DNA of 64,000 bases from assembly GCA_963575745.1 (NCBI GenBank), contig CAUYUJ010022542.1:1-64000 (forward strand), given 5' to 3'. Positions within the stretch are counted from its first letter, which is position 1. Each line of letters begins with the position of its first letter. The stretch comes from Prorocentrum cordatum. Its lineage: Eukaryota; Sar; Dinophyceae; Prorocentrales; Prorocentraceae. The position numbers and the translations under genes are program-made. Shown here piece after piece: positions 1-64,000 of this stretch. The notes beneath the pieces were generated by a model. It was not told the origin of the DNA. It worked only from the letters and a program-made list of their open reading frames with translations, and ran no database searches.

Positions 1-46
1 TCCTCCTCCTCATCCTCCTCCTCCTCCTCCTCCTCCTCCTCCTCCT
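1..46. repeat. (TCC)n microsatellite
   Basis: Almost pure TCC triplets with one CAT interruption, running off the left edge of the window. Confidence 0.95.
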
Positions 47-720
47 TGGCTGTCTCGGCGTGCTCGGATTCATCGACTTGGCGTGCCTCCTCCTCCTTGG
101 CCTCACAGCTTCACACTGCAGCGACGCACACGTACGTAGATAAGGGATCGGTGTTCATAGTTGCGTCGGGCCTTGGTTCCAGGGGTAGCTGAACGCTGCG
201 CTACGCTGCGCTCGTCTTGAGGGCGGTCCAGGGAGGGCCCAAAGAGGCCGCCAAAGCGGCCAAACAGGCCCAACGAGGCCCTGGGAGAGCCCCCTAGAGA
301 GGCCTGAGACGCCCGAGGCGGCCCACGAGGACCCCGAGGGTGCCCCCCGGATGGCCAAGCGTGCCCGAAGAACCCCCCCCAAGATCGAGGGCGGACAGAA
401 CCCTCAACAGTGACTCGTCGATTAGTGAATTGTCCGTTTTCGGTTCTCGAGAGGGCGCCGTGGCCGTTATTTTCCAGGCTTGCGCCCGCCAGGTTTGGGC
501 CTCAGGCCGTGTTCACTAAACCACGTCTTACCAACGGGGGGGTAGGGGCCCGAAAGCGCTCCGCAGCACGAGGAGGGCTGGCTCGAGCCCAGGCTCCAGT
601 CTGTGGCCCAAGCCTCTGCCCCAGGCAGCCCCGCCCCAGGCCCTGCTCGCGCGGGCCGCTCGGGCGGCACCGCCCCCGCGCCAGGCCGCCGCGGGAGCGG
701 GAGGGCGACGGCGGCAGGCC
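47..720. other. GC-rich stretch without a supported gene
   Basis: No gene supported. Positions 205-370 carry the GGCCCAACGAGGCC / CCAAGA-type degenerate motif that recurs across the window. The frames open here have biased composition and no recognisable domain. Confidence 0.6.
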
Positions 721-781
721 TCCCTCCTCCTCCTCCTCCTCCTCCTCCTCCTCCTCCTCCTCCTCCTCCTCCTCCTCCTCC
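721..781. repeat. (TCC)n microsatellite
   Basis: About 20 TCC triplets ending just upstream of the ATG at 790. It creates poly-Ser, poly-Pro and poly-Glu frames that are not evidence of coding. Confidence 0.95.
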
Positions 782-789
782 CGGCGCTG

Positions 790-986
790 ATGCGAGCCGG
801 GCGGTGCGAGCCGGGCGGGCCGGGCGGCTGGCCCGTGTCCCTGCGCGTGGGCTGCCGCACGGCGCCCCCGCTTCTGGCCGCGCTGGCGCTGGCGGCCTTG
901 GGCCTCCGAGGCGCGGGGTACGGCAGCGGCGGGCTCCCCGCTCTGTTCGGCGCGGGCCTTCCCCGCGCCAGGTCCTGGCCCTCCCC
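790..986 (+). CDS. Candidate first exon with signal anchor (gene split by TIR element)
   Basis: An ATG at 790 opens a frame whose residues 23-50 are strongly hydrophobic (APPLLAALALAALGL, then Gly/Leu-rich), like a signal peptide or type II membrane anchor. The frame meets a TIR element whose left target duplication is 979-986. If the element and one duplication are removed, the frame runs directly and in phase into the open frame starting at 3203: the codon beginning at 979 becomes equivalent to the codon beginning at 3203. The distance between them, 2224 bp, is not a multiple of three, so the match is not trivial. This suggests one secretory-pathway protein with a membrane anchor followed by a Pro/Ala-rich stalk and the domain at 3383-4123. 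The start codon choice, the exact splice sites and expression are inference; a chance hydrophobic frame in GC-rich DNA is the alternative. Confidence 0.5.
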
Positions 987-3202
987 TGGAGTCGGGCGTG
1001 TCCCCCTGCAGGAGGAGCCTCGACGAGCAACAAAGCACAGTGTGTGCAACAGATTCCAGCATGGCCGGAGTTGGTGCAAGCAGTAGTCTGTCCCCGGACT
1101 GTTTTTTCCCAACCATCCTGTGGTGTTGGGTCCTCGTTTTGAAGAGACGGTGCCCCGCGTTCCTCTCCTTCCTCCTCCCCCTCCTCCCTCCTCCCCCTCC
1201 TTGCCTCTGCTCTCGGCACACCTCTCACACGTTTCGTAGCCCCATAGGGAGCTCCACCGAAGGCCCCAGTGGGGGTGTCCACATGCGGTTCCCCCACCCA
1301 GGGCAGCGATTCGTAGCCCCAGAGGGAGCTCCACCGAAGGCCCCAGTGGGGGTGTCCACATGCGGTTCCCCCACCCAGGGCAGCGTTTCGTAGCCCCATA
1401 GGGAGCTCCACCGAAGGCCCCAGTGGGGGTGTCCACATGCGGTTCCCCCACCCAGGGCAGCGTTTCGTGGCCCCATAGGGAGCTCCACCGAAGGCCCCAG
1501 TGGGGGTGTCCACATGCGGTTCCCCCACCCAGGGCAGCGCTTCGTGGCCCCATAGGGAGCTCCACCGAAGGCCCCAGTGGGGGTGTCCACATGAGTTCCC
1601 CCACCCAGGGCAGCGTTTCGTGCCCCAGAGGGAGCTCCACCGAAGGCCCCAGTGGGGGTGTCCACATGCGTTCCCCCACCCAGGGCAGCGTTTCGTAGCC
1701 CCAGAGGGAGCTCCACCGAAGGCCCCAGTGGGGGTGTCCACATGCGGTTCCCCCACCCAGGGCAGCGTTTCGTAGCCCCAGAGGGAGCTCCACCGAAGGC
1801 CCCAGTGGGGGTGTCCACATGCGGTTCCCCCACCCAGGGCAGCGTTTCGTAGCCCCATAGGGAGCTCCACCGAAGGCCCCAGTGGGGGTGTCCGCATGCG
1901 GTTCCCCCACCCAGGGCAGCGTTTCGTAGCCCCATAGGGAGCTCCACCGAAGGAAGGCCCCAGTGGGGGTGTCCACATGCGGTTCCCCCACCCAGGGCAG
2001 CGTTTCGTAGCCCCATAGGGAGCTCCACCGAAGGCCCCAGTGGGGGTGTCCGCATGCGGTTCCCCCACCCAGGGCAGCGTTTCGTGGCCCCATAGGGAGC
2101 TCCACCGAAGGCCCCAGTGGGGGTGTCCACATGCGGTTCCCCCACCCAGGGCAGCGTTTCGTAGCCCCAGAGGGAGCTCCACCGAAGGCCCCAGTGGGGG
2201 TGTCCACATGCGGTTCCCCCACCCAGGGCAGCGTTTCGTAGCCCCATAGGGAGCTCCACCGAAGGCCCCAGTGGGGGTGTCCACATGCGGTTCCCCCACC
2301 CAGGTGCAGCGTTTCGTGGCAGCGCCATAGGGAGCTCCACCGAAGGCCCCAGTGGGGGTGTCCACATGCGGTTCCCCCACCCAGGGCAGCGTTTCGTAGC
2401 CCCATAGGGAGCTCCACCGAAGGCCCCAGTGGGGGTGTCCACATGCGGTTCCCCCACCCAGGGCAGCGTTTCGTAGCCCCATAGGGAGCTCCACCGAAGG
2501 CCCCAGTGGGGGTGTCCACATGCGGTTCCCCCACCCAGGGCAGCGTTTCGTAGCCCCATAGGGAGCTCCACCGAAGGCCCCAGTGGGGGTGTCCACATGC
2601 GGTTCCCCCACCCAGGGCAGCGTTTCGTGGCCCCATAGGGAGCTCCACCGAAGGCCCCAGTGGGGGTGTCCACATGCGGTTCCCCCACCCAGGGCAGCGT
2701 TTCGTAGCCCCAGAGGGAGCTCCACCGAAGGCCCCAGTGGGGGTGTCCACATGCGGTTCCCCCACCCAGGGCAGCGTTTCGTAGCCCCATAGGGAGCTCC
2801 ACCGTAGGCCCCAGTGGGGCTGCCCTCATGCGGTTCCCCCACCCAGGGCAGCGTTTCGTAGCCCCAGAGGGAGCTCCACCGTAGGCCCCAGTGGGGGTGC
2901 CCGCATGCGGTTCCCCCACCAAGGGCAGCGTTTCGTGGCCCCACAGGGAGCTCCACCGAAGGCCCCAGTGGGGCTGCCTGCATGCGGTTCCCCCACCCAG
3001 GGCAGCGTTTCGTAGCCCCATAGGGAGCTCCACCGAAGGCCCCAGTGGGGGTGTTCGCATGCGTCTCCACTACCCAGAGGTAGCGCCGCCGAAAACGATA
3101 TTCACACTTGCGGTATTCACAGTTGCATATGGTTGGGTCCTTCGCCAGGATAGTTTACTATCTGTGAATGTTCCCCCCTGCAGAGGGGCAGGCCCGACTT
3201 GA
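987..3202. mobile_element. TIR element 1, 2.2 kb, carrying a 77-bp minisatellite
   Basis: Left end TGGAGTCGGGCGTGTCCCCC (987-1006) and right end complementary to it (3177-3202, AGGGGCAGGCCCGACTTGA). Flanking 8-mers CCCTCCCC (979-986) and ACCTCCCC (3203-3210) match at 7 of 8 positions, as a target duplication would. Next to the left end is a block CCCAACCATCCTGTGGTG...GCCCCGCGTT (about 1110-1162) and next to the right end GCATATGGTTGGGTCCTTC (3124-3142). Both blocks recur in element 2. The middle is the 77-bp array. No transposase is visible, so the element would be non-autonomous. It lies exactly between two frames that join in phase when it is removed, which suggests it behaves as an intron; however, the right duplication has no AG, so the splice sites are not evident. 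Confidence 0.75.
1232..3068. repeat. 77-bp minisatellite, about 24 copies
   Basis: Direct 77-bp periodicity: the core GGGAGCTCCACCGAAGGCCC starts at 1247, 1324, 1401, 1478 and so on to about 3030. Copies differ at a few sites (CATA versus CAGA, GTAGCC versus GTGGCC, CACATG versus CGCATG) and one copy has a 4-bp insertion near 1935. Because the unit has no stop codon on the minus strand and 77 is not divisible by 3, all three minus frames stay open, giving spurious proteins of 600-870 residues. Confidence 0.97.
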
Positions 3203-4123
3203 ACCTCCCCCGCCGCCCCGCCCCGCACCCCGTCGCCGTCCACGGCGAGGCCGTCCACGGCGAGGCCGTCCACTGCGAGGCCGTTCCACGGCGAGGCCGC
3301 CCGCGGCGAGGCCGCCCGCGGCGAGGCTTCCCCGCCCTCCACGACGCGACCTGCCTCCCCGCGGGGACCGTTCGCTTCGTACCTCCTCGTTCTCCATAAC
3401 GTTCGAGAGGAGCGCAGGTACCTCTACGCCAGGTACTACGAGCTGTTCTGGGACGTGTGGGAGTCGAGGGCACCCGGGAGGGGCCCATGCGACCCCGTGC
3501 GGGGCAACTGCGTGTCAGCCTGCAACACCGCGACCTGCTTGGCGGGAATATTCGGGTCCCTCGACAGCCTGAAGGGGCCAGCCCCGGCGGGGGCGCTGTG
3601 GATCCACGCCGATATGTGGATCAACCCAGGGCTGTTCCCGATCGAACGTCTCGACGGGCGGAAGGTCTGGATCACGGACAGCGGGCTGCTCTTGAGGTGG
3701 CATGCCGTGGACAAGAACAACGACACCATCAAGGATCCAAATGGAAACCCGAAGTGGATGGAGCAGGAAGTCCCGAACCGATGCCTCGAGGGCGAAGAGC
3801 TGTACGGCCACTTCCTGGAGACGGGCAACTGGTTCACGACGCCGCTGCCTGACCATCGCCCGACGGCGACGAACAGGGCGCCCTTCTTAGATCAGGGCCT
3901 CCAGATCTTGAGGAGACCAGAAGTGCAGGCCCTACCCGCTCTGCGGAACTGGGGGCAGAACAGGCTCTGCTTCGGTTGGGTCGACATTCTTTATATTCCC
4001 TACCACGTCTGGCCCGACTGGCGCCAGCTGACGTCGTATCCAGCTGCCTGCGGCAAGTCCCGCCACCGTGCCAGTACAGTGTTTCGCGTGGCGATTGTTC
4101 GAGAATGGGAGAACTGTGAATAG
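3203..4123 (+). CDS. Candidate exon of an unidentified secretory/Golgi-type protein
   Basis: One frame is open from 3203 to the TAG at 4121-4123. It begins with a Pro/Ala/Arg stalk (3203-3380, minisatellite-derived in part) and then has normal protein composition: NVREERRYLYARYYELFWD (from 3398), a Cys-containing stretch GNCVSACNTATCLAG (about 3503-3547), HADMWINPG (about 3607), MEQEVPN, and GWVDILYIPYHVWPDW (about 3976-4023). Aromatic-rich, evenly spaced motifs with aspartates (ADMW, GWVD) resemble what is seen in Golgi-type glycosyltransferases, but I do not recognise the family and assign no function. Upstream, the frame joins the signal-anchor exon 790-986 if TIR element 1 is removed, giving a plausible type II membrane topology. 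The last 25 residues may be read-through into an intron, because a GAT microsatellite follows at once. Existence of an exon is fairly likely; function is unknown. Confidence 0.6.
   Translation, partial: TSPAAPPRTPSPSTARPSTARPSTARPFHGEAARGEAARGEASPPSTTRPASPRGPFASYLLVLHNVREERRYLYARYYELFWDVWESRAPGRGPCDPVRGNCVSACNTATCLAGIFGSLDSLKGPAPAGALWIHADMWINPGLFPIERLDGRKVWITDSGLLLRWHAVDKNNDTIKDPNGNPKWMEQEVPNRCLEGEELYGHFLETGNWFTTPLPDHRPTATNRAPFLDQGLQILRRPEVQALPALRNWGQNRLCFGWVDILYIPYHVWPDWRQLTSYPAACGKSRHRASTVFRVAIVREWENCE
3237..3333. repeat. 15-bp minisatellite inside the candidate exon
   Basis: Six to seven copies of GGCGAGGCCGTCCAC and its variant GGCGAGGCCGCCCGC. Being 15 bp, it keeps the frame and encodes a PSTAR/ARGEA five-residue repeat in the stalk. 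Confidence 0.85.
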
Positions 4124-4232
4124 GATGAAGATGCTGTTGATGATGCTGATGATGGTGATGAGGATATTGATGACGACGATGATGATGATGGTGGTGATGG
4201 CGATGATGGTGGTTGTGATGATAGTCAGTCAG
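4112..4232. repeat. (GAT)n-rich microsatellite
   Basis: Imperfect GAT/GGT triplets. It lies just beyond the 3' end of the minus-strand LINE remnant, where such elements often end in simple repeats; whether it is the tail is not clear. Confidence 0.9.
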
Positions 4233-4426
4233 TCAAGCCCTGCGCTCGAACAGCGCATTGGCAAATAAAAAGTTAGCACAGCGCACTGTCGCCGGACAGC
4301 TGATGCGATGCGAAATTCAATGAAAGCGCATCGGTTCCACCTGTGAGGACAAGCGGGGAGGAGGAGGAGGAGGAGGAGGAGGACGGGCGATGGGGAGGAA
4401 GGAGAGAGGGAGAGCGCCGAAAACAA
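4233..4426. other. Short intergenic stretch with (GAG)n tract
   Basis: No gene. A (GAG)n run sits at 4355-4383. The segment may be the 3' untranslated part of the LINE on the minus strand. Confidence 0.5.
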
Positions 4427-5646
4427 TCAGAGCACGCCTGCTGGCAAAAGCGAATAGACGCTGGAAGCCCATTGCTGTTTGGGTCTCCCTCTCTTCCTTT
4501 TGTGCGCCCATCGCCTAGGCAGCCTTGTGCCAGGCTCACAATTGAGGAACTTGAGGAGATTATTTTCCGGGAGTGCCGAAATCTTCCTATACAAATTCAT
4601 TTGCCGATCACGGAGCGTCTCGCTCAGCGGCGGCTCCTGCGCACGTTCTAGGACTTCATCGTTAGAAATTCTGGACACGTGCGCAGACGGAATTCTGAAC
4701 ATACTTCGCAGACATTGCACGTGGAAGCTGTCTAAACGGGCTCTGTCAGCTTGCAATGACCAAGCAGTATCTAAATTATACAGCAGCTTGGGCAAGACAA
4801 TTGCTTTATACAGTTGGATTTTCCGGTCGCGGCATATATCAGCGTGCGACCAACAGTGAGGCAGAGCTTTAAATAGAGACGTGGCTTCACCAATTCTCCG
4901 AGTGATCTCAGGTTTTGTTGAGCATTTTACATTCAATAATCCTCCTAGATACACCGCTTGCTCCACTATTTTCAGCGGCGCGCCGGCGGGAGAAAGCAAC
5001 GTACCAGTGTTATGTACACGCATGGATACAGTTTTATCCCAATTCAGATCCAAGCCATATCTCGCGCCTTCGTCAATGACTGTGTTGAGTAGTGTTTAAA
5101 GTTTCCCAGAATCGCTGCTGAGTAACATTGTGCCATCGGCGTATAACAAGTCACTGCACGCCAAATAGTTGGGCTCCCGGACAGCATCGTGTAGGCCAGC
5201 CATTATGTTGTCGACGTCGTAAAGCATGACGCTTTGAACAATGATGAATACATATGGCGATAACGGGCACCCTTGTGCTATCCCTGCAGCTTGAAGATGT
5301 TTGCTGGAATTCACGGCGGGGTCCCGCAACACAAAGCTTCTGTATCTGCAAATCGCCGCTATCATGTTCAACATGTCCGTGGGGATGCCGAACCTTCGAA
5401 GCGCGTCCAAGAACGTGTCGTGCTTGATCCAGTCGAAGGTTTTAGACCAGTCCAACAATGCTGCAACCAATCCTGGAGATTGACATGTCTATGCGGCCTC
5501 GAGCATCCTCCGGGCAATGCCAATCGCCTGGGCAGTGTTTCTGCTAGGGCGGAAACCATACTGAGTTGAACGAATTCGGTTCTCGGCCCCGCCATTTTGA
5601 ATTCGTTTTTCTAGCATCCACGCCAAAAGTTTGTACCCAATCGACA
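4427..5646 (-). pseudogene. LINE-type reverse transcriptase, C-terminal two thirds (broken)
   Basis: On the minus strand one continuous frame reads the RT core: LSIGYKLLAWMLEKRI (about 5640-5590), QYGFRPSRN (about 5565-5540), LLDWSKTFD (about 5450-5425, normally LDxxKAFD), GIAQGCPLSP (about 5280-5250), LLYADG (about 5130-5110), then the thumb-like YLGGLLNVKC and the YNLDTAWSL region typical of non-LTR retrotransposons, ending at 4427. Two in-frame stops interrupt it: TAG after MLEAA (about 5490) and TAA after SSDSGKL (5096-5098). The catalytic YADD is changed to YADG, so the enzyme would be dead even without the stops. The missing N-terminal part is at 7509-8288, separated by the foldback element. 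No endonuclease domain is visible. Confidence 0.88.
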
Positions 5647-7508
5647 AAAACCAAAACCGCCCTAAGTGGCACCTAGAACATTTGCATCTGGCACCTCGAA
5701 TTTGTCCGTTGGCTTCGACGCAGCGAAGCCTTGAGCCGATGAGGGCGCAGCTTTCTTGGACAAAGCCCTGACGATTTCTTGGGACCATAGGGGTCATCTT
5801 GGAGCCATGAGGATCGCCAGGGCCCCTCTCTTGGGCCGTTTTGGGGCCATCTTGGGCCGCGATGCCGCGCTGGGGTCATCCCGCCCTCTTGGGCCATGCA
5901 TGCGGGGGGCCCAGCCCGGGAGTCATTGGGCAGGGCTCAGAGACTCGCCGCAACGGCGGGGAACGTCAAGACGCCGGAGGCCAGGATCTGGTCACACCTG
6001 AGACCATAATGGTCCCACGTGTGACCAATCTCGGAAGATGGCGGCCAGCAGGCATGCGTTTCACGGGAACTGGCGGCCCAAGCCGGAATTGGGCCCCGGG
6101 GAGGCGCTTCAGGAGCGGCCCAAGCCGGAATTGGACCCCGGGAACCCCCTCTCAGGCGGCGGCCCAAAGCGAAATTGGACCCCGGGAGGCCACCGAGGCC
6201 CTGCCCAAGCCGGAATTGAGCTTCCGAGGCCCCGGGAATCCCGGGTTGCTCATTGCACACCAGCCGTGTCCAATGAGCAAGTCGCCTTCGTTGAGAGACG
6301 CCCGCCGGAATCTCCTGGGAGGGCGGCGTCGGGCCTTTTTTGGGACTCTGGACGCGACGACGACGAAGTCTTCCGTTCATTCCCATCATCATCGACGCTG
6401 CCATCATCATGGTTTACCATCACGTCTGTCAATAGCTGCTGTCCCATCAAAACGCATGTGTTGCGACAGCAGGTTTCCCGGAGAGGTAATCCAATGAGCC
6501 TGACCCCGCGGGGGGGGGGTCAGGCTCATTGGGGGGGGGGTCAGGCTCATTGTTTTTTTGTTGCGCATGCGAGAGTCACGAGGGGCCTCCCTTGGACACC
6601 GGCCGAGCCCAATGAGCCCGACCCCCCCCCCACCCCCGGGGGGTCAGGCTCATTGGATTACCTCCCCGGGAAACCTGCTGCTGCAACACGTGCGCTTTGA
6701 TGGGGCAGCTATGGACTGAGGTGATGGCGAAGACAGGTCGCGATGATGGCATCGGGATGTCGACGGGGCCTTCCCTGATGACTGGGCCTGGGGCGACGTG
6801 TGATGGCGAGTGTCGGCATGACGAGATGGGCGTGCGCGCGTGCACATATAGTGTGCATGTACCAGCGTCGGCCACTGAGTCATTAAGCAGTGGATGTGGT
6901 ATCTACTACAATCAACGTGGTGCAATCAGTGCGGCGTGAGCCTGTAATGTAAGCTCCGCGGTGCAATAAATGTGGCGCGATATATCTATGTGGCGCGAGG
7001 TGATACTGATGGCTATGCAAGTCATGATGATGTCAGCGTTGATGAAGATGGCAATGAATGGATATGAAGGTCACGCAAACGATGGTGATGGTTGTTGGAT
7101 TATGCGGCGGTGTCAGGCCACGTCAGCACAATAATGTCATATTCGCGGTGATGGTATGAGTAATCGCCGTATTGCGTGCGTATAGTGATAGTAGTAGCAT
7201 AGTAGTAGTGGTAGATGTAGTCGCATTCATATTATTAGGCGCTTCTTCGGGCCAGGAACGGCCCAAGAGGCCCGAAAGCTCGTTCCGAGACGGCCCAAGA
7301 GGCCCCCAAGAGGGCCCCAAGACGGCCCAAGAGAGGAGCCCTGGCGATCCTCATGGATGGCCCCTATGGTCCCAAGATATCGTCAGGGTTCTGTCCAAGA
7401 AAGCTGCGCCCTCATCGGCTCAAGGCTTCGCTGCGTCGAAGCCAACGGACAAATTCGAGGTGCCGGATGCAAATGTTCTAGGTGCCACTTGGGGCGGTTT
7501 TGGTTTAC
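5647..7508. mobile_element. Foldback (giant palindrome) element inserted in the LINE
   Basis: The plus strand from 5651 (CCAAAACCGCCCTAAGTGGC) and the minus strand from about 7505 are near-identical for about 190 bp, with about seven substitutions and one short indel as I read it. A second pair of arms (6416-6500 and the complement of 6645-6735, sharing GACAGCAGGTTTCCCGG) flanks the centre near 6575, so the whole 1.86 kb is a diverged palindrome. It splits the RT reading frame exactly between NYRPTSLL (7509 side) and LSIGYKLLA (5646 side), which are adjacent in intact LINEs. No transposase or convincing coding frame is present. A target duplication of more than 2-3 bp is not apparent. Confidence 0.88.
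6488..6662. repeat. Central GTCAGGCTCATTGG repeats with G/C runs
   Basis: At the hinge of the foldback element, CAATGAGCCTGACCCC and its complement occur five times in both orientations, separated by homopolymer G or C runs of 8-10. Such runs are prone to sequencing error, so the exact copy structure is uncertain. Confidence 0.85.
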
Positions 7509-8288
7509 AGAAGAGATGTAGGGCGGTAGTTCTCCGGCAGGCTTGTGCCCCCTTTCTGTGTAGAGGTACCACGACTGAGGTATGCCATTATGCTGGTATG
7601 GTCTTTTCGTCCCAACACCTTCCAAACAATATTAGCAATTCCCCGCAGGCGTCTTCTGAAGACGATAGTGCTTTCCAAAATTCTGAGGGTATGTCGTCTA
7701 TGCCCCCTGTTTTCCCAGCGGCGAGAGCCCGGAGTGCACGTCGGAGCTCTTCCATTGCGAATGTCCCCGTGGATATGCCCAGTGTGTCTCCAACGTTCGT
7801 TCTCCCAGTCGGTAGAAGATCTGCGTGCGTAACTTTCCACTTGGTCTTTTCGACCTAGTCCGCCAATGTATCAGCGCGTTGCGTGCTCTCCACCAGCTGC
7901 CCATGTTTGTTGCGAATTTGTATTGGCTTCTTGGGGGGCCCTTTCCTGGCGGCCCGTACAGCTACCCATTTCCCACCAACCAACTGTGAATCCAACCATT
8001 TCCTTTTGTCTCTCCTTACTGATGCCTTGATAAGTCTTGTAAGTTTGTGCTCTTCCAACAAGTTTCCCTTTGATTGGATCGCACCTTCTCGGTCAGCAAA
8101 TCCAGTGTAGCTTGGGGGATCCATGGTCGTCCGGGTTCCCTCCCACGTTTCTTGATTGCTTCTGCAGCATATACCATTGCGTCGGTGATGCGCTTGGCAT
8201 GCGAATCTAAAGTATCAAGGGCCGTGGGCACCACCGCTGCCTCGACGAAGCGGCGGCAGAAATATCCGGCAGCGTTGCCGTCCACCAT
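7509..8288 (-). pseudogene. LINE-type reverse transcriptase, N-terminal part (broken)
   Basis: Minus-strand continuation of the RT above. In order of translation: the linker upstream of the RT (AMVYAAEAIKKRGREPGRPW, about 8170-8110), KASVRRDKRKWLDSQL (about 8040-7990), the LVESTQRADTLAD end at about 7858, then after frameshifts the WKVLGRK segment and the first RT block, LPENYRPTSLL, ending at 7509. At least two frameshifts separate these blocks. The element is 5'-truncated at about 8288, where a GAT microsatellite begins; the endonuclease and ORF1 are absent. Confidence 0.8.
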
Positions 8289-8640
8289 CAGCGTGTTCAG
8301 GCGGTGATGTTAAAGATAACGATGGTGATGGTGATGATGAGGAGAATGAGTAGAGGGAGGGTGGTGGTGGTGATGATGCTGATGATTATGGCGATGCTGG
8401 TATTTGTAATGGTGATGACGATGCTGCTGACGATGATGCTGCTGATGATGATGATGATGATGATGCTGTTGATGTTGGTGACGATGATGATGATGATGGT
8501 GATGATGCAGGCGATGATGATGTTGATGATAATGAAGGTGTAGATGAATCAGGCAATAAAGATCTATGCTGGTGATGATGAGGAGGATGAGGAGGGGGAT
8601 GGTGATAGTGATGATGGTGATTATGATCATCATGATGATC
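8289..8640. repeat. GAT/GGT/GCT compound microsatellite
   Basis: Imperfect GATGAT, GGTGAT and GCTGAT triplets. Frames here give poly-Met/Val/Leu or poly-His peptides without coding value. Confidence 0.95.
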
Positions 8641-9110
8641 GTAATTCCGACGAGGAGGAGGAGGAGAATGGAAGGATCCAGTTGCGTCTTTTATTATCGA
8701 GGAGTCCTCATGAACCTTACTTGGACCGTGTTGGGCTGTCCTGGGCTCCTGTGGGGCATATGCCAAAACATTCACATGTGACACCTCGGTTGTTTCGGGG
8801 CGGATGGGGGCGGTGATGATGATGTTGATGATGATGATGATGACGACGATGGTGGTGATGATGATAATTCAGGGGAGAAGGAGGCGGAAGAGAAGGAAGA
8901 AGACCAGTGTAAGCCCAAGACTCGTCACCGATGTTGCAATTAACTCTTCGTCCAAGCTCCCTCTTGATAGGCCCCTCAAGAGTTCACTTTCATTGAGGGA
9001 AGTGCCCTGGTGGAAGATAACCATTTGAAAATCTGGAACTGTGCCAGATTATCCCAGTGCGACCCTACCTAGGAGTTGGAACCCCTAGGACAGCAGCATT
9101 AGTAGTAACA
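8641..9110. other. Dispersed module and unassigned sequence
   Basis: 8690-8790 (GAGGAGTCCTCATGAACC ... CTCCTGTGGGGCA) resembles 14818-14885 (GAGGAACCCACACAACCC ... CTCCTGTGGGGCA), so it is a dispersed module that lies beside GAT/GAG tracts in both places. 8815-8870 is again GAT-rich. No gene seen. Confidence 0.6.
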
Positions 9111-9111
9111 G

Positions 9112-9421
9112 TAACGCTAAGCTAAAGCTTAGCTAAAGCTAAGCTAAAGCTGAGCCACCGCTAAGCTAAAGTTAAGCTGAAGCTAAAGCTAAGCTAAAGC
9201 TGAGCTAGAGCTAAGCTAAATCTAAGCTAAAGCTGAGCAGCAGCTAAGCTAAAGTTAAGCTACAGCTAAGTTACAGCTAAGCTAAAGCTAAGCTAAAGCT
9301 AAGCTACAGCTAAGCTCAAGCTAAGCTAAAGCTAAGCTAAACGCTAAGCGAAAAGCTAAGCGAAACGCTAAGCTAAAGCGAAGCTACAGCTAAAGCTAAG
9401 CTAAAGCTAAAGCTAAAGCTT
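9112..9421. repeat. AGCTAA/AAGCTA short-period satellite
   Basis: About 310 bp of AAGCTAAGCT and AGCTAAAGCT units of 5-6 bp in variable order, with occasional GAGC variants. AGCT is self-complementary, so both strands carry near-identical repeats and the tract could fold extensively. Confidence 0.95.
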
Positions 9422-9690
9422 CCAGGGGACTGGGGGGAACCGCTCCCATGGGGACTGGGGGAACCGCCCGGGGCGTGTTCCACTGCCCGGCCCCTTTAAG
9501 CTAAGAGAGTAAGAACCCTTCTAGGCAGAGCCTAGCTAGGGAAATATCTTTCCTGGGACATCATCGCCGCGAATCGCATTACTGTTGCGTCTCGACGGTT
9601 CTGGACCGCTCCATATCACCGTTCTTGGGACTTCACCACCGCGATTCAACGTGATTGCTGCGCCTTGGCATTCCGACATCGTGCCAAATT
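9422..9690. other. Unassigned sequence
   Basis: A short direct repeat GGGGACTGGGGG(G)AACCGC occurs twice at 9425-9470. Nothing else is recognised. Confidence 0.5.
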
Positions 9691-10110
9691 TGCAAACTCT
9701 TAAGACGAATGTGCGCAGCGCTAAGGGGAGAGCCACAGTTTGAAAAGAAACCGCTTTCCATTCGTGAGTCCCTTGCAAATGTTCAAAACGAATGCGCGCG
9801 ATGCTAAGGCCATAGGCGCATGTTGAAAATGGCCCGCCCTCCATCCGCACAAGTTTTGCGACATTTTAAAGGCACTTGTGCGCGACGCTTAGGAGAGGGC
9901 CACATTTTGAAAACAGACCGCCGTCCATCCGTGAAACTCTTGCACACTTTAAAGACAAATGTGCGCGGCGTTATGGCGAGAGACAGATTTTGAAATCGGA
10001 CCGTCCTCAATCCAGTAATTTGCTGCAGACGTGCAAGACGAATGTGCGTGGCGCTCAGGCACAAGCCACATTTTGAAAGCGACCCGCTCTCCATCCATGA
10101 AGTTGCTGCA
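9691..10110. repeat. 83-bp degenerate tandem repeat, 5 copies
   Basis: The landmark ATGTGCG (or a close variant) recurs at about 9709, 9792, 9876, 9959 and 10042, a period of 83-84 bp. Each unit contains CACATTTTGAAA and TCCATCC. Copies are considerably diverged. Confidence 0.88.
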
Positions 10111-10339
10111 AAGTTCTAGCTTCAGGATCATAAGCAGTGAGGCGGTCTCAGGAGAAACGCCTAGCCCGGCCTTCTCAACGTCCTCAGGGCGTGATAGAGC
10201 AGAGGTATCTACAAGTAAAAGGGATGGAGGAGGAGAGACCAAGAGAAGGCCTGACCTGTCCTACGCTGGGGGCGGGGCGTCCGCGGCGGGGGCGCGCGCC
10301 GCGCCGCGCCGTCGGGCCCGCCTGCGAGGTCGGGGTTCA

Positions 10340-11584
10340 GCGCGGCGGCCTTGCCCGCGGCCGCAGGTGCGGCTGGCCGCTTCGCTTGGATGACTTCTAC
10401 GGGGCGGTGTACTTCCGACCTGTGGTCGAGGCCTCTCCGCAGTGCGTGTCGGAGATTGGGCTACGCAGCGCCCATTGGAGGACGCGTGCGGGCGGCGGAC
10501 GTAGCCGAGGTTTCCATCGCCCTGAACGACGCGCTCGACGGCGCCGCCCGCCCTGTTCCTGCACCTGCTGGACCAGAGCGTGCTGCTGAAGGCTATCGTT
10601 TCCATGGACCCGAGCGTTCTGCTGCAGGCTATCGGGTTCTTGTACCTGCTGGACCCGAACGTGCTCCTGAAGGTGATCGGGCTGATGGACCTGAGCGCGC
10701 CGCTGAGGGCCATCGTGTTCATGTTCTGGCCTGAGGCGCCTTTCGAGAACATGATATTGTTGCAGGTGCTACTCGAGACGATCGTGGCGAGCTGGGGCCC
10801 GAGAGGGGTTCTTCCGACGACGACGCCCCGTCTTCCCTGAGCACCGTCGGCATCGCCGACTTCGCGCACGACCGGAGGTATAGCCGCGGCGGCGCCGGTG
10901 GCGCTCGCGCTCGTGGAGACGGCGCTCACGCTCGTGGGTATGATCGTCATGCCGACGGCGATCGTGATTACGTTGCTGAAGGCTATCGCGTTTCTGCTGC
11001 AGGCTATCGCGATGCCGACCGACGGCGATCGTGTTTCTGCCGCGGAAGGCGATCGTGGCCATGCTGCTGAAGGCGCCGTTCGAGACGATCGCGGCGAGCT
11101 GCCGCCCGAGATGGAAATCTCCGACGACGACGCCCCGCCGTCGCTGAGCACCGTCGCCCGGGTTCCTGCAGAGGTTCGGCCTGGACCCGACTGCGACGCC
11201 GAAGCCATTCATGCTGTGCCCGATCATTGCGCGCCCGTTCGTGCGGCACCCGGCCATGCTGCGGCGGATTCCCTTCTTGAGGCTCGGTTTCGCCCCTGCG
11301 CTCGGCGGGGTGGTGCCCGCCCAGGCCAATTCGTTCGACTTCGCCTACGCCTTGATCGCGCTAAGTTTGCGTTTCGCGTGCGTCGCAGATTTTTCGAGGC
11401 GGCCCGTCGGCGCGATTGCCGCAACTTCCCAGTCGCGGCGCACGTCTTCGACGCTGTCATCTCGGAGAGCACCGATGAGACGCGCGAGTGCACTTTAGAG
11501 GGGATCTTGGAATGCTGCTCGTGCGAGTCCGAGTTCGATGCCTTGCATCACACAGTAATGGCTCCCTCGCGGACGTGGATGTGA
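10340..11584 (+). pseudogene. Possible decayed coding region with hydrophobic 13-residue repeats
   Basis: From about 10560 a frame reads four tandem 13-14-residue units of the type DPSVLLQAIGFLYL and LDPNVLLKVIGLM; similar LLKAIAFLLQAIA units return at about 10960-11010 in another frame. 10775-10850 and 11075-11150 are diverged duplicates (GAGACGATCG...GACGACGACGCCCCG). A frame ending at 11584 has more ordinary composition at its end (FDAVISESTDETRECTLEG). The nucleotide repeat of 39-42 bp may itself be a minisatellite, in which case the apparent protein is incidental. No family is recognised and frames change at least twice, so at best this is a remnant. Confidence 0.3.
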
Positions 11585-11639
11585 CCCTCGTGAGTGGTGT
11601 TGTGACCAGCTAGGTTCCTCCTCTTAGATCGCCGTCCGC

Positions 11640-13200
11640 TGGGGCCGTGCTAAGCTTCCTGGTGCTCTCGACCCCGACTGGCTGCTTGTATCTCAACGCG
11701 GTTCTTTTCGCACGGGTCGTCGGTGTTGTCTGTTTTCTAGCACTGCCACGTTTTCGGCCACGAGGACGAGGTGGAGGTGAAGGCGGAGGCGAGGTAGCGG
11801 AGGAGGAGGAGGGGGAGGAGGAGGAGGAGGAGGAGGAGGAGTGTTACGACACGAGCTGCGCTGTCCGCCGTGAAGCTCGGCTGCCACGCATTCGGCCGTT
11901 TCTAGCCACTCCGCGGCGACATGTAGGAGAAAGAGGAGGTGAGGTGGAGGAGGAGAAGGCTCTGTTTCAACACTTCGCGACGTGCTTGTGCGAGCGCACC
12001 GTCGTGTTTGCGCGCTTCTGCCCCCCTCGCCGCCCGACGCAGCGGGCGAGCGCTCCCGGCTGCCAGGACCTCGGCCGTTTCTAGCCACTGCGCAGCAATA
12101 TGGGGGAGAAGGTGGGGCAGCCGTGGAGGAGGAGCTTGACATGACCGCCTGGCTGTTACCGTGGCCGACCTTGTGGATTAGGCCAGCTTCTCATAGTCAC
12201 CGTAGGCGTCTCTCGGGCTGCGCTTCCTGGCGCTCTCGACCCCGCTCTCGTGCTTGCGTCTCTATTGGGCGTTTTTTTTTTCGCGACGGGTCGCGCAGGC
12301 CATCGTTATCCGGCCAGCTCCGAACACCTCTTGCCCGTTGAAGCGGGCGAAGACGTCGAAGGCTGTCTTAACCATTCGCGACGTTTTAGTGCGAGTTTCC
12401 TGCCGTGGTGCTGCCAGTTTCGGGCGGCCGTGTTCCTGGCTGCCACGGTCCTGACGGATTCCAGCAGCTGTTCGGCGACATGAATGGGAGGTGGTTGGGG
12501 AGCGACGGCGGGTGTGTAGGGCGGGGTCTGGACTGCATCTGTATTCGGCCAGCTCTCAGCCACCTCTTGCTCGATGGGTGGGCGAGTACGTGGAAGGCTG
12601 TTATCCGACGCAGTGGGCGAACACAACGCTAATAAGTGCTTGACGGCGATCGTGGCTGATATTGCTGGGGGGGCCCAAGCCTCTCATAGTCGACATTGGC
12701 GTCTCTTTCCCGCGCGGTGCTCGGGCCCCCACGCCGACCTCCTCTTCGAGCGTAGGAGAGGTCGCCTGTGGCATGGGCTGGGTGCCGCTAGCTCATAGCA
12801 GCTTCGCGCCCGCGGCTGGTTTTCCGACGGTGCATCTACGATGATGGAGGTGGAGTTGGAGGAGGGTTCGGTGGACTTTGAGGGGGTTTCGGAGGAGATG
12901 CACGTCGTCTTGGGCCAGCGGCCGCTTAGGTTCGGCCAGCTTCTGGAGGAACGGTGGGCGGTGGAGGTGCAGGCATATGGATGGGGGGATTCGAGCTGGT
13001 TCGGCAGCGTGCCAATCGAGCTGAATGTAGCTGGCCTGCGACGCTTGGCGACTTTCTGGCGGGCGCTCGTGCTAGCCCCCGCTGGCCGCTTGCCTGTTTC
13101 GCCCGCGTTCGACCGAGCTCGAGGCGTCTGGTCTTGCCCGCCTGCCGTCGGCAGGCCCTCTGACGCAACAGGTGCGATCGCCTAGCGGCCTGCGCAGAGA
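11640..13200. other. GC-rich degenerate repeats, no supported gene
   Basis: Loosely repeated blocks such as GGCCGTTTCTAGCCACT (about 11903 and 12076) and CTTCCTGGCGCTCTCGACCCC (about 11655 and 12222), spaced about 170-570 bp apart and mixed with (GAG)n tracts at 11800-11840. A frame at 12841-13185 with an acidic start (MMEVELEEGSVDFEGV) is ATG-initiated but has no recognisable domain. Confidence 0.5.
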
Positions 13201-13270
13201 AAGAGAGCAGGGGGAGGGGGAAAGGGAAGGGGAGGAGGAGGAGGGGGTGAGGAGGGGGCCGTGGGGCTCT
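13200..13270. repeat. Purine (AGG/GGGA)n tract
   Basis: Purine-only run before the large GAT block. Confidence 0.9.
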
Positions 13271-13334
13271 CCTGCTTTCCCGTAAGGTAGATGTCAAAGC
13301 CGCCCAATGTGTCGCATCGGACGTTTCAGGGCGG

Positions 13335-14570
13335 ATGAAGATTGTGATGATGTTGACGATGATGACGATGATCATGATGATCATGCTGATAAAAGAAAGG
13401 GGAACTTGGAGGAGGAGGGGAAGCAGGATGACCAGGTTGACGATGATGGTGGTGATGACGACGGTGATGACGACGAAACGACGACGACCATGACGACGAT
13501 GACGATGACGATGGCGATGATGATGATGATCATGGCGATGATGATGATGGTGGTGGTGTTGGTGATGATGATGAGGATGTTGATGATGATGACGGTGATG
13601 CTGGTGGTGGTGGTGGCGGTAAGGAGGATTATGTGATGATGAGGATGATGGTGATGATGCTGATGATGATGATGGTGTTGGTGGTTGTGGTGGTGACAGT
13701 GGGGGTGATGAGCATGGTGATGATGATGCAAAGTATGATGCGTATGATGGTGCTGGTGTTGATTGTGAGGATGGTGATGATAATGAGTGTGGTGGACATG
13801 ATGATGGATGATTATGATGGTGGTGGTTGTGGTTGTGACGACGGTGATGGTGATGGTGGCTAGCACGATGATGGTGGCGGTGGTGGTGGCGGTGATGATG
13901 GTGATGCTGATGGTGTTGATGATGATGGTGGTGGTGATTGTGCTGGAGATGATGTTGCTGATGTTGATGATGGTTATGTTGATGTTGCTGGTGCTGTTCA
14001 TGGTGGTGGTGGTGGTGGTGATGAGTGCGAGGACGACGACGAGGATGAGGGTGACGATGCGGATGCTGACGATGATGGTTATTATGATGATGTTGATACT
14101 AGTGGTGGTTGTGGTGATCATGATGATGATGGCGCTGGTGATGGTGCTGATGATGGTGATGGTGGTGGTTGTGATGTTGGTGGTGATGGAGGTGATGGTG
14201 ATGATGATGGTGGTGATGATTGTGGCGATGGTGGAAGTGATGAGGACGGTGAGGGCGATGATGATGAAGATGATGCTGATCAGGACCATGATGAGGATGA
14301 TGGTGACGATGTTGATGACGACGACGATGGTGATGGTGATGCCGATGATGGTGATGCATATGATTGAGTTGATGATGGTGGTGATCGTGATGGTGGCGAT
14401 GGTGACGGTGATGGTGATTATGATGGTGATGTTGATCGTGTTAATGATGTTGATGATGTTGGCGACGCTGGTGCTGATGATGTTGATGTTGTTGTTCATG
14501 ATGCTGATAATGATGGTGGTGGTGGTGACGGTGATTGTGATAGTGATGGTGGCAGTGGTGGTCGTAATGA
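13335..14570. repeat. 1.2-kb GAT/GGT/GAC triplet tract
   Basis: Over 1.2 kb of imperfect triplets, GAT and GGT dominating. It generates a 370-residue Ile/Thr frame on the minus strand and a 290-residue Met/Val frame on the plus strand; both are artefacts of triplet periodicity. Confidence 0.97.
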
Positions 14571-14765
14571 GGATGAGGAGATGGAGGGGGAGGGTGAGGA
14601 GGAGGAAGAAGACGAGGAGGAGGAGGACGAGTTGCAGGAGGGGGAGGGGGAGGCGGAGGACGGGGAGGAGGAGGGATTAGGATGAGGAGGGGGACGAGGA
14701 GGAAAGACGAAGGGATGCGGAGGAGGAGGAGGAGGAGGAGGAGGAAGAACACGAGGAGTGGACAA
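14571..14765. repeat. (GAG/GGA)n purine tract
   Basis: Purine-rich triplets following the GAT block. A dispersed module related to 8690-8790 follows at 14790-14885. Confidence 0.93.
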
Positions 14766-14879
14766 CTAATGAACAGAAGGAGGAAACCGTCACATGTGAC
14801 ATCTTTCGCCTTCATCTCCCGAGGAACCCACACAACCCTCACGTGGGCCGTCTTGGTGCTGTCATGTGCTCCTGTGGGG

Positions 14880-15460
14880 CACTCTTGGGGTGCGCTGGGC
14901 TTCTTGGGCCGCCTCATAGCCCTCTGCAGCCGTCCTGGGGCCGTCTTGGGGCTCTCGTGGCCGTCTGGGCTTGTCGGGGCCATCCTGACGCCGTCCAGGG
15001 CCGTCCATAAGAGTGATCAGAGGCCGTCTTGAGGCCACATTCGGCAGTCTTGGAGCCGTATTGGTCCACTTGGGAGGCATATTGAATTTCTATCTCGGCG
15101 ACCTTGGCGGCGTTCCAGAGACCCTCTTGGGCCAGCTTGTGGTTCTCTTGGGGTCCGTCCAGGGCGCCTCTGGGAGGCCTGTTGGGCAATTGTTGGGTTC
15201 CGTTGGGCCGTCTTGCGGCCACCTTTGATGCTTCCTGTGCCGTCTTGAACTGCCAGAAGAGCCAGAGGCGACAATCTTTCAAACACTTAAGACGGATCTG
15301 TGCTGTTGGTTTGTTCAGGCCCTCCAAAGTGTCTTCTTGGAGCCTTCTTGGGCGGTCTTCGAGGCCTCTTGGGCCGTCTTGAGGCCATCTTCGGTCGTCT
15401 TGAAACTAACTTGGGCCGTCTTGGAGCCATTCTCGGTCGTCTTGAGGCATTTTGGCCTCG
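14880..15460. repeat. GGCCGTCTTGG degenerate short-repeat array
   Basis: Dense irregular repetition (12-21 bp spacing) of CTTGGGGCCGTCTTGG and variants. The same motif on the opposite strand (CCAAGACGGCCC) recurs at eight or more places to 62.6 kb. Confidence 0.85.
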
Positions 15461-15632
15461 GGAGCGTGACTGCGCTGTGTTTTACCAGAGGGGGTGTTGC
15501 GAAAGGGGATGTGGCCTCGAGATAAGGCATCTGCGCATTTTGCGACGGATTGTGGCCGCGGTGCAAGGGGGGGTTTGCGCGCGGGGCAGTGTGACAAATA
15601 GGGAGTGGGCATACTTTAAACGAGGTTGAAGG
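15461..15632. other. Unassigned flank of the copia element
   Basis: No gene recognised. Confidence 0.5.
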
Positions 15633-15880
15633 TGAATCTGTATAGCGAACGCTATGTCCGACGCTTTCTTGGCTCAAGACTGCGCAGTCCGATATGTTAA
15701 GTGCACTGCCCTGTGTACTTTTGCTTGCGGTTCACAGCAACGGACAAAGACCGCGTCCTCATATGATCCATCTCCCTTTACCATGGTGTCTCTGTTGCCT
15801 GTCGTCTTGCCTGCCATCAAGGGATGCGTTGTCGGATACCTCGAGACGTCGCCGGCGTTATCCTAGGATCGGCGTCGCCC
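15633..15880 (+). repeat. Probable 5' LTR
   Basis: Matches 30852-31097 in the same orientation, with shared blocks TGTATWGCGAAC, CAGCAACGGACAAAG, GATCCATCTCCC and CGTCGCCGRCGTTA. It lies about 200 bp upstream of Gag. The exact ends are not resolved: TGAATC or TGTATA could be the TG start, and no clear CA end is seen. Confidence 0.78.
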
Positions 15881-16034
15881 CCAACATGTTTATAGTATAT
15901 GCGCGTTGCCCCCCAGGGGTGACGTGCGTTTCCTGGTCACACCGCTCGGGAAACGATCTATTCCAATATTGAATTATTACATGTTCGGAACGGACGCGCG
16001 CCTCCAAGGATAACGACTAGTACTAGTGTGTATA

Positions 16035-16075
<41 letters not shown>
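15881..16075. other. Leader region with (TA)n microsatellite
   Basis: Between the LTR and Gag. 16028-16070 is (TA)n with two TG interruptions. No primer-binding site was recognised. Confidence 0.7.
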
Positions 16076-16076
<1 letters not shown>

Positions 16077-17800
16077 CGTCCCATAAGAGTAGGGTTGCCA
16101 GCTTATTACATCGTGGTAAAACCCTCGACCCTTACTTTTATCATGATAGCGGAGCTGGCTACATCTTCATGAAGCTGGCTCTTGCATCGGGTGCTCTGCG
16201 CATAACAGTTTACCACGGCACAGTGGATTACCCGACTGCGCCGGCTATCAGCCACTACGCTCCCAACGCCTTCGAACCAACTGGTATATTACAGTCCTAT
16301 ACCTCCATCGCCCCACCGCGTGGTCACACGCCACGCACGACCCAAATGCAAATATACATCCGCAAGTTGACGGCCACGTCAGACCAAATACCCTGTCGTA
16401 ACGTTACGGGCGCTGCAATATCCAATGGTGAGCAAGCTTACCTTACATCATCAGCTACGATATGACTACGCACGACTTTAAGGTCGCTATCTTTGGATCT
16501 ATCGGGATGTGCCTAGGCCTTGCCGCGACATACGTGCAAGGAGGAGGAATGGGTGAAACACGCACTCGGGATCAAGTCTGGGGCCCCGCGATTTTGTTCG
16601 CGAAGTACACGCATGGCTTAAAGTCGCGAGCGGAAATATGACTCCAGCCCCAACGGACAGCTTGCCAACTAGGATTCTAGCCATGAGGGCGCCGTCCACC
16701 ATCGTCACTTACGGTGACACACTGCAGGGGAAACGCACCGATGGAGTCACATACGCCATGTACCTATTAAGCACCAGTTCGCATCATGGGGCAGCCCTCA
16801 TCGACTTCAGAGTCGAAAACAAGGCGAACGCATTGATTCAGTACTGTCCCAATTCGAGATGGCCAGAGTAGAAGCAAACTTAGCAGGCTTCAATATATTC
16901 AACTTCCAGGTCCTTGCCCTGGTTTTATTTCGCGCTTTGATGGTTGGCATTTCCCAGGGAACCCAGCTACTGCAACCGCTGAAGCGCCGGATGCCCCGTG
17001 CCCAACAGCAGCGCGACCAACTCCTGGAGCGAATGCACAGCCATGGACACTTGGCTGAGCGTTCCCCAGGGATCATCGGGGGCATCTTCAGCTGCCGCAG
17101 CGATGCAACCTACCACGTCAAAATTAGCGACACGCCGGCAGCCGCGCCGAACTGCCTCTGGAACGACGGAAAGCACATTGAGTCCACGGCGCTCTTAAGC
17201 CAATACGCCCACAACAACAGCGAACCGGCGCCTGGCTCGAACATGGGCTGGCCATCAGCGGCCAGCTACACACCGCCTGAAATTTCTACCCTCCGGGGCT
17301 CACCCAGCCAACAAGACGACGACGCGTTCGATTCTGGTGCGGATGCCAATGCGGCCTCCTCTACCGGCGCCAAGAAGCTCGACTGGTTGGACCTGCCCGT
17401 CAGTGATGACGCAGCTAATCACTGGTTTCACCGAGGACATCATCACGCCAAAATGAGGTGGAGGCGACATCTGACAACAATGAGGACATTCAGGCGGTAT
17501 GTACGTCGCGTCTTCTTCCGCAAAGGAAAGGGTCGCGGCGGGGGTGGTGGTATACATGCCCGCATATTGCATAGCAAAGGCGCAGCCACGTTCCTGGCTC
17601 GATTGGCCGACTACGGTTTTGAAGACCTATTCCTAGGAGGCAAAGGAAAAGCGAATGTCGCAGGCGCGCAACATGCACGGGCAAGGGGCACAGGCTTTAT
17701 CCAACGGGCAAGGATGGAACAATGATGACATGCAACGCCGGCGGAAGCGACAAACTTTCCCAAGGGCAATGTTCCACGGGAGGTGAAGGAGGGGGCGGAT
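16076..17800 (+). pseudogene. Copia Gag with zinc-knuckle remnant (frameshifted)
   Basis: Gag coats the retrotransposon RNA and forms the particle. The order of blocks follows dinoflagellate copia Gag as I recall it: DPYFYHDSGAGYIFMKLALA (about 16119-16178), then after a frameshift MTTHDFKVAIFGSIGMCLGL (from 16464), then in another frame REVHAWLKVASGNMTPAP and TDGVTYAMYLL (about 16600-16770), then another frame with NIFNFQVLALVLFRALMVG and TQLLQPLKRRMP (from 16859), HGHLAERSPG, a long acidic/Ser linker, the basic RTFRRYVRRVFFRKGKGRGG (about 17485-17545) and FEDLFLGGKGKAN. A final frameshift leads to MMTCNAGGS...C, a degraded CCHC zinc knuckle in which at least one Cys and the His are lost. 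At least four frameshifts, so it is not functional. Confidence 0.82.
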
Positions 17801-20200
17801 CCGTTCTTCTTGCTTCAGTGCAAACCGAAACATATATTATTTAGTATGTTGATCTCCCTGAGAATGGACCATCCCTTTATACTCTCAAACCAGTTCTGCT
17901 TGGTTTGCGATGGCCCACTTCGCCGGCGCTGCCACGTCGGCAAAGCGATCTGTCGAGTGCCTCCACGACGGGATCTACTAGCTCTGCGACGCCCCCATCG
18001 AGGACTGGGTCGGCACGCGCGGGCACGGACGCACGCAGGAAGGCCCCGACGACGACGACGACGAAGACGACTGCATGTCCGACGCGGAGACAACGCCCGC
18101 CACCGACGTTGCAACAATGGAACAGCTCGGACGCGAGCAGACGCTCCGCCCGCTCCCCGCCCCCAGCCCCGACTGCATTCGGACTCGCGGAGGTTCCACT
18201 GGCTGCAGCGGGGCGGGGGCAGACCCGCGCCGACGGATTTGCGATGTGCGGCAAGCTTAGGAAAGCCACAATCGGCATGGGTGGCCCCTGCAAGGGCGAC
18301 GAATGGAGCAGTCGCTGCGGCCGCAGTTAAGCGGCCCATCAAGCGGCAGGCATGCCAGGTAAAGCTGGAAATTGCAGCCCGGGCACGGGCGGCCCTGGCC
18401 GCGGCCGCAGTCGCTCTCGCGGCGCCGGCCCTTCTAAAGCAAAGGCTATGCTGCGTCCGCCGAGCCCGCGCGCGGCGCGAGCTCCAGCGACGCAGGCCGG
18501 GGGAAGGGGCGCGTCTCCTCAGATGAGGGGCGCGCCCCTTTCTCGCGCGATGACCGGGGCCCGCGCGCGGAGATCGACGAATGTGGCGCGAGCCATTTCC
18601 TCGGGCAGGGCTACAGAGAGGCAGATGTTCGACATTGGTGGTCCTTACAGCATTGCGTCATCCGCGACGACAGGGGCCGCGCCCTCAAAACGTCAGGACG
18701 TCGCCGCAGGGGCAGTGGCGAAATGCAGGCATGCAAGCGAGATCAGATCAAGAAACGCAAGGAACGCCGCATGCGCTTTTGCCCGGCTCACAGTCAGCAT
18801 CGCGGCGGCGCCCGATTGACCGCCCATCTCGCGGCCCTCGTCGCGGCGAGACGCTTTGGACCCCCGATCGCGGCGATGGCAGATGCGGAAGGGCGGCCGC
18901 GCCCATTGGATATTATATCCCATTGACCGACGCGGAAGCTCAATATTTCGGAGAAGCATGAAGATGTGGACGACGCTCGCATCTTCAAGGTCTACAGCGC
19001 GGACGGGCGGCGCCGACGTCCAGGGGGCTTCCCCGCCGACGACAGCGACGACGATGTTGCCGGCATTTCTCACCTTCGCGAGCTGCGCGCGACAGGTCAG
19101 ATCAGCGGTAGTTCCAGGGCCGAGCCCCTGCGCCCCCTCCAGCATCGACCGGGGCGGCAGATGAGAAGATGGACGGGGGGGGGGGGAGGGGCGGGGCGAG
19201 TGGCCCCTTGCGCCGACTTCGCCTGCCGAGCCGCCAGGCGGACGCGCCCGGGGCGAAAGCGCGCCCCGCGAGTTGACGGGCGGGCGCGCCCGGGGTGCCC
19301 AGGAAAACGCCGCGCCCAAGATGAAAGCGCGCCCGGGCCGAGAAGTGGGCCTGAGAGAACCCGACTATCGGGGGAGCGAAGGGTGCGAGAACAAGGGCAG
19401 GCATGGCCCTACTGAGCGCGAAAGCAACGTTAGAAAAGAAAGCTGAAAATAGCTTCAAAGGCAGCTCGACACCTATGCCTGACCAGCCGGCGACACGAAG
19501 GTCCGCTGAGTCGCAGGCGGGCCCGGCTTTTCGAGGTGGTTACCTGGGCGCCGAAACCGCCTGCTGCAGGCCCCGCGGGATTCGAGCTCGGCCGCGGGCA
19601 GGAACAAGTCAGACCCCGACGCCCCTTCTGATGCCCCAGCAACCGGAAAACTGCAGGCGAAAAAGGACCTGCCTCCAAGGGCCCGCGAAGAACAGAGCCG
19701 GGGCGCTGGCGGCCGCTGGCGCATTGCCGCATCCATTGCCAGTCGGCAAACAGCCACAGCCTAGGCAAGAAGGCCTCCAAGAGGGTCTTTCCGGCCCGAA
19801 GGAAAGAAAAAGGCGGCCGAGCTAGTCGGCGCCGCGCGGGCAAAGTTCCGGGGTGGACCTCCTACAGAGGCAGCTGTCGGGTCGTCGGCCGCGGCCCCGC
19901 CATCTGCCCAGCCACCGCCGACCGCGCCGCTTGTGCCGAGGTCCAAGGCTACGCCCTCTAAGCAGGGCGGCGCCGACGTCCCAGCTGGGGCGGGCGCGCC
20001 CATGGAATCCCCATGCCAAGGAGGGGCGGACACGCCCAACACAGATAATGACCTTGGCCCATTTGCCACGCCGACGCAGCCTGCCCGAAACATAGCAAGA
20101 CATGTTGCATAGAAAGCTTCGCAACGCGCAGCCCCCTGAGTCTCCAGGGCCTGAAAGACAAGGCTAGAAACCAGAACGCGAAGGATAAACTGATGCATTG
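17801..20200 (+). pseudogene. GC-rich N-terminal region of the captured Tpt1-like gene (uncertain)
   Basis: Base composition jumps to much higher GC than the flanking copia sequence, indicating different origin. Coding-like pieces on the plus strand include SVECLHDGIY and an acidic run DDDDDEDDCMSDAE (about 17950-18090), an Ala-rich stretch (about 18365-18430), ISEKHEDVDDARIFKVYSAD (about 18945-19005) followed by an Asp-rich block DDSDDDVAG, and a Pro/Ala/Ser linker with TAPLVPRSKATPSKQGG (about 19920-19975). Just before the enzyme domain a CDVC motif followed by HLQTWG (about 20200-20245, with a stop between) may be a damaged C2H2/U1-type zinc finger. Stops and frame changes are frequent. 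I infer this is the N-terminal part of the same gene as the next entry because strand and composition agree, but no known domain proves it. Confidence 0.35.
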
Positions 20201-20930
20201 CGATGTCTGCGTGGTGGTCTGACACTTGCAGACGTGGGGCATGTCTTAGTCATGCCTATAATGAGCGTTTCCTGAAGGCGTGCTGGTCCTGGGGTCCTCA
20301 CGATGGATGGGTAGCTGTGGTGGATGTGCCGGCCCGCGTTCAGGGTGGTCATCACTGCGTCGCAGTCGCAGAGTGGATGCGCGGCCAACCGCCCGAATAT
20401 GTAACATGGTTATTTCTGCGCATCGCCAACGTGACGGACTATTCGGGCGCTAGGAAAGCATGCCTCCAGCTAAGGCGCACGCGCGATGACGAGGATGTCC
20501 CAACACTGTGGATCAGAGCCACAGGTGGACATTCGTTCTCTGGCATATTATGCCCAGAATCATTGCACGAAGCGATGACAGCTGTGGGTGGCGGAACTTC
20601 TGGCCCACCCGATGTTGCCCCCCCCCCCCCCCCCAGTTCTTCATGCGCGAAACTACGTGGATGCATCTGCCCTGCGTCCTTGACTGAATTATCCTGTCGT
20701 GCAGGGCACAATGCGCGAGGATGGACCGGTCGGCAGTTTGCGCGCGGATGCCCATGCCTGCCAGGAGACCCCAGGATCGTATCAGGCCCGTCTTCGACCT
20801 ATACATATTCATATCTACCCCGCGTCTATTGCAAGATGGAGCAAAGGTGTGGCGCTCTGCCACTAACACTGTCATAACGGACGGTTTCAACGGCATCATT
20901 CCAATCAAGTGCTTGATGCGCTGATGCCGG
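20201..20930 (+). pseudogene. Tpt1/KptA-like RNA 2'-phosphotransferase domain (frameshifted)
   Basis: Tpt1/KptA enzymes remove the 2'-phosphate left at RNA ligation junctions, transferring it to NAD+. The plus strand shows the N-terminal lobe with HDGWVAVVDVPAR (about 20300-20338) and the hallmark WIRATGGHS (about 20514-20540), corresponding to the family's RAxQGHS motif with Gln replaced by Gly. After a frameshift comes the C-terminal lobe: RPVFDLYIFISTPRLLQDG (about 20780-20836), KVWRSATNTVIT and FNGIIPIKC ending near 20924, which fits the RNA/NAD-binding lobe where a bulged strand precedes the IPxxYF end. The stretch between (20590-20770), which should hold the HGT motif, is scrambled and contains a run of 14 or more C. 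The gene is therefore dead as read. It lies between Gag and the inverted pol block of the copia element, in Gag orientation. Confidence 0.72.
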
Positions 20931-20939
20931 AAGATGAGT

Positions 20940-22400
20940 TCGGATATATTCGGCACAATCCTGAGTGCATCTATGGCGAATACCATCAGCTACGGGATTG
21001 GCTGACAATCTCGAACTTCAGGACAGCTGGTTCGAGCCATCAGCGCAGGGTGCTGCCAGTGGCCCGTGGATTCTTTTTGCCAAACGTACAGTTACCACGT
21101 TGCTATATCCTAAAGTAATTTCTGGTGAGGAACTGCAAAGCAAAGTGCAATGTGGGCGAGAGCCGACTCGATGTAGTCATCCGCAAGTTCCTTTGCTTGG
21201 TCGGCACGCAGCCAAGGACTACGGCAAGTTCCCCCGCAGGCAAGCTCGCGGTGAAGGCCACTTCTGTTCGCATTGCCGTAGTTGCGGACCATGAATATTT
21301 CAATATAACATGTGTGTCGTACTTCCGGGCATTGCGCCAAGACTTCCCGACCGCCGACCCGCGCGACTGCCTGACCACGGTCAGGGTAGAAACGGACGAT
21401 GGGGCATGGTCCGTTCCATCCACCCCAGTCGCCCTTGGTCATGGTCGGGCGGTGGCAGTCGATGAGATCCCCTGGCTGGTAGTTGTGGTGTCCCGCTGCT
21501 GTCGTCTTTACGCGTGGGGCTCTATCGGTTGTGGTTGCGGCAGAGGTTTGTGTGATGGCCCCATTGCTTATTTCTCTGTTTCGCTGCTCTCGGTTATGAT
21601 CGGACGTTTCCGTCCTCTGGTAGTCCAGCACCGACAGGTCTGGTTGGCAGGCCGGTTGTTGTCCATATAATATGTGGCATAGAGATACCCCGTTGTGGAA
21701 CGCAAAAGCACTGCAGACAAATGGGCTTTCGTGCAGTAAGCGCGTAATGATAGGCGTCCAATACTGCATGCAACGCCCTGTCGACAATCTCTCGGCATGC
21801 AGCCCAACGAATGCATCGACCGATGGTGTGGGCACAATGTAGTTTGTAGAACATCGAATCACACTCGACTTCCTCATTGGATTTGCCAGGGGGCCTTAAC
21901 TGAAGGCAGAACAGTATTGCCTGGTTTCTCTCAGGCCCTGCGCTCGAGACACGAATCTTCTATGCAGTCAATAATGTTCAACCGTGCAGAATCATAGCCT
22001 GCGCGCGACGGGTTCATAAGCGTGATACCGGCGGAAGTGGAACTTTCGCAGCTCTTTCAGCACGGTGGTCGGATCGTGACTCCGTAAGTTCTGGAGGCAC
22101 ATCTGAATGTGAAATCTGGACCAATCAGGTAACCTTGCACATGGCCGTGCTCCCGCTGGAGGCGGAGGAAAAGGCGGCGCGGCGACGCCGCTTTCCTCTC
22201 GTCCGCGTTGTCCTGCGGCGCGCGGTGTCCCGAAGAGCTGCCAGCCCCAGAGCAACTGTGTGCGCCTCTTGTCATGTCGTGGCTGCTGGCGCCCACAGTT
22301 GGGTCTTGGGGGTTTCTACGTGAGGTTAGAGGTGCACGTGGCCGTGCTTCTCCTCGTGTCTCTGTCGGGCTGGCGGTAGCTCTGCCAGCGCCGGCACCTC
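20940..22400 (-). pseudogene. Copia integrase C-terminal region and integrase-RT linker (inverted)
   Basis: On the minus strand the integrase C-terminal domain is clear: NYQPGDLIDCHRP, TKGDWGGWNGPCPIVRFYPD and VARVGGREVLAQCPEVRHTC (about 21480-21300). This is the DNA-binding, SH3-like module that follows the copia catalytic core. It continues into a linker ending LHFALQFLTRNYFRI (about 21150-21105) and then, past a stop, to about 20940. Upstream on the minus strand (21600-22255) are scraps of the catalytic core, for instance LRSHDPTTVLKELRKF (about 22090-22050), with stops throughout; the catalytic DDE residues could not be assigned. The linker stops where the plus-strand Tpt1 remnant begins, which marks an inversion or insertion breakpoint at about 20935. 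Confidence 0.78.
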
Positions 22401-22956
22401 ATTAAAGGTCGTCTGGTGCCGCTGCTGGCGCAGCGGCGGCAGGTGCAGGTGCCCCTTCCGCCGGCGCTGGCGCAGCCGGTGGAACTTGTCCGCGGTTGTC
22501 TGGCAGGTTCCACGGTTGGGCAAATCTACGCTTGCCTGGCGCCAGCAGGTGGCCCCGCTTGTTTTTGCAGTAGTCTTTTTTTGCAATTTGGGCATTCCCA
22601 GCGATAGGGCCCCCTGTCATATTAACGGCATCAACGCGGATTTCGCTTGTGACTTCGTGAATACATTTGATCGTTGTGGATACAAGCTGGGCAACCAAGT
22701 CCTCCCGATGGCGGTCGTTTGATGGATCCGTTCTCTCACCATGCCATCGCGGGATCATCGGGGTCAAATCCAGCGCAGTTGACTACAAAGGTGTTTGCGT
22801 AATGCCTGTCGGCAAAAGGGTTATTGTCTCGTGCATACAGGAATTGTGCAATCTGTGTTGAATCCACGATCAGCAATTGCATCGTCGGAATGCACTGGCC
22901 CGCCTGCGCCAGTTCTCGGTTGCACGCTTGGGCGCGTTCACGATTACCAGAACATC

Positions 22957-23036
<80 letters not shown>

Positions 23037-24200
23037 GGTTTGAGACTGGCATGGTGGTTGACCATCATGTCTGTGGGCTTCTTCATGAGAAGGCTGTGTG
23101 AATCGCGTTTGTCGACAACTGGTCGATTTCCCGCGCGCAAGTGGACTTGCGCGTGACCTGCGTTGCCCAAGGAACAATCTCGCACACCCAAGTGCCACCC
23201 GGCTGTCCTCTATGGAACATCCGCGGGAGGTCGTCTTGCATGGCGGCTACCTGCCCACAGATGGTGACGCGGGGAAGGTCCTCCTTGTGGTGTTTGTGCC
23301 GAGTGTCGCGGTTAACTTGGGAATTTAAATGCAAAGGACTCGCGGTTCTACAGTTGGGCTGCACCATGACTCTTGTGACAAAGCACGCGCGCAGATAATG
23401 CTTCGCAACCTGCTGTACTCGTGGATTCCCCAAGTCAACGTCGGTACGTTTATTTAGAATTCCTCCAAAAGTACACTCTCTTTTGAAACCGAATTGCGAT
23501 GCGCCGCCTGTGCCTCCGCGTAGTTCTAACGCATCCATTCAATTGTCCCTCCTACAGCCGAGGGTAGGGACAATGGTAAGAAGGCCAGCATGCGCCCCCG
23601 CAGTGCCACTTGGGAGCGTTAAGAAGAGGCTGTCGCCATCGTCTGACTCCAGCTATTCGATTAGAACGTCGGAGAGCAATGTGGCATCTCCTAGGCCTTT
23701 GAGGTCGTCGCCGCAGTCGTCGTTGCCATCGCCAACGTGATTGGGTATCTTTTTTCGGTTTGATGCCAGCTTCCCTATCCGCGTGTTGCTCTCCTTTTTG
23801 CCTCATCTGGGCATCGGTTGGTAATGCTGTTTGTGCGATTGATGTGTCCACCGGCGTCGAGGAATTTCAGGTAGGCATCCGTCGTCAAGTACAATCGAGA
23901 GGTGAGGAGATCGAGCATCTTCGATTGACGAAACTCGCTTTTGGCGGCGCGCGCCCGCGTCCGAGCAAAGCGGGGGGAGCTGCTACCCACTGCAGTCTTG
24001 TACATATATTGCGGGCTCCTTTCGGCAACGGCTCCTTCCAAGTGTAACTGGTCGGTAATTCCTTGACTTTGATATGTCCAATCACCTTCTTTTTGACGAG
24101 GTCACGTGCAACCCGGCGCACTACGTCGTCCTAACATGGCCCGCTGTCGCTGGACTGCATGTAGTCATGCACATTCGTATCGGTGCGTGTGAGCACTTGC
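22401..24200 (-). pseudogene. Central pol region, heavily decayed (inverted)
   Basis: Minus-strand fragments with protein-like composition but no domain I can name: TKSTCARE / VCEIVPWATQV and MFHRGQPGGTW (about 23250-23140), YANTFVVNCAGFDPDDP (about 22800-22750) and SKMLDLLTSRLYLTTDAYLKF (about 23930-23865). By position between protease and integrase this should hold the integrase N-terminal and catalytic parts. Interrupted by a poly-T/(TA)n tract. Confidence 0.45.
22960..23033. repeat. T46 homopolymer followed by (TA)n
   Basis: About 46 consecutive T (22960-23005) followed by about 14 TA pairs. On the minus strand this is a (TA)n then poly-A tract. It could be a retroposed poly-A tail or a sequencing artefact of homopolymer length. 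Confidence 0.9.
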
Positions 24201-24715
24201 AGGTCAACTTGCGTTTTGCCTCTGTTTGTGTGATTACAGAGTTGGTCCACAAGTTGTGGTCAGGATAGGATTGTCATCTCCATCGTGTGGTTGGTATTTT
24301 CGTGCACGACGTATATATCTGCATATGGGAGCCATTGATCTGCTTGCTGGCACGATCAAACATGATGTCGACATTGCATAGGCGCATCCGGATCTCATAA
24401 GGTTTGGGAGAATTGCTTGCGTTGGAGCTAACTTCCAGAAGTATCCGGGCGGTCCTACCAAGACTACTTGCATCCTGAGAGCATGTGCTTGGGCCAGGAG
24501 ATTACGTATTCTCTCATAGTGTGGCCCAGCCCGTTTGTTTGACAGTTGTACATGCCAGTCAGTGGGCGCGGACCTCGTTGTGTGATACGATCGCGCATAT
24601 AACCTCGACGGCTCAATTCGGCGGCAGCCGTGCGGGTATCTTCTAACCAAAGCTTTCGAGTGACGTATGTCAATGTTACTTGTAGAGCGTGTCTCCACGT
24701 TGTTCTTTGCTATAA
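24201..24715 (-). pseudogene. Dinoflagellate copia polyprotein block, function unknown (inverted)
   Basis: Minus strand, two overlapping frames that together read LTYVTRKLWLEDTRTAAAEL, SRRGYMRDRITQRGPRPLTG, then MQVVLVGPPGYFWKLAP and QAILPNLMRSGCAYAM (about 24680-24350), ending with ICRYIRRARKYQPHDGDDNP. I recall very similar WxxGPPGYFWKL...ILP blocks from dinoflagellate copia-type polyproteins but know no assigned activity. One frameshift lies between the halves. It sits between protease and integrase, as expected for that family. Confidence 0.6.
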
Positions 24716-25447
24716 GGCGCGCGCCCGTGCCTCTTGACCCTTTGGGGCGGTCAGCAAGCTTGGCCAGAGGGCCCGCATTCCCCCGTCAGCAGGGGTCATC
24801 TATGTAGGGTAGGATGCCCGGTATTCGTCGCTCGAGCACGTCCTTCCCTCTCTGGCGCCCTGCTCGGCGGTGTTGTGAGACGACGAGCTAGGGTCTCCGA
24901 TGTGGATGACGCGCGGCCTGTCCTCCACAATCGGGATGGCCCCCCCAATCTTCTCTGGGCGCGGCCGCCCTTCACACAGTGAGGCTACCTGTGAGCCAGT
25001 CCCTTGCTTCCTCCAAGTGTGGGTGGAGGTTCGTCATTGGGTCTGGATCCCACTTGTCAGCTTCTTCTTCCAAAATTGTGGTGGACGCCTGCTAGCAGCA
25101 TCCGGGTCATCACGGCGGTCCACTGGGCGATCAGGTCGATGCCAGTGGCACATTGTAGAGCTGACCACCATAGTACAAGCGCCATCCACAGCCTGATGCA
25201 TGAAGCGACTCAACGTTTCGTTTTTATACCCGCCAGCGCCCTGGCATGTCTGATATGCCTCTCCACGGTCGGGCCCTGTCTCGCGCTGGGATAGGCTCCC
25301 TGCACTCGCGCGCGTGAAAGTCTCAGCTGCTGACTTGCCCTCTGTTCCGGGAGTGCCCCCCCCGTGTTATTCGAGCATGGGGTAGCCAGGTGTCCTGAGG
25401 GCGTCTTTTCCAACATCAGAACTTGCGCGCCGTCGCCAAACTGCACT
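24716..25447. other. Unassigned segment of the inverted pol block
   Basis: No recognisable domain on either strand. Presumed pol spacer because it lies between the protease and the preceding block. Confidence 0.45.
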
Positions 25448-25912
25448 CTATGCGCGCGGGCCCAGAAAGATAATGCGCCTCTTGCCCCCCCCCAAGATCA
25501 TAATCGCCCTCTTCGATTGCGTGGAGATAAGGCCAAAGATCGCGGGCAAGTCCGATCCGGATCCATCTGCGATGTTACCAACAAATGCGTCTACTTTCGC
25601 TGTCGATAGTTTGCCGTGATGCATGTAATTACGCGCAATTGTGAACTTTCCCACGGTCCGGCACACGGCTGCCCCACTGCCAACGCCGTTGACGTATAGC
25701 AGCCTCTCCAGGTTCATGACCTTCGGCATGCGTCCATGCACGCGGGACTGGTCGTCGAACTCTCGCGCTGCGTTAGTACCAATGATATTGACAGTCGAAC
25801 CACGATCCACAAGCATATTCCGTCTACCAAAGATCAATGTTTTGAGTCTACCTGCTGAATGCACATGCTGCATGCTGGCTGGGATCGGAATGCCGTGCGT
25901 TTCCGCGCTCAT
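25448..25912 (-). pseudogene. Copia aspartic protease (inverted; catalytic motif altered)
   Basis: The protease cuts the Gag-Pol polyprotein. The minus-strand frame reads NMLVDRGSTVNIIG (about 25815-25775), the active-site loop, where the usual D-T/P-G-S/A is D-R-G-S; then MNLERLLYVNGVGSGAAVC (about 25715-25660), the flap-like strand, and SDLPAIFGLISTQSKRAIMI (about 25560-25500), the second hydrophobic hairpin, then GKRRIIFLGP. The frame is open for 155 residues, the best-preserved pol segment on this strand. The Arg in the active-site triad suggests loss of activity. Confidence 0.75.
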
Positions 25913-26271
25913 CTGTCATCTGAGCCTCCGCTGGTTGACGACCAACTTGTTCCTCGTCAGGCTTGGAGTCAGAGGATCCCAATTGCCCATATAGGCGTTC
26001 ACTTCTTCCGCCGTGGCAGGCTCGCGTTCAACTGCCCAGTCAACCTACCTCTTGATGTTAATCGGTTCGGGCAGTGCGTCCGTTTCTGCACCTCTGGCGC
26101 GGACTTCGTTGTCCTGCAGGATGAATGATGCTGCGGATTGTTCATGCATCGCTCTTTCTGCAGCCGCTGCCTGTTCCACGATCGCATTGTTCGATGGGGA
26201 GTTCGCCCTCCTGCTCGTGGCCGAGCGAGGGCTGCGGCGACGTCTTGAACGCGCCTGTTGTTGTAGCTGTG

Positions 26272-26765
26272 CTAGGCGGTCAAGCACTGGATTGTTGAAA
26301 GGAGTTGGCGCTGCATGGGCTGCAGGTGCCCCCGCGCCCTACATCGACGGGGCGTTGGCTGCAGGTGTCCCCGCACCGGGATCGGAGTTACCATTGCTGG
26401 GGACGTTGCCGGCGCCATATGGCTCGCGGCCGAGCTTGTCGGAGGAATCGGCGCCGGGACTTCATCCAACCTCCAGCGCCGGCCAGATATATCCTGAGCC
26501 TGCTGGATGGCCGCGGCTGCTGAGCCCGATGTGTCGATAGGTCCCGCATATGGATATTCCACCACAGTGATACCTGGTCCCCTGCAGAGAGCGCATTGGG
26601 CCTCCACGGCGGCACCTGGCCTTCCTCTTGACACGCGCGCCCGAGCGTTGCGGCCCCGCCATTCCGCATGGCATTGGTGACCGCACTGTAGCCCCCGCAC
26701 CTTTCCGCGCAGTGCGAAGGACTCGAGGCAAACGGCACACTGCGCGAATTATATATCCGACACCG
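26272..26765 (-). pseudogene. RING-type zinc-finger domain of the copia polyprotein (inverted, damaged)
   Basis: Minus strand: CAVCLESF (about 26740-26715), VRGLQCGHQCHAEW (about 26705-26660) and CALCRG (about 26590-26575) line up as C-x2-C ... C-x-H-x-C-H ... C-x2-C of a RING-H2 finger, the fold used by E3 ubiquitin ligases. The Cys expected after CHAE is Trp, so one zinc ligand is lost. An in-frame TAA (about 26753) separates the RING from the upstream linker. A Pro/Ala-rich tail reaches 26272. Similar fingers occur in dinoflagellate copia polyproteins between Gag and protease, as I recall, so this appears to be a genuine part of the element and not a host gene. Confidence 0.72.
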
Positions 26766-27970
26766 TAGGTGCGTCTGAGATCAGGCGTGTCCGCCCTTGC
26801 CGCTGCAGCGTAGAATCATCCGCCTCGCATGAAGACGGCTGCGGTCCTTCCTTGGACTTCGGGGTAGACCTCGTGGTCTGCGCGTGTCCGCGCTGGGCGC
26901 TGCTGTAAGCGATTAGTTGCATCCGCCCTGCGTTTCGGTTGCGCGCGGCCCTGCGGGCCTCTTCCGATGCTTGCATGTTTGCTTGCATCATCGCATGGAT
27001 GGCGTGCCAATGCGTCGGCGAGGTGCCTGCAGGTGGGTGGACCTCAAGTGCTGATGGCTGCACAATCGCGTCTGGGTATGCAAGCGAAGGGTGATGACCC
27101 AGAACGTGGGACACGTACCGCTTGCTAGCGGTAGAAGTCATCCACCATGTCCCGGCACTTGGTTCTGGGCTAGTTGGCCCACCATTGGTGTTCCATTGAT
27201 CTATGCATAATGCTCGGGAATAGCGGCTGGCCCATCCGTGGTGGAGCTGGCCCATGGAAGGGAAGATATGTTGGGTGTGCAGCGAATGCCAGAATACATT
27301 GGAGGCTATCTGGGTGGTCTGCCGATGGGCTCGCATATGGGTGCCATTCCCAGGGAGCTGTCCAGTTGTTCGGGTCTGTCACATCCACTCCGAGCAGCCT
27401 CATCTCAGACATGGCTGTCTGGTGTTGTTGCTCCATCAATCTATACTGATCACGTGCTGTCTGCCTGTGTCCAAGCTGGTCTGCTGTTGGGGCTGCTATC
27501 GGCGAGCATGCTGGACTGCCAGCGGCCAGGCCTTGGCGTGGAGTGCCGAGGGGCGCTGATGGCCTGATAGCGGCTGCCAGGTCGGGATGTCGGCGCAGCG
27601 TGGCCATGCGCTGCATAAGGTCCTCATTGCTCGTCGATGCTGCTTGTAGACCATTGGGCGTGTCCGCCCCTGGCGCTAGGTTCGGCTCGGACCTTGTCTG
27701 ACAGAATGCCGTGGGCTCGAACCTAGTAGAGCCAGCGTTCGACAGTGGCCTTGCTGGCCCGAAACTCGCGGGGGGACCCTGCTGGCACCTTGCGCGGGGC
27801 ATCTGCCCGCGGATCGAACCTGCCGAAGGCATCCGACCGAGTAGGGACGTCGTTGGACGGCCGCATCATCCATGAAGATGAGGCTGCATCGGTTGGCACG
27901 GCTGCCGGCGGCCCGCCATAAATTGGCGCGCCTGTGTCAGTAGGCCCCCCCCGCGCCCATCAATCGGCCA
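26749..27970 (-). pseudogene. Gag-to-RING linker of the copia polyprotein (inverted)
   Basis: Two overlapping minus-strand frames of 220 and 195 residues: a Pro/Ala/Ser-rich first half with MATLRRHPDLAAAIRP and MSEMRLLGVDVTDPNNW (about 27610-27380), then WHAIHAMMQANMQASEEAR (about 27020-26965) with a basic, Gln/Arg-rich end leading into the RING. Composition and order match the disordered linker between zinc knuckle and RING in related elements. Its upstream end (about 27970) abuts the plus-strand RT linker head to head, giving the second inversion breakpoint. Confidence 0.6.
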
Positions 27971-27974
27971 ATTG

Positions 27975-29430
27975 TTTCTCTGGGCTCCAGTGAAGAATCT
28001 TCCGGGTCGAGATCCCTCCTCGGCGCGGCCAGAAGGTGCCGCTCTTAACTTGTGCGACATCACTGGCGCCGCGCATGCACGAACCATCCAGCGCTTAAAG
28101 TCATCAAAATTTTCAGCAGGCCTCGAAGAGGATCTCTCAAAGTTCGACGACCTGGCGGACGCGCCAGCGTCGGACGGCCACGCCAAAGAGGAGGACATAC
28201 CTCCAGCGCCGGCCGCACTTGACGGCAGGCTACCGACCATTGTTGAAGGATCAGAAACGGATCTGGAAGCGCACGCCATGGTTTCGCGGCATGTAAAGTT
28301 CCTAGAGGAGAGGAACTGCTCGACATTCCCTCATGGGAGTTCCTACGTTCCGTACCCACCGAACTTGCTACTGGCAATCACGCGTTCGTGGCTGTGGCTT
28401 GTGAGGAGCAAGGACGCTTGCGAGAAATAGGTTATGCTCGGAACCACGACGTCGACAAAACCCACCTTGGACCATCGAATGCGACGAGACTTACGATTTC
28501 GATCCAGACGACCACGGTCAGTATGTCGAGTTCTGTCTTATTGCTGACATGGCCAAGGTCGTTCTACCAGAGAGACAATGCGAGTCACTACACAGCGACC
28601 ATGTACCCACATTGCGCGCGCGTGTCTCAGCCGCCTGCCAAAGAAGGCGACCTCTTGAGAATGGCAGGAAGGCAGGCCAACCCGACAAATATATCTGGGG
28701 CCCTGAGCACATGAATCCGGAATCTGATACGATCACAAGTGTCTTTGGATGCAAGACGTCAAGAAGGCGACCAATACCATGGCCTCTAGATACGCGTATA
28801 CATGGACGTTTGGCAAGAACGACGAAGGCGAACTTGAACGAACGATGAGACAACGCCTTGTTCTTCGTTTCTTCATGGATGCCGACGCATTCGGCGTAGA
28901 AGCTTTCTCAGGCACAGTTCGTCGAGCAAGCCAGAGATTGCCCTCCAGCGCGGCCGCCTGCAAGAATCTGTGGATCATGGCATCCATTGGCATCGAGAAA
29001 TCTCTCTTGAAGGATCTGACCTACCATGAGTTGGCAGAAGCCACTGGAGAGAAAGAGCGCATGGTTCGCTTTGCTCTTCCACCCGGGTCAGCCTCGGCGC
29101 TGCGTGCCTTGCTCGGTTTCTCGCTCCGTGAAGAGTCAGAGCATTGTCTCCAGCGCCTTGAACCAGGCGCAGGCACCAAGGGCGCCCTCTGGGCATTCCC
29201 GCGGAAGCTCCGAAGCATCACGAGCGGATTCGGGCTACACTTTATGTCAGAAGATGAAGAATTCGACACAAACCCAGACTTCCTAACAGCCAGTCACGTC
29301 GATGACATCAACGTGGCAGGAACGGAGGACAGCATTGACAAGTACGTCAAAATGCGTAGAAGGCTCGTTCTGCGAATAGAATCTGAACGAACACTGCGAC
29401 ACCAACTGCCGCGCACTACACACTGAGAAC
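27975..29430 (+). pseudogene. Copia reverse transcriptase and preceding linker (plus strand, mutated)
   Basis: RT copies the element RNA into DNA. The linker reads LCDITGAAHARTIQRLKSSK (about 28050-28110) and, after frameshifts, YDFDPDDHGQYVEFCLIADM (about 28493-28552). The RT proper is one open frame from 28749: SRYAYTWTFGKND, LERTMRQRLVLRFFMDADAF, RASQRLPSSAAACKNLW, IMASIGIEKSLLKDLTYHEL (about 28975-29035), PPGSASALRALLGF, and SHVDDINVAGTEDSIDKYVK (about 29293-29350). The YVDD box is HVDD, with both aspartates kept. The first catalytic Asp (normally in DIxKAFL) is Gly in SIGIEKSLL, so polymerase activity would be lost. The frame ends in a shift at about 29350-29426. Confidence 0.88.
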
Positions 29431-30300
29431 GAGGGCGGCCGCGCCCAGCTAGACCCGGGCGGGCGCACCACGCAAGTTCGCCCGATACAGCGCCCAGACT
29501 TTACGGGCGCCGTAGCGGAAGTAAATGCAATGAAGACCGCATCTCACCTGTTAATCAGTCTACGTGGCGCCTTGGCGCATGCATGAGGCACCCGCGCGCG
29601 GTCCATGGCGCGCGTGGTGTCCTTGCAACGACAGGACATCGCAGACCTCCAAGTACGAAGACTTAACGCTGTCACGCGCAAACTTCAGCAAGGTCCAGAG
29701 CAAATAATGCATCAACTTATGATATTGACCGGAGAAGTGGACCTTCGCAGTGACTCAGGATACCGTCGCCTTAATGAGGGCGAAGATGACGAAGCGCAGG
29801 GTTATGGGATCCCAGGGGCCGACCTTTTACAACGCGGACGCGCGCCCAATGGCGAGGCAGTAGTACATGTGATCGATGCGCGCTGCAGGTCGCATCGATT
29901 GCAGGTGCGCTTCAGCTACTCGGCTGAAACACTGGCAGCCGCTCATGATCTTGAGCTCTGCTACCCGACCATAGCTACGCTACGTGAGCTTAAAAAGGTG
30001 GGCCCCCAAAGCCCATTCAACTTAGGGACGTTCGGGAGTTAGGTGGTCTCAGCATTAGGGCCATCCTTACGATCGACGCTGGTTCGGTCTTAAAATATGC
30101 GTCAAGTAAGGACTTGAAGAAGCCGGCCAGATGTGCCCTGCTGGGGCACATCCGCTGGATAAGACAGATGATGGACCGAAGCATAGTTCGCTGCGCGCAA
30201 AGGTGCGATGCGCGATGCATGACCGCTGACGGCCATGTCCAGGGGTGCATCGACCGCGCGTTGCTGCTGCAAGCGGTGGAAGGCGATCAGTCCGTCTAGC
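29431..30300 (+). pseudogene. Copia RNase H domain (frameshifted)
   Basis: RNase H degrades the RNA of the RNA-DNA hybrid. The plus strand shows VRRLNAVTRKLQQGPEQIMH (about 29655-29714), EVDLRSDSGYRRLNE (about 29733-29777, with the catalytic DSG), GYGIPGADLLQRG, RSHRLQVRFSYSAETLAAAH (about 29888-29947) with the conserved SxxAE glutamate, and after one frameshift at about 30025 AILTIDAGSVLKYASSKDL and CDARCMTADGHVQGCIDRAL (about 30205-30265). The CDTRDMxADxxTK signature of this group is altered (CDARCM, HVQ). Ends at a stop about 30298, 550 bp before the downstream LTR. Confidence 0.85.
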
Positions 30301-30851
30301 AGTACGAAGTAAAGAAGTATATGCCCTATCGAGGCAAGAAAGGCACAGCGCCAACGTGGGGGCGACCTATTCAGGGCCAGTGGGTACCACTGAGGACGAT
30401 GATTCAATTCAGACGAGTAGTTATCCTTGCCTGGACACGGGCATGCATACCTACAGCCCGGTTGTCTTCGCCCGGCCGCGGGCGTAGACATTCATATTTT
30501 CGCAGCTGCCCGGACACGGGCATTATTCTTATTTTTGACAAGGGGTCTGACCGTTTGGTCATATCCCCTCGCGCGCTGCACGCATTGACGTCTGGCCCAT
30601 TGGCTGGACGTCCCCCCCTTAATTGTCTGTGGTTGGTCATGTGGTTTTGCCCGTGACTACCCATAATCGTCTGCGACTGGTGGTGGCAATGCGCCATGAC
30701 CAGTCCTAGTGCTATGCGCTGCCCTTTTCTGCGCTTTGGTACTGTATATTGCAAGGGGTGTTGAAGAACAACCTTGCCATCTTCCCTCTTGGCTGGATTG
30801 AATGAAGCAGGATTGGATATAGCATTCGGCCCTTCCCCTCCCGACTTTATG
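30301..30851. other. 3' untranslated region of the copia element
   Basis: No gene. Two CCYGGACACGGGCAT repeats at about 30431 and 30509. A pyrimidine run (CCCTTCCCCTCCC, 30831-30843) precedes the LTR; a polypurine tract was not recognised. Confidence 0.6.
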
Positions 30852-31097
30852 GTGAGGCTGTATTGCGAACACTATATCCGACGCTGTCTTCGCGCAGGAC
30901 TTGCGCAGTCCTATATGCTAGGTGCGTTGTCCCGCGTACCTCTATATATGGTTCATAGCAACGGACAAAGGCCACGTCCTTATGCGATCCATCTCCCGAT
31001 CTCATGGTTTTTCTTTTACCTCTTGTCTGACTTGCCATCGACGGGTCGAGATGTGGGGGTGCTTCGATGCGTCGCCGACGTTACCCTGAGAGTGTTA
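30852..31097 (+). repeat. Probable 3' LTR
   Basis: Direct repeat of 15633-15880. The pair is well diverged, so insertion is not recent, consistent with the decay of the coding region. Confidence 0.78.
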
Positions 31098-31169
31098 GTT
31101 ACCTCGTGGCCAAGCCCTGTTCCTTTACTTTTCATTGGCCGCTCGAGGATTACAGGCATCCTGCCAGAC

Positions 31170-31640
31170 AGCACTTGGCATGGCGGGAAACGTCTTCGAG
31201 GTGCGAGAAGCGAGCTGGACGTTCTGGCTGGATCCGCATTACATCTTTAAATATATTACTATATGGGGTTCGGCGCCGCATTGGGTCCTTCGTTGGCGGA
31301 TGACGGGAGGCGTCTTTAAGGTAAGAGAAGCGAGCTGGACGTTCTGGCTGAATCTGCATCATATTTTTGAATATCTTACTATATGGGGTTCGGGATCGCA
31401 TTTGATTGTTCGTTGGCGGATGACGGGCAGCGCGCTAAGATTCGAAGGGTCGCGCGATGGACGTTTTGTTGCCCAGAGGGAACTTTTTTATCAACTGGGG
31501 AGGTCCAGGAGGTGGAACGCGCGTTGCGCACTCGTTGTCGGGGACCTGGCGGATGACGGGGAGCGCGCATCGATTCGGAGAGGCGCGCGATGGACGTTGG
31601 CTCCGGCCCGGAGGGAACTATTTTCAACGGGGGGGAGTCT
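31170..31640. repeat. 120/135-bp degenerate tandem repeat
   Basis: GAGCTGGACGTTCTGGCTG recurs at 31210 and 31330 (120 bp), with ACTATATGGGGTTCG in both units. A related longer unit (TCGCGCGATGGACG / GCGCGCGATGGACG, about 31448 and 31583) follows. Confidence 0.85.
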
Positions 31641-31689
31641 GAGGGGGGGAGGGCTCGGGGTCGTTCTTTTATCAAGGCCTAGCGGATTC

Positions 31690-32130
31690 CCAACATGAGC
31701 GTTTCGCTCGAGACATCCGCACAACATCGAGAAGTTGGGGGTCGTCTGTTAAGACGTCTTTTGGAAAAAAAGGCGTTTCGCTCGAGAGATCCCAAAAAAA
31801 TCGGGATGTTGAAATCGCCCGCCTAATTTTCGGGTCCTCGAAAATGAGCGTTTCGCCCGAGACTTTCTCGAACAAGTGTGATGCCGACAGAGCTCTTGTA
31901 GTGCATCTTTTCGGAGCGATCTCGGATGACCTCCAAGATGGCTCAAGAAGCGAAAGTAGTGAAAAACATTGTTTTTTTAACACTTTCGAATTATCAATCC
32001 GCATTTCGCTCGATGTCCTCCAACAATTGCCTTCGGACGGGTCCTCGAAGGCGAGTTTATTGAACAACCTAGGGGTTTTCAACAGTTTTGTTAAACAACA
32101 TAGCGTTTCGCTTGAGACATCGTCCAACAA
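31690..32130. repeat. CTCGAGACATCC motif cluster, part 1
   Basis: Copies at about 31700, 31773, 31845, 32002 and 32102 of the motif TTTCGCTCGAGACATCCTC followed by an ACA/AAC-containing spacer. No gene. Confidence 0.85.
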
Positions 32131-32134
32131 TTTT

Positions 32135-32455
32135 TGAACTCGCGCGGAAAGTGAACTCCTGATGTCTGTTTTGGGCGTTCGGGGTAAGAGCAACGTCTAA
32201 CATCGCGCGGGTAGTGAACTCCACCTGGTATCTTTTGTGGACGTTCGCGGTGAGCGGTGACTGAAGTTGCGTGGATTGTGAATTCCATTTGGTATTCTTT
32301 GTGGACGTTCGGGGCGAGCGGCACGTCGAAATTTGCGCGGATCGTGAACTCCATCTGGGTATTTTTGCGGAAGTTCGGGGTCAGCGGCACGTCTGAACTG
32401 GCGCGGATAGCGAAGTCCATTTTGTACCCCCTGTGGACGTTCGGGGAGAGCGTTT
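32135..32455. repeat. 63-68-bp tandem repeat, 5 copies
   Basis: Landmarks GTGAACTCC/GTGAATTCC/GCGAAGTCC at about 32150, 32214, 32277, 32345 and 32410, each followed by GGACGTTCGGGG or a variant. Confidence 0.88.
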
Positions 32456-32880
32456 ACGCGACATGCGAAGTTGATGTTGGTGTACGTTCTTGCCAAGCTC
32501 TTTGATTTCACTCGCTTCCCGTTCATGTCAAGAAAGGTTTCGAAAACGAGCGTTTTGCTCGAGACATCCTCGCCACATCGTGAAATTGGGGGTCGTAGCT
32601 TAAGACGTATGTTGCTAACAATTGGCGTTTCGCCCGAGACCTCCTCCAATAATTAGATTTTGACATCGCTCGCCTAATTTTCGGATCCTCGAAACTGGGC
32701 GTTTCGCCCGAGACATCCTCGAAAACATGGTATGTCGAAAGAGCTCTTGTAAGGCATCTGTTCGAAGCGATCTCGGATGACCTCCAAGAGGCCCAAGAAG
32801 CGGAAGTATTGAAAAAAACATGGTGTTTAACCTTTTCGTTTAAAAAATCAGCGTTCCACTCGAGACATCCCTTACAACAT
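32456..32880. repeat. CTCGAGACATCC motif cluster, part 2
   Basis: Motif copies at about 32552, 32625, 32700 and 32852. 32440-32540 is also similar to 34080-34180 (CTCTTTGATTTCACTCGCTTCCC versus CTCTTCCCTTTCACGCGCTTCCC regions). Confidence 0.85.
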
Positions 32881-32904
32881 GCATTCAAACGGGCCCTCGA
32901 AGCC

Positions 32905-33195
32905 ATCTGGTCTCCTCCTCCTCCTCCTCCTTCTCCTCCTCTTCCTCCTGCTCCCCCTCCTCTTCCTCCTTCTCCTTCTCATTCTCCCCCTCCTCCTCCT
33001 CCTCCTCCTCCTCCTTTTCTTCTTCCTCCTCCTGTTTTTGCTTCTCCACCTCCTCCTCCTCCCGTTTTTCCTCCTTTTCTTTCCTCCTCCTCCTCCGCCT
33101 CGTCTTCCTCCTCCCGGTCTTTCTCCTTCTCTTTCCTCCTCCTCCTCCTCCTCCTCCTTCTGCTCCTGTTCCTCCTCTTCGTCGTCCAGCCCGGG
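32905..33195. repeat. (TCC/TTC)n pyrimidine tract
   Basis: Near-pure pyrimidine triplets. Gives long Ser/Leu/Pro or Glu/Arg frames (up to about 500 residues when joined with the next tract) that are not genes. Confidence 0.95.
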
Positions 33196-33730
33196 GGGGG
33201 CCCCCAAGACTGGGGTCGGGCTTCGGCCCCCTGGCGGAGGCGGGGACCGCCGGGCCCTCGGGGCGACAAGCCCCCGCACCCCAGGGGACGCCGCCAAAGT
33301 GCGGTTTCCTTCCCCCGGGGGGGTCGCCAGGTCCCGAGGCCTCCCCCAGGGCGGTGCTGGATCCCCCCCCGGCGCTCGCCGCCCTGGGGCGGGACCGGCG
33401 GCTCGTCTCTGTCGTGTCGTTCGTCCGTGTCGTGTCGTGCGTGTCGTGTCGTGGGCGTTGCGTCCCCCCGTCGCGTCGCGTCGTGTCGTGCCGCTTTTTG
33501 GTTCGGTCCTGGGTGTCCTGGGGTCCGAAACCTGGGCCCCTGGGGGCGGGTGGCGCGGCGCCGTCTGTTGGCGGCGCCGCGCAGCCCGTCCTTTGGGACC
33601 CCCGTCGTTTTTCCCCGCGTGGTTCGGTCGGGCTCGCCCGCCGGCCGCGCGCGCGGGGCGCCGCGCCGCCTGCGCCGGCGCGGCGACACCCTGCGGGCTG
33701 AAGGCTGCTGCGTGGTGCGGAAAAAAGTCC
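33196..33730. other. GC-rich insert between pyrimidine tracts
   Basis: No supported gene. 33405-33490 contains a GTGTC/GTCGT short repeat (CGTGTCGTGTCGTGCG). Confidence 0.6.
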
Positions 33731-33990
33731 TCTTCGTCGTCCTCCTCCCCGTCCCTCATCACCCTCTGTTCCTGCTTCTGCTGCTGCTGCTGTTCCTCCT
33801 CCTCCTCCTCCTCCTCCTCCTCCTCCTCCTCCACTTCCTCCTCTTCCCCCTCCCCCTCCTCCTCCTCCTCCTCCTCCTCCTCCTCCTCCTCCCTCCCCCT
33901 CCTCCTCCTCCTCCTCCTCCTCCTCCTCCTCCTCCTCCTCCTCCTCCTCCTCATTCTCCTCCCCCTCCTCCCACGGTTGTCGTTTTCGCC
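33731..33990. repeat. (TCC)n pyrimidine tract
   Basis: Mostly pure TCC from about 33798 to 33970 with CCCTCC interruptions. Confidence 0.95.
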
Positions 33991-34179
33991 GTCGTCCTCC
34001 TCGCGCGGAGGAGTGAGGGGGATAACCAGGAAGATGTTTGTAAACGTTCGGTGGGCGCGTGCCCATACGCATCCTGTGCGAGCGTTCGGGGAGCTCGCCT
34101 ACATTACATGTGCTCACGATGCTGCTGCAAGTTCTTGCGCAACTCTTCCCTTTCACGCGCTTCCCGCCCACGCCAGGAA

Positions 34180-36240
34180 AGGTTCACCAACGCAGCGATT
34201 TCGCTCGAGACATCCTCCGCAAAATGGAGATGCTTGAGGTTTTCGGTTAAGACGCGTTCTGTTAAAACTGACGTGTTCGCTCGAGACGTCCTCAGAAAAA
34301 CAGGATGTCGAAAAATCGTACATGATTTTGTTGCGCATGGAAAATGAGCGTTTCGTCTGAGACATCTTCGAACACATGATAGGTTGGAGAAGTTGTTGTA
34401 TTACCTCTCATGTGAAAAATGCGCTCTCGCTCAGGACATCCTCCGAATATCGGGAGGGGCGCGGCAAACCGAAAAAGGAACACGGCAGAAACTGATCATT
34501 TCGTTGAGGACATCCTCCAAACATGAGATGTTCGCAACATCGCTTCGACATCGTTCTCGACTTGCTTCAAAATGAGGAACTGAGAGCCCCATGCGGAGCC
34601 CAAGATGGTTCCAACAGCCCCCTGACGACTGCCGAAAATTATGATATCGCTGGGGACATCGTCGACAACAATGAACAAATGCAGCAACATCGGTTTGAAA
34701 ACTGCGGCTCTAACGTTGTTTTGGAATCGTTCCAGCAAAAGGCATCATGATGGTCTAAGCCAGCCTTCTAAAAATAACGATTTCGCTACGGACATCCTCA
34801 ACACAACAGGGTGTCTAACATCGCACTGTAATGATATGGGGGGCATCGAGACGGCCGCAAAAGGGCCCCCCAAACGAGCCCCAATATGACCCCCACGAAC
34901 GCCTTCGAGGCGACCCCAGCATGTGATTTCGCTTGAGACATTTTCACAACACTGATCTGTTCTTAACATCGGTTCTATCACACCCAAGCGTTATCTCTTA
35001 GAGTGGATTCTGCCGTGATCCTGGTCTTTTTCTGTTTTGTTCCTTCGTTATTGGGGCCTCTTCTGCCATGCTCCTTGGCTCTTGGGGTCTATTCTGCCGT
35101 GGTCCTGCCGTGCTCCTTCGTTCATAGGGCCTGTTCTGCCGTGTTCTTGTTTTTTGTCTGCCGTGCTCCTTCGCTCGTCGTGCCTATTCTGCCGTGCTCC
35201 TGGTCCTTTTTTTCTGCCGTGCTGGGATGGTGAAGCAGTCGAAGGTTTTTGTTGTGTATAACAAATGAGCGGTTCGCCCGGGACATCTTCGAACAATTGG
35301 TATGTTGGAAAAGTTGTTGTAGTATTTCTCATATAATGTTGGCGCTATCGCTGCAGACGTCCTTAGAACATCGGGAGGGGCGCGGCAGACAGACAAAAAT
35401 AATCACGGCAGAAAATTACAGCTTCGTTGGGGACGTCTTCAAAACATATGTTCGCAACATCGCCTCGACATCGTTCTCGAAGTGTTTCAATATGATGACA
35501 TGAGAGCCCCAAAAGGAGCCCAAGATGGTTCCAACAGCGCCCTGGAGACTGCCGGACATGACGATTTCGCTGGGGACATCTTCGACACATGAACAAATGC
35601 AGCAACATCGTTTTGAAAACTGCTGTTCTAACATCGTCTTGGAATCGCTCCTGAAACGGCTTCCTGATGATCTAAGCCAGCCTTCTAAACATAACGATTT
35701 TGCTAGGGACATCCTCAAAACATCAATGTGTCTAACAACGCACTGTAATGATTGTGGGGGGCAAGGCGGCCGCAAAGGGCCCCACATGAGCCCCAATATG
35801 ACCCCCAAGAGCGCCCTCGAGACGACCCAAAATGGCGATGTCGCTTTAGACATCCTCACTCGAGTTGTATGGTCGCAACATCGAGTTTATCAAACATGAG
35901 CGGCTCGCTGGAGACACCCCCCAAAATGGGAAGTCGCGATTGTGACATATGTTCAAAACACGTATGTCTCGCCTGAGACATCTTCACAAAAAAAGAAGAT
36001 AGTTTGGAGAGGCTGTATTACTACCTCGCATGTTAAAAATGGCGCTCTCGCTGCAGGCATCCTCAGAACATCGGGCGGAGGCAGACGGACAAAAAAGAGT
36101 ATGACAGAGAATGAGCAGTTCGCTGGGGACATCCTAAACAATGGTATGCTCTTAACATTGTCTTGCCATCGCTCTTGCAGTGTCCCGGAGATGGCGATTT
36201 CGCTGCAGACAGTTAAAACATATCTTCGCGTCGTCGTCTT
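34180..36240. repeat. CTCGAGACATCC motif cluster, part 3, with 0.92-kb tandem duplication
   Basis: About 19 motif copies (for example 34198, 34272, 34348, 34421, 34499, 34650, 34778, 34927, 35270, 35342, 35432, 35565, 35696, 35840, 35902, 35964, 36044, 36116, 36198). Superimposed on this, 34375-34910 and 35295-35830 are a diverged tandem duplicate with an offset of about 918 bp (shared GCAGCAACATCG, GGTTCCAACAGC, AGCCAGCCTTCTAAA), and 36000-36140 starts a third partial copy. No coding frame is supported. Confidence 0.85.
34990..35235. repeat. CTGCCGTGCTCC minisatellite, short outlier block
   Basis: Seven or so imperfect units (TCTGCCGTGCTCCTTCGCTC and variants) inside the duplicated region, related to the main array at 36315-38262. 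Confidence 0.88.
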
Positions 36241-36244
36241 GAAA

Positions 36245-36310
36245 CCGAAAGGAACACGGCAGAACAAGACGAGGAGCACGGCAGACCACGTAGGAGCTTT
36301 GCAGACGAAA
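36245..36310. repeat. Inverted copies of the CTGCCGTG unit at the array's left edge
   Basis: GGAACACGGCAGAACA and AGGAGCACGGCAGACC are the reverse complement of the array unit. Matching inverted copies lie at the right edge (38430-38540). Confidence 0.8.
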
Positions 36311-36314
36311 AGGC

Positions 36315-38262
36315 AGCAGGGTCCTTTTCTGCCGTGCTCCTTCGCTCTTGGAGCCTATTCTGCCGTGTTCTTGGTCTTTTTTCTGCCGTGCTCCTTCGCT
36401 TTTGGGGTCTATTCAATATTCTGCCGTGCTCCTCAGCTCGTGGGGTCTATTCTTTCGTGCTCCTGGTCTTTTCTGCCGTGCTCCTTCGCTCTTGGGCCTT
36501 TTCTGCCGTGCTCCTGGTCTTTTTCTGCCGTGCTCCTTAGTTCTTGGGGTCTGTTCTGCCAGTGCTCCTGATCTGTTTTCTGCCGTGCTCCTTCGCTCTC
36601 GGTGCCTATTCTGCCGTGCTCTTAGCTCTTAGGGTCTATTCTGCCGTGCTCCTGGCCTTTTTCTGCCATGCTCCTTTGCACTTGGGGCCTATTCTGCCGT
36701 GCTCCTTAGCTCTGGAGGTCTACGCTGCCGTGTTCCTGGTCTTTTTTCTGCCGTGCACTCTAGCTCTTGGGGCCTATTCTGCCGTGCTACTGGTCTTCTT
36801 CTGCCGTGCTCTTTAGCTCTTGGGGCCTGTTCTGCCGTGCTGCTGGTCTTTTTCTGCCGTGCTCCGTCGCTCTTGGGGCCTATTCTGCCGTGCTCCTTCG
36901 CTCTGGGGTCTATTCTGCCGTGCTCCCGTTTTTTTTTCTGCCGTGCTCCTCAGCTCTTGGGGTATTTCCTGCCGTGCTCGTGGTCTTTGTCTGCCGTGTT
37001 CCTGGTCGTTTTCTGCCGTGCTCCTTCGCTCTTGGGGTCTACTCGGCCGAGCTCCTGGTCTTTGTCTGCCGTGCTCCCTCGCTCGTCGTACCTATTCTGC
37101 CGTGCTCCTGATCTTTTTTTCTGCCGTGCTCCGTCGCTCTTCGTGCCTATTCTGCCGTGCTTCTGGTCTTTTTTCTGCCGTCCTCCCTAGCTCTTAGGAT
37201 CTACTTTGCCGTCCTCCGTCGCTCTTGGGGCCCATTCTGCCGTGCTCCTTCGCTCGGCAGCTCGTGGTGCCTTTTCTGCCGTGCTCCTTAGCTCTTGGGG
37301 TTTCTTCTGCCGTGCTCTTTATTCTGCCGTGCTCCTGGGGTCTTTTTCTGCCGTGCTACTTCGCTCTTGAGGCCTATTCTGCCGTGGTCCTGATCTTTTT
37401 CGGCCGTCCTCCTTAGCTCTTGGGGTCTATTCTGCCGTGCTCCTGTTTTTTTTGCCGTGCTTCGCTCTTGGGGTCTAGTCTGCCGTGGTCCTTCGCTCTT
37501 CGGGTCTATTCTGCCTGGCTCCTGGCCTTTTTCTCTATGCCGGGCTCTTGTTTTCTTTCTGCCGTGCTCCTTAGCTCTTGGGGCCTATTTGCCGTGCTCC
37601 TTAGCTCTTGGGGCCTATTTTGCCGTGCTCCTTAGCTCTTGGGGTCTATTCTGCCGTGCTCCTGTTTTTTTTGCCGTGCTCCTTCGCTCTTGGGGCCTCT
37701 TCTGCCGTGTTTCTGGTCTTTTTCTGCCGTGCTACTCAGCTCTTGGGGTCCATTCTGCCGTGCTCCTGGTCGTTTTCTGCCGTGTTCCTTCGCTCTTCGG
37801 GCCTCTTCTGCCGTGCTCGTTCGCTCTTGGGGTCTAGTCTGCCGTGCTCCTGGTGTTTTTCTGCGGTACTCCTTGGCTCTTCGGGTCTATTATGCCAGGC
37901 TCTTGGTTTTTGTTCTGCCGTACTCCTTAGCTCTTGTGGTCTATTGTGCCGTGTTCTTGTCTTTTTCTGCCGTTCTCCGTCGCTCTTGGGCACTATTTTG
38001 CCATGCTGCTTAACTATTGGGGTCGATTCTGCCGTGCTCCTGGTCTTTTTCTGCCGTGCTCCTTCGCTCTTGGGGCTTATTCTGCCGTACTCCTTAGCTC
38101 TTGTGGTCTACTGTGCCGTGTTCTTGTCTTTTTCTGCCGTTCTCCGTCGCTGTTGGGCACTATTCTGCCATGCTGCTTAACTATTGGGGTCGATTCTGCC
38201 GTGCTCCTGGTCTTTTGCTGCCGTGCTCCTTCGCTCTTGGGGCTTATTCTGCCGTCATCTGG
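36315..38262. repeat. 1.95-kb two-module CTGCCGTGCTCC minisatellite
   Basis: Two units alternate irregularly: A, CTGCCGTGCTCCTGGTCTTT (about 22 bp), and B, CTGCCGTGCTCCTTCGCTC plus TTGGGGYCTATT (about 31 bp). About 70 units in all. Frames give Ala/Leu/Pro/Cys-rich hydrophobic peptides of up to 190 residues that are not genes. Confidence 0.95.
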
Positions 38263-38580
38263 CAGCGCGCCCGCAAGATCCGCCACAATCGAACGACCCC
38301 CAGAGATCCGCCACAGAGCGAGCACCCCCAAGAATCCGCCAAAACAAGAACCCCCTCGGATCCATCCGTCAAACCGAGCGCGCCCGGAAGTTCCGCCACA
38401 ACCACCATAGCGACGATCCGCACGGCAGAGTACAGGAGTGTGGCAGAACACACAGAGAGCACACAGGAGCACGGCAGAACGCAGGAACACGGTAGAACAC
38501 AGGAGCACGGCAGAACACACAGGAGCACGGCACAGCACCCCCCCGCGCGCACGCCAACACGCGCGCCACGACATGCTTGC
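38263..38580. repeat. Array edge with inverted ACGGCAGAACAC units
   Basis: 38270-38400 has short CCGCCAC/GATCCGCC units. 38430-38540 carries five GGAGCACGGCAGAACACA-type units, the complement of the main array. Confidence 0.8.
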
Positions 38581-39331
38581 GCGGCAGACCAACAGCAGAT
38601 CATACTTCATATGCTTGGTGGACTAAAGCGACGCTTCCCGTTCTTGTCCGGTCAGGTTCTATCGGGCGAAGAGAACTATGCACATGCACCGATCCTGGCA
38701 AGGCCCATTTTTGACCCAGGATCGGTGCATGTGCCTTCCTGGCCAAGGTAGGAGGGCGTATTCACCGATCCTGGGCTCAGGATGGGCCTGGCCAGAATCG
38801 GTGCATGTGCATAGTTCTTTTCCCTCTATTCTAGCAAGCCTCAACGGGCCAAGGGGCACGGTGGCGGATTTCGGCAGCGTGTTCCACGAGGTCGCAGCCT
38901 ACACCATGCTCAACATGCTCGTGCGGAGCGGCCGGGCACCGGGGGTCGAGACAATCGACTTCTGCGAGGGCAATTGCTGCCATACACAAGCGCCCAAGGC
39001 GATTCTGACTTCCCCGTGCGGCCATAAGATGAATCTGATAAATGATGATGTCAGGGACATCTTCGAGGGCGTGCTGCGAATGTACAAAGCCACGGAAAAG
39101 GCGAATCGGTCGGGCTCCGCGTCGCGCTTACCTCGCCTTGGGCGTCTTTGATGTTCGCAGCTCGTGCTCATACCAGTGGAGTGTGATCTTCCAGCCAATG
39201 TTGGCCAACCTCATTTCTGCAGGTCTCAACTGGCACGAACGGCGGCGCGGCGCCAACCATAGTTTGGGATGGCTCAGATCCTCGTAGTTGGGCGCTCCAT
39301 CTTAGGTATCGAACATACGGCGAATCACCGC
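38580..39331 (+). CDS. Candidate gene split by a small TIR element
   Basis: Downstream of the TIR element one frame reads ASLNGPRGTVADFGSVFHEV, AAYTMLNMLVRSGRAPGVET, IDFCEGNCCHTQAPKAILTS and RDIFEGVLRMYKATEKANR to a TGA at about 39149. It has balanced composition unlike the repeats around it. A further segment 39150-39290 (SCSYQWSVIFQPMLANLISA) may be a following exon. Upstream of the element a frame ending TLPVLVRS (to 38655) joins it in phase if a GT-AG intron 38656-38834 that contains the element is removed. I do not recognise a family; IDFCEG resembles the start of a SAM-binding fold (motif I) but the usual glycine pattern is not convincing. Hypothetical protein fragment. Confidence 0.45.
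38666..38824. mobile_element. Small TIR element (about 155 bp) in the candidate gene
   Basis: Arms AGAACTATGCACATGCACCG (38671-38690, continuing ATCCTGGCAAGGCCCAT) and its complement at 38783-38818 match over about 37 bp with two or three differences. A third partial copy of the arm (AGGATCGGTGCATGTGCC) lies inside at 38719-38736. Flanks share TCTAT (38658-38662 and 38825-38829), possibly a target duplication. Unrelated in sequence to the AAGTCGGG family. Confidence 0.78.
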
Positions 39332-39379
39332 CGCCCCCTGCCTTTTGGAATCGCCCATGTGGCCGAGCGTGGCAAAACC

Positions 39380-39720
39380 CCAAGCTATCGGGACCGTGTG
39401 CGAGGGCTCAATCGAGCTCCGAGAGGCGTCCCGAGAGAGCCCAAAAAGGCCCAAATCATTGATGTGCACTGGTTTATTCGATGTTGTTCGCTTTCACGCG
39501 TTCTCGAGCTTCCAATGCTCGAAGACGACAGAAGACGCCCACAAAACCGCCCCAAGACCGCCGAAGAAGCACAGAAGACCCCCAAAACGGTTTCAGGGAG
39601 CCCGAAAATTGCTCAGGAGAAGCCCCCGACGGCCCAAGAAAGCCCCAGGACAGGCCCAAGCTGGGCCACAGAGCGGGAGCGACCCCAAGGCGCTCCAAGA
39701 CGGCCCAGATGGCCTGGGCC
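39380..39720. repeat. CCAAGA/GGCCC degenerate array
   Basis: Irregular 12-18-bp repetition of CCAAGACCGCC, GCCCAAGAAAGCCCC and similar; same family as 14880-15460 on the other strand. No gene. Confidence 0.75.
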
Positions 39721-40170
39721 TCCCCCCTCCGTCCCTCCTTCCCTTCCGCCCCCCCCCGTTGCCCCCATTCCCTCCTCTCTCCTCTTTCTCCCCTCGCCCC
39801 TCAGCTTCCGTGCTCCTCCCTCCTCTCCTGGGACGGCCCCGCCAGAGCGCCAGACATGCCCCGCCAGAGCGAGCGGGGCATCGCTATACCCTATCATTTC
39901 ACAAGTTGCTTTCCCCCTCCCACCCCTCAAGGGCGGCCCAGGCAGAGGGAGAGAGTTCTGACTACGCGTCTATGTGCGTCGATGGCATGGGCCCCAAAAC
40001 GCTGGAAATCGTCGTTGTGACCACAGCGAGGCTTACAGCGGCACCCGTGGCTAATCTGCGAGTAGAACCTAAGCGCGCGCGTAGCGCGCGCGTGTATACA
40101 TATATGGGAGATCCCGGCCCCCGCGCCCCGGGCCGGAACCTCCCTTGTATATGCATGGGTCCCTCCCCTG
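39721..40170. other. Pyrimidine tract and GC-rich spacer
   Basis: 39721-39830 is CCT/CTCC-rich. 40063-40093 is a GCGCGCGCG hairpin (separate entry). No gene supported. Confidence 0.6.
40063..40115. repeat. AAGCGCGCGCG/CGCGCGCGTG hairpin with TATACATATA tail
   Basis: AGAACCTAAGCGCGCGCG is followed by TAGCGCGCGCGTG, forming a near-perfect palindrome, then TATACATATATG. The same arrangement is at 45693-45770. Confidence 0.75.
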
Positions 40171-40395
40171 GCGGCGTCCCCAGGGGCTCCGAGACGGCCC
40201 CAAGAAGGCCGAGGAGGCCCCCAAGTGGTCCCAGAGGGCCCCGAGACGCCGAAAGATCGCTCCAAGACGCCCACGATGATCCCATGACGGCTTCAGTGGC
40301 CTCCAAAACGTGGCTAGCGGTCTCCAAGAGGCCTTCCCAAGAGGGTCCCAAGAGGCAAAACAGGCCCAACAATGTCAATGCACAACCCAAGAGCC
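40170..40395. repeat. CCAAGA/GGCCC degenerate array
   Basis: GGCCCCAAGAAGGCC-type units at 12-21-bp spacing. Confidence 0.75.
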
Positions 40396-40400
40396 TTCCA

Positions 40401-40672
40401 GTATGTATGTATATATGTGTGTATATATATATATATATGAGTGTGTAGGTTTATGTGCGTATGTATGTATGTATGCATGCATGCATGCATGCATGCATGT
40501 ATGTGTGTATGTATGTATGTATGTATGTATGTACGTATGCATGTATGTATGTATGTATGTGTGTATGTATGTATGTATGTACGTGTGTATGTATGTTTGC
40601 ATGCATGCATGCATGCATGTATGTATGTATGTATGTATGTACGTACGTACGTACGTATGTCGTATGTATGCA

Positions 40673-40711
<39 letters not shown>

Positions 40712-40980
40712 ATGTATGTATGTGTGGATGTATGTATGTATGTATGTATGTATGTATGTATGTATGTATGTATATGTGTAGGTATGTATGTATGTGTGTA
40801 TGTGTGTATGTATGTGTGTATGTCTGTGTGTATGTATGTATGTATGTATGTATGTATGTATGTATGTATGTATGTGTGTATGTGTGTATATGTATGGATG
40901 CATGCATGCATGTATGTATGTATGTATGTATGTATGTATGTATGTATGTCTCTATATATATATACTTATATATATAGATG
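40401..40980. repeat. (TATG)n microsatellite, 580 bp
   Basis: TATG/TGTA tetranucleotides with GCATGCAT, TGTC (40676-40710) and ACGT variants. Gives Cys-Met-Tyr-Val and Tyr-Ile-His-Thr frames in both directions that are not genes. Confidence 0.97.
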
Positions 40981-41089
40981 TGTATAGGGGAGGGGGCCCC
41001 GGGCCCCCCGAAGTGCACTGATTTGTCTTCTGGCCGTTTCGGGCCCGGCGGGGGGCGGGAAACAACGTCAAAGGGGGCGAGGGACGTCC

Positions 41090-41600
41090 ACGAGGGCGCA
41101 TTGATGGCCCAAGAGCGCTCCAAGAGAGCCCAAGACCGCACAAGAGCGTTCCAAAATTGGTCCAACATGGCTTTGAAGACAGCCTAAGAGGGCTTCAAGA
41201 TGGCCACGATGCCCTCAAGGGTTCCCACGAGGCACTCGGGAGGCGAACCAAGTAGGCTTCCTCAATGGTTTTTGACGGTTGTTCGTGTTCTCGTTGTTTC
41301 GTGCCTCCTACGGTCCAAGACAGCCCATGAGGCCCCAGAAACCAGCTCAAGACGGCCCAAGAGGCACCCCAAGACGGCCCAACGAGTGCCCCAAGGCGGC
41401 CCCAGAGGCGCCCAAGATCGCCCCAAGAGGGCCCTAAGAGGGGCCCAAGAGGGGGAACACGAACCGACAATTCGAGCCTTCCGCCCCAGTAGGCCTCCAG
41501 GAGGCCCCCAAGAGGCCCCCAAGAGAGACCAGGAGGCCCCCTAGAGGCCCCCTAGAGGCTCCACGAGGCCCCACAGGAGCCCCAAAAGACGCCCCACGAG
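41090..41600. repeat. CCAAGA/GGCCC degenerate array
   Basis: Very dense: GACGGCCCAAGAGGC, CCCCAAGACGGCCC and variants, about 30 units. Ends right before the spliced-leader sequence. Confidence 0.82.
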
Positions 41601-41602
41601 CA

Positions 41603-41624
41603 TCCGTAGCCATTTTGGCTCAAG
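41603..41624 (+). ncRNA. Dinoflagellate spliced leader (DinoSL) sequence
   Basis: The 22 nt starting TCCGTAGCC and ending TTTTGGCTCAAG match the published dinoflagellate spliced-leader consensus exactly, including the internal Sm-like ATTTTGG. In dinoflagellates this leader is trans-spliced to the 5' end of nuclear mRNAs. The next bases are GTGGCT, so a GT donor follows directly, as in a genuine SL RNA gene; but relict leaders also occur where a processed mRNA has been copied back into the genome. There is one copy here, with no tandem array, and the downstream sequence has no recognised gene. Which of the two it is cannot be decided from this window. Confidence 0.85.
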
Positions 41625-41980
41625 GTGGCTCTGACTGCAGTGCGCAAGCGCTCATCATAGTTGCCCATCACCATGCAGACCCCGCGACCAGGCCCCTGGG
41701 GCCCGAGGCTGCCCACTTTTCCCAAACTCCCCCCTCCCCCCGCGGTGCCCACTGTTTCCCTCGGGGTCCTTCGGGGGGCTTTCGGAGGGCCCGAAGGCGC
41801 TCCCCAGACGGTCCAGGAGGCGTCCGAGACGGTCCAAGAGTGCGCCAAGACGCCCAAGATGGCTTCAAGACGGCCCGAGAGGCCCCCCAAGCGCTTGAAG
41901 AGGGCTCCAAGAGGACACTTATGAGGGCCGCAAGGAACACACATCGCCCTGCTTCCTCGTATGTTTGGCCTATGCGTTCC
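41625..41980. other. Sequence downstream of the spliced leader
   Basis: No recognised protein. 41800-41930 is again the CCAAGA/GGCCC array. If the leader marks a retroposed cDNA, its 5' UTR would start at 41625. Confidence 0.5.
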
Positions 41981-41984
41981 TAGT

Positions 41985-42088
41985 TGTATGTATATATATA
42001 TATGTGTGTTTGTATGTATGTATGTATGTATGTATGTATGTATGTATGTATGTATGTATGTATGTATGTATGTATGTATATATATAGA
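41985..42088. repeat. (TATG)n microsatellite
   Basis: About 18 perfect TATG units bracketed by TATATA. Confidence 0.97.
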
Positions 42089-42099
42089 AGTAAATAGCG

Positions 42100-42290
42100 T
42101 CCACGACGGCCTCAGAGAACCCCAAGAGCGCCGCAAGACATCCCAACAAGGCCTCCAAGACGGCCCAAGAAGCTCCCAGGATCGCCCCAAGACGTCCCAC
42201 AGAGCCCTCCAAGACGACTTCCGTAGGCGCCTGTGGATCCCAGAGCGCTCTGAGACAGTCCAAGAGGCCCACAAGGCACCTCACTCCATA
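42100..42290. repeat. CCAAGA/GGCCC degenerate array
   Basis: CCCCAAGAGCGCCGCAAGAC-type units at 12-18-bp spacing. Confidence 0.75.
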
Positions 42291-42480
42291 CCCCTCCCCG
42301 CTCCTCCCAGATCGTTCCCATTCCTCCCCATCCCTCCCCGCTCCAGGCAGGTGTGCGCGAGGCGGTTGCGTCTCTGGCCGCGAGATCCTGCCAGTGCATA
42401 CCTACATGTACGACCACCCTTCGGGTGATAAGGAGGTTGTGTGTGTGGCGGTGTGGGGGAGGAAGGGGGACCAACTGGAG
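42291..42480. other. Unassigned sequence
   Basis: CTCCCC-rich; no gene seen. Confidence 0.5.
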
Positions 42481-42482
42481 CT

Positions 42483-42755
42483 ACAACATAGCATCGAATA
42501 GCATCGCATAGCACAGCATAGACGAGCATCGCGTATCATAGCACAACATATCATTGCATAACATGACCTCGCATCGCATCGCATCGCATATAATAGCATC
42601 GCATGGCACAGAGCATAGCATAGCATCGCATTGCGCAGCATAGTATCGCATCGCATCAGACCGCATAATTTAGCATCGCATTGATAACATAGCGTAGAAT
42701 TGTACAGCATGGCATAGCACAGCACAGCACAGCATCGCATAGCACCAGACACGAC
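42483..42755. repeat. GCATA/GCATC pentanucleotide satellite
   Basis: About 270 bp of 5-bp units GCATA, GCATC, GCACA in variable order. Gives Cys/Tyr/Met/Leu frames without coding meaning. Confidence 0.95.
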
Positions 42756-42759
42756 GAGA

Positions 42760-43215
42760 CACCGCGGGACACCGCGGGACACCCCAAGGCCACCGCCAGC
42801 CACCCCCGGTCCACTGTTGGCCAACCGGGGGGCACAGCAAAATTTGGCCCAGTTTTGCCGTAAGCACAGATGGCTCTTTCCTCTCGCCTTCCGACGCAGC
42901 TTCGCCGCGCCCACACGCGCGACACGAACACGAAACCGAAAACGATTTCCTGGCGGTGGGCTCCTGTTCACTTCGATCTCTTTCCCAACCTCGGATTCTG
43001 TCACACCACGGGACACCGCGGGACACCCCCAGGCAACCACTGGCCAACCGGGGGGCGCAGCAGAATTTTGTTCGGTTTTGCCTGAGCGCGGCGGGATCAT
43101 CCCCCTCGCCCGCCGAAGCAGCCTCGCCTCGCCCACACGCACGACACGAAACCGAAAACGACTTCTTGGCGGGGGGTCTCTTGTTCACGTCGATTTCTTT
43201 CCCAACCTCGGATTC
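42760..43215. repeat. 231-bp tandem duplication
   Basis: TTGGCCAACCGGGGGGC occurs at 42816 and 43047; flanking GACACCGCGGGACACC, CGAAACCGAAAACGA and TTTCCCAACCTCGGATTCT also repeat at the same offset. Two copies, moderately diverged. Confidence 0.93.
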
Positions 43216-43800
43216 TATCTGCTTGCTGCGGAGACAATCGTTTGTTTCGCTCCGCCTGGCCCGTCCTCCCCCCCCCTTCCTAGGGCTCGAGGACGGCCCA
43301 ACAGGACCCCAAAAACGGCCCCAGAGGTTCCGGAGTCCGCCCAAGAGGGTCCCAAGAAATCCCAACGGGATTTCAAGAGAGGGCCAACAGAGTCCGCTGG
43401 GCCGTCTTTGGACGGGCTTGGGGAGTCTTGCGGCCGTTTTGAGGCGGTCTCTGGCTCAGGGCGCCGTGGAGCCGTGGAGCAAAGTGCAGAGGGCGCGATT
43501 TTGTGTGGATGCGCGCGGCAGCGGGGCGTCGCTCCCAGAGAACAGCAGAAACATTTCCCGAAAGCCAACGAGCGCTCTCATATGGCCCCAACGTGCCTGC
43601 GACAGGGTGGCGAAGTTTCATTGTTGGCGTTCGAATGTTCCGAAAGGGAATTGGTCGGCGCCTCAGTATGTGTGCCGTTCGCGCCAAGGCGTGTCAGGCT
43701 GCAATGCTGGCTTGCAGGTGACGTCCGCCTGCGGTCAGCCCAGTGAATTTAATGCTTTGCTTTACTCTTAAGAGCGGGTCGCTCCACCTTGCGCCCACAT
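43216..43800. other. CCAAGA array and unassigned sequence
   Basis: 43290-43450 is the CCAAGA/GGCCC array changing orientation to GTCTTGG/GGCCG at about 43400. 43450-43800 has no recognised gene. Confidence 0.55.
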
Positions 43801-43805
43801 CCTTG

Positions 43806-44288
43806 GGCATGTATGTATGTATGCCTGTCTGTCTGTCTGTCTGTCTGTATGTATGTTTGTATGTATGTATGCATGCATACATGCATGCATGTATGTATGT
43901 ATGCATGCATGCATGTATGTATGTATGTATGTACGTATGCATGTATGTATGTGCGTATGTGCGTATGTGCGTATGTACGTATGTACGTATGTACGTATGT
44001 ACGTATGTATGTATGTATGTATGTATGCATGTATGTGTGTATGTATGTATGTATGTATGTATGTATGTATGTATGTGTGTGTATGTATGTATGTATGTAT
44101 GTATGTATGTATGTATGTATGTATGTATGTATGTATGTATGTATGTATGTGTGTGCATGTATGTATGTATGTATGTATGCATGTATGCATGTATGTATGT
44201 ATGTATGTATGTATGCATGTATGTATGTATGTATGTAAGTATATATGTAAGTATACACATGCATATGTTTATATATATATATATATAG
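43806..44288. repeat. (TATG)n microsatellite, 480 bp
   Basis: As at 40401-40980, with CTGT and GTGC variants, ending in (TA)n at 44270-44287. Confidence 0.97.
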
Positions 44289-44339
44289 GACACCGGAGTT
44301 CCAGGTCCCCGGGGGGGCCCGGCCTCATTTCTCTACGGC

Positions 44340-44830
44340 GGGACCGGGGCTCCAGGACCACCCGTTCCTGGTCCAAAACGGCCTCGATGGCCTCCAAGAC
44401 GGCCAAGATGACCCATGATGGCTGCAGAAATGCCTGCAAGAACGCTAAGATGGCCTCAAGAGAGCCCTCGAAGGCTCCAAGAGGTACCCTACACGGCCCA
44501 ATATTGGGTCAAGATAAGTCCAAATAGCCTCCGAGGGGGCCAAGACGCCTCCAAGACATCCGTTGGGAAATCCCGAAAAAGCTAAATGAATCGATTTCCC
44601 GTTGGTTTTTGAATATTTTTGCATTTGTTTTGTTTCGGCCTGCTGACGGTCCAGATGGCACACGAGGCCCCCAAGATCGCTCCCAGAGCACCCAAGAGGC
44701 CTCCACGATAGCCCCGTGACGGCCCAAGAAGCACCAAAAATGGCCCCAGGAGGGCCCCAAGACGGCTCAAGAGGACTCAACACGCCTGAGATTGCCTCCA
44801 AGACAGCCACGGAGCGCTCCAAGCGGGCTC
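44340..44830. repeat. CCAAGA/GGCCC degenerate array
   Basis: Units such as GGCCTCCAAGACGGCCAAGA across almost 500 bp, interrupted by a T-rich stretch 44585-44640. Confidence 0.8.
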
Positions 44831-44929
44831 GAAGACGGCGAAGACAGGCCTCAAAAACGACTTCCTGCAGCGTCCGACGGGCCAGGAACGCTGTGAGACA
44901 GCCAATGAGGCCGGGGCAATGCGGAAAGA

Positions 44930-45660
44930 TGGCTGCCGCGGGGCACGCGTGCACGGGTGCGCTGAACTCTTTGTGGGGCACGATCCGCGTGAAGTGTCGC
45001 GCGAACACGCCCGCTGAGGCCGCATGTGGACCTCCTCCGGGCACGCCCCGTGCCAAACATGTTCCGAAATGGGCGCGGGGGCGCCATGCAAAGATGCCCG
45101 TTCTGGAGCATGATTCGCGTGACAGGTGTGCCGACATGGGCGGGGGGGGGCGCTGTTCGAACCTTCGGGGCCTTTAATTCGGTGGTGCTCCTTGTGGGCA
45201 TGATCCACGTGACGGGGTGTACCGCCATGGCTGGGGGGGGCGCAGTGCGAACCTTGCTTCGGGGGCCGTGGGTGGAGATCCCTGTGGGCCACGATCACGA
45301 TCCGTGTGCGAGGTGTGCCGAAGTAGGCGGGACGGCGGGATGCGAACTTTGTCTTTGGGGCCGGCCGTGGATGTCATTGCGGGCCACGATCCGTATGAGA
45401 GGCACGCCGAATTGAGCTGGCCGATGTTATGAAATTCCCCTCTGGTGCCGCAGATGCATTTAGTTGCGGGGTACGGTCCTCCTGAGGGACGTGCCACTGC
45501 GAACCTCGTCTCTAGGGATGGAATCACGTTGGTCTCCCTGTGGGACGCGATCCCTGTGAAGGGTGTGCCGGCATGGGCTTGGGGGCCCAAGCCTGTCTGA
45601 TGGGCCGCAGGTGGAGCCCCCTGAGGTGCATGATTCTTGTGACAATCAATGTCACCCGAT
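44930..45660. repeat. About 85-98-bp degenerate tandem repeat, about 8 copies
   Basis: Landmark GATCCRYGTGA followed by GGTGTGCCG at about 45110, 45199, 45299, 45387 and 45550, with earlier and later degenerate copies (44981, 45630). Confidence 0.82.
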
Positions 45661-45692
45661 GCCGAACACTTTAGACTACAATGGGGCTCGCT

Positions 45693-45780
45693 GGAACCTG
45701 AGCGCGCGCGAAGCGCGCGCGTGGTTCTAGTTTCGATATACATATATATATACATACATATATATATATATATACATACA
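45693..45780. repeat. Second GCGCGCGCG hairpin with (TA)n tail
   Basis: GGAACCTGAGCGCGCGCG is followed by AAGCGCGCGCGTGGTTCT, then TATACATATATATA. Same module as 40063-40115. Confidence 0.78.
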
Positions 45781-45825
45781 CAAGACTTGAAGCTGGCTGC
45801 GCTCCGCTTTCAAGTCTTGCGGGCG
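45781..45825. repeat. CAAGACTTGAA hairpin
   Basis: CAAGACTTGAA (about 45781) and TTTCAAGTCTTG (about 45808) are inverted repeats around a 16-bp GC-rich loop. Confidence 0.75.
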
Positions 45826-47500
45826 GGGAGGGGAGACGCGGAAGGCTTGACGAGTAAACGGCTCGATCGAGACAGCGACGCACGCCGCGCCTTTCGACGC
45901 GGCTGTGATGGTGGTAATTTGATGATCTGTTTGGGTCGGCCCTTTGTTTGGCAGCGGAAAAGCTTTGGCTTTAACCACCTTTGGAGGCCATTCCCTTAGG
46001 AAGGCGCTTTTGGGCCGCTTTTGGGTTCTCATGGGCCGATTCGGGCAGGTCTTCGACCCCCCAGACGGCCTGTAAGTCGTTGTGCCACTCCTTGGGCCTC
46101 CTCTCGGCCTTGGCGCCCGCGAGGATGTCTGGGGAACCTTTTGAGCTTCATAGGCTAGCCGTTGGAGCTGCTAGGGGAGACTTCTTGAGGTCGTCTTGGG
46201 CTGTCTTGGGTGGTTTGCGTGCCGGCGGGAGGCTCCGTGGAGCGCCGCATGTTCCGCCGTGGACGCAGTGGTGAGACCCCCACGTGACGGTGCTGCCAAC
46301 CAATGTTTTCCGTTGGGAATTCCCGGGCGTGAGCCCCCCGACGTCGTTTCCGGGGCAGGCCCCAGAGGTGTCTCGGGAACATTCTGGAGGTCAAAATCGA
46401 GCGTCTGGGACGTTCCTCGGGTGCATGGTTTGGACGGCCTCAGGGCCCCTCGTGGAGCGCGTCGGGCCTCCTCCGCGGAGGCCTTTCGAAGTCGTCTGGG
46501 GCTGCGTTAGGAATGCCGTGGGCGTCCTGTGGATGCCTGGAGCGCCTCGTAGGTAGCCGTGGACGCAGGGGAGAGCCCGATCGCGCGATTGCTGGAAACG
46601 CAGGTATCCCCAAGGAAATGTACCAGCCTGGCCCCGACGTCGTCTGCAGGGGCGTCCAAGGAGGCTCAGGATGTGTCTTGAAACCTCTTCGTGGCGTGGC
46701 CTTTTGGGGGCCTCTTGGGCCTCTTTTTGGGCCCTTGGGAGCGTTTTGGGGACACGTTGGGACCCTTTTGGGCCCCCTCTGGCCGTCTTGGGGCCTGTGG
46801 GGCCCCTGGCGGAAAACTTGAATTTTCGGTTCGTGGCTCCCCTCTTGGGCTCCTCTTAGGGCTGTCTCGGGGTGTTCTTGGGCCCTGTTGGGCGTCTCTT
46901 GGCCCGTCTTGGGGCCCGCTTAGGCCGTCTTGGGACCCTCTTGTGAGCCTCTTGGGGCGTCTTTAGGCGCTTTCGGGGCCCCGCGAAACAGTTTTAAGAC
47001 TGTGTAAAAGCCGTCGGAGGCCAAAAGACGAGAAGGCAAACAATGTTTTCGATGAATTTTGGTCTGCCAGTGGCCTCCTCGGGGACCTCGTGAAGCCCTC
47101 TTGGGCTCTCTTGGGGGCAGCTTGCGCTGTGTCAGGGCCGTCTTGGAGCGCTCTGGAATCGTTGCGGGAACTCCTCGAAGCCATTGAGGTGTTTGTGGAA
47201 GCGCAATAGGAGGTCCAGCAGGACCAAACGGCGCCTCAGAAAGAAGCCCGGTGGGACCAAGGGGGCCCCAAGCAGTCCCTGGAACCCCCAGGAATCTATC
47301 GGGAGGGTGGGGGATCGGGCGGCCGTTAATGAGTGGTGATTTCCATCGGGGGTGAAGAAAAATACCCGAAAGCGCTCCTAAAAAAGCCCTTTCGGGCACC
47401 CCTGGGTGCCAAAAGAGGCCCTGAAGCACCCCTTGCGGCGGGTGAGGATCGGGAGAGCGAGGATGAGGAGAATGAAGATCAGGGAGGGTGAGGATCGGGC
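45826..47500. other. GGCCGTCTTGG arrays and diverged 0.3-kb repeats, no supported gene
   Basis: 45990-46240 and 46680-46980 are dense in CTTGGGG/GGCCGTCTTGG. 46255-46390 and 46555-46690 are distantly related (GTGGACGCAG...CCCCGACGTCGT). 47400-47510 has GAGGATCGGGAGAGCG repeats. The long minus frame through this part follows repeat periodicity. Confidence 0.6.
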
Positions 47501-47519
47501 GGGCGGGGATCACCTGGGG

Positions 47520-48010
47520 GTTCCTGGGGGTGCGCTGCGGGCCCGTGTGGCGATTTTGCAAGGATGTCTCGAGCGAGGGCGCTGGGTTGGGACACGCCCG
47601 ACGCGCCTGGTGCGCCCGTGCAGCGCCAGAAATGGTTCTGGGGGTGCCTTGGGGGCCCGAGTGGCGATTTTGCGGGGATGTCTCGAGCGAGGGCGCCGGG
47701 TTGGGACACGCCCGACGCGCCCAGTGCGCCCAGTGCAGCGCTGGAAATGGTCCCTGGGGGTGCGCTGGGGGCCCCGAGTGGCGATTTTGCGAGGATGTCT
47801 CGAGCGAGGGCGCCGGGTTGGGACACGCCCAGCGCGCCCAGTGCGCCCAGTGCAGCGCTGGAAATGGTCCCTGGAGGTGCGCTGGGGGCCCAGGTGGCGA
47901 TTTTGCAAGGATGTCTCGAGCGAGGGCGCGGGGTTGGGACACGCCCGGCGCGCCTGGTGCGCCCGGCGCAGCGCCGGAAATGGATCCTGGAGGTGCGTTT
48001 GGAAGCGACT
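47520..48010. repeat. 115-bp tandem repeat, 4 copies
   Basis: GCGATTTTGCAAGGATGTC starts at 47550, 47664, 47780 and 47897 (114, 116, 117 bp). Each unit contains GGATGTCTCGAGCGAG, the reverse complement of the CTCGAGACATCC motif of 31.7-36.2 kb. Confidence 0.95.
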
Positions 48011-48234
48011 CTCCCGCCCGCTGGGGGTAAGGATGACGTGAGTTCCACAGAAACTTCTTCAAATTAAGGTCACCCCTTATTGACGGCGGCCCGAGGGGAA
48101 TGTCCTGGTGTAAGAACAGATAGGTAGGAAGGAAGGAATATGATTGGGCGGCAGCACCGGTCCCAGACTGATTCCAAACGCGTTCCAGCGCGGGAAAACG
48201 ACTCCCAAGGCCTTCCAGACGTCCAAGATTGTTG

Positions 48235-48520
48235 TCGCATGCGTTCGCATGCGCCTACCGTGCCAATTTCGGCACACCCAGTGGCTGCGTTCGCATGCGC
48301 CCACCGCGCCAATTTCGGCACACCCCTCACACGTTTCGTGGCCCCACAGGGGCCCACCGAAGGCCCCAGTGGCTGCGTTCGCATGCGCCCACCATACCAA
48401 TTTCGGCACGCCCCTCACACGTCTCGTGGTCCTATAGGGATCCCCACCGAAGGCCCAAGCGGCTGCTTTCGCATGCGCCCACCGCACCCATGTTGGCACG
48501 CCCCTCAAACTTTTCATCGC
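48235..48520. repeat. Third member of the 77/90-bp minisatellite family, about 4 units
   Basis: CGCATGCGCCCACCGCGCC, CAATTTCGGCAC, CACCCCTCACACGTTTCGTGG and CACCGAAGGCCC are shared with the arrays at 1232-3068 and 53285-54030. At 48588-48607 the right-end block TGGTCGGGCCCTTCGCCAGG of the TIR elements follows, but the terminal inverted repeat itself is missing. Confidence 0.85.
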
Positions 48521-48900
48521 CCCGTAGACAACTTTTTTTTTTGGGGAATTTCGTCCAATTTGCTGCGTGTTTCTTGCAATTACAAATGGTCGGGCCCTTC
48601 GCCAGGGTACTTTCTCTAATGTTCGCCGCCTCCCCCGCTGCGCGCCCAAGTGGGCCAGCAGAGGGGGTACCCGTTGCAGTGCCCCCAAGTGGGCCAGCAA
48701 CGGGGGGAGGTGGTGAGCGTCGCGGGGCGTGTGCCTCAGAGGGCGCCGCCGCAGGGGTGCGCCCGCGGAGGCCCGCGCCCGCGAGGGCGGCGCGAGCTCG
48801 AAGCCGTGTTAGCATTTTTCCCCACATCCGAAGTGGGGTTCTTGTTTCCTCGAGACACCCCGCGCATGGGCAAGAGAGCACACCCTCTCCTCTTCTCTGA
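48521..48900. other. Unassigned GC-rich sequence
   Basis: AAGTGGGCCAGCA repeats at 48649 and 48685. No gene. Confidence 0.5.
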
Positions 48901-48902
48901 TC

Positions 48903-49140
48903 GCACACTCATTCACTCAATCACTCACACATCATCACTCACACTCACTCACCCACCCACTCACTCACCCACTCACTCACCCACACACACACACTCTCTC
49001 TCACACACTCACTCACTCACCCACTCACTCACCCACTCACTCACATAGTCACACGCACACACTCATCAGCATCACTCACTCACGCACTCACCCACTCACT
49101 GACCCACCGACCCGCCCACTCACTCACTCACTCACACTCT
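48903..49140. repeat. (CACT)n / (CACTCACC)n microsatellite
   Basis: CACTCACTCA and CACCCACTCACT units over about 240 bp. Confidence 0.95.
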
Positions 49141-49295
49141 CATCAGCATCATCATCATCATCCTCATCATCATCATTACCATTACCATTAGCATTATCAT
49201 CATCATCATCATCGTCATCATCATCATCATCATCATCATCACCATTAGCATCATCATCACCATCGTCACAATCATAATTATCATCATCAACATCA
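49141..49295. repeat. (CAT)n microsatellite
   Basis: CATCATCAT with ATTACC and ATTAGC interruptions. Confidence 0.95.
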
Positions 49296-49329
49296 CTCAC
49301 TCACTCATTTAGTCATTCCCTCACTCACT

Positions 49330-51840
49330 CATCTCAGGCGGGAGCTTCGTTTGTGAGTGAATTGCGAGGAAGTCTCAGGCGGGACCCCCCTCCCTATGAG
49401 GCCCGCAGATCATCTTATTAATCCGAGCGGGTCATCGGAACCCTGTAGCTGTCGTCACTTTTGGCTTTTTAAAGCTGAGTATGGCGGAAGTCTCTGGCAG
49501 AAGCTTCGTCCGTGAGTGAATTGCGAGGAAGTCTTAGGCGGGAGCCTCCTCCTTCTGGGGCCCGCGGCTCACGTTATTTATCCGAGCGGGTCATCGGGAC
49601 CCTGTAACCGTCGTCATGTTTGGGCTCCTGAGGCCTGAATATGGGGGAAGTGTCAGGCCGTCTGTGAGTGACTGGCGAGGAAGTCTCAGGCAGGACCCCC
49701 CCCCTATGAGGCCCGCAGATCATCTTATGAATCCGAGCGGGCCATCCGAACCCTATAACTGTCGTCATTGTTTGGGGCTCCTGCGGCTTGAAGATGGAGA
49801 AGTATCAGGCGGGAGCCTCGTTTGTGAGTGCATTGCGCGGAAGTCTCAGGCGGGAGCCGCCTCCTTATGGGGTCTGCAGATCATGTTATCAATCCGACCG
49901 GGCCATCTGAGATTTGTAGTTGTCGTCACTATTGGGCTCGTGGGGCGTGCATATGGGGGAAGTGTCAGGCGGGAGCCTCGCCTGTGAGTGAACTGCGAGG
50001 GAGTCTGAGTCGGGAGCCTCCTCCCTATGGGGCCCGCACATCATCTTATTTATCCTAGCGGGTCATCGCCTGCGGCTTGAAGATGCAGAAGTATCAGGCG
50101 GGAGCCTCGTTTGTGAGTAAATTGCGAGGAAGTCTCAGGCGGGAGCCTCCTCTGTATGGGGTCTGCAGATCATGTGATTTATCCGGGCGGGTCATCGGAA
50201 CCTTGTAACCGTCGTCATGTTTGGCTTCGTGGGCGTGCATATGGTGGAAGTGTCAGGCGGGAGCCTCGTCTGTGAGTGAATTGCGAGGAAAGCTCAGGCG
50301 CGAGCCCCCTCCTTATGTGGCCCGCAGATCATCTTATTAATTCGAGCGGGTCATCGGAAATTTGTAGTTGTCGTCAGTTTTGGGCTCGTGTGGCGTGCAT
50401 ATGGGGAAAGTATCAGGCGGGAGCCTCGTTTGTGAGTGAAGTGCAAGGGAGTCTCAGTCAAGAGCCCCCTCCTTATGGGGTCTGCAGATAATATTATTAA
50501 TCCGAGCGGGTCATCAGAACCTTGTAGTTGTCGTCACTATTGGGTTCGTGGGGCGTGTATATGGGGGAAGTGTCAGGCGGGAGCCTCGTTTGTGAGTGAA
50601 TTGCGAGGAAAGCTCAGGCGGGAACCCCATCCCTTTGTGACCCGCAGATCATCTTATTTATCCGAACGGGCCATCCGAACCCTGTAACTGTCGTCATGTT
50701 TTGGGGTTTGTGGGGCGTGCGCATGGGGGAAGTGTCAGGCGGGAGCCTCTTCTGTGAGTGAACTGCAAGGGAGTCTCAGGTAAGAGCCCCCTCCTTATGT
50801 GGCCCGCAGATCACGTTATTAATCCGAGCGGGCCATCGGGACCCTGTAACCGTCGTCATGTTTGGGCTCCTGAGGCTTGAGTATTTGAGAAGTGTGAGGC
50901 AGGAGCTTCGTCTGTGAGTTAAATGCGAGGAAGTCTCAGGTGGGAGCTCCCTCCCTATGTGTCCCGCAAATCATCTTATCAATCTGAGCGGGTCATCGGA
51001 ACCTTTTAACTGTCGTCACGTTTGGGCTCCTGCGGCTTGAAGATGGAGGAAGTATCAGGCGGGAGCCTCTTCTGTGAGTGAATTGCGAGGAAAACTCAGG
51101 CGGGAGCCGCTTCCCTATGTGGTCTGGAGATCACGTTATTAATCCGAGCGGGTCATCGGAACCTTGTAGTTGTCGTCACTATTGGGCTCGTGGGGCGTGC
51201 ATATGGGGGAAGTGTCAGGCGGGAGCCCCCTCCCTATGTGGCCCGCAGATCATCTTATTAATCCGAGCGGGCCATCCGAACTCTGTAACTGTCGTCATTT
51301 TTGGTCTTGCGAGGCCTCTTCTATGAGTGAATTGCGAGGAAACCTCAAGCGGGAACCGCAGATCATGTTATTAATCCGACCGGTCATCAGAACCTTGTAA
51401 TTGTCGTCATTCTTGGGTTCTGGGAAGTATCAGGCGGGAGCTTCGTTTGTGAGTGAATGGCGAGGAAGTCTCAGGCGGAAGCCCCCCCCGATGGGGCCCA
51501 CACGTCATGTGCTTTCTCCAGGTGGTCTTCCGGCGCGCGCTCAGATCATCTTATTAATCCGAGCGGGCCATCCGAACTCTGTAACTGTCGTCATTTTTGG
51601 TCTTGCGAGGCCTCTTCTATGAGTGAATTGCGAGGAAACCTCAAGCGGGAACCGCAGATCATGTTATTAATCCGACCGGTCATCAGAACCTTGTAATTGT
51701 CGTCATTCTTGGGTTCTGGGAAGTATCAGGCGGGAGCTTCGTTTGTGAGTGAATGGCGAGGAAGTCTCAGGCGGAAGCCCCCCCCGATGCGGCCCACACG
51801 TCATGTGCTTTCTCCAGGTGGTCTTCCGGCGCGCGCTTCC
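49330..51840. repeat. 160-bp satellite, about 15 copies
   Basis: The landmark GTGAGTGAATTGCGAGGAA (or variant) recurs at about 49350, 49512, 49664, 49824, 49984, 50113, 50272, 50434, 50591, 50753, 50914, 51074 and beyond, usually 155-162 bp apart. Units share CAGATCATCTTATTAATCC, CGAGCGGGTCATCGGAACC and TGTCGTCA. Copies differ by substitutions and by deletions. Short frames inside are incidental. Confidence 0.95.
51246..51837. repeat. Recent 296-bp tandem duplication inside the satellite
   Basis: 51246-51541 and 51542-51837 are essentially identical; the only difference seen is GATGGGGCC versus GATGCGGCC. Much more alike than other satellite units. Confidence 0.93.
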
Positions 51841-51904
51841 TTTGGGTCGTCCTCCAGCGCGTAGCCGCTGGGACGCATGTCGCGAGTTTCCTCTAGGTCG
51901 TGTT

Positions 51905-52385
51905 CCGCACGAGGAAGAGGAGAAGTAGGAGGAGGAGGATGCAGGACGAGAAAGAGAAGGAGTAAGAAAAGGAGGAGGCAGAGGGGGAACATGACGATGA
52001 TGAGGAGGAGGAAGAGGAGGAGAAGGAATGCTCAGGAGGTCCCAGGAGGACCAGGAGGCTCCAGGAGGCCCCAAGAGGGCCCAGGAGGTCCCAGGAGGAG
52101 GCAGGAGGCCAAAGGAGGAGGAGGAGGAGGAGGAGGAGGAGGAGGAGAAGGAGGAAGGAGGAGGAGGCGGAAGATGGAGAGGGAGAGAAAAAGAAGGGAG
52201 AGGGGAGGAGTTGAAGGAGGAGGAGGAGGAGGAGGGAGAGGGATAGGGAAAAGGAGGAGGAGGAGGAGGAGGGGGAGGAGGAGGCAAGAGGAGGAGGAAG
52301 CAGTGGCTGAGGCAGGAGGAGGAGCAGGAAGGAGGAGAAGGAGGAGGCAGGAGTAGGTGGGAGAAGGGAGGGGACAGGAGAATGT
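51905..52385. repeat. (AGG/GGA)n purine tract
   Basis: About 480 bp of purine-only triplets, partly CCAGGAGG units (52040-52110). Arg/Glu/Gly frames are not genes. Confidence 0.95.
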
Positions 52386-52590
52386 CCCCAGGTAATTTAT
52401 ACAGATTCTCATGCGGGGTCCTACCGTCGGAGTAATTTCAAAATGTTGCCTGCGTTCTGGTATTTTCCCATATGTTTGCTTGCTTGCGCGCGCGTTTGCT
52501 TCTCGCTCCCAACGAAGTGCGGCGCGCTGAGGGTTGGGCGGGTAACGGGTCGGGGTTGGCCCGTGCTCCGCAGACGCATCCAGCACACCA
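52386..52590. other. Unassigned sequence
   Basis: No gene recognised. Confidence 0.5.
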
Positions 52591-52930
52591 TTGCGCGAAT
52601 GCCCTTGCGAATATCCAACGAATGTCCCACGAAGATTGCGCGGCCCAAAAATGCCCAACGAATTTCCCACGGATGCTCCACGATTGCTCTCTGCATCCCA
52701 TCGTACGAATGTTGCGCGAGTACTCCCCGGATGCACCACGCATGCTCGGCGCACACGGATGTCCCACGGTTCCTGCACCGATGCCCCACGAACGCTGAGG
52801 GGCCCACGAATGCTGCGCAAACGCGTTGCGCCAGCGAAGCTCCAACGAGTTCCTTGCGATTGCCCCGCGAATTACCTCGTGCTCCACGACCGCCCCACGA
52901 GCGGCTCACGAGCGCCCAGCGAATGCCCCC
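52591..52930. repeat. CGAATGCCCCACGAA degenerate 13-16-bp repeat
   Basis: GCCCACGAATG, TCCCACGGATGC and CCCAACGAATT style units through about 340 bp; on both strands it produces Arg/Ala/Pro frames. Confidence 0.8.
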
Positions 52931-53062
52931 CGCCGCTCTTCGAGGTCGGCCTCGGAGAGCATGCGGTGGGGAGCGCGGCGGGGCGGCTCGGCCCCGACGT
53001 TGCGCTGGTTTGGTTGTTTGCCAGCCCTGACAAGCGAACAGCACACTCCCATACCCATAAGA
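52931..53062. other. Flank of TIR element 2
   Basis: A possible coding scrap (PLFEVGLGEHAVGSAAGRLG, about 52930-52990) is present on the plus strand but is too short to call. 53035-53060 is inverted relative to 55469-55500 (CCCATACCCATA versus TATGGGTATGGG). Confidence 0.4.
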
Positions 53063-53284
53063 TCAAGTCGGGCCTGTCCCTCTACAGGAAGAGGATGTTT
53101 AACCAAGTCAAGAAGGTAGCCTGGGGACGAGTGTTTGACCATGCTTGAGCTTCTCTGAGCATGGTTGGAGTATTTTTTTCCCAACCATCCTGTGGTGTTG
53201 GGTCCTCGTTTTGAAGAGACGGTGCCCCGCGTTCTCCTTCCTTCCTCCCGCTGTCTCCTCCCCCCTCCCATCATCATCATCATC

Positions 53285-54032
53285 AACACCCATTTCGGCA
53301 CACCCCTCACACGCTTCGTGGCTCCATAGGGAGCTCCACCGAAGGCCCCAGTGCCCGCGGCCGCATGCGTCCCCCACACCCATTTCGGCACACCCCTCAC
53401 ACGTTTCGTGGCTCCATAGGGAGCTCCACCGAAGGCCCCAGTGCCCGCGGCCGCATGCGTCCCCCACACCCATTTCGGCACACCCCTCACACGTTTCGTG
53501 GCTCCATAGGGAGCTCCACCGAAGGCCCCAGTGCCCGCGGCCGCATGCGTCCCCCACACCCATTTCGGCACACCCCTCACACGTTTCGTGGCTCCATAGG
53601 GAGCTCCACCGAAGGCCCCAGTGCCCGCGGCCGCATGCGTCCCCCACACCCATTTCGGCACACCCCTCACACGTTTCGTGGCTCCATAGGGAGCTCCACC
53701 GAAGGCCCCAGTGCCCGCGGCCGCATGCGTCCCCCACACCCATTTCGGCACACCCCTCACACGTTTCGTGGCTCCATAGGGAGCTCCACCGAAGGCCCCA
53801 GTGCCCGCGGCCGCATGCGTCCCCACACCCATTTCGGCACACCCCTCACACGTTTCGTGGCTCCATAGGGAGCTCCACCGAAGGCCCCAGTGCCCGCGGC
53901 CGCATGCGTCACCCACACCCATTTCGGCACACCCCTCACACGTTTCGTGGCTCCATAGGGAGCTCCACCGAAGGCCTCAGTGCCGCCGCCCGCATGCGTC
54001 ACCCCCACCCATTTCGGCACACCCCCCGCATT
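53285..54032. repeat. 90-bp minisatellite, about 8 copies
   Basis: CACCCCTCACACGTTTCGTGG recurs every 90 bp (53391, 53481, 53571 ...). Units share CATAGGGAGCTCCACCGAAG with the 77-bp array at 1232-3068 but have CCCGCGGCCGCATGCG in place of GGGGGTGTCCACATGCGG. Last units slightly diverged. Confidence 0.97.
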
Positions 54033-54045
54033 TCTCGCACGGCAG

Positions 54046-54511
54046 GGTCATCACCACGGTGGCGTGCCAGGGGCGCACCATGCGCGAAGGCGACGGGGCG
54101 GGGGAACGGCGCTCCGGGGGCGGCCAGACCTCCGGGGCGCGAGCAGTCCGCGGCCAGACCATCTCTCGGTCCTGTGGACTCTCGCCCTGGGCCGTCGGCT
54201 GCCCGGCGCGCTGCTCCCTCGGTCGACGTCGCCCAGGCGTGATCCTGGATTGCGGCCGCCACGAGGTAGGGAACGGCAAGAAGGAGGACGACGACTGGTG
54301 GCTGGAGCTCTACGTGCTGCTCTCGCGCGCCACGCGCCACGAGGACCTCCTGCTCATGCGGGCGCCGCGCATCGAGTTCTTCCTGGCAGGGCCGCCGCAG
54401 GGCTTGCGGAAGCAGCTGGAGCAGTTTGCGGCGCGCACGAAGCGGTGCAGGAGGGAAGCGACGGCCCTCGCCAGGGAGCTCGGCTTCACCGAGTTCATCC
54501 GCGAGGCCTGA
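54046..54511 (+). CDS. C-terminal exons of an SF1-type (UvrD/Pif1-like) helicase
   Basis: SF1 helicases unwind nucleic acid using ATP. After a probable 3' splice site (TCGCACGGCAG, 54035-54045) the frame reads VITTVACQGRTMREG, then past an intron VILDCGRHEVGNGKKEDDDW and LELYVLLSRATRHEDLLLMR, ending FTEFIREA and TGA at 54509-54511. The pattern T-x-ACQGxT ... LYVLLSRAT is that of helicase motifs V and VI, where the Gln/Gly and the SRAT arginine contact ATP. After it comes a charged helix (LRKQLEQFAARTKRCRREAT) typical of a C-terminal tail. The intron 54090-54236 starts GC, ends AG, is 147 nt and stop-free, so the unspliced frame is also open. N-terminal motifs I-IV are not in the window. Whether the gene is complete upstream or a captured fragment is unknown. 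Confidence 0.7.
54090..54236 (+). other. GC-AG intron in the helicase fragment
   Basis: Exon ends CGCGAAG at 54089, intron GCGACGGGG ... GTCGCCCAG, exon resumes GCGTGATCC at 54237. Removal joins MREG directly to VILDC, which fits the helicase pattern; with the intron retained 49 Arg/Gly/Pro-rich residues interrupt it. GC donors are common in dinoflagellates. Confidence 0.7.
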
Positions 54512-55177
54512 CCTGAGGAGCGTCTCCCCCGAGCCGCGCCTTCTCTCGACTGCCCGACTAATTGTTTGGCCTCGCGCCGCGGACGACCCGCGCGCGTCGC
54601 TGGGGCCCTCTCGGGGCGACCAGCGCGCGTCGCGGGAACTCCGTGCTGCGGGGGGCCCGGCGCCTCGTTCGCCCGTCGTCGCTCTGCCCAGCGGTCAGAG
54701 ACTTGCCCGCTATCAGCCAGCCAGTTAGCTAGTCAGCTCTCTCTGCTTCGCGCAGCGGACGACCCGCGCGCGTCGCTGGGGCCCCGCCCGGGGCGACCAG
54801 CGCGCGTCGCGGGGACTCCGCGCTGCGCTGCGCCCGCAGCCTTGGATTTTGGAGTGCGCGGGCAAAGAGGAAGGAAAAGAAGAGCCGAAAGCGGGCGCGA
54901 TCCTCGCAAGAGGCGTGCCGACATGGGCGTCGCGACGTGCGGACGCTGCCGTCGGGGTTCCCGCGGAAGCTGCCTGCGACGGCCACGCCCAGTGTCACGT
55001 GTGTTCGGACAGGCATTCTCGACACTTACACTAGGCGGTTCCATGATCGCATTCATGCAAATATATTCAATCGCGCGCAGACCCATTCATACTCAGATTC
55101 CCTCGCGCTCTGACTCACCCGCGTTCTTTCTCTCGTAATCAGATCTATTGTATTCCTTTGCGATGTGCACCCCGCCA
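54512..55177. repeat. 3' flank with duplicated GACGACCCGCGCGCGTCGCTG block
   Basis: 54580-54650 and 54758-54830 are duplicates (178-bp offset) sharing GACGACCCGCGCGCGTCGCT and GCGACCAGCGCGCGTCGCGG. No gene in the rest. Confidence 0.8.
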
Positions 55178-55339
55178 CATTTCGGCACACCCCTCATGCG
55201 GTTCGTGGCCCCATAGGGGGCGCCACCGAAGAAGATACTCACAATTGCGATACTCACAACTGCATATGGTTGGGTCCTTCGCCAGGATAATTTAATCTAG
55301 CATGCAAAAACAGCCTGTAGGAGGACAGGCCCGACTTTA

Positions 55340-55760
55340 CCATATGGGGGTCGTTGGGAGGAGGACTGGCTATGGGTATGGGTGCGGGTTGTCGGACCCT
55401 GGGGAACGCTCACATTCGAGCGGGGACCCCCGTCCGACGACACGCACCCATGGCCCTCTCCGACCCCCCCTATGGGTATGGGTGTGTGCTGTGGGTTCGT
55501 CAAGTTTATCTGGGTTCGGGGGTGGTGACGTCGCCTCCGTCCCCACTGTTCACCTGAACTTCATGAGGTTGGACAGAAAAACAAATCTGGGTTCGGGGGT
55601 TCCATCGGAGTTCACGTCGGAACGAGCAACCTGGGCCTCCAGGGGCAGCCCCCCTCCCTCGCGCCGCCCCGACATCTTTCATGACGCTCGCTCTTGCCGT
55701 AGGCTTGCGTGTGGAGGACGATCCATGGAGAGTAAACATGCGGCCAAATAATTTCCAGAT
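55340..55760 (+). other. Open frame of unknown status downstream of TIR element 2
   Basis: A plus frame is open to TAA at 55749-55751. It contains two TATGGGTATGGGTG repeats, two TCTGGGTTCGGGGG repeats and a normal-looking end (SVPTVHLNFMRLDRKTNLGS). No family recognised; weak. Confidence 0.25.
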
Positions 55761-55764
55761 GACG

Positions 55765-55860
55765 ATAACATGTTTCAAGCACATCTTAACTATACAAAAT
55801 CATGTTTGACACATGTTTAGAACATGTTTTACATATGTTAACCACATCTTTAATCCAATG
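55765..55860. repeat. ACATGTTT short repeat
   Basis: ACATGTTT or close variants five or six times, partly palindromic. Confidence 0.75.
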
Positions 55861-55977
55861 GTCGGATTGTTAGAGTGTCCATCGTCATTGCATCCACAAC
55901 CGTAGGCCCACCCGGGTGCCAACCCGGGCCGGGTTGCAGTCTGCGCGAGCGTGCGGCGCGGGCTGACCCAGGGTTGA

Positions 55978-56640
55978 CCTGAGGATTCCAACGGATTCCC
56001 TGGGCCCCGAAGGATTCCTACGGACTCCTGGGAATTCTCAAAGATTCCTGGGGATTCCTGGGGATCCCTACGGGTTCCCACAGATTCCCAACGATTCCTT
56101 TTTAGATTTTCAGGATTCGAGGGATTCCTGAGGATTCAAGGCTTCCTGAGGATTCCTGAGGAGTCGCAAGGAGTCCCCAGGAGCCCTCAGGATTCGCAAG
56201 CATTCCTAAGGGATTCTCTTGGATTCCAAATTCCTAAGGCCTCTGGAAGAGTTGTCATGATCCCCGCAGATTCATTCTTGAGGATTCCTGAAGGTTCCTG
56301 AGGATTCTCAATGATTCCTGAGGACTCGTCAGGGTCCCCAGTGATCTGCAATAGACACAAAGGCTTCTCACGGATTCCTGAAGGATCCTGGGGATTTGTT
56401 AGGATTCCTCAGAATTCCTGAGGGTTCGTAAGGAGTCGTAGGGATTCCCTTATGATTTTGATGCATTCGAAAACATTCCTAAGGATTCCTACAGAGTCCC
56501 ATGGAGTCGCGAGGATCCTCGTAGGTTTCCTGAGAATTAATGCGGATTCTTGAGGGTTCCCAAGGCTTCCTGATGATTTCTCGGGATTCTTGAGAAATTC
56601 AAGGGATTCCTGCGCTTTCCTAAAGATCCCCACGGATTCT
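55978..56640. repeat. GGATTCCTGA decanucleotide-type satellite
   Basis: About 660 bp of degenerate GGATTCCTGA/GGATTCCTAA units with 9-12-bp spacing. Confidence 0.95.
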
Positions 56641-57655
56641 CATGATGACCCCCACATAATATACCTGGCGTCCGGGTCCCCGTGCCCAGAGGCAGCACAT
56701 TTTTGCAAAATTCCCCCACCTTCCCTGAGATCGAATTTCGCCCCCGCAGTGCGGGGGCTGCCCAGAGGGGGCCTTTCAGCCTGGAGGCGGGTGAAGATGG
56801 CCGTTGGCATGCTCGAATCGAAGCCAAGACGCTCCCGAGCCCGCCATGACCTGCCCATGGCAAAACAAAAGATCCCCAAGACCCTTCAATAGAGCCTCAA
56901 GAGCGCCCCAAGAGGGCCCGGAAGGAGCGAAAATCGCCATAATCCTGTTCGGAAAATTTGTATTTTTCACCAGATTTGCTTTTTGCCGCCGGTGCGGGCC
57001 AGACCCCTCCCGGGATGCACGACACCCCCCCAGATGCACGAACCCCCGCCGCGATGTACGAATCCCCCCGGTTCGCCCTCCAGGCATCGCCGATCCGAGC
57101 ATTATCCTTGGACTCGCTCGGAACAAAGTGGCACCGCTCTTCGGTGTGCGGCCGCTCTGTGGAGATATCCCATGGAGAGCGGCGAGGATGACATAGGAGG
57201 GCAGGGGCGAGAAGCAGGAAGAGGAGGAGGTTCACAGTCGCAAAAAGCGGGGAGAAGGCGCCACGCTCTGGTCGTGGTGGTGGGCCGACCGCGCACCCGA
57301 GGCCAGCCGTGCCTTCGGGGTGCTGCGTGCATCGGGCACGCGCTGGCAGGGGTCCGTGCGGCAACTGACCGAGTGTGGGTCGAATCGTTTCGCAGAGTGT
57401 ACGTCGGCTTTGCAGGGTAAGCCTCCTCAGAGAACAACCCCCTGGGCAGCCCAGAGGTCTCGCTGTTTAGTTTTCACGTCGCGAGTTCAGTGTGCCCCCT
57501 CGGATCTGGCCCCCCATGAGCAAGAAGGAGAGAAAGAAACAGAGGTTCGGGGTGGATCCAGCTGTGGCGAAGCGAGTGTCTGCAGCAGGTCCGACAAGGG
57601 CAGAGCATCGCTTCACAAGCCTGAGTCTTGATCATGACGGCGGGCCGGTGTCTGG
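56641..57655. other. Unassigned sequence with short repeats
   Basis: 57008-57062 repeats GATGCACGAMCCCCC three to four times. Frames in 57190-57630 have mixed composition (for example HALAGVRAATDRVWVESFRR) but no recognisable domain and no intron evidence, so no gene is called. Confidence 0.45.
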
Positions 57656-57659
57656 CTAC

Positions 57660-58530
57660 GCTCTCCAGTTCTCCAGTTCTCCTTCTCCTCCCGCCTCCCG
57701 CCTCCCCTCCTTCTTGTCTTCGATCGCCGTGTGCGTAATTGCCGCTTGTCTGTGCATGTTGCCTGCGGTACCTGTCTCCGACCTCGCCGACCCTGGGGGG
57801 CTGCGATCTGCGAAGCTGTCGCCACTTTCGAAGCTGCTGGTTGGTCCAGCGGAGCGAGGCACCGCGCGGATCTGAGCAAAACCTCGCCGTCCCTGGGTGG
57901 TCACGATTTGGGAATCTGTCGCCTTTTTCGATGGCTGCTGATGGGTCCGTGAGGCACCGCGCAGATCTGAGCGAGACCTCGCCGTCCCTGGAAGGGTGCG
58001 ATCTGCGACGCTGTTGCCACTTTCGAGGGCTGCTGGTGGGTCCAGCAGAGCGAGGCACCCTGCAGATCTGAGTGAGACCTCCCCGACCCCGGGGGGGCTG
58101 CGATCTGCGAACAGGAGTGAGGCACCGCGCAGACCTGAGCGGGACCTCGGCATTCCTGGGGGGCCGTGATCTGCGAAATTGGTCCAGCGGAGTGAGGCAC
58201 CGCGCGGGTCTGAGCGAGACCTCCCCGTCCCTGGGGGGCTGCGATCTGCGACACTGTCGCCATTTTCGAAGCTGCTGGTGGGTCCAGCGGAGTGAGGCAC
58301 CGCGCAGACCTGAGCGGGACCTCGCCGTCCCTGGGGGGCTGCGATTTGGGAATCTGTCGCCACCTTCGCGGGTTGCTGGTGGGCTCAGTTTCTTTCTCCT
58401 CCTCCGCCTTCATCATCCGTCCTCCGTATTCCTCCCTCCTCCCCTTCCTCCTTCTCTTCCCCCTCCTCCTCCTCCTCCTGCCTCCTGTCTCCACTGACGT
58501 GACGAATGCGGCCGCTACGGCATACGTCTT
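57660..58530. repeat. Satellite cassette A (about 103-bp unit flanked by TCC tracts)
   Basis: Left flank (TCC)n plus GTTGCCTGCGGTACCTGTC, then about six units with landmark GGCTGCGATCTGCGA (57799, 57987, 58100, 58237 and others), then a right flank CAGTTTCTTTCTCCTCCTCC ... ACTGACGTGACGAATGCGG. The whole cassette is repeated at 58820-59575. Confidence 0.93.
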
Positions 58531-58819
58531 ACAGTTGCGAGGTCGGAGAGGTGGGCAGCGCTGGGTCTTTCCAGCGCGGGAGAGGGATGGGGAGGGTCCG
58601 TTTGCTCGCGCGGCTCTTGGAACCTTGCAGTGTGCATTGTTCATGTTTTTTGTAACGGGTTCCGCGATCCTTAGTATTTGAAGCATAGGTCGGTGAATAT
58701 TTTGTTGCCGGTCTGCCAGAGGACACTCTAGTTGTTATTGGCTCGGCGGACTGCCGTCCAATTGTCATTGTTCCCAACCCTCCTTGGTTGGGTATTCGTT
58801 GTGAATGGAGCACTGCGGT
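58531..58819. other. Spacer between the two cassettes
   Basis: No gene seen. Confidence 0.5.
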
Positions 58820-59575
58820 CGCGTCTTTTTTTCCTCCTCCCGCCTCCTGCCTCTCGCCGCCAATCTCTCTCTCTCTCTCTGTTTCTCTCTTGCTCTCTTT
58901 CTCTCGTTCTCTCTCTCTCTCTCTCTCCCCTTCTCGTTGCCTGCGGTACCTGTCTAGGACCCTGCCGTCCCTGGGGGGCTGCGATCTGCGAAGCTGTCGC
59001 CACTTTCGTGGGCTGCCGGTGGGTCCAGCGGAGTGAGGCACCGCGCGGATTTGGGCAAGGCCTCGCCGTCCCTGGGTGGCTGCGATCTGCGAAATTGTCG
59101 CCACTTTCTTTCGAGGGCTGCTGGTGGGTCCAGCGGAGTGAGGCACCGCGCGGGTCTGAGCGAGACCTCCCCGTCCCTGGGGGGCTGCGATCTGCGACGC
59201 TGTCGCCATTTTCGAAGCTGCTGGTGGGTCCAGCGGAGCGAGGCACCGCGCAGACCTGAGCGGGACCTCCCCGTCCTTGGGGGGCTGCGATCTGCGAAGC
59301 TGTCGCCACTTTGGAGGGCTGCTGGTGGGTCCAGCGGGGTGAGGCACCGCGCAGACCTGAGCGGGACCTCGCCGTCCCTGGGGGGCTGCGATCTGCGAAA
59401 CTGTCGCCACCTTCGCGGGTTGCTGGTGGGCCCAGTTTCTTTCTCCTCCTCCGCCTTCATCATCCGTCCTCCGTATTCCTCCCTCCTCCCCGTCCTCCTT
59501 CTCTTCCCCCTCCCCCTCCGCCTCCTGCCTCCACTGACGTGACGAATGCGGCCGCTACGGCATTTTCGAAGGCTG
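58820..59575. repeat. Satellite cassette B
   Basis: Second copy of the cassette with a (CT)n tract (58865-58928) replacing part of the left flank, five regular units at about 58979, 59080, 59184, 59285 and 59387, and the same right flank. Regular spacing suggests it is less degraded than cassette A. Confidence 0.93.
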
Positions 59576-59723
59576 CTGGCCCCCGTGCTGCGTCCGCGTG
59601 GCCTCGCCTCGCCTCGCCTCCCCCCCTCCCTCCCCCTTGATGTAGGGGCCCGACAAGCCAGCTCAGACCCCCTGGCCGCCGCCCGGAGCCTCTGCATGGA
59701 ATCGTCGTCTGGGTTTCTTGCAG

Positions 59724-60069
59724 GCGCTGGCCGGGGACCGAGAACGGCGAGGGACCAGGAGGTTCGAGACCCAGATTTAAGTCGGGCCTGTCCCCCTACA
59801 GGGGGATTTTCGACGAAAAATACAAAATACTTTTCAAAATAATTTAAAAAATAGTCCAAAAATAGTCTGGGGACTATTATCTGAGCTTTAAAAAAAAACA
59901 TTTTGGACTATTTTGGGGGTATTTTTTGTTGTTCGTCGAGAATCCCCCTGTAGGGGGACAGACCCGACTTAAACCCAGACCTCTGGCGTCATGATCTGTT
60001 CACGACGTCGACCCCCAGAGGTCTCCACCCATTCCCCGGGACTGGCTTTTCTCTCTGAACTCGTTTGAC
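59724..60069 (+). CDS. Candidate exon split by TIR element 3
   Basis: After a 3'-splice-like TTTCTTGCAG (59714-59723) a frame reads ALAGDRERRGTRRFETQ up to the target duplication ACCCAGAT (59769-59776). If element 3 plus one duplication is removed, the frame continues TSGVMICSRRRPPEVSTHSP and GLAFLSELV to a TGA at about 60067. With the element left in place, an in-frame stop occurs inside it. No family is recognised, and the piece is short, so coding status rests mainly on the precise join. Confidence 0.4.
59777..59972. mobile_element. TIR element 3 (196 bp)
   Basis: Termini TTAAGTCGGGCCTGTCCCCC (59777-59796, continuing TACAGGGGGATTTTCGACGA) and the complement ending GACCCGACTTAA at 59972 match over about 40 bp. 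Flanked by ACCCAGAT (59769-59776) and ACCCAGAC (59973-59980), 7 of 8 identical. Interior is AT-rich and itself partly palindromic (AATAGTCCAAAAATAGTC ... GGACTATTTT). It shares TCTGGGGACT with element 4. Confidence 0.9.
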
Positions 60070-60209
60070 GGCCCCGGGGCTCGGCGGGGGCCCTCGGAGG
60101 CAGAAGCCAGCATGACACATTCCGCTGGCGTGGCATCGCTCGGACGTGTGCATTTTTTCTCGGCGAGAACCATCGAGGAAAATCCTGGACCATCGAGCAA
60201 AAAACAAAA

Positions 60210-60245
60210 AAACACACACACACACAAACAAAAAAAAAAAAAAAA
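60210..60245. repeat. (CA)n and poly-A tract
   Basis: CACACACACACAAACA followed by 15 or so A; short and possibly affected by homopolymer error. Confidence 0.85.
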
Positions 60246-60467
60246 CTCGCGAAACCGAAAAATGCACGGGAAATGGGCGTCCGAGCGACGGCAAGACAAT
60301 GCGAGGGGGTTTGAGGATGCGAGCGGGAATGGCCGGGTGAGCACGGGGGGCAGTTGGAGAGGCGCTCTCTCGTTGGCACTATCCCAAAGGGCTCTGCTCT
60401 TTTCGGGTTCTTTTCTGCGTCGGCTTCCCAGCCTTTGTACAGAGTCGATGGAGACGCTGTTTTCCTA

Positions 60468-60585
60468 GGGGGGCACATGCGAACCCTACCCCTACCTCCC
60501 ACGATTTCTGAAGTGAACCCCACCCTCCCCCCTCCCCCTCAGAAATCGTGGGGGGTAGGGGTAGGGTTCGCATGTGGCCCCCTCC
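60468..60585. repeat. Long hairpin (42-bp arms)
   Basis: GGGGGCACATGCGAACCCTA (from 60470, continuing to GATTTCTGA at about 60510) and its complement at 60539-60582 pair over about 42 bp with a 27-bp C-rich loop. Could be a minimal TIR element or a regulatory hairpin. Confidence 0.85.
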
Positions 60586-61140
60586 CTTCGGAGACCCTGT
60601 GGCGTCGCGTCTGCCTTAGAGCGCGCCGCCGTGGAGCAGGGTGGCGTGTCGGAGGAAGTCCTCCACGCGCCGGGCGTGGAAGGGATGCACGCGCTGTTGG
60701 GCTTCAGTCGGGCCCGTCCCTCTACAGGGGAAGATTTAGAAATACGTAGTCAAAACAATTGTCTGGGGACTGTTTTTTGAGTTATTTTTTGGCCACTTCG
60801 GATTATTTGTTTGATTTGTTTTATTTTTCGTCGAAAATCCCCCTGTAGGGGGACACGTCCGACTTGACGTTAGGCGGCGCGCGCAACGAGGCGGTCGGAG
60901 CAGACATGCATGCGAATCGCGCTGCGGTGGCAGCGGTACGAGCTGCAAGTGAAGATCAGGACTGGGCTCTCCCGAAGTGGTTTTCCTGGCCCGATGTGCA
61001 GGCGTTCCTTGTCGCCCCCGGCTTGGAGGGGGACCCAGAGGAGGCCGCGCGCGGCATCGCGCAGCTCATGGACCAGATCGCGCATAGGGATGCGGGGCAT
61101 GAGTTCCCCTTGGTCCAGCCGTCGGAGCTCGGGGTGGAAG
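60574..61140 (+). CDS. Candidate gene with element-derived GC-AG intron
   Basis: Upstream exon: a frame reading ALERAAVEQGGVSEEVLHAP and GVEGMHALL to the first base of a Gly codon at 60700. Downstream exon from 60874: GARNEAVGADMHANRAAVAA, ASEDQDWALPKWFSWPDVQA, FLVAPGLEGDPEEAARGIAQ and DAGHEFPLVQPSELGVE. The intron 60701-60873 starts GC, ends AG, is 173 nt (not a multiple of 3) and consists of TIR element 4 plus parts of its two target duplications. Splicing rebuilds one 8-bp target site and joins the exons in phase (g|gc). Composition (acidic, amphipathic, Trp-containing) is protein-like and unlike the neighbouring repeats. No family recognised. The 3' end runs into a 9-bp repeat at 61140. 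Confidence 0.62.
60703..60867. mobile_element. TIR element 4 (165 bp), probable introner
   Basis: Termini TTCAGTCGGGCCCGTCCCTC (60703-60722) and the complement ending CGTCCGACTTGA (60867), with ATTTTTCGTCGAAAATCCCC near the right end as in element 3. Flanked by TGTTGGGC (60695-60702) and CGTTAGGC (60868-60875), 6 of 8 identical. The GC of the left copy and the AG of the right copy are the likely splice dinucleotides. Confidence 0.88.
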
Positions 61141-61255
61141 TGAGCCTTATGAGCCTTATAGGCTCCATGAGCCATATGAGCCTTCTTGAGCCCTATGAGC
61201 CCTATGAACCCTATGAGACCCATGAGCCCTATGAGCCGCATGAGACTTTATGGCG
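61140..61255. repeat. 9-bp GAGCCYTAT repeat
   Basis: GAGCCTTAT, GAGCCCTAT, GAGCCATAT and related 9-mers, about twelve units; in frame it encodes EPYEPYE-type repeats. Confidence 0.92.
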
Positions 61256-61380
61256 AAGCGCAGCGAGCTCCCAACTCTTGTGTTAACATAAATCAGAGTG
61301 AGAGGGCCGAACGGTCATCCATTGTCCCTGGGCGCGTGGTTGAAGTGGGGACCCGTTGTAAGGATTCTGCTTGTTGCGCT

Positions 61381-61432
61381 GGTGTTGGTTTGTTTGTTTG
61401 TTCGTTCGTTCGTTTGTTTGTTTTTTGTCGTC
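61381..61432. repeat. (TTTG/TTCG)n microsatellite
   Basis: TTTGTTTGTTTGTTCGTTCG run. Confidence 0.93.
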
Positions 61433-61435
61433 CCG

Positions 61436-61920
61436 CCCGCGGCCCACCCGCGACCCATCCCGCGACCCGCCCCGCGACCCGCCCCGCGACCCACCCCGCG
61501 ACCCACCCCGTGACCCCCCCCGACCCACCCCGCGACCCCCCCGCGACCCACCCCGCGACCCACCCCGCGATCCACCCCGCGACCCACCTGCGACCCGCAC
61601 CGCGACCCACCCGCGACCCACCCCGCGACCCATCCGCGACCCACCCGCGACCCACCCGCGACCCATTTGCGACCGGCCCGCGGTCCACCCCGCGACCCAC
61701 CCCGCGACCCACCCGCGACCCACCCGCGACCCAACAGCGACCCACCCGCGACCACCCCGCGACCCACCAGCGACCCACCCGCGACCCAACAGCGTCCCAC
61801 CCGCGACCCACCCGCGACCCACCCGCGACCCACTCGCGACCCGCCCGCGGCCCACCCCGCGACCCATCCGGGACAATCCCGCAACCCATGTGCGACCCAC
61901 CCGCGACCTACCCGCAGTGG
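61436..61920. repeat. CGCGACCCACCC 10-12-bp satellite
   Basis: About 45 units of CGCGACCCACC or CGCGACCCACCC. All frames on both strands stay open (Arg/Pro/Asp or Gly/Arg/Val), which is an artefact. Confidence 0.97.
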
Positions 61921-62200
61921 TTTAACGAAAAAATCGGCGCCAGCGGCGGGCTCGTTGTATGCTCGAAAGGCTGCCGCCTCTGCCGCTGACTCCAGTTGAG
62001 TGACGTGTATTTGATTCGTTTGTTGTCGGGGGGCCTTTCCGAATACGGCAGGAAGGGTTCAGGTGAGACATCCAGGCCTGAGCCTCGCCCCCTGGACTCA
62101 TGATTCTCTGTCGCACCTCGGACTCCTCTCTATCGAATGGCCTTCCCGCCATTATGCCTAGGTTTTAGGTATGAAGCCTATTGGATGTTTGTTGGGATCT
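61921..62200. other. Unassigned sequence
   Basis: No gene recognised. Confidence 0.5.
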
Positions 62201-62600
62201 CGTGGTGGACCTTTTTTGATGCCTCTTAGGGGCAGTTTTGCGGCCTCTTGGATACAGTTTTGATGCCTCTTCGGGGCAGTGTCGGAGCCTCTTGGGGTTG
62301 CTGTTGGGTCCCTTGGGGGCCTCTTGGGGTGGTATTGGGGACCTCGGGCCGTCTGGGAGCGTCGGAAAGGGAACAGGCGAGAACGCCAACATTTATCAAA
62401 CAACGAAGGCAAGTCAATGATTTTTGCCTCTCAGGGTCCTCTTGTGAGGCATCTTCGAGGCTTCTTGGGGCATCGTGGAGGCCTTTTGGACCATCATGAG
62501 GCCATGTAGGGCGTCTTGGGGCATTTGTTGGGCGTCTCGGGGCGTTCTGGGGCCGTCGTGGGCCTCTTTGGGCCCTGTTGGCCCGTTTTGGGGCCCCCAT
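62201..62600. repeat. GGCCTCTTGGGG degenerate array
   Basis: CCTCTTGGGG and GGGGCATTTGTTGGGC-like units with 12-24-bp spacing, same family as 14880-15460. Confidence 0.78.
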
Positions 62601-63030
62601 TGGAAACAGTCACGCGAGAAACCGCGAGAAGCCCCAGGAGAAGATTTCGCGATGTGGGGTCTGGGTCTCTGAACGACTCCTCAGGAATGAGGACTGAGGT
62701 TGAGAGGATAATGGCAAGGACCTGAGGGCACGCCCACTCCGTGCCCAGAGGCACGGTGGCGGATCTACATAACTATGAGAATATGATGATCATGGTTCTG
62801 ACGGATCGCATCGCATTTCCGAGCTCCAACAGGGGAGCCGTTTGGGGGTATTTAAATTTGTTTAGTGGTTGGAATCGTGGGGGGTGGCAGTGACTCGGAT
62901 TAGCGGTCGGTGGATTGGGCGAGGTGGCAAATATTACCCAGGAGCAGCGATGACCCCAACCCCGAAGGGGAAAAATGGGGTTGGACAAGGAATCGCGATT
63001 GACCATCTCCTGCCCAGGAGGAAAGGGGGG
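62601..63030. other. Unassigned sequence
   Basis: No gene recognised. Confidence 0.5.
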
Positions 63031-63690
63031 AAGCTAGGAGACCCCATGCGAGAAGTTGTCCAGGTCGGTTTCGGCGAAGCCATCATCGTTATTTCGGGCC
63101 TTGAGATGCCGCCTGCGAGGCGGTCCGGTCGGTCTCACCTGAGACATCCCTGCCAGTGCGGGCTTCGAGATGCCGCGCGAGAGATAGTCCGGCCCATTCC
63201 GCTTAGACATCTTTTCCGCTGTCCTGAGGCGGTCCAGCCCGTTTGACTGGAGACATCCTCGCAGTTGTGGGCTTCGATGCATGCGATAGTACCATCCAGC
63301 TTCCCCACACACTCGCAACTCAGGGTCCATGGATGCCCTGACCTGTGCTGGTCCAGCCAGTTTCGCTTCACACTCCGTCACAACTGGGCTCGGATATGAC
63401 CTGGCCTGAGGTCGTCCAGCCATCTTCGCCCGATGCGTCCTCGTTATTCTGGATTAGTTGATGCTCTTGCCTCATGGTATCCGATCCCGTTTCCTCGTTG
63501 TTCTGGGTTTGCAGTTGCCGTGGACTGATCGTTTCGCTTGAGATCTCTTTGCAACTCTGGGTTTATGTACTTATGTCCTCATCTCACGTGGTCCCGGTCC
63601 TTTTCGCCTGGGACATCGTCGGGATTGTGTTTTCGGGGATGCTCACACCTGAGGTGATTCAACCAATTTCGCCCGAGATCTCCCTTTTCT
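63030..63690. repeat. TTCGCCYGAGACATCC motif cluster, distal
   Basis: About ten spaced copies of TTTCGCTTGAGATCTCTT, GTTTGACTGGAGACATCCTC, TTTTCGCCTGGGACATCGTC and variants with 50-90-bp spacing, in the same orientation as the cluster at 31.7-36.2 kb and more diverged. Confidence 0.72.
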
Positions 63691-63767
63691 GGGTTCAGAG
63701 ATGTCCTGTCAATGCTGTCGCCGATGACCCATTCGACAATTTGTGTCACTTGTCAGATGAACACTCG

Positions 63768-63897
63768 AGGAGACTGGAACCCTCCTTGTTGCCAGACTCG
63801 GGGAGACTGGAACCCTCCTTGTTGCCAGACTCCGGGAGACCGGAACCCTCCTTGCTGCCAGACTCGGGGAGACTGGAACCCTCCTTGTTGCCAGTGG
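63768..63897. repeat. 33-bp minisatellite, 4 copies
   Basis: GGAGACTGGAACCCTCCTTG repeats at 33-bp intervals with one or two differences. In one plus frame it encodes the 11-residue unit RLEPSLLPDSG inside an open frame 63474-63944, but the rest of that frame has no recognisable domain. Confidence 0.95.
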
Positions 63898-64000
63898 CAA
63901 ATATGTCAATCGGGGCCACGTGTCAAACGGGCGAGGGTACTTAGCTGGGCATTGCATGAGGCGAGTTGCCCGTCATCTGCCGATGGCATTTTGGGAGGAC

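Follow-up and report, generated by a model that had tools for sequence, protein, structure and literature searches.

The question raised by this locus is whether a small element with inverted ends, which lies in a modelled gene of the dinoflagellate Prorocentrum cordatum, has become a spliceosomal intron, and which of its parts supply the splice sites. How new spliceosomal introns originate has been asked for a long time, and the dinoflagellates are one of the main groups in which this can be watched. The window, i.e. the whole stretch of 64,000 nt that was analyzed, forms the beginning of contig C21693 (122,156 bp) in a genome of 4.13 Gb and 21,875 contigs; the elements 1 to 4, duplications, exons and introns given below are on its + strand. 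A sequence-only reading had proposed an introner between positions 60574 and 61140, the target duplication of which would provide a GC donor and an AG acceptor. Our analysis indicates that this element (element 4) is a real and well-preserved introner-like insertion, which probably represents an intron gain. The proposal was supported with respect to the intron in the models, the paralogous site without the element and the membership in a large family of TIR elements; it was not supported with respect to the exact splice sites.

Element 4 is a MITE-like element of 165 bp with inverted ends (60703..60867). Its inverted arms (60706-60730 and 60840-60864) are 25 nt long and 84% complementary; within the window the core of the inverted repeat is matched 8 times with at most 3 mismatches, compared to a mean of 0.88 in shuffled sequences. 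The element is flanked on the left by TGTTGGGC (60695..60702), which contains the GC at 60701-60702 that had been taken as the donor, and on the right by CGTTAGGC (60868..60875), which contains an AG at 60872-60873. Re-reading the coordinates gave the sequence as described earlier, with inverted ends and flanking duplications; excising 60701-60873 (GC...AG) indeed takes out 173 nt and restores one target site. The target duplication is present with a length of 8 bp but is imperfect, since only 6 of the 8 positions are alike. The 173-nt stretch has a strong RNA fold (z -5.89), as is expected for any TIR element, and a search of the whole window with Rfam at gathering scores gave no match.

The family to which element 4 belongs is large. 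With the element and some flank as a query, the window and at least 39 other places were scored, out of 3,168 first-look candidates. An exact 26-nt pattern of the right end occurs at 29 places in the genome, the window's own included. The exact left-end pattern is present in at least 7,122 left ends genome-wide and in none of the control; this number counts exact left ends only, and the pattern does not allow a T as the first base of the target, which leaves element 4 itself, with a T at this base, outside the count. A profile search of the collected loci resulted in 108 non-overlapping matches, 38 of which were discarded as incomplete or too close to the end of a locus. Removal of duplicates left 59 unique full-length copies, which are mostly the best matches and no random sample. 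An exact 8-bp duplication flanks 28 of these 59 copies, and in 45 of them at least 6 of the 8 positions are alike. Exact duplications with lengths of 4-7 or 9-12 bp are found in 0/59 copies, and those with a length of 3 in five; the contrast between these lengths and length 8 identifies the 8-bp duplication as a property of the family. The family consensus has the ends TTAAGTCGGGC...GCCCGACTTAA and starts with TTAAG; element 4 is 85% identical to it, while the median of the copies is 88%. We know of no transposase for this family. The literature that we searched contained no description of it, which is not meant as a claim that the family is unpublished.

The window contains other elements of this kind. 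Element 3 (59777..59972), with the duplication ACCCAGAT/ACCCAGAC, belongs to the same family. Two longer relatives with like ends are element 1 (987..3202), with the duplication CCCTCCCC/ACCTCCCC (7/8 alike), and element 2 (53063..55339), with CCATAAGA/CCATATGG (6/8 alike). The mutual matches between these 2.2-2.3 kb elements are mostly many offset ones, which points to a common internal tandem repeat.

The target of the family is palindromic and CTAG-like. In the 45 copies with a duplication the commonest bases at duplication positions 3-6 are C, T, A and G; in 100 further sites, the first 100 of the left-end places, they occur there 67, 74, 64 and 73 times, respectively. When the analysis is restricted to copies with agreeing duplications, T is present at position 4 in 36/44 and A at position 5 in 29/37; the values for these 100 further sites are T in 74, A in 64 and TA jointly in 43. 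The family hence shows the nnnTAnnn pattern in an 8-bp duplication that marks hAT elements of the Buster type; its ends start with TTAAG and not with the CAG of Mar, an element of that type. Mismatches between left and right duplications in the 45 copies cluster at position 5, which is the A in the TA center (8/19). Selection against stop codons was considered as a reason for this cluster and was rejected, because at element 4 the ancestral TAG/TAA is out of phase in the modelled frame.

Both ends of the family carry potential splice sites. A GT is present at element positions 5-6 in the left end of 45/45 copies with a duplication and in the right end of 41/45. It has the context TTAA/GTCGGG in the family and TTCA/GTCGGG in element 4. 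An AG at duplication positions 5-6 occurs in 22/45 or 25/45 copies, depending on the orientation, and in 45/100 further sites for one orientation. A donor borne by the duplication itself (AG and directly after it GT, GC or GA) is present in 7/45 and 5/45 copies by orientation and in 14/100 further sites. Among the 7,122 left-end places 521 have an AG/GC or AG/GT target. The 59 copies hinted that those starting with TTCA tend to have GC at positions 7-8 of the duplication; this was rejected after inspection of 100 further sites (0/11 versus 10/89).

Next we compared the element with gene models from this species. When the joined frame served as the query of a first protein search, three public P. 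cordatum proteins (P0001-P0003) were found, all from a contig of 122,156 bp, the length of C21693. A profile search, in which the best 7,994 candidates by shared words were scored, found the same proteins and in addition P0004, which represents a cluster of 8 members; only the representative was examined. Mapping of P0004 placed exon 1, as far as the protein reaches, at 59546..59641, followed by intron 1 (59642-60359; GT-AG, exact mapping), exon 2 (60360..60472), intron 2 (60473..60593; 121 nt, GC-AG), exon 3 (60594..60706), intron 3 (60707..60873; 167 nt, GT-AG, exact mapping), exon 4 (60874..61170) and a fourth intron (61171-64035; GC-AG). Exon 4 has alternative ends at 61126 in P0002 and 61081 in P0003. 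After these ends the two isoforms have alternative GC donors and one common acceptor at 64036, just past the end of the window; their tails are in differing frames. Two isoforms with one acceptor and different GC donors are what transcript-based updating would give. The P. cordatum models were made with PASA and with Minimap2 altered to take non-canonical GC and GA donors (PMC10666404). From the multiple isoforms and this description of the methods we infer that the models at element 4 rest on transcripts, although they may be partly ab initio. Two repeats were seen in this region: the end of exon 4 contains a 9-nt tandem repeat similar to TGAGCCCTA (61141-61255), part of which is translated in P0001, and repeats resembling CGCGACCCACC form a long array at ~61420-61920.

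The same junction, 60706/60874, is present in all four model representatives, with proteins that read ...MHALLGFS/GARNEAV.... The junction could be shifted by 1-2 bases; of the possible placements, GT-AG is the one that gives standard intron ends. The donor GT of intron 3 (60707-60708) is located inside the inverted repeat of element 4, and the acceptor AG (60872-60873) inside the right duplication. Intron 3 in other words comprises element 4 without its initial 4 nt and, in addition, the initial 6 nt of the right duplication, and the modelled splice of 167 nt keeps 6 nt more in the mRNA than a target without the element. Of the two splice sites proposed earlier, the AG acceptor from the right duplication was thus recovered in the models; the GC donor was not, since all four representatives use the GT at 60707.

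A site without the element had been suggested as a check, and it was found as a paralog in the same genome. The left flank of element 4 matches two other places in the genome, on contigs C9917 and C19636, and the right flank matches one, on C19636. The latter contig is collinear with window positions 59679-61142, with 72-87% identity per block, and lacks three elements of the window, i.e. elements 3 and 4 and the inverted-repeat element in intron 2. Its sequence at the position that corresponds to element 4 is CTGTTAGAGGGCGCG, which speaks for TTAG in the ancestral target; at the position of element 3 it has just one copy of the target, with no trace of the element. We considered that C19636 might be an intronless retrocopy. 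This is excluded, because the paralog contains sequence from intron 1 and CCTTCGGAG, which the window's model splices out; C19636 hence provides a homologous site without the element at the DNA level and is not a processed copy. Not every absence in C19636 marks an insertion, since it also lacks ~60129-60295, a stretch that belongs to none of the elements. The matching blocks of C9917 are devoid of element 3 and of the intron-2 element; where element 4 would be expected, this contig has a deletion. The decision between gain and loss of element 4 is therefore based on one comparison, because only C19636 reaches across the site; from this comparison we infer a gain on the window's copy and not a loss on C19636.

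The sequence-only reading had used as its main argument that splicing joins two protein-like frames in phase. Both joins, 60700/60874 and 60706/60874, do keep the phase, but this carries little weight: when the target was restored, 41/59 family copies had frames of at least 46 codons open on both sides in some frame (frames that run into N stretches were excluded from this count), so that an in-phase join is expected by chance. The protein-like nature of the frames did not hold up in the comparison of the paralogs. Counted by codon position (1/2/3) in the frame of the model, exon 3 has 2/9/1 and exon 4 has 13/16/11 differences between the window and C19636, and exon 3 has 2/2/2 between the window and C9917; there is no excess at the third position in any of these comparisons. 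The position-2 skew in exon 3 would fit another frame, a remark made post hoc. C19636 also differs from the window by small frame-changing indels. P0004 had no Pfam match up to an E value of 1, and P0002 had one, which is far below the cut-off. No protein of the empty paralog was returned by the profile search among the best 7,994 candidates scored within the length limit. Without the third-position excess coding is unproven, and the locus may represent a fast-evolving or a non-coding transcript. This doubt has no bearing on the splicing of element 4, yet it removes the main argument of the earlier proposal.

These data bear on an alternative that we consider somewhat unlikely, namely that element 4 is a MITE like any other, in a locus that is decaying or does not code for protein, that its intron is minor or misannotated, and that the family has no special ability to make introns. 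Open frames of this size are usual in the family, the family has thousands of copies, constraint on codon positions is absent and the Pfam search with P0004 was negative, all of which are consistent with this explanation. The same is true for the choice of targets: in 100 sites AG/GY targets are not preferred over their mirror image (9 versus 9), so there is no sign that insertions capable of forming an intron are favored, and the behavior of the family is that of a general MITE the ends of which are convenient. The structure of the gene models argues in the other direction. One and the same junction is found in all four representatives in spite of their varying 5' and 3' structure, and the edges of element 4 are within 4 and 6 nt of the edges of the modelled intron.

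The alternative intron of the sequence-only reading (60701..60873; 173 nt, GC-AG) would take both of its splice sites from the duplicated target, with the GC at 60701 and the AG at 60872-60873, and would restore the mRNA exactly. Here both cuts fall at an identical position of the duplication. The product, LLGGAR, aligns without a gap to LLEGAR of the empty paralog, while the modelled LLGFSGAR is two residues longer. GC donors are moreover the commonest kind in the models of this species, with 51.4% (PMC10666404). Nevertheless we regard this splice as improbable, since none of the four representatives uses it; they have the GT at 60707, even though GC donors occur at other introns in the models of this gene. 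That element 4 predates the duplication of the locus and was lost from C19636 is very improbable: its 85% identity to the consensus and the 2/8 differences between its duplications make it about as diverged as the paralogs (85%), but three separate elements would need to be lost from C19636, where just one copy of the target, without any trace of the element, is present at the site of element 3.

The explanation that we favor, and consider fairly likely, is that a MITE was inserted in a transcribed stretch and is now an intron, with the donor GT from its TIR and the acceptor AG from the duplication. Element 4 would be a copy of a non-autonomous cut-and-paste DNA transposon with an 8-bp TA-centered duplication such as that of hAT/Buster elements; by the likeness of the duplication the family may be assigned to this superfamily. 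After insertion into a transcribed stretch of P. cordatum, the spliceosome would take the GT at positions 5-6 of the family's inverted end as the donor, and the acceptor AG would be supplied by the CTAG-like target, duplicated on the right. GT-AG splicing would then leave 8+4+2 nt where 8 nt had been, with 4 nt from the element and 2 nt from the duplication; the additional 6 nt are two codons and the reading frame is therefore kept. Intron formation would be a by-product wherever an element of the family lands in a transcript.

Element 4 is the one family copy that was shown to coincide with a modelled intron. Element 3 is nested in intron 1 and is not flush with its ends. Intron 2 consists almost entirely of another inverted-repeat element with 45-nt arms (60467-60511 and 60539-60583), which differs from element 4 and is absent from C19636; relatives of this element were seen in the loci L060 and L014. 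A second family copy in a coding gene was looked for in 172 joined frames from the 59 copies, of which the 20 longest and the top 40 by residue make-up were judged by eye. Nine chosen AG/GY copies were also examined; the right duplication could be placed with at least 7/8 positions alike in 4/9. Among the frames examined, that of a copy in L030 (1334-1528) with the exact duplication GCGTAGTC looked protein-like; the copy seems to interrupt a continuous open frame. It has no AG at duplication positions 5-6 in the orientation of the frame, which speaks against the favored explanation. A protein search with the frame found no match, and the copy was rejected as a second case in a coding gene. More tentatively, we can imagine a family of thousands of copies that is intron-ready as a whole. 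With GT at both ends and a CTAG target that brings an AG in about half of the insertions per orientation, its members would be spliceable in either orientation and always with two additional codons, and a second, different inverted-repeat element would also have become the neighboring intron. We consider this general form of the explanation rather doubtful.

The significance of the locus is that filled and empty copies of one stretch are present in one genome and that two neighboring modelled introns coincide with mobile elements. The source of each splice site can consequently be read and tested with existing RNA data.

Several known systems resemble element 4. Dougan et al. 2023 (PMC10666404) described introner elements and introns rich in inverted repeats in P. 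cordatum, with a published assembly of 4.15 Gb. These introns are from the same species and, like element 4, combine inverted repeats close to either end with a boundary direct repeat; they were found by a pattern search (8-20 nt inverted and 3-5 nt direct repeats), in the description of which no family is named, whereas we describe one family with 8-bp duplications, a target motif and an empty site. In Amoebophrya direct repeats overlap the exon edges and inverted repeats are located inside (PMC7789003). Mar, a hAT/Buster MITE of Drosophila (PMC3517528), is non-autonomous and has an 8-bp nnnTAnnn duplication like the family of element 4, but its ends start with CAG instead of TTAAG. Gozashti et al. 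2022 (PMC9860276) reported a range of sources for splice sites, including families that carry a donor and families that add codons. In the type of their Fig. 2C the donor is in the element and the acceptor is co-opted; this is also the case in element 4, with an acceptor from the duplication. The type of their Fig. 2F adds codons with 12 nt, compared to 6 nt, in frame, in element 4. Element 4 differs from both types by inverted repeats plus an 8-bp duplication. In the introners of Symbiodinium microadriaticum (Fig. 2B in PMC9860276) the roles of the splice sites are reversed relative to element 4, and the duplication is 4 bp. The same study called introners those elements in which the similarity starts no more than 5 exonic or 10 intronic bases from both intron edges, in at least four introns of non-paralogous genes; by the mapping of P0004, element 4 starts 4 nt on the exonic side of the donor and ends 6 nt on the intronic side of the acceptor, so that both edges of this one intron are within these limits. 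Recent introns made by introners in several dinoflagellates are covered in a review (PMC11453091) citing Roy et al. 2023 (Curr Biol); recent intron creation is common to these and to element 4, a comparison at the level of the review and not family by family. The expectation that introner-made introns had already been described in dinoflagellates is borne out by PMC11453091 and PMC10666404. With the birth of introns from such elements already established in dinoflagellates and in P. cordatum, the probable gain at this locus provides a well-resolved example, together with a family-level rule that can be tested.
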